In this document: positions 1-36,378 of the stretch, one piece after another
How the letters are laid out: each line of letters opens with the position of its first letter
Position numbering within the stretch: position 1 is the first letter of the stretch
DNA from: Pleurocapsales cyanobacterium LEGE 10410
GTDB taxonomy: Bacteria; Cyanobacteriota; Cyanobacteriia; Cyanobacteriales; Xenococcaceae
DNA length: 36,378 bases
Reading direction: 5' to 3'
NCBI GenBank assembly: GCA_015207195.1
Contig: JADEXJ010000055.1
Coordinates: 1 to 36,378, forward strand
Made by a program: the position numbers and the translations under genes
The notes under the pieces: generated by a model
Database searches by the model: none
Told to the model about the DNA's origin: nothing
Seen by the model: the letters and a program-made list of their open reading frames with translations, nothing else

Positions 1-66
1 GCCCTATCCTACCCTAAAGGGTTAGCTTCGCGTCAAGGATTCCCTTCGGTCAAGGACTAACTTCGT
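1..66. repeat. Dispersed palindromic repeat, copy 1 (cuts a gene)
   Basis: This stretch carries the modules CCCTAAAGGGTTAGCTTCGCG and CAAGGATTCCC, which resemble the repeats at about 10165-10217 and 20557-20604 (CCTAAAGGA, TAGCTTCGCG). On the minus strand it abuts and ends the glucosaminidase-like reading frame, which hits TAG at 59-57 just after entering the repeat. It looks like an inserted short palindromic repeat of the kind scattered through many cyanobacterial genomes. Its left boundary lies outside the window. Confidence 0.5.
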
Positions 67-270
67 GCTTGAGCGATCGCTATGGTTATATCTAGAGGGA
101 TACCATATTCTCGCTTAATTCTTCTGGCTTCTGGCAACAGGCTATTAATGTATTTGCTATCGGTTTTTTTAGAGACTGTTGGTTGTGCTAAAGCAGCACC
201 TGAAAAACTAGTAGTTAATAGAGTAGAAGGTAACAAAATAGTTCCAGTTGAATAATTGGCGGATTACCAT
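57..270 (-). pseudogene. Truncated GH73/FlgJ-like glucosaminidase, N-terminal fragment
   Basis: Read on the minus strand from about 240 down to 57, one frame gives a signal-peptide-like stretch ending SFSGAALAQ. It is followed by YINSLLPEARRIKREYGIP and ITIAIAQA, which resemble the start of bacterial glucosaminidase (GH73, FlgJ/LytG type) domains, where YGIP..(I/V)..AQA..ES is typical. These enzymes cut peptidoglycan outside the cytoplasm. The frame ends in a stop at 59-57 where a palindromic repeat begins, so the catalytic domain is missing. The natural ATG (270-268) lies in a different frame and meets TAG after about 20 codons, so a frameshift near codon 13 is also needed to join start and signal peptide. 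I read this as a decayed gene. The family call rests on about 30 residues only. Confidence 0.55.
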
Positions 271-306
271 CTTTTTAATTTTGATAATTTTTCTTGGCGA
301 TCTGGC

Positions 307-549
307 TTAGTGAAAGTCTGCTTCCCATACTCCAAGATAAATATTATCATTTTCGTCTCGTTCGATACTTCCTTCCAAATCTCCTACGCTGAAGGTGTGG
401 ATATCTGCTTGACCTTCATAGATTTTTTGCAGTTCTCGCTCAATCGACGGTGTACTATTACCCTGTAGTAGACTGTTCAAAATTTCTCGAATTGTTGGTA
501 AACCCATCGCAGGAGCGATCGCCATTTCTGTTTGACGCAACTTATCTGT
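307..549 (-). pseudogene. Frameshifted tail of the upstream pseudokinase
   Basis: This is an open frame of about 80 codons with no clear ATG; the first possible start is TTG at 540. It directly follows the kinase stop in another frame. Slipping one base back near the G4-A5-C5 homopolymer tract at about 570-583 joins the kinase (ending TGKNPLDL) to a continuation reading DLKTDKLRQTEMAIAPAM. The tail (LPTIREILNSLLQ, then an acidic stretch ending GVWEADFH) does not look like a normal kinase C-lobe, so part of the kinase may also be deleted. It could instead be a small independent gene starting at TTG; I consider the broken-gene reading more likely. No function can be named for the tail itself. 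Confidence 0.45.
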
Positions 550-551
550 TT

Positions 552-1229
552 TTAGGTCAAATCTAGGGGGTTTTTCCCCGTCAACAAATAAATCGCCGTC
601 AATCCCAAACTATATAAGTCGCTAGCAGGAATCGGCTTGCCGAATGCTTGTTCGGCAGGAATATAGTTGCAAGTATCTTTAAGGGAGAGTACAGGTCGAT
701 CACCGTCAAAATCGATGGTTGCTAATACCTGTCTAATAGTACCAAAATTAATCAACATGGGAACGCGATCGTCACGACGCAGAATAATATTTTTGGGCTG
801 AATATTCTGATGAATTACTCCTTGCTGATGAAGATAGCTAAGAACTGATAGCAGCTTAACTAAAATAGCTCTAACTTCTTGAGGAGCAAGATTACCCTCG
901 GTTTGAACTTTTTCCTTGAGAGTTTTTCCTTCAACTAATTCTTGAACTAAATAGTAAGTTTGAGAATCGATAAAGTAAGTATAAATTTGCGGAAGATGTT
1001 GATTGACTAAACTAATTCTTTTGAGGCGATCTGCTGCTTGGCAAAATTCCTGACGAATCCGGTGAGCGATTTGAGGTTTTTGTACCATTGGTCTAAATGC
1101 TTTAATCACGCAGTTACGCGCTGGATTTTGATAGGTATCTAAAGCAAAAAAAACCTGGCTAAAATTTTTAATCCGCTCGATGTGCAAAATAGCATAACGA
1201 TTATCTAAGAGAATTTGTGCCTTGGGCAT
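552..1229 (-). CDS. Ser/Thr protein kinase-like pseudokinase, truncated
   Basis: 225 residues with a eukaryotic-type protein kinase fold (PknB-like). It keeps the ATP lysine (VIKAF), a hinge (LVQELVEGKTLKEK), the PAEQ motif in place of APE, and DLYSLG. Both catalytic aspartates are replaced: the HRD..K..N loop reads HQNIQPKN and DFG reads NFG. The glycine loop is also unrecognisable. By known kinase chemistry this protein should not phosphorylate, though it might bind partners. It stops after TGKNPLDL, inside the C-lobe, with helices normally found after this point missing. An in-phase continuation appears in another frame just downstream. The ATG at 1229-1227 is the natural start. Whether it is a functional pseudokinase or a decaying gene cannot be told from sequence; the frameshift favours decay. 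Confidence 0.75.
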   Translation of the reverse strand: MPKAQILLDNRYAILHIERIKNFSQVFFALDTYQNPARNCVIKAFRPMVQKPQIAHRIRQEFCQAADRLKRISLVNQHLPQIYTYFIDSQTYYLVQELVEGKTLKEKVQTEGNLAPQEVRAILVKLLSVLSYLHQQGVIHQNIQPKNIILRRDDRVPMLINFGTIRQVLATIDFDGDRPVLSLKDTCNYIPAEQAFGKPIPASDLYSLGLTAIYLLTGKNPLDLT

Positions 1230-1538
1230 TATGATTGACCAATTGATAAAATTTTTTTGTTTAATCAGCAGATATAGTCGTTCTAATTAATTTGCTTGTG
1301 ATTTCAAGTTGTCGTTTCGGGGGAGTAGGGAGTAGGGAGTAGGGAGTAGGGAATAGGGAATAGAGGTAAAAGACAGTACATATTTTCGTATGGTTTTTAT
1401 TTGGAATGACTATAATTTCGTTCTATTTCTTAGTTTAGACAAATTCACAGAGTAAATAGCCAGGAGTAATTTTTTAAGATATTTATACAAGTAATAGTTT
1501 GAATTGATATCAGGCAACTTCTGTCCAAATCCCTCGGT
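1230..1538. other. Intergenic region with a heptamer repeat, no gene seen
   Basis: The 309 bases between the pseudokinase and the HAD gene hold the GGGAGTA/GGGAATA tandem array listed separately. The rest is AT-rich with no convincing reading frame, RNA gene or terminator. It probably contains the promoter of the pseudokinase near 1230-1300, but I see no distinctive element. Confidence 0.5.
1321..1363. repeat. Short tandem heptamer repeat (STRR)
   Basis: Four copies of GGGAGTA followed by two of GGGAATA. Tandem heptamers of this composition are a known feature of cyanobacterial intergenic DNA (short tandemly repeated repetitive sequences). There is no spacer structure, so it is not a CRISPR array. 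Confidence 0.9.
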
Positions 1539-2201
1539 TTATCGATCTTTGAGTTCGTGCCAAACTTCTAGATCGAATTCTTCAAGAGATTTCAAGACCA
1601 GATCGGCGATCGCAAATTGAGGGCGATCATATTGTGATGCTTCGGGTATGGCAATACACTTCATTCGAGCAGCTTTGGCAGCCAAGACTCCATTTAAAGA
1701 ATCTTCTATAGCTAAACATTCTTGAGGCAAAACCTTAAGTTTATTAGCAGTGGTTAGATAAACTCCAGGGTGGGGTTTGCCTAATACTTCCGATTCCGCC
1801 GAATGGATCTTTTCAAACGTATCGGTTAGATCAAGCTTCTTTAGGGCAGCTTGAATAATTATCGATGCAGAAGAAGAAGCCAAGGCAATTTTTACCTGTT
1901 GCTGTTTAACCAAAGATACGGCACGTTCTACCCCTGCCAGTGGTTGTCCTTTGAGATGGATTAATTCAATTAACTTAGCGACAATTGATTCTTCAACTGC
2001 TTTTTTTGAGACTTTGTTCCAGGGATGCCTTTGATACCAGTAGTCTACCACCTCATCTATTCTTAAACCTTTAGTTTGCAGACATAGCTCAGCAGTAAGC
2101 ATAAGATTCACTTGCTTAAATACTAATATTTCTGCCTCTTGCCACAGGGGTTCAGAATCTATTAACAAGCCATCCATGTCGAAAATTACTGCTTTGATCA
2201 C
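1539..2201 (-). CDS. HAD-superfamily sugar-phosphate phosphatase (HxpB/beta-PGM-like)
   Basis: 220 residues. HAD motif I is at the N-terminus, FDMDGLLIDSEPLW, with the nucleophile and acid/base aspartates (DxD) near residues 8-10. Motif II is SSS (ALASSSA), the motif III lysine is in GKPHPGVY, and motif IV is AIEDSLNG. The cap inserted between motifs I and II places it in subfamily IA, close to beta-phosphoglucomutase and 2-deoxyglucose-6-phosphatase/hexitol phosphatase proteins; DGLLIDSEPLW is typical of the latter. Likely role: cytoplasmic dephosphorylation (or isomerisation) of small sugar phosphates, Mg-dependent. Exact substrate is unknown. Translation starts at GTG 2201. It stands alone, about 120 bp downstream of the ArsC-like gene on the same strand. 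Confidence 0.88.
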   Translation of the reverse strand: MIKAVIFDMDGLLIDSEPLWQEAEILVFKQVNLMLTAELCLQTKGLRIDEVVDYWYQRHPWNKVSKKAVEESIVAKLIELIHLKGQPLAGVERAVSLVKQQQVKIALASSSASIIIQAALKKLDLTDTFEKIHSAESEVLGKPHPGVYLTTANKLKVLPQECLAIEDSLNGVLAAKAARMKCIAIPEASQYDRPQFAIADLVLKSLEEFDLEVWHELKDR

Positions 2202-2317
2202 TTTTGTCGCTCAATATCAATATAAAGTATGGCAACAATTACACAATTGAAGATTGACATCGCCTTATACAGCATATACCATACCTCTATTGGTGAGGGA
2301 TGAACAACAATTTAGGG

Positions 2318-2677
2318 TTACGATACACCAAGCTTTTCTTTTATTTCTGTTTCAGAAGCTTTGAAGCCAACTAATACTGCCCGATCGCCCTTAACAAATA
2401 ATGGTCGTTTGAGCAACATAGCATCTTGGGCAAAAGCATCAATCCAGTCTCGATCTGTCCAGGTATTTCTCTGCTCTCCCAAAGCGCGATAAGAGCGTCC
2501 CGAAGTATTTCGCATCGGTTTGCTTCCCAATGTTTTAACCCAACTGGCGATCTCTGCTTTACTAGGGGGATTGTTTTTAAGATTGACAAATTTATAATCG
2601 ACGTTATTATTCTGTAGCCAGGCGATCGCTTTTTTGCAAGTACCGCAGTTAGGTATTCCGTAAACTTCAATTGGCAT
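2318..2677 (-). CDS. ArsC/Spx/MgsR-family thioredoxin-fold protein
   Basis: 119 residues, the normal length for the family. The N-terminus IEVYGIPNCGTCKKAIAWL contains a CGTC redox pair at about residues 11-14, followed by RPLFVKGDRAVLVGF near the C-terminus. This matches the ArsC/Spx superfamily, which includes glutathione-dependent arsenate reductases and Spx/MgsR regulators. The CxxC favours the Spx/MgsR-like branch over classical ArsC, which uses one cysteine plus distal arginines. In cyanobacteria such proteins are commonly annotated as Spx/MgsR family or arsenate reductase-related; the actual function is unproven. No arsenic-resistance genes are nearby. Starts at ATG 2677. Confidence 0.85.
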   Translation of the reverse strand: MPIEVYGIPNCGTCKKAIAWLQNNNVDYKFVNLKNNPPSKAEIASWVKTLGSKPMRNTSGRSYRALGEQRNTWTDRDWIDAFAQDAMLLKRPLFVKGDRAVLVGFKASETEIKEKLGVS

Positions 2678-2793
2678 GATGCAAATAGGCTATTGGACTG
2701 ACACAGCTAAAATAGGGCAATAAACGAGCGGGAAAAACCAGGACATCTGCTGCATCTCAAAAACCCAATCATTTGTTGGTAAGCAAGCAAATC

Positions 2794-2821
2794 ATCTGTG
2801 TTTATCTGTGTTTATCTGTGG
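2794..2821. repeat. Short direct repeat ATCTGTGTTT
   Basis: Nearly three tandem copies of a 10-base unit (ATCTGTGTTT, the last ending ATCTGTGG) lie between two minus-strand genes. I see no coding or hairpin function. It is a low-complexity element of a kind common in cyanobacterial spacers. Confidence 0.7.
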
Positions 2822-2888
2822 ACTTTAATTACGCAACATTTAAGGCGTGTCAGTTCACTACTTATTAAAGTACTGCAATATCTGTGCA

Positions 2889-3224
2889 TTATCCAATTAT
2901 TTCACCATAGTCATTACTGCGATCGAGAAAAAATGTTCCGCAAACTTTGATTGTATCGCCCTGGGGTTGCAACCATAAAGTATCAATTCCAGTATTCCCC
3001 GCTAAAGGTCCTTGTTGTTCCAGCCAGTGTAAAACTATCACCTCTCCCCCCGAAGGATGATTGCCATGAGCGACATATTGCAATGTTCCCGACTCACTAC
3101 CATCGGGAGTTGTATATCTTCCGTCATGTTCATTAAGCGAAATTGCTACTGGTTGCCAATCATCTTGACCAATTCTAAACTGAGCATTAATCTCTTTGGT
3201 TCTTAACCATTTTGGTATTGACAT
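2889..3224 (-). CDS. Conserved-looking small protein of unknown function
   Basis: 111 residues from ATG 3224, which is preceded by AAGGGA about 9 bases upstream. A TTG nine codons further up (3251) would also be in frame but lacks a ribosome site. The protein is soluble, with no signal peptide or membrane segment. It is rich in beta-forming residues and polar loops (WQPVAISLNEHDGRYTTPDG, VIVLHWLEQQGPLAG) and ends KVCGTFFLDRSNDYGEIIG. I do not recognise the family. It lies alone between the ArsC-like gene and the halogenase-like gene on the same strand. Confidence 0.65.
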   Translation of the reverse strand: MSIPKWLRTKEINAQFRIGQDDWQPVAISLNEHDGRYTTPDGSESGTLQYVAHGNHPSGGEVIVLHWLEQQGPLAGNTGIDTLWLQPQGDTIKVCGTFFLDRSNDYGEIIG

Positions 3225-3335
3225 TGCTAATTTTCCCTTAAATTCAAACAACTAGCTGTAGTAAACAATGATGTTATTGAAAAGTAACTTTCATCTTTCA
3301 TCTTTCAACAAAAGATACCAAATACATGAAAAAAA

Positions 3336-5120
3336 CTAGTTAATATAAGCAAGCTGCGGTTGTAACTCCTCTTTTACTTCGTTTTGGTCATTTTGAATGA
3401 TGTAGGGAGTTAATTCTGTGTGGTTATCTAGATAATTGGCTAAATAAGCTTGAATTTGCTCAACCATAAATTCGTAGTCTTCGATAGTTTGTTCGTTGAC
3501 TGCTTTATGTTCGCCTACAGTAATCTCGGCTTGACGCATAATTTGCCACAGCTGCTTTTGCAATGATTGATAGATTGGATTGAGAATTCCCCAAACATTG
3601 GTGTCAGCCAAACAGTAGTCGGAGGTAATATGCTGATTAAAGTGTCTTCGAGCATCAATTTCTTGGAAACGCTGAATCAACTCGATCGCCTTGGGATGAT
3701 TGAACGACATATAAACCAGCTGGTTGTCTCGCTCTAAGGCTTCATAAAGTTTACCAGCAAAAGATTCGTAATCTGCAAAACTACTGCGAGAGAAGTCATT
3801 CTGATCGATAGCTTTGAGAGTGCTTTGAACGGCAAAATAGGCAGTCGCTACCCCACCAGTTAAACCAGGAGAAATTAGGGGATCGACAAAAAAGGCAGCT
3901 TCGCCAATACTCAACCAACCATCACCTACAACCTGTTCTGCATAGCCACGAATATTAGCCCGCGCTCTTAGAGGCTGGTGAGTACCATAAAGATCGGAAA
4001 CTAGTTCTGCTCCCTCAAGCATTTCGGCGATCGCTGGATACTGTTGGGCATAATGATCGAAAGCGACTTTCCGACCCTGAGCGAATTTAGAATCGCGGTC
4101 TTGGCGCAACACCATGCCAATGCTGATAATATCTTCTTCAGGACATCCATGTTGGGCAGCTAGTTCTGCTTTGGTGGGCAAGTCTTCTGCATCGAGAAAG
4201 CGATTGAGCATCGCATCGCTTTGGGCATCCGCTACGTTTTCCCAAGAAACAAGGGGAATGTACCACATCCAACCCTCACGGAAACAGAAATGTTGGGTAT
4301 ACTCATCACGACTAAACTGGGCTACATTTTGCCAGTCTTGGCGATCGCCGAGACGATTGACCTTTTTGAAATAGCCCCAAACTGCATTGCTTTGGAAATT
4401 TACATCTTCTTTGTTGTAGAGACCGAGATGTTTGGCAATCACGCTGGCAGGACCACTAGCGTCTACCAATAGCTGAGATTTGAGTTCGTATTTTTGTTGC
4501 TGGTGTCGATAGGTAATGGTGTTTCCGCGATCGCTAAGTTGAGAATTAGCCAGATCCACTCTCGCGCCTTGAATTACTTCCACTCCTAAACGTCGAGCGT
4601 TGGCAATCAATAAACCATCAAGTAAGCGTCGTTCGACTTGAAAAGTTTCATCAAATGTTTCTAAAATATATTCTGGTGCTTCGGTAATGTTTTCAACGGA
4701 TTTATCAACGTGAAAGAAACCTAAGCCATTTTTAGGAAAAAACAATAGCTCTAGAGCTTCTTGAGAAATTCCTACTGAGCGTAGTGCTTTACAAAAACCT
4801 GAAAGGGTACTTTCTCCGATCTTAAATTTGGGCTTTTCCTCTCTTTCTATAACTACTACCTGAAGTTCTGGTCTTGCTTGCTTGAGCCATGAAGCATAGA
4901 GAATACCCTGAGGTCCAGCACCGATTACTGCAACCTGATATTCACCAACGGTCACAGCATATCCGAAGGTGTATCCTTTAGGAGGCTCCGTCATTTGCGG
5001 GGCTAACGCCCCATCGTCTTGCTTTGCAAGACTCTGAGCCGAAGGCTCTGCGCGGAGTAATCTGTGACTTCTAGAACTTCTTTTGAAACAATCGCTGTGG
5101 AATTCAGTGTTAGTACTCAT
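3336..5120 (-). CDS. FAD-dependent halogenase-like oxidoreductase
   Basis: 594 residues as an open frame. An FAD-binding Rossmann motif VIGAGPQG is at 65-72, KIGES at 100-104, LLVDASGP at 218-224, GWMWYIPL at 283-290 and GEAAFFVDPLISPG at 406-419. The WxWxIP motif (W284, W286, I288, P289) is the signature of flavin-dependent halogenases, and K130 in FFPKNG lies roughly where the catalytic lysine is expected. The family halogenates aromatic or pyrrole substrates using FADH2, O2 and halide, and needs a separate flavin reductase, which is not seen here. Geranylgeranyl-reductase-type oxidoreductases are the alternative. The first about 55 residues are odd: codons 19-55 are made of palindromic repeat DNA. 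A GTG at codon 56 (4955-4953) sits just before the true fold and could be the ancestral start. No biosynthetic partners are adjacent. Confidence 0.8.
   Translation of the reverse strand: MSTNTEFHSDCFKRSSRSHRLLRAEPSAQSLAKQDDGALAPQMTEPPKGYTFGYAVTVGEYQVAVIGAGPQGILYASWLKQARPELQVVVIEREEKPKFKIGESTLSGFCKALRSVGISQEALELLFFPKNGLGFFHVDKSVENITEAPEYILETFDETFQVERRLLDGLLIANARRLGVEVIQGARVDLANSQLSDRGNTITYRHQQQKYELKSQLLVDASGPASVIAKHLGLYNKEDVNFQSNAVWGYFKKVNRLGDRQDWQNVAQFSRDEYTQHFCFREGWMWYIPLVSWENVADAQSDAMLNRFLDAEDLPTKAELAAQHGCPEEDIISIGMVLRQDRDSKFAQGRKVAFDHYAQQYPAIAEMLEGAELVSDLYGTHQPLRARANIRGYAEQVVGDGWLSIGEAAFFVDPLISPGLTGGVATAYFAVQSTLKAIDQNDFSRSSFADYESFAGKLYEALERDNQLVYMSFNHPKAIELIQRFQEIDARRHFNQHITSDYCLADTNVWGILNPIYQSLQKQLWQIMRQAEITVGEHKAVNEQTIEDYEFMVEQIQAYLANYLDNHTELTPYIIQNDQNEVKEELQPQLAYIN
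4956..5065. repeat. Palindromic repeat inside the halogenase-like N-terminus
   Basis: Three consecutive perfect hairpins lie here: GGGGC-taac-GCCCC (4999-5012, GGGG/CCCC arms), GTCTTGC-ttt-GCAAGAC (5016-5032) and GAGCC-gaa-GGCTC (5036-5048). A CCTAAAGGATAC module (minus strand, about 4970-4981) is shared with the repeats near 10.2 and 20.6 kb. The block is in frame with the gene and encodes the low-complexity stretch around residues 19-55. Its edges are approximate. Confidence 0.7.
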
Positions 5121-5236
5121 TGCTTATCTAAGTGAAATACTGTAACAACCAAACAATAACGTTGATTTTTTGGTTTGATAATGAGGTATTCACGGAAACT
5201 CTAAGATAAATAAGTTAAAATTTGAGTAAGCATACT

Positions 5237-5252
5237 TAAGCATAAATGCTTA
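5237..5252. promoter_or_regulatory. Perfect 16-bp palindrome upstream of the halogenase-like gene
   Basis: TAAGCAT-AA-ATGCTTA is a perfect inverted repeat, preceded by another AAGCAT half-site at about 5229. It lies about 120 bases upstream of the ATG at 5120 in the only promoter region for that gene. It could be an operator or a weak hairpin; no regulator can be assigned. Confidence 0.4.
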
Positions 5253-5348
5253 TTAAGGGAAAGTATTTAAGTGAAAATATCCCGATAAACTACGCAATTA
5301 TACTTAGATGTCAAGCTATAGTTTTAGCCTCGGAATGAATTTAAGCCG

Positions 5349-7535
5349 TTAAAAAAAAGCAGACCGAGCATCAGTCCAATCATTCAACCAGGCATAAAGA
5401 GACTGCGGTTCTAGGGGCTTGGCAAATAAATAGCCTTGTCCATAAAGACACTGGAGAGTTTGCAATTTAGCTAGTTGAGCTTTAGTTTCAATTCCTTCGG
5501 CAATTACTTCTAGATCCAAGCTTTTAGCCATCATCACAATAGCCTCGACAATTTCACCGTTATTACCTTTAGAATCAATCGCTTCAACAAAAGAACGGTC
5601 AATTTTTAGCGCATCAATCGGCAGGCTGTGAAGATAGCTTAGGGAAGAATAACCCGTACCAAAGTCATCTAAATGTAGCTGACAACCTAAAACTTTCAAC
5701 TGTTTTAAAGTTTCCATAGTTGTCTGAGGATCTTCCATCAACAGACTTTCAGTAATTTCCAACTGGAGATTTTTTGCTTCTAATCCAGTTGTTTGCAGAA
5801 TTTGAAGGAGTGAATTAATCAGATGAGGTTGAGAAAACTGCTTTTGAGAAATATTAACCCCCATGGTTAAACTCGAATTATTTAACCGAACTTGCCACTC
5901 TCGCAACTGATAGCAAACTTCTTGCAAAATCCACCAGCCGAGGGGAATAATCTTGCCCGTTTCTTCGGCTAGGGCAATAAATTCTTCGGGAGAAACATAT
6001 CCTCTTTGAGGATGTAGCCATCGCACCAAGGCTTCAAAACCAATTACTCGACCATCAACTAAAGAAATAATCGGCTGGTAGTGCAGTTTAAATTCTCCTC
6101 GGTCGAGAGAATGATGAAAATCGGTTTCTAAGTTCAGTCGGTTGACTACTTGAATATGCAGCGTCTCGTCAAATAATTCATACCTAGTTTTGCCCAAAGA
6201 TTTGGCTTTATACATGGCAATGTCAGCGTTGCGCAACAATTCTTCAGGAGAATCCAAACTAGGTTCACTAAAAGCAATGCCAATACTAACGCTAGTAAAA
6301 ACTTCGTGAATGCCTAAATGAAAAGGAGATTTTAGGCTTTGTTGAATTCGCTCGGCAAGTTTGGTGGCGTCATCGAGTGTTTTAATATCTTCGACCAAGA
6401 TAGCGAACTCGTCACCACCTAACCTAGCTAAGACATCACTGGCACGGAGACAAGTCTTTAATCTTTGAGCGATATTGATTAACAGCAGATCGCCACTGCT
6501 GTGTCCCAAACTATCATTGACATATTTAAAACGATCCAAGTCAAGAAAAAAAACGGCAAATTTGTCCTCTCGATTCCGTCGATACTTTTCCAAAGATCGA
6601 TGCAGATGATCGCTAAGCAAATGACGATTGGGTAGATTGGTCAGGCGATCGTATAAAGCATTATAAGCTAATTTCTTTTCAGCTTTTTGGCGTTCTAATT
6701 CTGCTGCTGCTCTGGCTGCAAAAATTTTCAAGATCGACAGTTCGGTCGAACCATCTTCTATCGGACGCTCATCAATCACCACCAAGTGTCCCAGGATTAT
6801 CCCCGACGAGTTGACTAACGGAACACCAATATAGCTTTCAGCGTTTAACCTAACTAGATCTTGGTCTAGCGGAAAAATGTTGCGTAAATTTCTGGGGTAA
6901 TAGCAAGACAACCCACCAATAACCTGCTCGCAGGGTGTATTTGCTATGTTGTACTCAAAATTTTGTCCGAAATCTTGCTTGCACCAGAAAGCAAGGGTAC
7001 AAACACGCTCAGGCTCAGTCTCCATACACTCGGTTACAAACGCATAGCTAACCGAGAGAGCGCAGGTCAAATGATATACCAAAGAGTAGAAAAAGTCTTC
7101 CCCAGTTGTAGCTGCCGTTCCTTCAACTACAGAACGCAAAGACAATTCTGTCTGAATATGTTGTGTAATATTTTCTTGAATAATTAAGATTCCCAACCAG
7201 TCATCTAGCTTGATTTGTTTGATTGTAATGATTAACTGGTTTTCTGAAGCCAGATGATTGTTATCATCTTTAAATACAAACTCTGTTTTCTCTGAGTTAG
7301 CGATCGCCTCAATCTCGTCAACAATCTCTTGAGCTATCTTTTGCTCGCGACCAGCTATAGTCTTACATATTTTTAGATAGTCATCGCCTATGTTGGTATT
7401 GTTTGCTAGACAACTGTTAATTGAATTATTTTTCCAGGCTTGATTGAGGGCAATAATTTTTCCTGCTCGATCGAGCAAAGCAATTTGGCTGTCAAAAGCA
7501 TCAAAAGTTGCTTGGAACAACTGAAAATAGTTCAT
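5349..7535 (-). CDS. PAS-GAF-GGDEF-EAL cyclic-di-GMP signalling protein
   Basis: 728 residues. A PAS-like domain is at about 1-125 (starts FDAFDSQIALLDRAGKIIALNQAW) and a GAF domain at about 140-285. The diguanylate cyclase domain is at about 290-455 with intact GGDEF (373-377) and an RxxD inhibitory site RASD (364-367), five residues upstream. The phosphodiesterase domain is at about 470-725 with EALVRW (501-506). No membrane segments, so it is a soluble sensor. Both catalytic motifs look intact, so it could make and degrade c-di-GMP, with the balance set by PAS/GAF input; which activity dominates is unknown. The GAF domain contains several cysteines but no clear phytochrome-type chromophore site that I can assign. 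Transcribed alone from ATG 7535. Confidence 0.93.
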   Translation of the reverse strand: MNYFQLFQATFDAFDSQIALLDRAGKIIALNQAWKNNSINSCLANNTNIGDDYLKICKTIAGREQKIAQEIVDEIEAIANSEKTEFVFKDDNNHLASENQLIITIKQIKLDDWLGILIIQENITQHIQTELSLRSVVEGTAATTGEDFFYSLVYHLTCALSVSYAFVTECMETEPERVCTLAFWCKQDFGQNFEYNIANTPCEQVIGGLSCYYPRNLRNIFPLDQDLVRLNAESYIGVPLVNSSGIILGHLVVIDERPIEDGSTELSILKIFAARAAAELERQKAEKKLAYNALYDRLTNLPNRHLLSDHLHRSLEKYRRNREDKFAVFFLDLDRFKYVNDSLGHSSGDLLLINIAQRLKTCLRASDVLARLGGDEFAILVEDIKTLDDATKLAERIQQSLKSPFHLGIHEVFTSVSIGIAFSEPSLDSPEELLRNADIAMYKAKSLGKTRYELFDETLHIQVVNRLNLETDFHHSLDRGEFKLHYQPIISLVDGRVIGFEALVRWLHPQRGYVSPEEFIALAEETGKIIPLGWWILQEVCYQLREWQVRLNNSSLTMGVNISQKQFSQPHLINSLLQILQTTGLEAKNLQLEITESLLMEDPQTTMETLKQLKVLGCQLHLDDFGTGYSSLSYLHSLPIDALKIDRSFVEAIDSKGNNGEIVEAIVMMAKSLDLEVIAEGIETKAQLAKLQTLQCLYGQGYLFAKPLEPQSLYAWLNDWTDARSAFF

Positions 7536-7839
7536 AACTAACTGTTAGCAATATTATGAGTTTGATTGTGGCGGTTAATCAAGAGTCACGAACCAAAGTA
7601 AATACAAAATATATGTTACCGTAATCATTCAAATAGAGCGAATTTTTTGATTTTACTCTTTTTTTGAGCAATAGTTGAGATTCAGACCTAGAAGCCAGAA
7701 CAGCATACCTTATGACAAGTACTGCTAAACTAGCTACCAACCAATTTTAACTAATGTATTTGCCAAGAGCTATCAAATACAGAACTTCGCTCTGAACTAC
7801 TACTACTTCCGCCAAGTAGAAGGGTTTTCACTTACACGG
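7536..7839. other. Intergenic region, nothing recognised
   Basis: 304 AT-rich bases between two minus-strand genes. It must hold the promoter of the GGDEF/EAL gene (towards 7536) and the end of the pentapeptide-type gene. No RNA gene, strong hairpin or repeat stands out. Confidence 0.5.
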
Positions 7840-9819
7840 TTAAAAATAAATTAGGAGATTTAAGCCAGGAATTGTGCGGGAAAGAGTCCAAAGTAGCAAA
7901 ACAATGTATAAGACACCGAGACACCATTGATACCAAACTAAGGTAGAAATCAACCCTGGTAAATGCCGATCGCGCAAGCGAATATCATTAAACCCCAGCT
8001 TAAAAATATTGTTTAAACTAAAATCATAATAATTAAGCCAGCCCCATCGTTTATCCCAAAGAATGGGCTGATAGCGTTCTCGAAAAAAGGGAAATCGAGG
8101 TATAATGGGCAAACGACCCAACAACAGCCGAAACTCCCGAAATTGACCATTTTCTACGAAATAAGAGGTATTTAACAGCTTGTGATATCTACCTTGAAGA
8201 TAAATCAGGCTGGTGATTAATGTGGGTATAGGTAGCAGAATGATAGCTATGCCAATTAAGATGATCCACGGTCGATCTGTAGTCAGAAAAATATTAACTA
8301 TTCCCAACATGGTTAATATTAAATAGCTTCCCAACATCATAGTAATTTCGTAGCGAGTGGGCATAATCGGCTGAGAAATACTAGGACGATAGCGATCGAT
8401 CCACCAAAACACCAGGCTAAACAAAGCGATCGCGATGATACCAATATTGAATAGTAAATTGATATTAGTACCGTAATCTCCTAACAAAAGTAAGAGATTT
8501 AAACCCAACCACTGAAAAATCAAGCTAATCCATGTCCAGGAAAATATGGTTCTCCAAGTTGTGTTCGCCAGGCGATCGCCAATTTGTTTGACTCGTAATT
8601 GCTTTTGTTTAAATTCAAGATAGTTAGCATCAGCTATTTGTTCTAAGCTACGAAAGTTGCGGATCAAATTGCGTAATACGGTTTCATTACCCGCCAAACG
8701 TTTAACGTTAACGAACTTACTAATTACTCCTGTTTGTCCAATGATTTTTGCTTCTGTAGAGTCGAAGGTTAAACCAGAAACATTGATGCTTGCTTTTGAG
8801 GTAAAAAACGCATTACTAAAGTCAATTCTATTTAGTAAATGGGCATCTTGCAAATCAATGGTTGAATTAACATAAATATCGCGAAAGGTAATAGGTTGTT
8901 TTAGGGTGCTATTAATAAAAATCAAGGAATTCAAAAACTTACTTTTGGCAAAAACCAGGCGATCGCGAAAAATAGTTTGACTAAAATCTGCGGAGCTAAT
9001 AAACACGCTACGAGTAAAGTCAATCAGCTGATTGAACATTGATTCACTAAAATCGACTGGCTGCTCAAACTGGCTGTTTTTAAAATCTGTAATTCCCTCA
9101 AATTTTACTTGGTTAAATTTGGTTTCAGCAAAAAAATGACTCTGCAACAAACTTAGGGGTTGCTCGAAAACAGCTTGGCTAAAGTCTACTTCTCTGCCAA
9201 AAATTGCCCGATCTAGTTTAACTACTGCCTGAAACTTTGCCGAAGTAGCGGTTACTGGTTGCAGAAATAAACTGTTAGAACCATCTACCTCCCCCGTAAA
9301 CACGGTTTGGTCAAATTTTAGCTCGCCCCGAAACACATTAACCAGCGGAATTTGTTGACCTACATTATTCGCTAGGGGATAGTATTGCTCGATCAGCTTT
9401 TGTTCTGATGGAGTAAATAATGAAAATAACGCGCCTTCACCAATAGTTGTAAAAATACCCAGTTGATTGAGTCGAAAATCACCCTGAATAATTGCGTCGC
9501 TAAAGTCTATTTTGATAGGATTACTGGCACGGCTTACAATGTTATTAATTTCTCGATATAGCTGCTGGCTAAGTTCACTACTTGGATTAGAAAGATCGAT
9601 AATATAGTTAGTTAGGTTAATAGTATCTTTGCCATCTTGCTGAATCAAATTTTGCCCTCGTTCTTGAAGTATTTCTACTGTTAAATAACTAGATTCTGAT
9701 GGCACAGCCTGCAATGGTTTACAGAACGACAAAGCCAAACAAGCAGAAATTGCTATAACTTGAAAAATTTTGATAACAACATTTTTTGACTGAGCAAAGC
9801 GCATTAAACTTTCGAGCAT
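7840..9819 (-). CDS. Pentapeptide-repeat-type membrane protein with signal peptide
   Basis: 659 residues. The N-terminal hydrophobic signal (about residues 14-38, ISACLALSFCKPLQA) directs export. Residues about 170-345 form a repeat region built on (V/I)DFSxxxF and similar ten-residue steps (VDFSQAVFEQP, VDFSESMFNQL, ADFSQTIFRDR), the pattern of pentapeptide repeat proteins, which fold as right-handed quadrilateral beta-helices. After a polar linker, at least four hydrophobic helices follow (around 425-545) and one more at the C-terminus (VLYIVLLLWTLS). Such secreted/membrane pentapeptide proteins are common in cyanobacteria with no defined job. The repeat domain probably faces the periplasm or thylakoid lumen. 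Monocistronic. Confidence 0.8.
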   Translation of the reverse strand: MLESLMRFAQSKNVVIKIFQVIAISACLALSFCKPLQAVPSESSYLTVEILQERGQNLIQQDGKDTINLTNYIIDLSNPSSELSQQLYREINNIVSRASNPIKIDFSDAIIQGDFRLNQLGIFTTIGEGALFSLFTPSEQKLIEQYYPLANNVGQQIPLVNVFRGELKFDQTVFTGEVDGSNSLFLQPVTATSAKFQAVVKLDRAIFGREVDFSQAVFEQPLSLLQSHFFAETKFNQVKFEGITDFKNSQFEQPVDFSESMFNQLIDFTRSVFISSADFSQTIFRDRLVFAKSKFLNSLIFINSTLKQPITFRDIYVNSTIDLQDAHLLNRIDFSNAFFTSKASINVSGLTFDSTEAKIIGQTGVISKFVNVKRLAGNETVLRNLIRNFRSLEQIADANYLEFKQKQLRVKQIGDRLANTTWRTIFSWTWISLIFQWLGLNLLLLLGDYGTNINLLFNIGIIAIALFSLVFWWIDRYRPSISQPIMPTRYEITMMLGSYLILTMLGIVNIFLTTDRPWIILIGIAIILLPIPTLITSLIYLQGRYHKLLNTSYFVENGQFREFRLLLGRLPIIPRFPFFRERYQPILWDKRWGWLNYYDFSLNNIFKLGFNDIRLRDRHLPGLISTLVWYQWCLGVLYIVLLLWTLSRTIPGLNLLIYF

Positions 9820-10404
9820 TTAATTTGCTTATTGAGATTGATGCAGGGAGAAAAAACCTTACAGCTTGTCTGCTAATTTAACTAACAAACAGTTTAAGTA
9901 GATAGGCAGCAACAACCATAAGACTTAATTTTATCTGATTATCGCCATTCTGAGTTTAAAGCCTCCCATTTCCCCAGCGACTTTGCTTGTCAAACAAGAT
10001 AAATACCGAACCGCAGTATTTCTAGTGCTACATCACTTAATTTCTCCAGCTAAGTAGGTAGGCACAATAATTTATAACACCCAAACATCTTATTTCTTCC
10101 CTAGCGGGCGTGGAACATGCGCCGTGAGACGACGCGTTTCCGCCCTATCTCCCTATCTTCCTATTATGCGAAGCCCTAAAGGACTAGCTTCGCGTCGCGG
10201 TATCCTTTAGGACTCCCTATCTCCCCAAGCTAACTAATTATCTTCTATTTAATCACCCCCACCTACTTATTATATGGCGATCGCTAGATACACTTTTAAG
10301 ACTAACGCTACCAATATTGATGACTAAACTTTTTAGGTAAACTAAGATATTTTATAAAGCCTCAACAAAACTTTTGTTCTTATTGTTTCGCCCTGATCCT
10401 TTTA
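9820..10404. other. 585-base intergenic region with dispersed repeats
   Basis: Divergent-promoter region between the pentapeptide-type gene (minus) and the succinate dehydrogenase gene (plus). It contains the palindromic repeat copy listed at 10119-10217. Outside that it is AT-rich with no reading frame or RNA gene that I can support. Confidence 0.55.
10119..10217. repeat. Dispersed palindromic repeat, copy 2
   Basis: It starts with GCGCCGTGAGACGACGCG (10119-10136), found identically at 20512-20529. After a pyrimidine-rich CCCTATCT stretch comes a hairpin with arms CCTAAAGGA (10175-10183) and TCCTTTAGG (10203-10211). The loop contains TAGCTTCGCG, also found at 20.58-20.59 kb in reverse orientation. 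This is a mosaic of short palindromic modules shared between at least four sites in the window. Confidence 0.8.
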
Positions 10405-12318
10405 ATGATGCTCGATCCTAAAATCCCCTCTGGTAGACTACAAGACAAATGGGACTACTATCAAGACCATTGCCAGCTGGTTAGTCCTGCTAACAAGAAA
10501 AAGCATACTATCTTAGTTGTCGGTACGGGTTTGGCTGGCGCATCGGCTGCTGCTACCTTGGCAGAGTTGGGCTATAACGTCAAAAGTTTTTGTATTCAAG
10601 ATTCTCCCCGTCGCGCCCACAGTATTGCAGCCCAAGGAGGCATCAATGGGGCGAAGAACTATCCCAACGATGGGGATACGGTTTGGCGATTGTTTTATGA
10701 CACCATCAAGGGTGGTGACTATCGTTCTAGGGAAGCCAACGTACACCGTTTAGCACAAATTAGTAATCAGATTATCGATCAGTGCGTGGCGCAGGGTGTA
10801 CCTTTTGCGAGAGAATATGGCGGTTTGTTAGCTAACCGTTCCTTTGGAGGGGCGCAGGTATCCCGCACCTTTTATGCCAAGGGACAAACAGGACAACAGC
10901 TATTGCTAGGGGCTTATAGTGCTATGTCGCGTCAGATAGCAGCAGGCAAGATACAGATGTTTTCCCGTCGAGAAATGCTGGATTTGGTGTTAGTCGATGG
11001 TAAAGCCAGAGGCATTATCATTCGCAATTTGATTACGGGAGAAATCGAACGCTACGCAGGGGATGCGGTACTGCTTTGTACTGGAGGCTATAGCAACGTT
11101 TTTTATCTTTCTACCAACGCCCGTAACTCCAACGCGACTGCTGCTTGGCGATGTTATAAGCGTGGAGCATTATTTGCCAATCCTTGCTATGCTCAGATTC
11201 ATCCTACCTGTATTCCCGTATCAGGTTCGCATCAGTCCAAGCTTACCCTAATGAGTGAAGGGTTGCGGAACGATGGGCGGGTATGGGTGCCAAAACAGCC
11301 TGGAGATCAACGTCATCCCAATCAGATTCCCGAAGCAGAAAGAGATTATTATTTAGAAACTAGATATCCCCGCTTTGGTAATCTCGTCCCCCGTGATGTG
11401 GCTTCCCGCAACGCCAAACAAGTCACCGATGAAGGGAGAGGCGTGGGAGAAACTGGACTGGCGGTTTATTTAGACTTTCGAGATGCGATCGCCAAATCGG
11501 GGACAGAACTAATCGAGGAACGCTATGGCAATCTCTTTGAAATGTACCAACGCATTACGGGGGAAAATCCCTACGAAGTACCGATGCGGATCTATCCTGC
11601 CGTCCACTATATTATGGGTGGCTTGTGGGTAGACTATAACCTGATGAGTACTATTCCTGGCTTGCATGTTTTGGGAGAGGCAAATTTCTCCGATCATGGG
11701 GCAAATCGTTTGGGTGCAAGTGCTTTGATGCAGGGTTTGGCGGATGGTTATTTTGTAATTCCCTACACCTTAGGTAACTATATCGCTACTACCGATTTAC
11801 CTCCTGTAGAAACAAATAATCCTGCTTTTGAGGAAGCCGAAGCCACGGTAAACACCAAAATAAACAAACTGCTGAACATTAAAGGAAATAAAACTGTCAG
11901 CGAGTTTCACCGTCAGCTGGGTAAAATTCTTTGGGATCGGGTGGGAATGTCTCGTAATCGGGCTGGATTAGAACAGGCGATCGCCCAGATCGGGGAATTA
12001 AGACAGGAATACTGGGAAAATGTCGCGATACCTGGAGACAAGCATACTTTTAACAAGTACCTAGAATTTGCTGGTAGGGTTGCTGACTTTTTAGAACTTG
12101 GGGAACTAATGGCGCGAGACGCTTTAGATCGCCAGGAATCCTGTGGCGCACACTTCCGCGAAGAATGCCAAACCCCAGAAGGAGAAGCCCAACGAGATGA
12201 CGAACATTATTCCTATGTCGCTGCGTGGCAATATCAGGGGGACGAACAAACTCCCGTGCTGCATAAAGAACAGCTAGAATTTGATAGCGTTGAACTGACT
12301 CAACGTAGTTATAAATAG
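10405..12318 (+). CDS. sdhA: Succinate dehydrogenase/fumarate reductase flavoprotein subunit
   Basis: 637 residues, the full length for the family. The FAD-binding motif [12 protein letters not shown] is at 38-49 and [10 protein letters not shown] (72-81) contains the histidine that covalently holds FAD. Substrate-site blocks follow, including the HPT motif (IHPTCIP) and the C-terminal [16 protein letters not shown]. The wide spacing and the N-terminus [19 protein letters not shown] fit the non-classical SdhA/FrdA type found in Bacteroidetes, epsilon-proteobacteria and cyanobacteria. It oxidises succinate to fumarate and passes electrons to an iron-sulfur subunit (SdhB) and the quinone pool at the thylakoid/plasma membrane. 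No sdhB or membrane anchor is adjacent; in cyanobacteria these subunits are often unlinked. Start is ATG-ATG at 10405/10408, either usable. Monocistronic, convergent with the histidine kinase 25 bases away. Confidence 0.93.
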
Positions 12319-12343
12319 ACGTTATCTGTATCTAGATTACTTA

Positions 12344-13675
12344 CTACCGTTTACATCCTGATGCATCCTGATGCTGAGGTATACGCAGCGTGAAACAACT
12401 ACCCTTGCCTAATTCCGAAGTTATAGTTATATCTCCACCATGAAGTTGAGCAAGTTTTTTTGATAAGGTTAATCCCAAACCAGTACTGTCATGATGATTG
12501 GAAATTTGGGGAAAGGGCTTAAATAGTTTGGCAATGTTTTCCTCAGAAATACCCACTCCCGTATCTGTCACGGCAAAATAAAGTTGACCATCTCTAAGCG
12601 TTACCTGCAAAGTTACCGAGCCTTGATTAGTAAATTTGATCGCATTGCTGAGTAGATTGATCAAAATTTGCTTAATGCGTAGAGAGTCGGCAGTACAAAA
12701 ATCGATATTGCCTTCTAATTCATAGTTTAATTCTAATCCTTTCTTCTCAGCTCTATTGGTAACTATGTAAATAGCTGCCTGACAAATTTCTACTACGGCT
12801 ATTCGTTCTAAGTCTAATGACTGTTTATTAGCATCTATCTTAGCGATCTCCAAATAGTTTTTGACTAAAGCCAACAAATGTTCTCCCGAACTATGGAGCA
12901 AGCTAGCATATTGCATCTGTTTGGGATTAAGCGAGCCGTAATATTGCTCTTTGAGCATCCCTGCAAAACCAATAATGGCGGAAATTGGGTTGCGTAACTC
13001 ATGAACCAGGTGGGAAATATGTTCTTGTTGTGCCTGTTCCCCCTCTTGCCAACTTTGCTTTTGAGCTTCTAGCTGCTGGATCTTTTGCTGCTGTTGCTTA
13101 ATCAATTCTTCTTGTTGGGTAGCGATCGCCTGATGACTGGCAAAATTAAATAAAGTTTCTGCCAAGATCTTGGGTAAACGATGGAGTTTATGCTTTAGTA
13201 CATAGCTACTAATCCCAGACTGAATCAGCTTGACTGCTTGTTCATCACCCAAAGGTTCTGTAACTAAAATTAAGGGAGCATGGGGATAGAGATGATACCA
13301 ATATTGAAGTTTTTCGATCAGGGAGTTTATTGTATGCTCGCCAGATGGTGCATAATTATATAGAATTGCGCCATATTTTCCCTGAGGTAATTCTGCTAAC
13401 CGTTCCTCAATAACCAGGTCGTAGGTATAATCGATCTCGACTGTATCTAAAGAAGCAGCGATCGCTTCGATGTCCGTTGTTCGATCGGCAACTATCAGCA
13501 GGTTTACTTTTCCCAGTGCCATCACTTTGGATCTATGGTTACGCCAGGCTTGAGGTGAGTTGTATTTTGAAGTTGCTGCCAAGTTTTCTGAACCTCGTTC
13601 ATTCACAGGCGTAGTCCCATCAAAGGGAACCGATACAATCTGCGATAGCTGTGAAATCGACTCAGAATCTAGCAT
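12344..13675 (-). CDS. Sensor histidine kinase with degenerate receiver domain
   Basis: 443 residues, no membrane segments. Residues about 55-175 look like a response-regulator receiver, but the phosphoacceptor strand reads AILYNYAPSG, so the aspartate is replaced (asparagine N107 in the nearest position), although a downstream lysine (VLKHKL) remains. A Gln/Glu-rich coiled coil (185-220) links it to HisKA with the H-box HELRNPISAIIGF (H225). HATPase_c follows, with N-box LINLLSNAIKFT, G1 DTGVGI and G2 GLGLTLSKKL. It should autophosphorylate H225 and transfer to an unlinked response regulator. The pseudo-receiver probably senses by protein contact, as in other cyanobacterial kinases with receiver-like input domains. 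No cognate regulator is nearby. Confidence 0.9.
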   Translation of the reverse strand: MLDSESISQLSQIVSVPFDGTTPVNERGSENLAATSKYNSPQAWRNHRSKVMALGKVNLLIVADRTTDIEAIAASLDTVEIDYTYDLVIEERLAELPQGKYGAILYNYAPSGEHTINSLIEKLQYWYHLYPHAPLILVTEPLGDEQAVKLIQSGISSYVLKHKLHRLPKILAETLFNFASHQAIATQQEELIKQQQQKIQQLEAQKQSWQEGEQAQQEHISHLVHELRNPISAIIGFAGMLKEQYYGSLNPKQMQYASLLHSSGEHLLALVKNYLEIAKIDANKQSLDLERIAVVEICQAAIYIVTNRAEKKGLELNYELEGNIDFCTADSLRIKQILINLLSNAIKFTNQGSVTLQVTLRDGQLYFAVTDTGVGISEENIAKLFKPFPQISNHHDSTGLGLTLSKKLAQLHGGDITITSELGKGSCFTLRIPQHQDASGCKR

Positions 13676-13981
13676 AGTAATAAATACTTAATTTAAGAAT
13701 TTAACGTAATATTAGTTAGATTGATGTGTTTCGAGTTTGACATCGCTTTTGAGCTATACTTAGTTTCTGGCAATCTTTAGCTGCGCTTTTGGCTCTTAAG
13801 ATCAAAAAATGAGTGCTGACTTACTAAGTTTTACAGCGATAAAAAGCCATTTTTGCTGCTTGATTTTAGACAAATTGAATATTACAGTATGATAAATTTC
13901 ATTATTGCAAATATAGTTGCCAAAAATAAAGTAATAGATGCTATTCAGTATAAAAGCGTATGCTATTTTAGGCAATAATGC
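13676..13981. other. Intergenic region, nothing recognised
   Basis: 306 AT-rich bases between two minus-strand genes, the promoter region of the histidine kinase and the 3' flank of the permease gene. I see no RNA gene, repeat or clear terminator. Confidence 0.5.
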
Positions 13982-14755
13982 TTAAAATTCTTTTTGAGCA
14001 AAAATCATCATTGAGATGATTAACAACAAAGCTGTATAAAGTACACCATATAAAGCATGACTTATCAGCTCAGACGAAGTAGGCAATAGACCATAAACCG
14101 CTTCATTTTTTAAGTCCAATCGAGAGAGATTGGGTAACACCAAATAAAGGCTGGTGGTCAAACTCTCAATACTGGCATTTTCGCTGAGTTTCCCTAACTC
14201 CACTAGATCTTCACTAAAGTGTCCCATTAAATAGACTCCAAAACTCAGTAGGGTAGCTAGAATTGAACTGGTAAATACACCGAATAGAATTGCCACCGCT
14301 ACGATCAAAGCCAATTCTATCAATAGATAAACCCCCGCAGTAATCAACGCCCCCGTAGGATAGCTAATCTCAGAAAGGCTGAGGGTGACCAAATAAATCG
14401 TCATCATAATAGCGATAGTTACTCCCAACACGGCGGTAAGCCCCAGATGCTTGCCCAATATGAGTTCGGCGCGACTGATTGGCTTGGGAATGAGCATTAA
14501 CAGGGTACGTTTTTCTATTTCTTTGTTGATTAATGCAGTTCCGACAAAAATCGCCACAATCACGCTAAGAATAGCGATCGCCCCAATACCAAAATCCAAG
14601 AGAATCTTCTCATGAGTCCCCGCAGCAATTTCAGGGATAATTCTTTGAGCCAAAATCAAGAGGAGAGAGAAGAAGCCAATAAAATAGAGGATGCGATCGC
14701 GAATGACTTCTTGAAAGCCGTTGTTGGCAATGGTAAAAACTCTGATTAAGTTCAT
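13982..14755 (-). CDS. ABC-2 type transporter permease
   Basis: 257 residues with about six hydrophobic helices. The first follows NLIRVFTIANNGFQEVIRDR, typical of ABC-2 (DrrB/NosY-like) permeases. A conserved cytoplasmic loop reads NKEIEKRTLLMLIPKPISRAE, matching the element that contacts the ATPase in this family. It would form the membrane part of an exporter or efflux system; the ATP-binding partner is not adjacent (the ATPase at 21196 already has its own permease). Substrate unknown. Starts at ATG 14755 and appears to be transcribed alone. Confidence 0.85.
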   Translation of the reverse strand: MNLIRVFTIANNGFQEVIRDRILYFIGFFSLLLILAQRIIPEIAAGTHEKILLDFGIGAIAILSVIVAIFVGTALINKEIEKRTLLMLIPKPISRAELILGKHLGLTAVLGVTIAIMMTIYLVTLSLSEISYPTGALITAGVYLLIELALIVAVAILFGVFTSSILATLLSFGVYLMGHFSEDLVELGKLSENASIESLTTSLYLVLPNLSRLDLKNEAVYGLLPTSSELISHALYGVLYTALLLIISMMIFAQKEF

Positions 14756-15064
14756 GGGTAAATAAAACTGAATATTTCAGGGTTTACACCGTTATTGTTC
14801 CCAAATAAAACAAAAAACATAACATCTTCGCTATATTCATCCGTAATTTCTTGTTTATCGAGATGAGCCATCGACCACGAAGACAGAATATATACTGTTA
14901 CTTGTTTTTAGCTTGATATTTTTTAGTAGTGTATCTATCTATCTCTCACCTAGCGTTGCAGAATTATTGCCAATATCAGTACGATAATTCTGTACTGCTT
15001 GCTCTACCGCGATCGACCTTGAGCAGTATTATCAGTAATTTTGTACCTTCAACAGCAATCTTGA
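14756..15064. other. Divergent intergenic region with overlapping inverted repeats
   Basis: 309 bases between the permease (minus) and the alpha/beta hydrolase (plus). Besides the overlapping inverted repeats listed at 14959-14997 I see no gene. Promoters for both flanking genes must lie here. Confidence 0.5.
14959..14997. promoter_or_regulatory. Overlapping inverted repeats upstream of the hydrolase gene
   Basis: CAGAATTAT (14959-14967) pairs perfectly with ATAATTCTG (14984-14992). CAGTAC (14977-14982), inside that loop, pairs with GTACTG (14992-14997). The two cannot form together in full, so the region could be an operator pair or two alternative RNA hairpins. It sits about 70-105 bases before the hydrolase ATG. 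There is no T-run, so it is not a simple terminator. Confidence 0.4.
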
Positions 15065-16105
15065 ATGAATAGCTCATTTTCCCCCCCTTGGTTTTTAGAT
15101 AATGGTCTATTGATGACTATCTATGTAGCACTTCGCTCTAGCCAAACTTGGACAGACACCATTACCGAAGCCGAGCCTAAATATCAAAAAGTAGTCTTCA
15201 CTAAAGGAGAAGTTCCTTTGTCTGGTTGGATGGCAATTCCGCCAAACCCGCGAGGGACAATTATAGGTACTTACGGCATTACGGGGAGTTTGGAAAATCA
15301 ATGGTTTTTACAAATTTTGGGCAGGAAAGCTTATGCTCAAAATTATGCTGTAGTGCTATTTGACTGGCGCGCTCATGGTGACTCGGCAAAGCTATCTTCC
15401 GTACTTACCTCTGACGGCATCAATGAAGGCAAAGACTTTGTCAGTATTGCTATGGAAAGTAAAGCTCTGGGCTGTCCCGCACCGTTTTGGTTTACGGGTT
15501 ATTCCTTGGGAGGGCAGCTGGCTTTGTGGGGTGTTTATTACTCCCAATTTCTCAACCCAAACGGATTAAGCTCTCAGGATGTGGCGGGGGGAGCGGTAAT
15601 TTGTCCCAACTTAGATTCTAATCGCTCGTTGCCCTATTTGATGGAGCATCCTACGGGAAAATATATCGAAAAGGCGATCGCCAGAGAGCTAAATAAATTG
15701 GCTCTAAAACTTCATTCTTATCATCCTGAAAAAATTGACCCAGCAGCAATCGAACGAGCTAATACTATCTGGGGATTCGATCGCGAACTGGTAATTCCGC
15801 GGTTGGGTTTTACTTCGGTCGAGGAATACTTTACCGCCAGTAGTCCCCTGGGAATTTTGCCCAAAATTAATAAGCCGACTCTAATCCTCTATGCAGCAGA
15901 CGATCCCATGTTTGCACCAAGTATCATCCCCGATCTAGAACAGGTTTGTCGCCACAATGAGGCAATAGATTTGGTTTTAACTGAGGCTGGGGGACACGTA
16001 GGTTATCTAAGCGAGCTTAGCTGTCAACAAGCTAACGGCGATCGCGATTGCTGGTGGGGATGGAATCGGATTTTGGATTGGTGGACTGGTTTTAATCGCA
16101 AATAG
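15065..16105 (+). CDS. Alpha/beta hydrolase (YheT/esterase-like)
   Basis: 346 residues. The alpha/beta-hydrolase core shows the strand-5 nucleophile elbow GYSLGG, VVLFDWRAHGDS just before it, an acid residue in AADDPMF and the histidine in GGHVGYL. DWRAHGDS and the overall layout resemble the YheT/AB-hydrolase-4 group of esterase-like proteins. A cap insertion of about 80 residues lies between the elbow and the acid. No signal peptide is evident, so it is probably cytoplasmic. Substrate is unknown; an ester or thioester is expected from the family. The N-terminal 20 or so residues before TIYVALRSS may not be part of the fold, and M17 is an alternative start. It is followed after about 170 bases by the GDSL esterase on the same strand. 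Confidence 0.87.
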   Translation: MNSSFSPPWFLDNGLLMTIYVALRSSQTWTDTITEAEPKYQKVVFTKGEVPLSGWMAIPPNPRGTIIGTYGITGSLENQWFLQILGRKAYAQNYAVVLFDWRAHGDSAKLSSVLTSDGINEGKDFVSIAMESKALGCPAPFWFTGYSLGGQLALWGVYYSQFLNPNGLSSQDVAGGAVICPNLDSNRSLPYLMEHPTGKYIEKAIARELNKLALKLHSYHPEKIDPAAIERANTIWGFDRELVIPRLGFTSVEEYFTASSPLGILPKINKPTLILYAADDPMFAPSIIPDLEQVCRHNEAIDLVLTEAGGHVGYLSELSCQQANGDRDCWWGWNRILDWWTGFNRK

Positions 16106-16272
16106 CAGTTCAAAAATCGATAAATTTTGTTAAATGTAGTTGAAAACATCTACAACAAATCCGCACTGGCTCTGGGGATCGGCTATACTCTAATTTTCAA
16201 ATCGGTCTGCCGATTGTGTATTATTATTAATAAATGTAAATATTGCTTCACGATATTTTTATATTACTTTCT

Positions 16273-16980
16273 ATGCAAACTCTTCTTACTGCCAACTCCA
16301 GCTTTACTGCCAACAATCATAGGATTTTACAGGAAAAGCTAGAGCGGAAGCAGCCACTAAAAGTTATTGCTTTGGGGGATAGCTTAATTTACGGCTATGG
16401 AGATTTCGTTGGCGGAGGTTGGGTTGAAAGGCTACGTCGTAACTGGATGTCTCCCCAGGGGGCGGGTCACGTATTATACAACCTGGGAGTAAGAGGCGAT
16501 CGCACCAAGCAAGTTATTTTAAGATTAGAACAGGAATTCAACTGCCGTGGAGAATTACGCAATCGCGTCCCCGATCTGATCTTGCTCTCAGTGGGAGTTA
16601 ATGATTCTGCTCGGATAGGGAAGTCAACGGGGAAGTTATTTACAGATTTGAATAATTTTCGCCAGCAAATCGATCATTTACTCGATGTCGCTCAAAACCT
16701 CTGTCCCGTACTGTTTGTGGGGATGACTCCAGTAAGTGAAACCAAAATGCCTTTTATGAACTGTCTTTACTACAACCATTTGGATCAATACCGCTATAAG
16801 GAGGCAACTTTGCAGGCTTGCCAACAAAGAAATATTCCCTATCTCGATATCTTCGATCTCTGGCTTTCGAGAGGGACAAGTTGGATTGATGCTCAGTTGG
16901 GTGAAGATGGTTTACACCCCAACGTAACTGGTTATCAAAACTTGTTTGCCGATATTATGGCATGGCATTCGATCGATTAA
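16273..16980 (+). CDS. GDSL/SGNH-family esterase or lipase
   Basis: 235 residues from ATG 16273; an upstream TTG at 16243 is in frame but adds an unlikely leader. All SGNH blocks are present: the Ser nucleophile in IALGDSLIYGYG, Gly in YNLGVRGD, Asn in SVGVNDS and the Asp-His pair in GEDGLHPN. These hydrolases cleave esters or thioesters of varied substrates (TesA-like). No secretion signal is visible, so it is probably cytoplasmic. The gene lies downstream of the alpha/beta hydrolase, and the two may be co-transcribed. It converges on ispE with a 27-base gap. Confidence 0.9.
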   Translation: MQTLLTANSSFTANNHRILQEKLERKQPLKVIALGDSLIYGYGDFVGGGWVERLRRNWMSPQGAGHVLYNLGVRGDRTKQVILRLEQEFNCRGELRNRVPDLILLSVGVNDSARIGKSTGKLFTDLNNFRQQIDHLLDVAQNLCPVLFVGMTPVSETKMPFMNCLYYNHLDQYRYKEATLQACQQRNIPYLDIFDLWLSRGTSWIDAQLGEDGLHPNVTGYQNLFADIMAWHSID

Positions 16981-17007
16981 ATCGTCGTGGTAAATTGTCA
17001 TTGTGAA

Positions 17008-17949
17008 TTATGGTTCGATCTGAATACCGTTGCTTGAAAGTTTGGTGACCCAAAATTCTAGCTGAGGATCGCCAATTTTAGTTCTGACTTGCCGTTCGAG
17101 GGCGATCGCCTGTTCTTGAGACTCACACAGAGCAAATACCGTAGGTCCCGATCCAGACATCATAGTTCCCAATACGTCTCCTTCGGCAAAAGCCGATTTT
17201 AATTCTGCTACCTGGGGATAAAGGGGCAAAACTACTTTCTCCAGATCGTTGTGTATTAGTTTACCAATTTCTTGGCTATCTTTATGGGTAACTGCCTTAA
17301 CCAGAGGATTAGAGTGTACTTTGGCAGTACGAGATTTAATTCCTGCCTGATTAGAATAAGAATCGCCATATTGCTGGCGATAGGCTTTATATGCCCAAGG
17401 AGTAGAAATACTAAGATTTTTATATTTAGCTAAAACCACCCAAATATTATCTAGTGGTGGCAGTTGGTCTAGTTTTTCTCCTCTTCCTGTAGCGATCGCC
17501 GTCCCTCCAGAAATACAGAAGGGAATATCCGAACCCAATTTGGCTGCCAAGTCCTCTAATTCGGGTCGAGTTAACCCCAACTGCCAAATCAGATCGATTC
17601 CTACCAAGACCGCAGCAGCATTGCCCGAACCTCCTGCTAAACCCGCAGCTACAGGAATATTTTTCTGAATTCTAATCTTGACACCACCATAGTTAGCGTA
17701 TACCTCTGGGAAAGTATCGCACATCAACCTAGCAGCACGATAAGCCAAGTTGGTTTCGTCCGTGGGAACTTGGGGATGATCGCAGTAGAGCTGGATGTTT
17801 TGGTTATCACCCTGTTGAATATCTAGGCGATCTGCTAATTCTAAGCTTTGCAGAATCATGACTAGTTCATGGAATCCGTCAGGGCGATCGCCAATTATTT
17901 CCAGATAAAGATTAATTTTTGCTGGTGCAATTAAGGAATAAGCTTGCAT
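17008..17949 (-). CDS. ispE: 4-diphosphocytidyl-2-C-methyl-D-erythritol kinase (IspE)
   Basis: 313 residues, standard length. GHMP-kinase features: N-terminal APAKINLYLEIIG with the catalytic lysine K11, the ATP-binding glycine-rich loop PVAAGLAGGSGNAAAVL (99-115), SDIPFCISGGTA with the catalytic aspartate D141, and a C-terminal MMSGSGPTVFAL motif. IspE phosphorylates CDP-methylerythritol at the 2-hydroxyl in the MEP isoprenoid pathway, which in cyanobacteria feeds carotenoids, phytol and quinones. It is an essential cytoplasmic enzyme. It stands alone here between the esterase and the protease gene. Start ATG 17949. Confidence 0.96.
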   Translation of the reverse strand: MQAYSLIAPAKINLYLEIIGDRPDGFHELVMILQSLELADRLDIQQGDNQNIQLYCDHPQVPTDETNLAYRAARLMCDTFPEVYANYGGVKIRIQKNIPVAAGLAGGSGNAAAVLVGIDLIWQLGLTRPELEDLAAKLGSDIPFCISGGTAIATGRGEKLDQLPPLDNIWVVLAKYKNLSISTPWAYKAYRQQYGDSYSNQAGIKSRTAKVHSNPLVKAVTHKDSQEIGKLIHNDLEKVVLPLYPQVAELKSAFAEGDVLGTMMSGSGPTVFALCESQEQAIALERQVRTKIGDPQLEFWVTKLSSNGIQIEP

Positions 17950-18053
17950 ATCACTGTGAACTATAGACCCACCTAACCTACTATATAGCGGTTTGACCTA
18001 CAATTCGAGCAACTAAGATTCCTAATGGCTTATAGCCCTTAGCAGCAAAGCTT

Positions 18054-19217
18054 TTAGTTGACTATTACCTTGTCATCATCCTTGGTAGATTTGACCACAG
18101 CCTTACTTTTAGCTGCCTCTTCCTGGGACATCAAGTTGATAATGGAGGATTTTTCTAATAATCCCAGTACTTTTGCTGCTTCAACTACTACTAATTCGCG
18201 AGCTTCTTTGGTTTCAAATGTTTTGGCTGCTTCTAATAATGAAGTATCGGCAGGAATAGTATCTGCTTCGGGTACGGGTTGAACCAGTTCATTAAGATAA
18301 ACTTCATTCCATTCTGAGGTAGGAATTTGTTTCAAACTATCGATAGTAATCGCACCTACAAGCTGCTGTGCTTCATCTACTACCAAAAACTTTTTCCAAC
18401 GCTCTTTACCAATTACGTGGTTATTGACAAACTCTCTAACCGTAATATTGTTGTTGACGATCGGACTATCAGCAATTACAGCATCTCTAGCAGTGTACTG
18501 GCTCAATTTATCCTGTACTGTTGCAGATTGGGCAGCAAAACCCGCATTCTGTAATAAGAACGTACCGATTAATAAGGTCCAAATGCTACCTACCCGACTA
18601 ATACCGAGTACCGATAAGATTCCCAAAGAAATGGCGATCCAACCGATGATTTGACCAACTCTACCAGCAAAGATCACGCCCTTATTAGGATTGCCAGTAA
18701 TTTTCCACACGATAGATTTGAGGACGTTGCCACCATCTAGAGGCAACCCAGGAATCATGTTGAATACTGCTAAGACTAAGTTGATATATGCTATGGGAGA
18801 AATGATTGCTTTTAAAGGCAGATTGAGAGCAAAAGTATTGTCAATTAAGAAGAAAACTCCAAAAAGCAAAATACTTACCAAAGGTCCAGCGATCGCTACC
18901 AAAAATGCCTGTAGGGGAGTTTCCGATTCTTTTTCTAGGGTAGCCAACCCCCCGAAGATAAATAAAGTAATTGATTTGACTGGAATTCCCTGAGAAATCG
19001 CTACAAAGCTATGTCCGAGTTCATGAGCTAATACTGAAGCAAATAAAAGCAAAGCAGTAATAAAACCCAAGATCCAAGGGGTTGTTCCTGCAAAGCCTGG
19101 AAATCTTGCCAAATCCGAGCCATAACTCCAGGTGACTAAACCTAAGACAAAGAACCACGACGGGTTAATCAAAAAAGGTATACCAAATAAATTACCGATG
19201 CGAATGTTGCCGTTCAT
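18054..19217 (-). CDS. Site-2 protease family (M50) membrane metalloprotease with CBS domains
   Basis: 387 residues. Hydrophobic helices carry the zinc motif HELGH (65-69) and the third ligand D161 in GLPLDGGNVL, both intact. FGGLATL and the AGPLVSI helix are typical of S2P proteins. After about six helices (residues 1-225) a cytosolic region contains two CBS-like segments (about 235-370: KERWKKFLVVDEAQQLVGAI and KEARELVVVEAAKVLGLL). CBS domains usually bind adenosyl nucleotides and regulate the enzyme. Intramembrane proteases of this class cleave transmembrane regulators such as anti-sigma factors; the target here is unknown. It probably sits in the plasma or thylakoid membrane. Monocistronic, divergent from the 2TM gene. 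Confidence 0.93.
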   Translation of the reverse strand: MNGNIRIGNLFGIPFLINPSWFFVLGLVTWSYGSDLARFPGFAGTTPWILGFITALLLFASVLAHELGHSFVAISQGIPVKSITLFIFGGLATLEKESETPLQAFLVAIAGPLVSILLFGVFFLIDNTFALNLPLKAIISPIAYINLVLAVFNMIPGLPLDGGNVLKSIVWKITGNPNKGVIFAGRVGQIIGWIAISLGILSVLGISRVGSIWTLLIGTFLLQNAGFAAQSATVQDKLSQYTARDAVIADSPIVNNNITVREFVNNHVIGKERWKKFLVVDEAQQLVGAITIDSLKQIPTSEWNEVYLNELVQPVPEADTIPADTSLLEAAKTFETKEARELVVVEAAKVLGLLEKSSIINLMSQEEAAKSKAVVKSTKDDDKVIVN

Positions 19218-19433
19218 GGCATACTCCTATCTAAGAATTACGTAATAATATTCACCTACTGTTAACAGGGAATCTATAATACTTGCTTGTTATTAAGTTA
19301 TTAATATTAAAATTGTAACGAAGCGTAAACTACAATTCATCCCCCGATCGTAGAGTAAAAACCGTCCTAAAAATTACGGTAACAACTTGGAATATCTTGT
19401 GCATAATAAATAATAGAGAGATGCCAAAATGAT

Positions 19434-19931
19434 ATGCCAGACACAACTCCCCAATATCCCGACTCTTATAGTCAAGAAGATATTCAGCAAATTTTACACT
19501 TAGCGATCGCTCGTCATGATACTGAAGAGGAATTGAGCCGACAGCAACTGTGGGAAATTGCCTCAGAGCTAGATATCGACCGTGCTACGATTCAAACTGC
19601 CGAGCAAGAATGGCTGGAACAAAAAGTAATCAACCGCCAGCGTCATGCTTTCAATCTCTATCGTCGTGAAAGATTTAAGAACAAACTTACCAAGTACGCG
19701 ATCGTCAATACTTTCTTGGTTTCTCTAAACTTTGTGGCTGCTGGTGCTATTACTTGGTCATTATATGTTTTGCTATTTTGGGGTTTGGGTGTAGTGTTGC
19801 ATGGCTGGAAGGCATATCAATCTAGAGGCGAGGAATACGAACGAGCTTTTCAGAGATGGAGTTTCCAAAACGAGGTTAAGCAAACTGTAGCAACGGTGTG
19901 GACTAGGCTACAAGAAGCTTGGCAAGGATAA
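19434..19931 (+). CDS. 2TM-domain membrane protein
   Basis: 165 residues. The N-terminal soluble helical part (SYSQEDIQQILHLAIAR, LWEIASELDIDRATIQTAEQEW) resembles small helical domains preceding membrane regions. A basic stretch NLYRRERFKNKLTKYAIVN leads into two hydrophobic helices (about 85-130), the pattern of the 2TM domain family (PF13239). The C-terminus is amphipathic and cytoplasmic. Function unknown; the family is often linked with membrane-bound sensors. It ends with a clear terminator. Confidence 0.8.
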   Translation: MPDTTPQYPDSYSQEDIQQILHLAIARHDTEEELSRQQLWEIASELDIDRATIQTAEQEWLEQKVINRQRHAFNLYRRERFKNKLTKYAIVNTFLVSLNFVAAGAITWSLYVLLFWGLGVVLHGWKAYQSRGEEYERAFQRWSFQNEVKQTVATVWTRLQEAWQG

Positions 19932-19961
19932 GCGATAACTATTTTAATCTAGCTGTAATAT

Positions 19962-19991
19962 CTGGGGTAGATACAACCCCAGTATTTTTTT
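19962..19991 (+). terminator. Rho-independent terminator after the 2TM gene
   Basis: CTGGGGT (19962-19968) pairs perfectly with ACCCCAG (19976-19982) around a 7-base loop, followed by TATTTTTTT. It lies 30 bases after the stop codon of the 2TM gene and just before the convergent gene at 19998. Confidence 0.9.
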
Positions 19992-19997
19992 GCCCAA

Positions 19998-20342
19998 TTA
20001 CTTCAAACCCAAAAAGTTTTTGAGCCATTCCAAAAAGTTAGCTACATCTTTAGTAGAAACTTTGAGCAAAGAGAGTATTCCCACCACAATCAAAATCGTA
20101 CCGATTAAAAAATTGTCTTCGTATAAAGCCAAACCGACGATCGCGATAAAATAGGGCGAGACAATCCGACTAATTTTTTCTACTGTAGAGACAAGTTCCT
20201 GATCTTCAACAACTTCCTCTGTAGGTAAAACAGTATTTTGAGGTGAGGTTAAATTATTTGTGGTAGGTGGTGGTGAAAGTTTAATATTCTGTAAATCTGA
20301 CATAGTAGGCTTTTGTGGTTCGCGAGGCGACTTTCCAAACAT
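19998..20342 (-). CDS. Small membrane protein of unknown function
   Basis: 114 residues. The first about 60 are polar, proline- and threonine-rich and probably disordered (LSPPPTTNNLTSPQ). Two short hydrophobic helices (about 63-96, YFIAIVGLALYEDNFLIGTI and the following ILIVVGILSLL) come next, and then an amphipathic end DVANFLEWLKNFLGLK. The layout loosely recalls CAAD/CURT1-type thylakoid proteins, but I cannot match the family, so I leave it as unknown. M14 (MSDLQNIK) is an alternative start. Confidence 0.6.
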   Translation of the reverse strand: MFGKSPREPQKPTMSDLQNIKLSPPPTTNNLTSPQNTVLPTEEVVEDQELVSTVEKISRIVSPYFIAIVGLALYEDNFLIGTILIVVGILSLLKVSTKDVANFLEWLKNFLGLK

Positions 20343-20677
20343 AACTCAACTCATCGGTAAATCTATTTGTTATTTTAAGATAGCCTGATCTCTAGGGTAA
20401 ATTAGCAATTCAATTTAATTTTGCCTGCCCAAAGGCGATCGACACCTTTTAACCACCTAACTCTCAACACCTACCCATAACCCCATCTGTGTTCTCGGTG
20501 CGCGTTCCCTTGCGCCGTGAGACGACGCGGTGTCGCACCGCTGTATTCATCAGTGCGATATGCGAAGCGGTATCCTAAAGGACGCGAAGCTAGTCCTTTA
20601 GGGGACAATATCAAACCAGTCCACTCTAACCAATAATTCAATGCGTTAAGTTATTAAACAACAAGTCAAATTAAAAC
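20343..20677. other. 335-base divergent region with dispersed repeats
   Basis: It separates the small membrane protein (minus) from the AllA-like gene (plus) and is largely occupied by the palindromic repeat copy at 20512-20604. No reading frame or RNA gene is supported outside that. Confidence 0.55.
20512..20604. repeat. Dispersed palindromic repeat, copy 3
   Basis: GCGCCGTGAGACGACGCG (20512-20529) is identical to 10119-10136. Two hairpins follow: GCGGTG-tcg-CACCGC (20527-20541) and CCTAAAGGAC (20574-20583) with GTCCTTTAGG (20593-20602), around a loop GCGAAGCTA. The modules match copies 1 and 2 in part and in inverted order, so it is a mosaic palindromic element. Confidence 0.85.
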
Positions 20678-20680
20678 GTG

Positions 20681-21175
20681 ATGCCACAGTTGCTTTCTGT
20701 CAAACAAATAGCTGCCATCCCCATAACTGAGTCCAACTTTAAACCCTATGGTCAGTTAATCGTCCCCTCACCTGACGGCAAAACTTTTGACGAAAATGAT
20801 GCGGTGCTAAAGCTGCACCATGGAATTCCTCGATTTTACATCATGCGTTTATCTCAAAGAGGAAGAACTTTTCATAAAATTACTCGTCATAACTTGTGTA
20901 CTCAATGCTTGGGTTCATTAAATGGAAAGGAATGGCTAATGGCGGTGTGTCCTGCTTCGGCAACTCCCGAACCAGATCTAGATCGCCTCAGAGCGTTTCG
21001 TATTCCAGGAAATTGCTTTATTAAACTAGAGGTAGGCACTTGGCACGCAGGACCATATTTCGACGAGCCAGAAATAGATTTTTACAATCTAGAACTTAGC
21101 GATACCAATGTGACCGATCATTTTACCTACAATTTTTTAACTAAACAAAATATTAAATTTGAAATTATCGATTGA
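20681..21175 (+). CDS. Ureidoglycolate lyase (AllA)-family protein
   Basis: 164 residues from ATG 20681; a GTG at 20678 immediately before it is also possible. Sequence blocks FKPYGQLIVP near the start, then FRIPGNCFIKLEVGTWHAGP and DFYNLELSDTNVTDH near the C-terminus, match the cupin-fold ureidoglycolate lyase family (PF04115). AllA splits ureidoglycolate into glyoxylate and urea in purine (allantoin) breakdown. No other purine-catabolism gene is nearby, so the true substrate in this host is uncertain. The stop is 20 bases before the ABC ATPase start, which suggests a shared transcript with the transporter. Confidence 0.82.
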   Translation: MPQLLSVKQIAAIPITESNFKPYGQLIVPSPDGKTFDENDAVLKLHHGIPRFYIMRLSQRGRTFHKITRHNLCTQCLGSLNGKEWLMAVCPASATPEPDLDRLRAFRIPGNCFIKLEVGTWHAGPYFDEPEIDFYNLELSDTNVTDHFTYNFLTKQNIKFEIID

Positions 21176-21195
21176 TTGCTGGTGAATAACTGCTT

Positions 21196-22146
21196 ATGAC
21201 TCAAGAATTAGCCATTGCCACCTACGGCTTGACCAAAAGATTTGAAGGACATATGGCAGTAAATGATATTGACCTACGAATCAAACAGGGCGAGGTATAT
21301 GGACTAATTGGTCCTAATGGGGCAGGCAAAACTACTTTAATTAGAATGCTAGCAGCAGCAGAAGAACCGACCAAAGGCGAGATATATCTCAACGGCGATC
21401 GCTTGTTGCGAGATGATTCTAATCCCCTGCTAAAAAAGCGGATTGGCTATCTACCCGATGATTTTCCCCTTTATGACGATCTAACCGTTTGGGATTATTT
21501 GGATTATTTTGCCCGTCTATATCATTTGCCACAACCCGCTCGCCATCGTCGTCTGTTGGAAGTATTAGAGTTAGTACAGCTAGAGTCTAAGCGTAAAAGC
21601 ATTATCTCTACCCTGTCGCGGGGGATGAAACAACGGCTGAGTCTGGCAAGAACTATTATCCACGAACCCATATTGTTACTTCTGGATGAACCCGTGTCGG
21701 GTCTAGATCCTTTAGCACGCCAGCAGTTTCGGCAGATTATTAAAATTTTGCAAGAGGCGGGAATGACAATTTTAATTTCTTCCCACGTTCTCAGCGATCT
21801 GGCGGAACTCTGTACTTCTGTAGGGATAATGGAACTGGGGTTTTTAGTCGAAAGTGCTTCTTTAAAAGAATTATATCGGCGGTTGTCCCGTCAACAGATT
21901 ATCCTCAGCACATTGGGTAAGATGGAGGTGTTGCAACAAAAACTCAGCCAAAACTCTTGTGTAGAAACCTGGGAAACAATCCCCCAGAGCAATAGTCTTA
22001 AAGTCAATTTTACGGGAGGAGAAACTAACCGCGCTGAGTTGTTGCGATCGCTCATTCTTGCCGATATTCCTCTGACAGAGTTTCACTATAGCCAAGAAGA
22101 TCTCGAAACTATATTTCTCAAACTAGGACACCAGCAGACTTCTTAA
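21196..22146 (+). CDS. ABC transporter ATP-binding protein
   Basis: 316 residues. Walker A GPNGAGKTT (39-47), Q-loop region GYLPDDFPLYDDLTV, signature LSRGMKQRL (140-148), Walker B ILLLLDEPVSGLD (159-171) and switch histidine in SSHVLSDLAELC are all intact. The C-terminal about 90 residues form the extension common in ABC-2 exporters (CcmA/NatA/DrrA-like). It powers the permease encoded next (52 bases downstream). Substrate unknown. Second gene of a likely three-gene operon beginning with the AllA-like gene. Confidence 0.93.
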   Translation: MTQELAIATYGLTKRFEGHMAVNDIDLRIKQGEVYGLIGPNGAGKTTLIRMLAAAEEPTKGEIYLNGDRLLRDDSNPLLKKRIGYLPDDFPLYDDLTVWDYLDYFARLYHLPQPARHRRLLEVLELVQLESKRKSIISTLSRGMKQRLSLARTIIHEPILLLLDEPVSGLDPLARQQFRQIIKILQEAGMTILISSHVLSDLAELCTSVGIMELGFLVESASLKELYRRLSRQQIILSTLGKMEVLQQKLSQNSCVETWETIPQSNSLKVNFTGGETNRAELLRSLILADIPLTEFHYSQEDLETIFLKLGHQQTS

Positions 22147-22198
22147 GCTCAATTCGGCTACCATAGCAAATCACCATCAGGTTAAACCAAGTAGAATC

Positions 22199-23920
22199 AT
22201 GAAAAATATTCAACTTCACAACTCTATTTCGTTGTGGGAAAGATTCTTAGACTGGAATCCCCAGTTATTTCGAGAAATCAAAGGCAAACTCAAAACCCGA
22301 AATGTAGTTATTGCAGCAGCAATTTCTACGCTTGTTCAATTTGTAGTTGTAATTTCCCTATTAGGCGAACTACCAGCTCCAGAAACAAAAAATGGCTATT
22401 TCCAGTCAATACAATCAGGTCGTTATGGTTTTGGCAGTGGCTACGGCGATCGCTGGACATATACCAAGGATATGTTTGATAACTGGGTGATTAATTGGCA
22501 GCTATTATGGCTAGATTTATTTATTGCTCTAAGTATTATTAGTATTTTTGCCCTACTGATAGTCGGCACGTATATGTTGGTTGCCGATACGGTTAAGGAA
22601 GAAAGCCGAGGTACGCTTAATTTTATTCGCCTAACTCCTCAATCTGCTGGCAGTATTTTACTGGGGAAAATTTTGGGTGTACCGATCTTGCTTTACGTAG
22701 CAATGTTATTGTTCTTACCACTACATTTTACGGCAGGGTTGGGCGCACGTATTCCCCTAACTTTGATTCTTAGCTTTTATGGTGTGATAGTTGCTAGCTG
22801 CGCTTTTTTCTATAGCTTGGCTTTACTCTGGAGTTTGATGAATTTTGGCTCTAGCTTCAAACCTTGGTTAGCTAGTGGGGCAATGGGATTATTTTTGTTT
22901 TCCCTGACTACTGCCTTATTTCATCATCCCAGATTGATTAGCAATACTCTTTGGGACTGGCTGCTGCTATTTAATCCCAGTATCGTTTTATCTTATTTAA
23001 TCGACGCTACCTATTTACCCCAACATCAAGTTGATTTTTTACCTGTAGGAAATTTGGGGGAATTGGTGTTTTATGGGCAGGCTTGGTGGACTAAAGCCAG
23101 CTGGGGCATTGGCTTTGTTTTGTTTAACCTGAGTTTGTGGATCTACTGGTGTTGGTCGGTTTTAAAACGTCGTTTTCACAATCCCCAACATACTTTAATC
23201 GGCAAGAGTCAAAGTTATTGGATCACAGGCTGGATTGTGGCGATCGCTCTTGGCTTTACCCTACAAAATACCAGCAGCTATCGATTAACAGATAACTTTA
23301 TTCTGCTACAGTTTTGTTTGGGTATATTCGGACTGGGATTAATTGCTGCTTTGAGTCCCCATCGTCAGGCATTACACGATTGGGCGCGCTATCGCCACCA
23401 AACAAGCCGAGAAGGTAACGTGCTGTGGAAGGAATTGGTATTTGGCGAAAATAGCCCGTCTACAGTAGCAGTAGCGATAAATCTAGCCATCGCCATTGCC
23501 TATATCACTCCTTCAATCCTGTTACACTTAGACCGAGATCGTCACTACACACTCTTAGGGTTTATCCTCGGTGCTGGCAGTATAATACTTTGTGCCATAG
23601 CTGCCCAACTGATCTTGACTATGAAAACTCGCAAGCGATCGGCTTTGTCGATCATCACCGTGGCATCAATGCTAATTATTCCGCCTTTGTGCTTGGGCAT
23701 TGCCGATATTTATCCTCAAAATCTGCCTCAAGCTTGGTTATTTAGCTTTATTCCCACTATTGCTACCAAATACGCTACTACATCTGCTGTATTATTAACT
23801 ATGCTAGGACAGTGGTTAGGGGTTGCTGTAATTGGTTTCCAAATGACCAGAAAATTGCAGCAAGCAGGAGCATCGGAAACTAAAATGTTGCTAGACAGAA
23901 CCAATAGTCTAAATGATTAG
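22199..23920 (+). CDS. ABC-2 type transporter permease, partner of the upstream ATPase
   Basis: 573 residues with about 12 hydrophobic helices in two halves. The N-terminal part contains NPQLFREIKGKLKTRNVVIA before the first helix. The conserved coupling-type loop VADTVKEESRGTLNFIRLTP lies near residues 128-150, as in ABC-2 permeases. It is longer than the usual 250-400 residues because the second half repeats a helix-rich block that has its own QTSREGNVLWKELVFGENSP loop, so it may be an internal two-domain permease. Immediately downstream of the ATPase gene and followed by a strong terminator. Export or efflux is likely; substrate unknown. Confidence 0.88.
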   Translation: MKNIQLHNSISLWERFLDWNPQLFREIKGKLKTRNVVIAAAISTLVQFVVVISLLGELPAPETKNGYFQSIQSGRYGFGSGYGDRWTYTKDMFDNWVINWQLLWLDLFIALSIISIFALLIVGTYMLVADTVKEESRGTLNFIRLTPQSAGSILLGKILGVPILLYVAMLLFLPLHFTAGLGARIPLTLILSFYGVIVASCAFFYSLALLWSLMNFGSSFKPWLASGAMGLFLFSLTTALFHHPRLISNTLWDWLLLFNPSIVLSYLIDATYLPQHQVDFLPVGNLGELVFYGQAWWTKASWGIGFVLFNLSLWIYWCWSVLKRRFHNPQHTLIGKSQSYWITGWIVAIALGFTLQNTSSYRLTDNFILLQFCLGIFGLGLIAALSPHRQALHDWARYRHQTSREGNVLWKELVFGENSPSTVAVAINLAIAIAYITPSILLHLDRDRHYTLLGFILGAGSIILCAIAAQLILTMKTRKRSALSIITVASMLIIPPLCLGIADIYPQNLPQAWLFSFIPTIATKYATTSAVLLTMLGQWLGVAVIGFQMTRKLQQAGASETKMLLDRTNSLND

Positions 23921-23970
23921 TTGGGACTAGGACTTACCAGTTGCTATAACTCCCTATAATTTTTGATATC

Positions 23971-24009
23971 AAAAAGCGATCGCCTGTATTTAGAGTGCGA
24001 TCGCTTTTT
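23971..24009 (+). terminator. Rho-independent terminator with HIP1 arms
   Basis: AAAAAGCGATCGC (23971-23983) and GCGATCGCTTTTT (23997-24009) are a perfect 13-base inverted repeat around a 13-base loop, ending in a T-run. The stem core is the HIP1 octamer itself. It lies 50 bases after the permease stop and ends the AllA-like/ABC operon. Being symmetric, it could act in both directions. Confidence 0.9.
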
Positions 24010-24128
24010 AGCTGAATAGAGTCGTTCGGTTTTGTATATTGACTACAGAAAATTAAAGCCGTCAACAGTCTCGACATTACCTGGCTGTTAAGAATAGGCT
24101 GATAGTCGAAATTTAATAATTAACAACC

Positions 24129-25280
24129 ATGATAGTTATCGGTTTGATGAGTGGAACTTCCGTTGATGGTATTGATGCTGCCTTGATTGAAGTTAGTGGC
24201 AAAGAACAAGATCTTCGAGTCAAGCTATTAAACGGAAAAACTTTTGCCTATCCCGAAGAACTCAGAACAAAAATACTAGCTGTCTGTGACGGTCGAGCAT
24301 TAACTATTGCTGAATTAGCTGCTTTAGATGATGCGATCGCCACTCAGTTTGCAGCAGCAGCAAACAAAATTCAATCTCAAGCAACAGCCGAATTAATTGG
24401 TTCTCACGGTCAGACTGTATATCACCGCCCACCATCAACAGAAACTGACTTGGGCTTGGGCTATAGTCTACAACTTGGTAGAGGAGAAGCGATCGCTCAT
24501 CTTACGGGTATTAAAACGATCTCGAATTTTCGAGCAGTAGATATTGCAGCGGGAGGAGAAGGTGCGCCATTAGTATCCAAGATAGATGCCTATTTACTGT
24601 CTCACCCTACTAAATCTAGAGCAATTCAAAATATTGGCGGTATTGGTAATGTGGCATATTTTCCTCCAACTACAGCATCAAACAGCAAAAAGCAATGTGG
24701 TTGGGATACTGGACCTGGTAATGTCCTATTAGATATGGCTGTAAGCCGTCTCAGTAACGGCACAAAAACTTACGATTGTAATGGTCAATGGGCAGCCCAA
24801 GGAACACCAGATCTTCAATTAGTGTCCCAATGGCTAAAACAAGATTTCTTTCAACAGTCTCCACCCAAGTCTACGGGAAGAGAACTATTTAGCCAAGATT
24901 ATCTAGAACGCTGTTGGCAAGATATGGATCGGGCGCGACTCAAAGATAGCGATCGCCTGGCTACCCTAACAGAGTTGACTGTAGCCTCGATCGTTCAGAG
25001 TTACCGACAATTTCTACCACAAATGCCCGATGAAGTCTTGCTTTGTGGTGGTGGCAGCAGAAATTTATATCTGAGACAACGCCTGCAAGCTGAGTTAACA
25101 TCGGCACATGTCAATACCACAGATGAAGCAGGAATCGATGGCAATTTCAAAGAGGCGATCGCCTTTGCTGTCTTGGCATATTGGCGAGTTAATTCTATTC
25201 CTGGCAATTTACCCCAGGTTACGGGGGCAAGCCAACCAGTTTTACTAGGAGATGTTCATTTACCTTATGGAGCGGTCTAA
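24129..25280 (+). CDS. anmK: Anhydro-N-acetylmuramic acid kinase (AnmK)
   Basis: 383 residues. The N-terminal [17 protein letters not shown] is the family signature (ATP/sugar-binding glycine block). [31 protein letters not shown] and [13 protein letters not shown] follow, with a C-terminal [11 protein letters not shown] motif. The enzyme cleaves and phosphorylates 1,6-anhydro-MurNAc to MurNAc-6-phosphate, recycling peptidoglycan fragments in the cytoplasm. The sequence looks complete. It stands alone after the terminator at 23.97-24.01 kb, with a short unknown gene following on the same strand. Confidence 0.95.
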
Positions 25281-25331
25281 ATGTATGCCAAATAGCTTTG
25301 ATAATCAGATTGAAATTATGAGGAATGGTTT

Positions 25332-25769
25332 GTGGATCATAGTTTTTTAGTCGAATCGGGCGATTGGAATGTAGATGGTCACTGGCTTAAATCAAATTCT
25401 GTGCCTATTCCGCTTCAGGGAAAAATCGAAATTGTCTGGAAACGAGAAAACTGGTTTGAAATGACTACCAGGCTAGTTTGTAACGACAAAGCAATCACCC
25501 CAATAGCCTACCAATGCCATGGCAACTTCGATTTTGAAGAAAAATACTATACTTATGTTGCTCAACACAATCTTTTGGGGAATATTGAGGGAGAGGGGAG
25601 ACTTGGATTTCAGACTATCATTCAATACTACTGGCTTATGGAAACTAATACCAAACAAAAAGGACTAGATACTTTTTATTGTCTAGATCGAAATACATAC
25701 CATTTAACCAGCAGTATTTTAGATGGTCACAGTCTAAAAAGCACGATTGAAGCGACGCTCAAACGTTAA
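25332..25769 (+). CDS. Hypothetical protein of about 145 residues
   Basis: Starts at GTG 25332, preceded by AGGA about 8 bases upstream. No in-frame ATG lies nearby. Soluble and rich in aromatic and beta-type residues (GHWLKSNSVPIPLQGKIEIV, ENWFEMTTRLVC, YWLMETNTKQKGLDTFYCLD). It looks like a small beta-barrel or lipocalin-like fold, but I do not recognise the family. It is 51 bases after anmK on the same strand and could share its transcript. A short run of A/T-rich sequence, not a clear terminator, separates it from the kinase. Confidence 0.65.
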   Translation: MDHSFLVESGDWNVDGHWLKSNSVPIPLQGKIEIVWKRENWFEMTTRLVCNDKAITPIAYQCHGNFDFEEKYYTYVAQHNLLGNIEGEGRLGFQTIIQYYWLMETNTKQKGLDTFYCLDRNTYHLTSSILDGHSLKSTIEATLKR

Positions 25770-25817
25770 AACCCCTAAAAAAATTGTTTTTCACTCCTTA
25801 GCTTCCTATCTAGAAGT

Positions 25818-27356
25818 ATGAATAAAGATTCCAACCATGGTCGTTTACTTGCCAACCGCTACCAGCTATGTGATTTAGTTGGCGAAGGTGCTATGGGTAG
25901 AGTCTATCGAGCCAAAGACACCGTACTGGGCGGTGTGACTGTAGCTATCAAATTTTTATCTCAGGCTCTACTCAACGATAATATGCGCGATCGCTTTGAA
26001 CGGGAGGCAACAATTTCCGCTCTTCTAGGCGAAAAAAGCATTCACGTTGTTAGAGTCAAAGATTATGGTGTAGATGAAACCAACATTCCTTTCTACGTTA
26101 TGGAATTTCTCTCTGGAGAAAGCATTAATGAGACAATTTGCTACCAACCTTTACCTTTGGCAAGATTCCTTACCCTAACTCGTCACGTTTGTTTTGGCTT
26201 AGAATCAGCTCATCAGGGAATTTACTTTAATGGCGAGTTGTGTCGCATTATCCATCGAGATATCAAACCCAGTAACATAATTGTTATCCAAGACCCTACT
26301 TTAGGAGAAGTCGCCAAAATACTCGACTTTGGTATTGCCAAACTAGTCCAAGCTAATGCCAATCAAACTCAATCTTTTATGGGAACTTTGGCATATTGCT
26401 CTCCCGAACAAATGGAGGGCCAAGAATTAGATAATCGCTCTGACATCTACAGTCTAGGTGTCATGATGTACGAAATGCTAACTATGGATATGCCTTTGCT
26501 ACCGCAAAATTCTTCTTTCGGTGGTTGGTATCAGGCACACCATAACTTCAAGCCAGAGTCGTTTAGTAGTAGACTCAATTTGCCTCAAGGTTTACAAGAT
26601 CTAGTATTTCGTTGTCTGGCAAAGAAACGAGAAGAGCGACCGCAAAGCGTGCGCGAAATTATTAACATTCTAGAAACATTTGAGCCAGGATTCAATCAGA
26701 GCAGTCGCAATTCACTCAAGCATCATCAGCCAAACAGCTCTGAAGCTCCAACCCTGGATTCAGACTTAGTTGATGACAAAACCTTAACTGCCGAAACTTC
26801 GGTAACAGAAATTTGTTTACAGACTCCGTGGCCCAAAAACAAACCGTTACGTAAAATTGTTTTTGCTCAATTGATCGATACCTACTTAGGAGAAATACCT
26901 GTTCTTTGTGTGATGCTAGAGCCAAACAAAATTCAAAATAGAGTATCTAGCACCAGCTACAATCAATTTTTATATTTAAATCATCCTCATCCCATGTTGC
27001 TCTGGGTTACCTTACTCTACAACCGAGAGCATGGTCCAAAATGGCTTTCCTGTTACCTGGATCTAAAATCTCATAAAGGACAGCAAATCTGTCGCGCTCT
27101 CTCTAGCGAGGGTAAATATCGCATTTTATTTTATGCTTTGAATGAACCCCAGCATTGTAAGCATATTGCTAGCTCGCCAATCAACGCCCGCAACTGCAAA
27201 ATGCTCGAACAGTGGGCGAATCTAAGCCAGGTAACTAGAAGCGTTGGCGAAATTAAAATGTCTAAGGGAATTCTCAAGCAAGAACTAGAAAAGCTCAAGG
27301 AAAAGATTTTGACCAAAGTAAAGTCTTCCAAAATGTCTGACGTTAATAGTCAATAA
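25818..27356 (+). CDS. Ser/Thr protein kinase (PknB-type) with C-terminal domain
   Basis: 512 residues. The full kinase domain is at about 15-285: glycine loop VGEGAMGRVY, lysine K45 (VAIKFL), catalytic loop HRDIKPSN (146-153), DFG (170-172), CSPEQMEG and DIYSLGVMMYEML. All catalytic residues are intact, unlike the pseudokinase at 552-1229. After a polar linker, a C-terminal region of about 170 residues (APTLDSDLVDDKTLT, then KPLRKIVFAQLIDTYLGEIP, HPMLLWVTLLYNREHGPKW) follows. It is a domain I have seen attached to cyanobacterial kinases, with no known function. It has no membrane helix. A cytoplasmic kinase with unknown substrates. Confidence 0.92.
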   Translation: MNKDSNHGRLLANRYQLCDLVGEGAMGRVYRAKDTVLGGVTVAIKFLSQALLNDNMRDRFEREATISALLGEKSIHVVRVKDYGVDETNIPFYVMEFLSGESINETICYQPLPLARFLTLTRHVCFGLESAHQGIYFNGELCRIIHRDIKPSNIIVIQDPTLGEVAKILDFGIAKLVQANANQTQSFMGTLAYCSPEQMEGQELDNRSDIYSLGVMMYEMLTMDMPLLPQNSSFGGWYQAHHNFKPESFSSRLNLPQGLQDLVFRCLAKKREERPQSVREIINILETFEPGFNQSSRNSLKHHQPNSSEAPTLDSDLVDDKTLTAETSVTEICLQTPWPKNKPLRKIVFAQLIDTYLGEIPVLCVMLEPNKIQNRVSSTSYNQFLYLNHPHPMLLWVTLLYNREHGPKWLSCYLDLKSHKGQQICRALSSEGKYRILFYALNEPQHCKHIASSPINARNCKMLEQWANLSQVTRSVGEIKMSKGILKQELEKLKEKILTKVKSSKMSDVNSQ

Positions 27357-27447
27357 CTTCGGTTAACAATTGCTACTTTTTGAATTGTGTCGTGGTCTAA
27401 GAATCGATAATGAACCATGTATCAGGGTCAGCTGACAATTATTTTCT

Positions 27448-27678
27448 ATGAATCAAGACGCAAAAAATTTTCAAGTAGGCGATCGCGTTAAAATAGTTGC
27501 CTTGCCTGCCTATATCAAAACCGCAGAACCAATGCCGATGTTACGCTCTAGCGATATTTTAACTGTAGGAGAAGAAGGGATAGTAACAGATCGTCGTCCT
27601 GGAGGTTATTGGGGTGTTCGCTTGGCTCAGGGAGCTTTTTTACTAGAGAGTCAGTACATAGAAGCAGTTACTAATTAA
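27448..27678 (+). CDS. sipA: SipA, NblS-interacting regulator (DUF3148)
   Basis: 76 residues, matching the small SipA family. It shows FQVGDRVKIVALPAYIKTAE, PMPMLRSSDILTVGEEG and RRPGGYWGVRLAQGAFLLE. The SH3-like beta fold of SipA binds the ATP-binding domain of histidine kinase NblS and stimulates its activity in light and nutrient stress signalling (established in Synechococcus). No NblS is nearby. It precedes prfB by 88 bases on the same strand. Recognition is by length and these motifs. Confidence 0.9.
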   Translation: MNQDAKNFQVGDRVKIVALPAYIKTAEPMPMLRSSDILTVGEEGIVTDRRPGGYWGVRLAQGAFLLESQYIEAVTN

Positions 27679-27766
27679 TAGACTTCCTACCCGTGTCAAA
27701 ATAAACAAATATAAATACTAATATATAGATAATAGTAGATATTAATTAGGTTAAATAATTCCCTTC

Positions 27767-28877
27767 ATGGAAGTATCAGAACTAAAACGCACGATCGAAA
27801 CCACATCCTTACGCCTGGGTAAAACTCAGGAATATCTTTGACCCCCCTGCCATCACTGCTAAGATACAAGATCTCGAACAAAGAGCAGCACAGCCAGAAT
27901 TTTGGGATAATCGAGACACAGCTCAAAAAGTACTGCAAGAATTAAACGATCTCAAATCTAATTTAGAGCAGTATCAGCACTGGCAAAGCATTTTAGAAGA
28001 TACTAAGGCGATCGCTGAATTATTGGAACTAGAATCGGATGCAGCTTTAGCAACGGAAGCTCAAACCAATCTCGAACAATTAGCCAAAGATTTAGAACTT
28101 TGGGAGTTACAACAGCTTCTATCTGGCACTTACGACACCAAAGGAGCCGTCTTGACCATTAATGCTGGTGCGGGTGGTACAGATGCTCAAGATTGGGCGG
28201 AAATGCTGCTGCGAATGTACACTCGTTGGGCAGAAAAAGAAGGCTATAAGGTTCATTTGACTGAATCTTCTCCAGGTGATGAAGCAGGAATTAAATCCGC
28301 TACCTTAGAAATTGACGGACGTTATGCTTATGGCTATTTGAAAGCCGAAAAAGGAACGCACCGTTTAGTTAGAATATCTCCCTTTAACGCTAATGGAAAA
28401 CGGCAAACTAGTTTTGCGGGAGTAGAAATCATGCCTAACCTAGAGGATGAAGAGCTAAATCTTGAAATTCCTGATAAAGATCTGGAAATCAAAACCTCTC
28501 GTTCTGGGGGTGCTGGAGGGCAAAATGTCAACAAGGTAGAAACCGCGGTTCAAATCGTTCATTTACCAACTAAAATAGCCGTGCGCTGTACTGAAGAACG
28601 TTCTCAATTACAAAACAAGGAACGTGCTTTGGCGTTATTGAAGGCTAAGTTACTAATTATTGCTGAAGAACAACGAGCGAAAGAAATTGCTGAAATTCGT
28701 GGCGATATGGTAGAAGCAGCCTGGGGAAATCAGATCCGTAACTATGTTTTTCATCCCTATCAAATGGTTAAAGACTTACGCACAGAAACTGAAACAACCG
28801 ATGTCAATGATGTTATGGATGGTAATCTCAACCCTTTTATTGAGGCTTATCTGCGACAAGAAAATCAATTAGTTTAG
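27767..28877 (+). CDS. prfB: Peptide chain release factor 2, with programmed +1 frameshift
   Basis: The gene starts at ATG 27767 ([11 protein letters not shown]...), reads 24 codons to an in-frame TGA at 27839-27841 and then continues in the +1 frame from 27840 to 28877. Shifted, it gives about 369 residues, the normal RF2 length. RF2 features are all present: SPF (stop-codon recognition, in [10 protein letters not shown]), GGQ in [12 protein letters not shown] (peptidyl-tRNA hydrolysis) and the C-terminal [11 protein letters not shown]. It releases peptides at UGA and UAA. Without the frameshift only a 24-residue product would form, the known autoregulatory circuit for RF2. A start at 28023 would lose the N-terminal domain and is rejected. 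Confidence 0.97.
27828..27842 (+). promoter_or_regulatory. RF2 programmed +1 frameshift site
   Basis: The site reads CAG GAA TAT CTT TGA C: a Shine-Dalgarno-like AGGA (27828-27831), then CTT (27836-27838), TGA (27839-27841) and C. This is the canonical RF2 shift arrangement, in which tRNA-Leu slips from CUU to UUU while TGA waits for RF2. Low RF2 favours shifting and thus more RF2. Confidence 0.95.
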
Positions 28878-29558
28878 GCTATTGGCTTTGCTCGGTTCGT
28901 TGTGGTGTTCGATCTAACCGAATAAAAACTTGGAAGAGCCTTGAGAACCTGCTTATGCTAATTCCCAACGGTAATAAGAGTCTTGGTAGATTTGGAAAAA
29001 GAATCAAGAGAAAAGGTCAAAGCTTGGTATAAATATTTATTCAGCTATTTTTGAGCAATGGTATTCGTATTCATGATCATTGGATACTCTCAAACCGTGT
29101 TCAAATCACCTAGATAGGTAATTTTGATCGCAGTAGTTAATTGGTTAGTTGGCTTAAACTATAAGATATAAATAACGCAGACCAATCATTATAAAACGGT
29201 CAGCATATAAAAAATCAAGCCCAGGCAAACTATTTGCTTGGGCTATGTATTATTTCGCTACGCTTCAAAGGCACATGGCAACAAGTTGTGAATTAATTAT
29301 TTCAAAAATGTAAATAAGTGCTAATTGTGACTAAATCATGACTCAAATCAGCTTAATATAAGTGTAATGCCCTGTGTCAAATAGCTGTTCTTTGTAGAGT
29401 GTTGAAATCTGACAGCATAAAAACTATGAAACACTTGTTTCATAATCATTTTTCTTAAGCATACAAAATTATCTCTTACATCCCTCCAGCTTTGAAAATC
29501 GCAAAACTTTCAAGAGTCTAGCCGACATCAAAATCTAAAAAGACTTGGAGTCAAGGTT
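28878..29558. other. 681-base AT-rich region before the peptide locus, hairpins only
   Basis: I find no reading frame or RNA gene that I can support. It contains the hairpin listed at 29218-29244 and a smaller imperfect one at 29101-29127 (CACCTA-ga-TAGGT core). It must hold the promoter of the S8 gene towards 29480-29550. TTGGAG about 11-13 bases before ATG 29559 is the probable ribosome site. The length and composition mark the boundary between conserved prfB and the accessory locus. Confidence 0.5.
29218..29244. terminator. Hairpin, possible terminator on the minus strand
   Basis: AGCCCAGGCAAA (29218-29229) pairs with TTTGCTTGGGCT (29233-29244), a 12-base stem with one G-T pair and a 3-base loop. 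An A-rich run (29207-29214) precedes it, so on the minus strand it is followed by T's. On the plus strand the tail ATGTATTATTT is weak. It may end transcription coming from either side of the accessory locus, but no minus-strand gene is seen there. Confidence 0.5.
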
Positions 29559-30437
29559 ATGAAACCTTTGGATTTAGTCAATCTCCGTGGGTTGATGGAA
29601 ATTACCAGCGGTAATGCGAGAACTATAGTCGGGTTAATTGATGGACCTGTTGCCAAGAACCATCCCGACCTGACAGGAGAAAAAATTCGGATTATTCCAG
29701 GAAAGCTTAACAGTCAGTGTACTCAAAGTAATGATATCGCTTGCACCCATGGAACATTTGTAGCTGGTATCTTGTGCGGAAAGAAGAATTCTATAGCACC
29801 AGCAATCTGCCCCAACTGTAATCTGTTAGTGCGTCCTATTTTTGCTGAGAATACAGCAGGGAACGGACAAATCCCAAATGCAACTCCCGAAGAACTCGCA
29901 GCAGCAATTATTCAATGCCTAGAAGCAGGTGCGAAGTTGCTGAACTTGAGCATTGCCCTAGCACAACTATCATCTGGTGGTCAATATGAATTGAAAGCAG
30001 CTCTGGATTATGCAGTCAAGCGAGGGGCGATTGTAGTTGCAGCAGCAGGTAATCACGGAACTTTGGGTAGTTCTGTCATCACTCGTCATCCTGGGGTTAT
30101 TCCAGTAGTTGCTTGCGATCTTCAAGGTAAACCAATAAGTCAGTCGAACCTGGGAAGATCGATTGGTAGTCGAGGTCTGAGCGCGCCAGGGGACAAGATT
30201 ACCAGTCTTGGAACTAACGACAAACCTTTGGTTTTGAGTGGAACAAGTGTTGCAGCTCCGTTTGTGACTGGAACAATCGCCCTATTGCAATCGGAATTTC
30301 CTGCTGCGACGATAACTGACATCAGGTACGCAGTTACTCAAGCAGATGGAGCACGGCGGACTAGTGTAGTTCCGCCTTTGTTGGATGCCTGGACAGCCTA
30401 CCAAGTTCTCGCAAAGGTTCATTCTTCAAGGAGGTGA
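29559..30437 (+). CDS. PatA-like subtilisin-family (S8) protease of a peptide locus
   Basis: 292 residues with no signal peptide or propeptide, so cytoplasmic. Subtilisin catalytic residues: D28 in VGLIDGPVAKNHPDL, H64 in CTHGTFVAGIL, oxyanion-hole N165 in AAGNHG and S230 in SGTSVAAPF. Cysteines near 54-87 (CTQSNDIAC, CPNC) are distinctive. The sequence closely resembles the N-terminal protease of the PatA/PatG family known from cyanobactin maturation, where such proteases cut leader peptides from precursors. In the homologues I know from memory this protease is usually fused to a PatG-type domain; here the two are separate genes. It ends VHSSRR, encoded AGG-AGG then TGA, with an AAGGAGGT at the stop (see the finding on possible frameshifting). 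The downstream peptide genes are its likely substrates. Confidence 0.9.
   Translation: MKPLDLVNLRGLMEITSGNARTIVGLIDGPVAKNHPDLTGEKIRIIPGKLNSQCTQSNDIACTHGTFVAGILCGKKNSIAPAICPNCNLLVRPIFAENTAGNGQIPNATPEELAAAIIQCLEAGAKLLNLSIALAQLSSGGQYELKAALDYAVKRGAIVVAAAGNHGTLGSSVITRHPGVIPVVACDLQGKPISQSNLGRSIGSRGLSAPGDKITSLGTNDKPLVLSGTSVAAPFVTGTIALLQSEFPAATITDIRYAVTQADGARRTSVVPPLLDAWTAYQVLAKVHSSRR
30428..30437 (+). promoter_or_regulatory. AAGGAGGTGA at the S8 stop: tandem AGG-AGG-TGA
   Basis: The last codons of the S8 gene are AGG AGG TGA (30429-30437), which also form a perfect anti-Shine-Dalgarno match AAGGAGGT. The +1 frame is open from here into the PatG-type gene. No start codon lies at the right distance downstream, so it is not an ordinary ribosome site. 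AGG-AGG tandems are known to promote +1 frameshifting in E. coli; whether that applies in this host is unknown. Confidence 0.4.
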
Positions 30438-30534
30438 GGTATCTACAGTTCAAAAGGTTTGGGAGATCCACCTACTGAGGTCTGTGAACCAGCAGCCTCT
30501 GGTATCGTTAACCCTTAAAAAAAGGAGAATAATA

Positions 30535-31473
30535 ATGGAAACTGAAATTGAACAATCAGTCAATCCAGTAGTTGAGATGGATGACTCAATAGACGCACCA
30601 TCCTTCCAGAGTAATACTGGAATGGCAGTATTACCCCAATCTGGCAATGGTTGTAGCTGTCAAGATCCTGCCAATATTCAAGATAGTTCAGCAGTTGCTA
30701 GCGTTCCTTCGTTTGTTTACGCCATTGGTAAGGTAGAATGTCGCTTTCCCAACATCTCGGTAGAAAAGGAATTTGCCCAAGCAACTGGTCGGGCAGAAAC
30801 TGTTGGACTTACAGACCGACAGGCACTTTATGAAATTTTGTCCCAACGAGAAAATCGCTATCTGGCTCGTCAATCATGTTGGGTGCTAAGTATTGAAGGT
30901 CTAGAAACATACATCTTACTTCCACGAGAATCAGGAGACTATGAGTTATTAGTAGAAGCTCTGCGTCCTACTCCGCATCTTACAGACACCAATATTGTGA
31001 TTGGCTTTCGTGGACCAATCGCCCCAGCAGAAATGTGTAATGGGTTGATGGTTCCGATTATCGTAATCGATCAGCTTTATTCCTTTGATATTGATTCGCT
31101 CCTCGACTCTATTCCGCGACCAGAAGAAATCCCTGAGGAGCAATTTAGACCAGCAGCTGAGGAACTGTTGATGAGGATTATGCAGGTGGCTGACAACGCT
31201 GGCGCAACCGACGAACACCGAGCCTTGAACTACTTGGTGGTTCGCTATCCTGCTATCTACGCCAAGGCTGCTGAGGAATATGCCCGCGACTTTGCCCTGA
31301 CTGGAATAGAAGTTATTCCTTCCACTCTCAGCAATACTAGCAAGATTGTTGAGGTAATCTTCGCCTACACCAATCGCAACACTGACTTCACTGAGAAGTT
31401 CTTTGTTCGTGTTGATGTAACAGGTGAGTGGCCGTTCTTAGTAACCAAACTATCACCTTACTTCAATCGTTGA
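30535..31473 (+). CDS. PatG-type domain protein (cyanobactin-maturation family)
   Basis: 312 residues from ATG 30535, with AAAGGAG seven bases upstream. A longer frame from 30385 overlaps the protease gene and is not needed. The polar N-terminus (1-58) contains a GCSCQ motif (39-43). Residues 60-312 match the conserved non-protease domain in PatA/PatG-family proteins: VYAIGKVECRFP, VEKEFAQATGRAE, GLTDRQALYEILSQRENRYL, RGPIAPAEMCNGLMVP, NAGATDEHRALNYL and KFFVRVDV...FLVTKLSPYF. This domain has no established catalytic function that I can name; it may bind precursors. It is 97 bases after the protease stop and probably co-transcribed with it and with the first peptide gene 29 bases later. Confidence 0.88.
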   Translation: METEIEQSVNPVVEMDDSIDAPSFQSNTGMAVLPQSGNGCSCQDPANIQDSSAVASVPSFVYAIGKVECRFPNISVEKEFAQATGRAETVGLTDRQALYEILSQRENRYLARQSCWVLSIEGLETYILLPRESGDYELLVEALRPTPHLTDTNIVIGFRGPIAPAEMCNGLMVPIIVIDQLYSFDIDSLLDSIPRPEEIPEEQFRPAAEELLMRIMQVADNAGATDEHRALNYLVVRYPAIYAKAAEEYARDFALTGIEVIPSTLSNTSKIVEVIFAYTNRNTDFTEKFFVRVDVTGEWPFLVTKLSPYFNR

Positions 31474-31487
31474 AATTATAAAATTTT

Positions 31488-31495
31488 AAGGAGGT
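31488..31495 (+). promoter_or_regulatory. Strong Shine-Dalgarno of peptide gene 1
   Basis: AAGGAGGT is a full match to the anti-SD, 7 bases before ATG 31503. Peptide gene 2 has AAGGAGGC (32265-32272) and peptide gene 3 only AAGGA (32989-32993). Perfect SDs are not the rule in cyanobacteria, so these suggest high expression of the peptides, decreasing down the cluster. Confidence 0.75.
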
Positions 31496-31502
31496 AACAC
31501 AA

Positions 31503-32078
31503 ATGAGTTTACCTAGATTTACGGCAGAGCGATCGCTTTATGTCTCGCAGGTGTCTTATGTAGCTAAAAGTTCCAACGTAGCAGTAAATACTGACATAGT
31601 GACCACAGCTCAAGCTTGTCCTGGAAATGTTCGGGGTTTCGGGGCTTCCTTTGGGGCTCCTTCTACTACTTCAGTAATGAACCCCAATTTGCTCACACAG
31701 GCTGAGATATTAGCAACATTAAACGCTGATTCACGTTGTCCTCCTGGGTGCAGATTTATCCCTATCCCCATAAACCCAAGAACTATGAGGCAAATTCTTG
31801 ATGTAGGTTCTCCACCTATCGAGGTTATTAGGTATGTTGCTGATTTTGCTTGTATATCGCCTTTACCGCCACCGCCACTACCACCGCCAGTATTCACACC
31901 TACTCCCGTAAGTGAACCCTTAATCACAGGCGAAACCGTCGATACCTTGGCTAAAGTCGTGGGCGTGGTTGCATTAGCTGGCTTGGGCGCAGCACTTATA
32001 GCATCTGCTCCAGCTTCAGCCCCTGCGGCGGCGGCTATCGGGCTAGTCGGATTAATCGGGTTAGGTATTGGTGATTGA
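31503..32078 (+). CDS. Peptide 1: LPxFTA-leader protein, Pro-rich with hydrophobic tail
   Basis: 191 residues. The leader MSLPRFTAERSLYVS (1-15) is shared with peptides 2 and 3. The rest is unrelated to them: 4 Cys (39, 79, 83, 117), a Pro-rich block at 119-139 (LPPPPLPPPVFTPTPV) and then a Gly/Ala hydrophobic stretch (148-190, with GLGAAL and GLVGLIGLGIGD) able to span a membrane. No Sec signal or double-Gly export motif is evident at the leader boundary. The gene follows the PatG-type gene by 29 bases with a perfect SD, so it is probably in the same operon. I infer a precursor whose leader is recognised by the S8/PatG proteins. An alternative is a structural or surface protein with a shared N-terminal tag. 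I know no characterised homologue of the core. Confidence 0.75.
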   Translation: MSLPRFTAERSLYVSQVSYVAKSSNVAVNTDIVTTAQACPGNVRGFGASFGAPSTTSVMNPNLLTQAEILATLNADSRCPPGCRFIPIPINPRTMRQILDVGSPPIEVIRYVADFACISPLPPPPLPPPVFTPTPVSEPLITGETVDTLAKVVGVVALAGLGAALIASAPASAPAAAAIGLVGLIGLGIGD

Positions 32079-32336
32079 GTACGATTTCCAATTTTTTAGG
32101 TGTGTTAGCAACAGTTTAATGGACAAAATCAACTAGTAAAGAGGCTATACAGCGGCAAAAGAGCAAATTTTCTCTATATTGACTAAACCAATCAATAACC
32201 TGCTCTATCTTATTTTGGTGAATAAACTGTTGCTCTACTTCGATCATTGAAATTGAACAATTTTAAGGAGGCAAGACAAATGAGTTTACCTGGATTTACC
32301 GCCGATACCTCACTCTATAAGTCTAAGCAGCAATAT
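32073..32336 (+). repeat. Duplicated upstream+leader cassette, copy A
   Basis: From GATTGAGTACG through the codons for QQY of peptide 2, this 264-base block is repeated at 32798-33058 with high but imperfect identity. It includes the stop of peptide 1, a 128-base segment with 12-base terminal inverted repeats, a copy of the PatG-type gene's last codons, the SD and the leader-coding start. Similarity ends at the leader-core junction. Confidence 0.85.
32107..32234. repeat. 128-bp segment with perfect 12-bp inverted ends, copy A
   Basis: AGCAACAGTTTA (32107-32118) and TAAACTGTTGCT (32223-32234) are perfect inverted repeats bounding the segment, with an inner hairpin AGAG...CTCT near 32160-32175. 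No clear target-site duplication is visible at the flanks. It could be a small non-autonomous mobile element or a structured regulatory RNA upstream of peptide 2. Confidence 0.65.
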
Positions 32337-32636
32337 CGACTGAACGCGAAGAATACTTTGCTGAGGGCTCATGCAATACAACAACAGTCAAATTTTACTA
32401 CACCTTCTTCACTCTTATCGGCTTCTCAACAATTCAAGTCAGATTTTGTTTCAGATTCCAACGTAATTCTAAGTACATCTTTTATCCCAAGTTTCTTGTT
32501 CGACTGTCTGTTGTGTAGTTTCACTGGTCGAGCTAAGAACTGTAGAACGTGCTTGTCATGCTCAAGTCTTTTACAAAGCTGCCTTAGTTTGTCGAATATC
32601 GGGGCCTGTGTTAATTTTGTGGTTCGTTGCTACTGA
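32280..32636 (+). CDS. Peptide 2: LPGFTA-leader protein with 8 cysteines
   Basis: 118 residues from ATG 32280, chosen because AAGGAGGC lies 7 bases upstream and the leader aligns with the others. A frame from 32247 adds 11 unrelated residues. Leader MSLPGFTADTSLYKSKQQY (1-19) is nearly identical to peptide 3 in protein and DNA. The middle is Gln/Ser-rich. The C-terminal 45 residues contain 8 Cys (76, 79, 88, 91, 94, 101, 110, 117) in hydrophobic/Ser context, ending VVRCY. This is a leader-variable-core architecture. Disulfides, thioether or metal binding are all possible; none is shown. The core is unlike peptide 1. Confidence 0.72.
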   Translation: MSLPGFTADTSLYKSKQQYRLNAKNTLLRAHAIQQQSNFTTPSSLLSASQQFKSDFVSDSNVILSTSFIPSFLFDCLLCSFTGRAKNCRTCLSCSSLLQSCLSLSNIGACVNFVVRCY

Positions 32637-32694
32637 AGTACATTCAACTAATACTCCTCTGAAGTACATTCAACTAATACTCCTCTCAAAGAGG
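32634..32694. repeat. 26-bp tandem repeat plus small hairpin
   Basis: Two exact adjacent copies of a 26-base unit beginning TGAAGTACATTCAAC (32634-32659 and 32660-32685), starting at the TGA stop codon of peptide 2. They are followed by CCTCT-caa-AGAGG (32682-32694), a 5-bp hairpin. It probably arose by local slippage and might act as a weak terminator or mRNA stabiliser. Confidence 0.8.
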
Positions 32695-33001
32695 TGGGCG
32701 TAACTATCATTATTTAAGAGCGCGGGTGCTGCATTCATATATATCTACTGTCTTAGCTACAAGTACTGCAATTGCTATGACTAGGTTAGTCACTAATGAT
32801 CGAGTACGATCTCCAATTTTTTGGGTGTGTTAGCAACAGTTTAATATACAAAACCAATTAATAATGGTCTGTACAGCAGTAAGAGAGTAAATTCTCTCTA
32901 TATTGACTGAACCAAACAATAACTTATTTCATTTATTTTGGTAACTAAACTGTTGCTCTACTTTAATCGTTTAAAAATAAACAATTTCAAGGAAAAGACA
33001 A
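32637..33001 (+). other. 365-base gap between peptides 2 and 3 with a possible lost core remnant
   Basis: It holds the 26-bp tandem repeat, then about 100 bases (32700-32800) where one frame reads TVLATSTAIAMTRLVTND without a start. This lies in the place that corresponds to the hydrophobic end of peptide 1 in the cassette alignment. Copy B of the cassette then starts. I read this as the decayed tail of another peptide gene; support is weak. Confidence 0.35.
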
Positions 33002-33058
33002 ATGAGTTTACCTGGATTTACTGCCGATACCTCACTCTATAAGTCGAGGCAGCAGTAC
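32798..33058 (+). repeat. Duplicated upstream+leader cassette, copy B
   Basis: It matches copy A (32073-32336) from GATCGAGTACG to the QQY codons of peptide 3, and similarity again stops at the core. Differences include a weakened SD (AAGGAAAAG), a changed stop-fossil (TTA instead of TGA) and a stronger inner hairpin AGAGAG-taaatt-CTCTCT (32882-32899). Confidence 0.85.
32832..32957. repeat. 126-bp segment with perfect 12-bp inverted ends, copy B
   Basis: AGCAACAGTTTA (32832-32843) and TAAACTGTTGCT (32946-32957) match copy A exactly at both ends, while the interior has diverged. Conservation of both ends over interior change suggests that the ends matter for structure or mobility. Confidence 0.65.
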
Positions 33059-33712
33059 CATATTAGAATTGCATCTAGTACTTTTCACGCTGATGTGGTG
33101 CCTGCCCAAATAGGCACTGGTCTATCCTGTGTGGTTGCGTGTGTTGGGTTGGCATTAGCAAACGCGAGCGCTAATATTAGAACTGACTTTACAGCCCTCC
33201 TATCACTTTGTACGGCGGAATGCGGTCTTGCAACTGCGCCGTCTTGGACAGTAGTTGTTGAAGAAGTTGCAAAGCGTGCGGCCTTAGCCAGCCAATGGAA
33301 GATTGGCTTAATTCCAGGTCTCGGCTTAGCAGCACTCATCGGCATTCCTCTTGGTGCGGCAATTGGACTGGGAATCGAGCGTCTTCTTACGCCAGCACCT
33401 GCGCCTGTTGGTTCTTTAGCACCAGCCTGCAGAACCACAATCGCGCCAGCAAAAAGGACAATAACAGGATGTTATTTCGGATGTACAAATTCGCTCGTAA
33501 GCACTGAGAACCAGGCTAAAGCTTTCTGTGCATCACTTCCTGTTGGCTACTGCACGGGTACATGCCCTAACGGTCTTCCCTGTATTCCCACTGCTAGGTT
33601 CTTCTCTCGCAGTAGTGGCTTTTGTCTAGCGACGAGTTCGGTGTTTGGTGTCCAAGTCGGAACACTAGGGTGTGAAACAACCGTGGATTACACTTGTGTC
33701 TGCGGCTGCTAA
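33002..33712 (+). CDS. Peptide 3: LPGFTA-leader protein with 16 cysteines
   Basis: 236 residues. Leader MSLPGFTADTSLYKSRQQY (1-19) is as in peptide 2. Then a Cys/Ala-rich stretch (43-74: SCVVAC, SLCTAEC), a Gly-zipper-like hydrophobic segment (102-125, GLIPGLGLAALIGIPLGAA), a Pro/Ala linker and a Cys-rich C-terminus (143-236) with 12 Cys ending TCVCGC, 16 in total. No Sec signal at the N-terminus. The SD is weak (AAGGA). Like peptides 1 and 2 it appears to be a leader plus unrelated core. The hydrophobic segment and Cys-rich tail suggest a membrane-active or disulfide-stabilised product. Function not known. Last gene of the locus. Confidence 0.75.
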   Translation: MSLPGFTADTSLYKSRQQYHIRIASSTFHADVVPAQIGTGLSCVVACVGLALANASANIRTDFTALLSLCTAECGLATAPSWTVVVEEVAKRAALASQWKIGLIPGLGLAALIGIPLGAAIGLGIERLLTPAPAPVGSLAPACRTTIAPAKRTITGCYFGCTNSLVSTENQAKAFCASLPVGYCTGTCPNGLPCIPTARFFSRSSGFCLATSSVFGVQVGTLGCETTVDYTCVCGC

Positions 33713-33968
33713 AGTTTTGTTGCAGCCACCTCAACTCGTTATGTACAAAATCAACTAAATCAACTAATTTATAGGAACCTGTCTCAATCAAAGCGATCGC
33801 AGATAAATAGTTAGTGCGATTTCCGTGATTTTCGGAAGTGTTATCGAATTGATGAGAAAAGAAAATTGTCATATGAATCTGCTGTGATTTTTTTGTCAGA
33901 CTAGGAGGTGCCACTATAGAGTATGTCAATTTTATTCAAGCTAAAGTAACTATACAACCACCAGCGAT
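33713..33968. other. Region after the peptide locus with diverged cassette traces
   Basis: 256 bases between convergent ends. ACAAAATCAACTA (about 33744-33756) matches 32123-32135 in cassette A. GTGCGATTTCC...GGAAGTGTTA (33814-33844) resembles the start of the cassettes (GTACGATTTCC...GGTGTGTTA). I read these as remnants of a further cassette copy. No gene is supported; a minus-strand frame here is a chance shadow. Confidence 0.4.
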
Positions 33969-34280
33969 TTACACTTTCTTTTCTCCCTGTTTATTCAGTT
34001 TTCTATACTCGATAATTGCTTGGCGAAAACCCAAAACCACCAAAATATTAGAAAGAGTTAGAAACAATTCCGCACTACCATGCAGCCAGTCTACATTAGC
34101 CAAGGCTTCGCCATAATGAACTTGGGCATAAATCCCCGCAGGAATAGTTACTGCTACAAAAACTAATAGAACATAGAAACCAATCAAAGCCAAACGTGGT
34201 GTTTTTCCCGAACGAGTCATAAACCAGAGGAAACCGAGATAAGGAAACAAAGAAACGGCAAATAAATTTTCTTTACTCAT
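33969..34280 (-). CDS. DUF3593 membrane protein
   Basis: 103 residues with about three hydrophobic helices (LFAVSLFPYLGFLWFM, LIGFYVLLVFVAVTIPAG, LFLTLSNILVVLGF). It matches the cyanobacterial/plastid DUF3593 family by length and layout. Its ATG overlaps the end of the DUF2499 gene by 8 bases, so the two are translationally coupled and probably form one complex. A thylakoid or plasma-membrane location is likely. Function unproven. Confidence 0.82.
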   Translation of the reverse strand: MSKENLFAVSLFPYLGFLWFMTRSGKTPRLALIGFYVLLVFVAVTIPAGIYAQVHYGEALANVDWLHGSAELFLTLSNILVVLGFRQAIIEYRKLNKQGEKKV

Positions 34281-34614
34281 GATTTACAATTGATTCTTGA
34301 CTGCGGATTACTATTTTATCTTGACGAGAGGCTTTCCAAATTCCCCAAGCTGCAATACATACTGTAAAGTTGCCTACTACCGTCATCGATGCCTGTAGGA
34401 TAACTAACCAATCTAAGGATTGAGTGTTGTCAAAAAAGTGCCAAGTGCAAGCACACATCGCGCTTACCAATGCGGGTAACATCGCAAAGGATAAATTATA
34501 CCAAACGCGATCGCCTGTAATCTTTCCATACTGCCAAATATAGTAAATAGCAGCAGCCCATTCAAGAACGCTAGAGACATGAACTATCCAAGTTGGAATT
34601 GATAATACGTGCAT
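34273..34614 (-). CDS. DUF2499 membrane protein
   Basis: 113 residues. Conserved HVLSIPTWIVHVSSVLEW and CTWHFFDNTQSLDWLV blocks match DUF2499, a small family found in cyanobacteria and plastids. Three hydrophobic helices are present. The C-terminal tail (DKIVIRSQESIVNHE) overlaps the DUF3593 start by 8 bases. Upstream lie gshB and grxC on the same strand (46-base gap), so a shared transcript is possible. Function unknown. Confidence 0.85.
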   Translation of the reverse strand: MHVLSIPTWIVHVSSVLEWAAAIYYIWQYGKITGDRVWYNLSFAMLPALVSAMCACTWHFFDNTQSLDWLVILQASMTVVGNFTVCIAAWGIWKASRQDKIVIRSQESIVNHE

Positions 34615-34660
34615 TATTTATTACTGATTATCCACTATTGATTACTTCTATATCGCAGCA

Positions 34661-35629
34661 CTAGTTAGATAGTTTGTTTTCTAACCATCCAATTACTTGC
34701 TTACCCAAACTTACGTTATTAAGACGATCTATTTCTCTGATTCCTGTTGGACTAGTGACGTTGACCTCGGTTAAGTAGCCACCAATCACGTCAAGACCTA
34801 CAAAGTATAGATGATCCGCACTCAACCTAGGGGCAACTACAGCACAGATTTCTCGTTCTCTATCTGTAATATCTACTTTAGCAGCCTTACCCCCTACTGC
34901 CATATTACCTCTGAATTCATTGCCACTAGGAACGCGATTGACAGCCCCAATAGGTTCTCCGTCTAGTAAGATAATTCTTTTATCTCCTTCTTTGGCTGCG
35001 GGTAAATATTCTTGAACCATAATTGGTTCGCTCCCCTGTTTGGTACTAATCTCAATCAAAGAATTAAAATTGCGATCGACTGCCTCTAGAAATAGAATTC
35101 CTTCTCCTCCTTTTCCTCCTAAAGGTTTTAAAACAGCAGACTGCTTTTCCTGAACAAATTTAGCAATTACCGATTTATCCTGGCTAACAATGGTTTCAGG
35201 AATTACCGAAGTAAATTGCAGCGCGTACATCTTTTCGTTAGCAGTTCTCAGTCCATGAGGAGAATTAATTACCAAAGTTTTGCTGCGGTCAATTAAATCT
35301 AGAATATACGTCGTATATAAATAAGGAACAGTAACGGGAGGATCGGTACGCATAAATACAGCGTCCATCTCCTCCAGACAAGTAAGAACCTTATTGCCAA
35401 CTCGATACCAATCAGCTTCTGCTTGCCAATATCCATCGATCAGCTTAACGGGCTTGAGATCTACTGATTGTAAATACCCCCAGGCTTTTCCTTTAATTAT
35501 GCTTAGCTGACTGGCTTCGGTTATCCAAACTTGATGACCCAGCAACTGCGCTGATTCCATCATGGCAACACTACTATCGTGTCCAGGATCTAATTTGGTT
35601 ATCGGATCGATGATAAATGCGAGTTTCAC
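34661..35629 (-). CDS. gshB: Glutathione synthetase
   Basis: 322 residues from GTG 35629. N-terminal MKLAFIIDPITKLDPGHDSS and MRTDPPV are GshB hallmarks. The ATP-grasp region has KPLGGKGGEGI (glycine-rich loop), VQEYLPAAKEGDKRI, GAVNRVPSGNEFRGNMAVGG and a metal-binding EVNVTSPTGIREI. It joins gamma-glutamylcysteine and glycine to make glutathione using ATP in the cytoplasm. It lies 64 bases after the glutaredoxin gene, a functional pair because glutaredoxin uses glutathione. Confidence 0.96.
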   Translation of the reverse strand: MKLAFIIDPITKLDPGHDSSVAMMESAQLLGHQVWITEASQLSIIKGKAWGYLQSVDLKPVKLIDGYWQAEADWYRVGNKVLTCLEEMDAVFMRTDPPVTVPYLYTTYILDLIDRSKTLVINSPHGLRTANEKMYALQFTSVIPETIVSQDKSVIAKFVQEKQSAVLKPLGGKGGEGILFLEAVDRNFNSLIEISTKQGSEPIMVQEYLPAAKEGDKRIILLDGEPIGAVNRVPSGNEFRGNMAVGGKAAKVDITDREREICAVVAPRLSADHLYFVGLDVIGGYLTEVNVTSPTGIREIDRLNNVSLGKQVIGWLENKLSN

Positions 35630-35693
35630 GCTATTTCCCTTAAGTTAAGTGCTTTGTCTCCTAACTTATAAATTACAGTCTGCTAACACTTCT

Positions 35694-35948
35694 CTACAAT
35701 AGAGGCTCTAATTTGCCCTTGCTTTCTAGTTCATAAATATCATCGCATCCACCTATATGGCGATCGTCAATAAAAATTTGGGGTAAGCTAGATCTACCGT
35801 TAGCTCTTATTCTCATTTCGTCTCTAGCATTTTCGTCTCCATCAATACAATACTCGCTGTATTCAATTCCTTTTTTGTCTAGCAACCCTTTGGCGCGAAT
35901 ACAATACGGACAACTGCTCCAGGTGTATATTTCTACTTTTGCTGCCAT
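35694..35948 (-). CDS. grxC: Glutaredoxin 3 (GrxC-type)
   Basis: 84 residues, classic dithiol glutaredoxin size. The active site CPYC is in YTWSSCPYCIRAKGLL, followed by the cis-proline SLPQIFIDD and the glutathione-binding GGCDD motif. It reduces disulfides and glutathione-mixed disulfides with glutathione. First gene of the grxC-gshB pair, start ATG 35948. Confidence 0.95.
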   Translation of the reverse strand: MAAKVEIYTWSSCPYCIRAKGLLDKKGIEYSEYCIDGDENARDEMRIRANGRSSLPQIFIDDRHIGGCDDIYELESKGKLEPLL

Positions 35949-36258
35949 AGTAACGATAGGATATTAAGTTTTATTACATCATCACTATTTTAAACCGATC
36001 TGTTGATTTGAAAACTACAAAATATACAGTATGCAGTTTTATTCTGAATTTTCACCAGCTGAAAGCTTAGATAATTTCATGTACTTGTTGCTCTCTAATA
36101 GCGATCGCAAATGAGCTATAAAAAGTATAATAGTACTCACTGGCTACTCTACAGAAACCACCAATAGGATAAAATAATTTTTCCAAAATATTGATAGATA
36201 GCGATATATATAGCTTTCTTTAGCCCTTTTTCAACTTAGACTTATGTCAAATAAGTAG
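35949..36258. other. 310-base intergenic region, nothing recognised
   Basis: AT-rich spacer containing the grxC promoter and the 3' flank of the gene that enters from the right. No RNA gene, strong hairpin or repeat seen. Confidence 0.45.
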
Positions 36259-36378
36259 CTAGGCGGAATTAAATATAAAACGCTCTAAGTGATAATTACC
36301 CCTTTCACTTCGGTTTTCCATTCCTTGTATTACCGTCATTGCTAAATCATACTCATTGTCAAACATTTGCCCCGCAAT
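36259..36378 (-). CDS. C-terminus of an unidentified gene (partial)
   Basis: On the minus strand an open frame enters from the window edge and runs 39 codons to TAG at 36261-36259, reading MFDNEYDLAMTVIQGMENR then HLERFIFNSA. It is hydrophilic and plausibly a helical protein end. Too short to identify; it could be chance, but codon and composition look normal. Confidence 0.4.
   Translation of the reverse strand: MAGQMFDNEYDLAMTVIQGMENRSERGNYHLERFIFNSA

What the first reader, a model, noticed from the sequence alone, without database searches (positions are those of the whole stretch)
29559..33712. Uncharacterised RiPP-like locus: PatA-like protease, PatG-type protein and three LPxFTA-leader precursors
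The sequence shows a cytoplasmic subtilisin with an intact triad, a protein matching the PatG-type non-protease domain, and three downstream genes that share only their first 13-19 residues. In cyanobactin systems PatA and PatG cut precursors around a conserved leader. Here the usual heterocyclase/YcaO partner, PatE-type precursor and prenyltransferase are absent. The precursors are large (118-236 residues) with Cys-rich or hydrophobic cores. The inference is a protease-only peptide maturation system, with FTAxxSLY as the recognition motif. It sits as an accessory block between prfB and the DUF3593/gshB group.
Basis: partly seen in the sequence, partly recalled or inferred. Interest (0 to 1): 0.9.

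Follow-up and report, generated by a model that had tools for sequence, protein, structure and literature searches.

The report
Leader-tagged disulfide-rich protein maturation system
A pair of genes related to cyanobactin-peptide processing enzymes travels, across many bacterial phyla and a few archaea, with a large and apparently undescribed family of small proteins that share only a short start tag and nearly always contain an even number of cysteines after it, which points to an unrecognised way of making disulfide-linked peptides and proteins.

Summary
In detail: a PatA-type subtilisin (29559-30437), a stand-alone PatG_D/PatG_C protein (30535-31473) and three ORFs sharing only a leader (31503, 32280, 33002). 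A scan gave 93 relatives of the PatG-like protein, 80 kept; in 84 loci (13 phyla, archaea included) an S8 gene is present in 81 and a leader ORF passes threshold in 69. Leader and PatG-like gene coincide: the same 2 of 386 cyanobacterial genomes; 17 and 16 (a subset) of 120 in the Nitrosospira family. New: a second motif, [VIL]xP[QA], about 30 residues in (117 of 178 precursors; shuffles 2.3), and an even cysteine count after residue 34 (171 of 178), a share that peaks exactly at that junction. The products are thus probably disulfide-paired and freed of the leader. A small CxxC gene is found in 68 of 84 loci, but not here. Best reading: leader-guided proteolytic maturation of disulfide-rich proteins, probably also serving dispersed precursor genes. 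Two of the three window precursors lack the strict second motif. It is not a cyanobactin system. Cleavage, oxidation and export are inferred; no bench test exists.

The parts
29559..30437 (+). PatA-type subtilisin (S8), 292 aa, triad D28/H64/S230
   Evidence: Pfam; triad conserved; best PDB sequence hit 4h6w (cyanobactin protease PagA) 1.4e-40; top fold hit 3zxy (PatA protease) 3.2e-23, closely followed by ordinary subtilisins
30535..31473 (+). stand-alone PatG-like protein (PatG_D + PatG_C), 312 aa
   Evidence: Pfam; PDB 4uvq (PatG-DUF) by sequence 2.3e-7 and by fold 2.4e-16
30628..30660 (+). VLPQ...CSC motif in the low-confidence (probably disordered) N-terminal tail of the PatG-like protein, residues 32-42, resembling the second motif of the precursors
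31503..32078 (+). leader-bearing precursor 1, 191 aa, 4 Cys
31503..31559 (+). leader tag of precursor 1 (MSLPRFTAERSLY...)
32280..32636 (+). leader-bearing precursor 2, 118 aa, 8 Cys
32280..32336 (+). leader tag of precursor 2 (MSLPGFTADTSLY...)
33002..33712 (+). leader-bearing precursor 3, 236 aa, 16 Cys
33002..33058 (+). leader tag of precursor 3 (MSLPGFTADTSLY...)
33095..33109 (+). second motif VVPAQ of precursor 3 (residues 32-36), the proposed cut site; the equivalent stretches of precursors 1 and 2 are degenerate
32079..32279 (+). intergenic repeat copy upstream of precursor 2, with 30-nt inverted arms
32801..33001 (+). intergenic repeat copy upstream of precursor 3, with 30-nt inverted arms

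Best explanation
The locus is a compact maturation system. Each precursor carries an N-terminal tag (about 20 residues, [LMI]PGFTAExSLYxxxxxY), a short spacer and, in most, a V/I-x-P-Q/A motif near residue 30, followed by an unrelated cysteine-paired domain. The PatA-type S8 protease, together with the PatG-like protein (and in most hosts a small CxxC protein), recognises the tag and cuts near that motif, releasing a disulfide-bonded peptide or protein. Shown by sequence: gene order, co-occurrence, tag, second motif, intact triad, even-cysteine rule with its peak at the junction, purifying selection on cores. Inferred: that S8 does the cutting, that the second motif is the cut site, that the PatG-like protein is the recognition or presentation partner (its own tail carries a similar motif plus two Cys, so it may itself be cut), that the machinery serves precursor genes elsewhere in the genome, and that the products are oxidised, exported and act outside the cell.
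For: An S8 match in 81 of 84 loci, 78 just upstream (at most 962 bp) and 3 downstream of the PatG-like ORF. Leader ORFs over threshold in 69 of 84 loci, 190 in all: 169 on the same strand within 3 kb downstream of the PatG-like gene, 4 on the opposite strand. The 3 plasmid hits of a leader query (E 0.6-3) all have an S8 gene and a PatG-like gene just upstream. Genome-level co-occurrence: 386 cyanobacteria, leader in 2, close PatG-like gene in the same 2; 120 genomes of the Nitrosospira family, leader in 17, PatG-like in 16 of those, Fisher p 5e-19. Second motif at positions 28-36 in 117 of 178 precursors against a mean of 2.3 and a maximum of 8 in 200 shuffles. Even Cys number after residue 34 in 171 of 178, in 129 of 136 core clusters; control ORFs 361 of 653. 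The even share depends on the cut: 154 of 178 for the whole precursor, 171 at cuts 30-34, 164 at 36, 136 at 40, 106 at 50, so it peaks where the second motif lies, as expected if the leader is removed. In 29 orphan precursors not used before, 26 even (many are orthologues of each other). Core pN/pS 0.24 over 53 non-independent orthologous pairs. Recognisable cores include phospholipase A2, CBM_14 and STIG1-like domains.
Against: 61 of 178 precursors lack the strict second motif, among them two of the three in the window. One genome (G461) has a leader gene and no PatG-like gene. 30 of 64 leader genes in the Nitrosospira family are not near the pair. NCBIfam scores the S8 protein best against T7SS mycosin (126.6 bits, below that model's cut-off), ahead of PatA/PatG (104.2). 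The PatG DUF of patellamide synthesis did not bind its precursor by NMR (PMC4259220, results section read). No exporter or oxidoreductase was recognised as conserved beside the pair, and no leader has a hydrophobic segment (0 of 178 over KD 2.0), so how disulfides form is unexplained. 7 of 178 cores are odd; one pentapeptide-repeat core (L088) has a single Cys.
Confidence: 0.69

Rival explanations
1. The tag is chiefly an export or targeting signal for an unrecognised secretion route, and the S8/PatG-like pair is the receptor and signal peptidase of that route.
For: Disulfide-paired cores need an oxidising place; no Sec-like segment in the leaders; precursor genes dispersed around the genome behave like clients of a general route.
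Against: No membrane protein or energy-coupling component was recognised as conserved in the loci (an ABC ATPase group of 10 loci has no member within 3 kb); the window's S8 and PatG-like proteins have no 19-residue stretch over KD 1.61.
Confidence: 0.18
2. A divergent cyanobactin-type RiPP pathway in which cysteines are turned into azoles or the core is macrocyclised, with missing enzymes supplied in trans.
For: Protease and DUF are homologous to PatA and PatG; the genome holds a YcaO protein on another contig.
Against: Even-cysteine rule; the last residues of the precursors are diverse; no YcaO among the five proteins and no conserved extra neighbour recognised (YcaO itself was not searched in the relatives); precursors up to 472 aa; no leader ORF in 14 regions around fused PatG proteins.
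Confidence: 0.05
3. The cores are metal-binding (metallothionein- or rubredoxin-like) rather than disulfide proteins.
For: Many CxC and CxxC spacings; one of 144 members matches a putative metal-binding family weakly (NF040898, 0.0073).
Against: Even counts from 2 to 46 in unrelated frameworks; matches to phospholipase A2, CBM_14 and STIG1-like families, which are disulfide-bonded (recalled).
Confidence: 0.05
4. The protease degrades or regulates the tagged proteins (a degron or toxin-control role) instead of maturing them.
For: Distant similarity of the protease to subtilases of defence and phage collections (PDLC03014 1.3e-19; phrog_3677 3e-28).
Against: Fixed spacing of a discrete second motif at the leader-core junction and the parity peak there; purifying selection on cores.
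Confidence: 0.03

Closest known systems
Cyanobactin maturation enzymes (PatA protease, PatG DUF; TIGR03895, PF18047, PF18065)
   Same: S8 protease closest by sequence to the PatA-type proteases among solved structures; partner has the PatG-DUF fold; a leader is discarded from a ribosomal precursor (inferred here).
   Different: Protease and DUF are separate genes; far below the TIGR03895 cut-off (104.2 and 33.2 bits against 421.05); one S8 protein only, no YcaO or prenyltransferase among the five proteins; other leader; products large and apparently disulfide-paired; 13 phyla.
Class II (double-glycine leader) bacteriocins
   Same: Unmodified or disulfide-bonded peptides released from a short conserved leader (recalled, not tested here).
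   Different: Different leader; S8/PatG pair instead of a C39 peptidase-transporter (recalled); no transporter recognised as conserved; client domains more diverse.
Conotoxin precursor superfamilies (PMC4278219, passages read)
   Same: A conserved N-terminal region attached to many cysteine frameworks.
   Different: Signal peptide plus propeptide in an animal; no homology claimed; analogy of design only.
T7SS mycosin (TIGR03921)
   Same: Highest NCBIfam bit score for the S8 protein (126.6).
   Different: Below its cut-off of 278.75; no ESX-type protein among the five; ESX genes were not searched further.

Membership tests
Cyanobactin biosynthetic system | PatA-type S8 protease | tested here: met
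   (by fold alone ordinary subtilisins score nearly as well)
Cyanobactin biosynthetic system | PatG-DUF domain | tested here: met
Cyanobactin biosynthetic system | S8-DUF fusion protein over the TIGR03895 cut-off | tested here: not met
   104.2 and 33.2 bits against 421.05
Cyanobactin biosynthetic system | PatG-type macrocyclase domain | tested here: not met
   one S8 protein in the block; PatG macrocyclase 4aks 8.7e-17 ranks far behind PatA-type 4h6w 1.4e-40; the macrocyclase lid itself was not examined
Cyanobactin biosynthetic system | YcaO heterocyclase in the cluster | tested here: not met
   the only YcaO match of the genome is on another contig
Cyanobactin biosynthetic system | PatE-type precursor | tested here: inconclusive
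   no meaningful Pfam or NCBIfam match for the three precursors (best TatB_1 0.19); PatE itself was not compared
Leader-guided peptide maturation (RiPP in the broad sense) | shared leader, divergent core | tested here: met
Leader-guided peptide maturation (RiPP in the broad sense) | post-translational modification enzyme other than a protease | tested here: not met
   no conserved neighbour recognised besides S8, PatG-like, small CxxC protein and precursors, by all-against-all blastp of ORFs in the loci (listing capped at groups of 4 or more loci)
Leader-guided peptide maturation (RiPP in the broad sense) | leader cleaved off in the mature product | not testable with these tools
   needs mass spectrometry; the parity peak at residues 30-34 is indirect support
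Disulfide-rich secreted peptides | even number of cysteines in the mature part | tested here: met
   171 of 178 even after residue 34, 164 after 36, 154 over the whole precursor; leader 0.4% Cys, core 11.7%
Disulfide-rich secreted peptides | Sec signal or dedicated exporter | tested here: not met
   (hydropathy only, no signal-peptide predictor)

The most novel reading that the evidence does not exclude
A previously unrecognised system, spread horizontally over bacteria and archaea, that makes hypervariable disulfide-rich proteins, in design like animal venom or defensin precursors, with its own tag, protease, PatG-fold partner and CxxC helper, the last two perhaps acting as a thiol relay for oxidative folding, and with an export route not yet known. 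It would also give the PatG DUF, whose role was left open after its structure was solved, a testable function: handling the tagged precursor.
Probability: 0.35. Interest if true: 0.95.

Novelty: new variant of a known kind. Interest (0 to 1): 0.85.

Why it matters
It links one enzyme pair to more than two hundred small ORFs found here (190 in the loci, about 30 elsewhere), in the three plasmid records checked without a listed gene at the leader match, names their tag and likely cut site, and predicts that they are disulfide proteins. It offers a context for studying the PatG DUF outside patellamide synthesis, a possible tag-and-cut system for disulfide-rich proteins, and an open question about how such proteins leave the cell without a signal peptide.

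Tried and rejected
Fused PatG loci as carriers of the leader: 14 regions of 13-20 kb (L022-L035) hold no match to three leader patterns. A repeat element spread in the genome as the source of the intergenic repeats: found only at this locus. A conserved exporter, oxidoreductase or regulator: none recognised (one search was dominated by shadow ORFs of S8 and PatG and was redone). The small CxxC protein as an essential part: absent from the window genome, from G218 and from four genomes chosen because their loci lack it (G416, G417, G419, G431); the fifth, G411, has it at the locus. A structured intergenic RNA: z -1.17 upstream of precursor 2, -5.51 upstream of precursor 3, not consistent, not pursued. 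Phage origin: no match of the PatG-like protein in 50,697 phage records at E 1e-3. The core-to-core identity was uninformative (free end gaps) and is not used. Text searches for the motif strings and PatG-related families gave nothing on this system (open-licence PMC papers only). Of papers I saw the search listings, passages of PMC10885120, PMC3482391 and PMC4278219, and the outline and sections 4 and 15 of PMC4259220.

Choices that affect counts: 190 leader hits became 178 for the motif and cysteine counts (12 with an ORF part under 55 aa or the profile start before the ORF); a few of the 190 are probably spurious short or off-pattern hits. The cysteine cut was first set at 36 (164 of 178 even), then at 34 (171), then scanned. 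L021 was left out as the same contig as L053. The weaker leader-like ORFs of 12 further loci were not added. Eleven further home regions largely repeat loci already used and are not counted as a test.
Full report
WHAT IS THERE. Between prfB (28023-28877) and the DUF3593 gene (33969-34280, minus strand) lie five genes on the plus strand: a 292-residue subtilisin (Pfam S8, 1.5e-25), a 312-residue protein covered by PatG_D and PatG_C (2.4e-33 and 4.9e-33), and three ORFs of 191, 118 and 236 residues. The three share their first residues (MSLPxFTAxxSLY). The first 57 nt of genes 2 and 3 match at 52 of 57 positions and the 200 bp upstream at 165 of 197, while the repeat finder reports nothing between their cores. 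The upstream repeat and the leader are found nowhere else in the 6.6-Mb genome. This suggests that units of upstream region plus leader were copied and the core exchanged; that is inference.

AN INSERTED BLOCK. In 7 of 9 same-genus relatives examined (of 12 held), prfB and DUF3593 lie within 1 kb of each other with no S8 or PatG-like match in the stretch; in the other two no prfB match lies beside DUF3593. Of 27 genomes of the family, six others have a PatG_D match, all weaker (46.8-63.2 bits against 116.1) and in longer open frames.

RELATIVES. A scan of the genome collection with an alignment of five PatG-like proteins gave 93 relatives, of which 80 were kept. With the window and three plasmid loci this makes 84 loci (L021 left out as the same contig as L053). 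The 80 fall in 13 phyla by record title, including Methanoperedens and Methanosaeta; in the tree of the PatG-like protein the phylum labels need 22 changes (least possible 12, shuffled 48), which fits some horizontal spread but is not proof; the bootstrap had not settled and many records are bins. In the plasmid records the S8 gene is annotated as peptidase, the PatG-like gene as hypothetical protein, and no gene is listed at the leader match (that gene table is incomplete).

THE LINK BETWEEN TAG AND ENZYMES. An S8 match lies in 81 of 84 loci, 78 upstream and 3 downstream of the PatG-like ORF; of the three misses L117 begins inside the PatG-like gene at a contig end. A leader profile seeded with 92 strict matches gives 190 ORFs at 10 bits or more in 69 of 84 loci; 169 are on the same strand within 3 kb downstream of the PatG-like gene, 8 at 3-6 kb, 1 beyond, 8 upstream, 4 on the other strand. 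In 12 of the 15 remaining loci a weaker leader-like ORF is visible; these are not in the counts. Because the profile was seeded in the same loci, the independent tests matter more. In 386 cyanobacterial genomes the leader occurs in 2 and the close PatG-like gene in the same 2 (the nine further PatG matches are weak, E 1.5e-9 or worse). In 120 genomes of the family of the Nitrosospira multiformis genome of L040 (taken to be Nitrosomonadaceae; the tool names no groups) the leader occurs in 17 and the PatG-like gene in 16 of those 17 and in no other (Fisher p 5e-19). Against a strict neighbour rule, 30 of 64 leader genes there are not within 5 kb of the pair, and the 30 regions fetched around them hold no S8, PatG-like or small CxxC gene. 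G461 has a leader gene and no PatG-like gene. In 14 regions around fused PatG proteins there is no leader, so the tag seems to belong to this stand-alone subfamily.

ANATOMY OF THE PRECURSORS. The leader is bipartite. The tag is [LMI]PGFTAExSLY followed some six residues on by Y; then a spacer; then [VIL]xP[QA]. In 178 precursors (12 of the 190 dropped) this motif starts at 28-36 in 117; 200 shuffles give 2.3 on average and 8 at most; from position 52 on it is found in at most one sequence per nine-residue bin. Of the window's three only precursor 3 has it (V32-V-P-A-Q36); precursors 1 and 2 have degenerate stretches (IVTTAQ, AIQQQ). Cysteine is 0.4% of the leader and 11.7% of the core. After residue 34, 171 of 178 precursors have an even number of cysteines (p 5e-42); 5, 7, 11, 13 and 15 do not occur; grouped by core similarity 129 of 136 are even; ORFs of 150-700 aa from the same loci with two or more Cys are even in 361 of 653. 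The even share is 154 over the whole precursor, 166 at a cut of 20, 171 at 30 to 34, 164 at 36, 136 at 40 and 106 at 50. It thus peaks where the second motif lies: the few leader cysteines break the parity and their removal restores it, which is indirect evidence that the leader is cut off there. In orphan genes not used before, 26 of 29 are even, the three odd ones being one family (31 profile hits in 29 ORFs; many are orthologues). The window cores have 4, 8 and 16. This favours cysteines paired with each other over azoles or lanthionines, which impose no such rule. Cores of orthologous precursors are under purifying selection (pN/pS 0.24, leader 0.47; 53 non-independent pairs). Of 144 precursors scanned few have a known domain: phospholipase A2, pentapeptide repeats, STIG1-like, a myxobacterial Cys-rich family, and CBM_14 in one scanned separately. 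No Pfam or NCBIfam model was found to cover the leader. Precursors 1 and 3 of the window hold a hydrophobic stretch in the core (KD 2.22 and 2.14 over 19 residues).

THE ENZYMES. Among solved structures the S8 protein is closest by sequence to PatA-type proteases: PagA 4h6w 1.4e-40, PatA 4h6v 6.6e-35, then ordinary subtilisins from 1.8e-25, the PatG macrocyclase at 8.7e-17. By fold the top hit is PatA 3zxy, with ordinary subtilisins close behind (model pLDDT 89.3). NCBIfam scores it higher for T7SS mycosin (126.6 bits) than for PatA/PatG (104.2), both below cut-off. Cys 54, 62, 84 and 87 are conserved in 72-78 rows of 83. The PatG-like model (pLDDT 85.8, low confidence over about residues 1-55) has one match at E below 0.001 among solved structures, the PatG DUF 4uvq. 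In 56 of 68 PatG-like proteins with a clear core start the tail has a CxC or CxxC, and in 46 an xxP[QSA] motif precedes it (16 of 84 had no clear start), as in the window (VLPQSGNGCSC). Similar stretches sit in the linker of several fused PatG proteins. The tail thus looks like a copy of the precursor junction; it may be a substrate or a competitor. A third gene, about 70 residues (RLPGFxxEEIGLGDVIKRxTxxxGIKPCGGCxxRAAxLNRW, CxxC invariant in the 16 aligned), is found in 68 of 84 loci, in 63 of them between S8 and PatG; it has no Pfam or NCBIfam match and is missing from the window genome and from G218, the Pseudanabaena genome.

MECHANISM. Most likely the tag recruits the precursor to the S8/PatG-like pair, S8 cuts near V-x-P-Q, and the core becomes a disulfide-linked product. 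Shown: association, anatomy, intact triad, even-cysteine rule and its peak. Inferred: cutting, site, the role of the PatG-like protein, oxidation, export. The published PatG DUF did not bind PatE by NMR (PMC4259220, sections 4 and 15 read), a point against a simple leader-binding role. No exporter was recognised as conserved and the leaders have no hydrophobic segment, so the route out of the cytoplasm is the main gap.

COMPARISON. It is not a cyanobactin system by the features tested: no fusion protein over cut-off, no second, macrocyclase-type protease, no YcaO in the block (the genome has one on another contig). It works like a leader-guided maturation system of the RiPP or class II bacteriocin kind (the latter recalled), with a new tag, another partner and apparently disulfide products. 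PatA and PatG recognition sequences in cyanobactins are G(L/V)E(A/P)S and AYDG (PMC10885120, passages read), unlike V-x-P-Q.

NOVELTY AND LIMITS. Searches of open-licence PMC text for the motif strings and PatG-related families found no description; most subscription papers and preprints were not searchable. I rate it a new variant of a known kind because the logic (tag, protease, core) is known and the enzymes are homologous to known ones, while the tag, the third gene, the product class and the distribution are, as far as I could search, undescribed.

Noticed in passing
window 32633-32684: A perfect 26-bp tandem duplication (CTGAAGTACATTCAACTAATACTCCT twice) at the stop codon of precursor 2.
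   Followed up: no
window 32107-32234 and 32832-32957: Inverted arms of 30 nt (AGCAACAGTTTAAT...) flank the spacer upstream of precursors 2 and 3; only the second folds better than shuffles (z -5.51 against -1.17).
   Followed up: partly
window 31947-32003 and 33320-33376: Cores of precursors 1 and 3 each hold a strongly hydrophobic 19-residue stretch (KD 2.22 at residue 149, 2.14 at residue 107), possible membrane segments.
   Followed up: no
window 28023-28877: The prfB ORF starts at a TTG and gives 284 aa, matching the PCRF profile only from position 60; this may reflect the programmed frameshift known in prfB (recalled).
   Followed up: no
L206 346-2628: Same genome, another contig: a 760-aa protein with a YcaO match, followed by an ORF that looks amidohydrolase-like by eye; perhaps a separate azole-peptide cluster.
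   Followed up: partly
L021 6092-6508; G490 C1:739205-739700: Partial or broken extra copies of the PatG-like gene beside or away from the main locus.
   Followed up: no
L088 12368-13642: A leader fused to a 425-aa pentapeptide-repeat protein with one cysteine, an exception to the disulfide rule.
   Followed up: no
L084 11915-13377, minus strand: A leader ORF and a second small CxxC gene on the opposite strand near the main set, like part of a second unit.
   Followed up: no
L099 2149-7761: An Acetobacteraceae locus with eleven leader hits in a row, the largest array seen.
   Followed up: no
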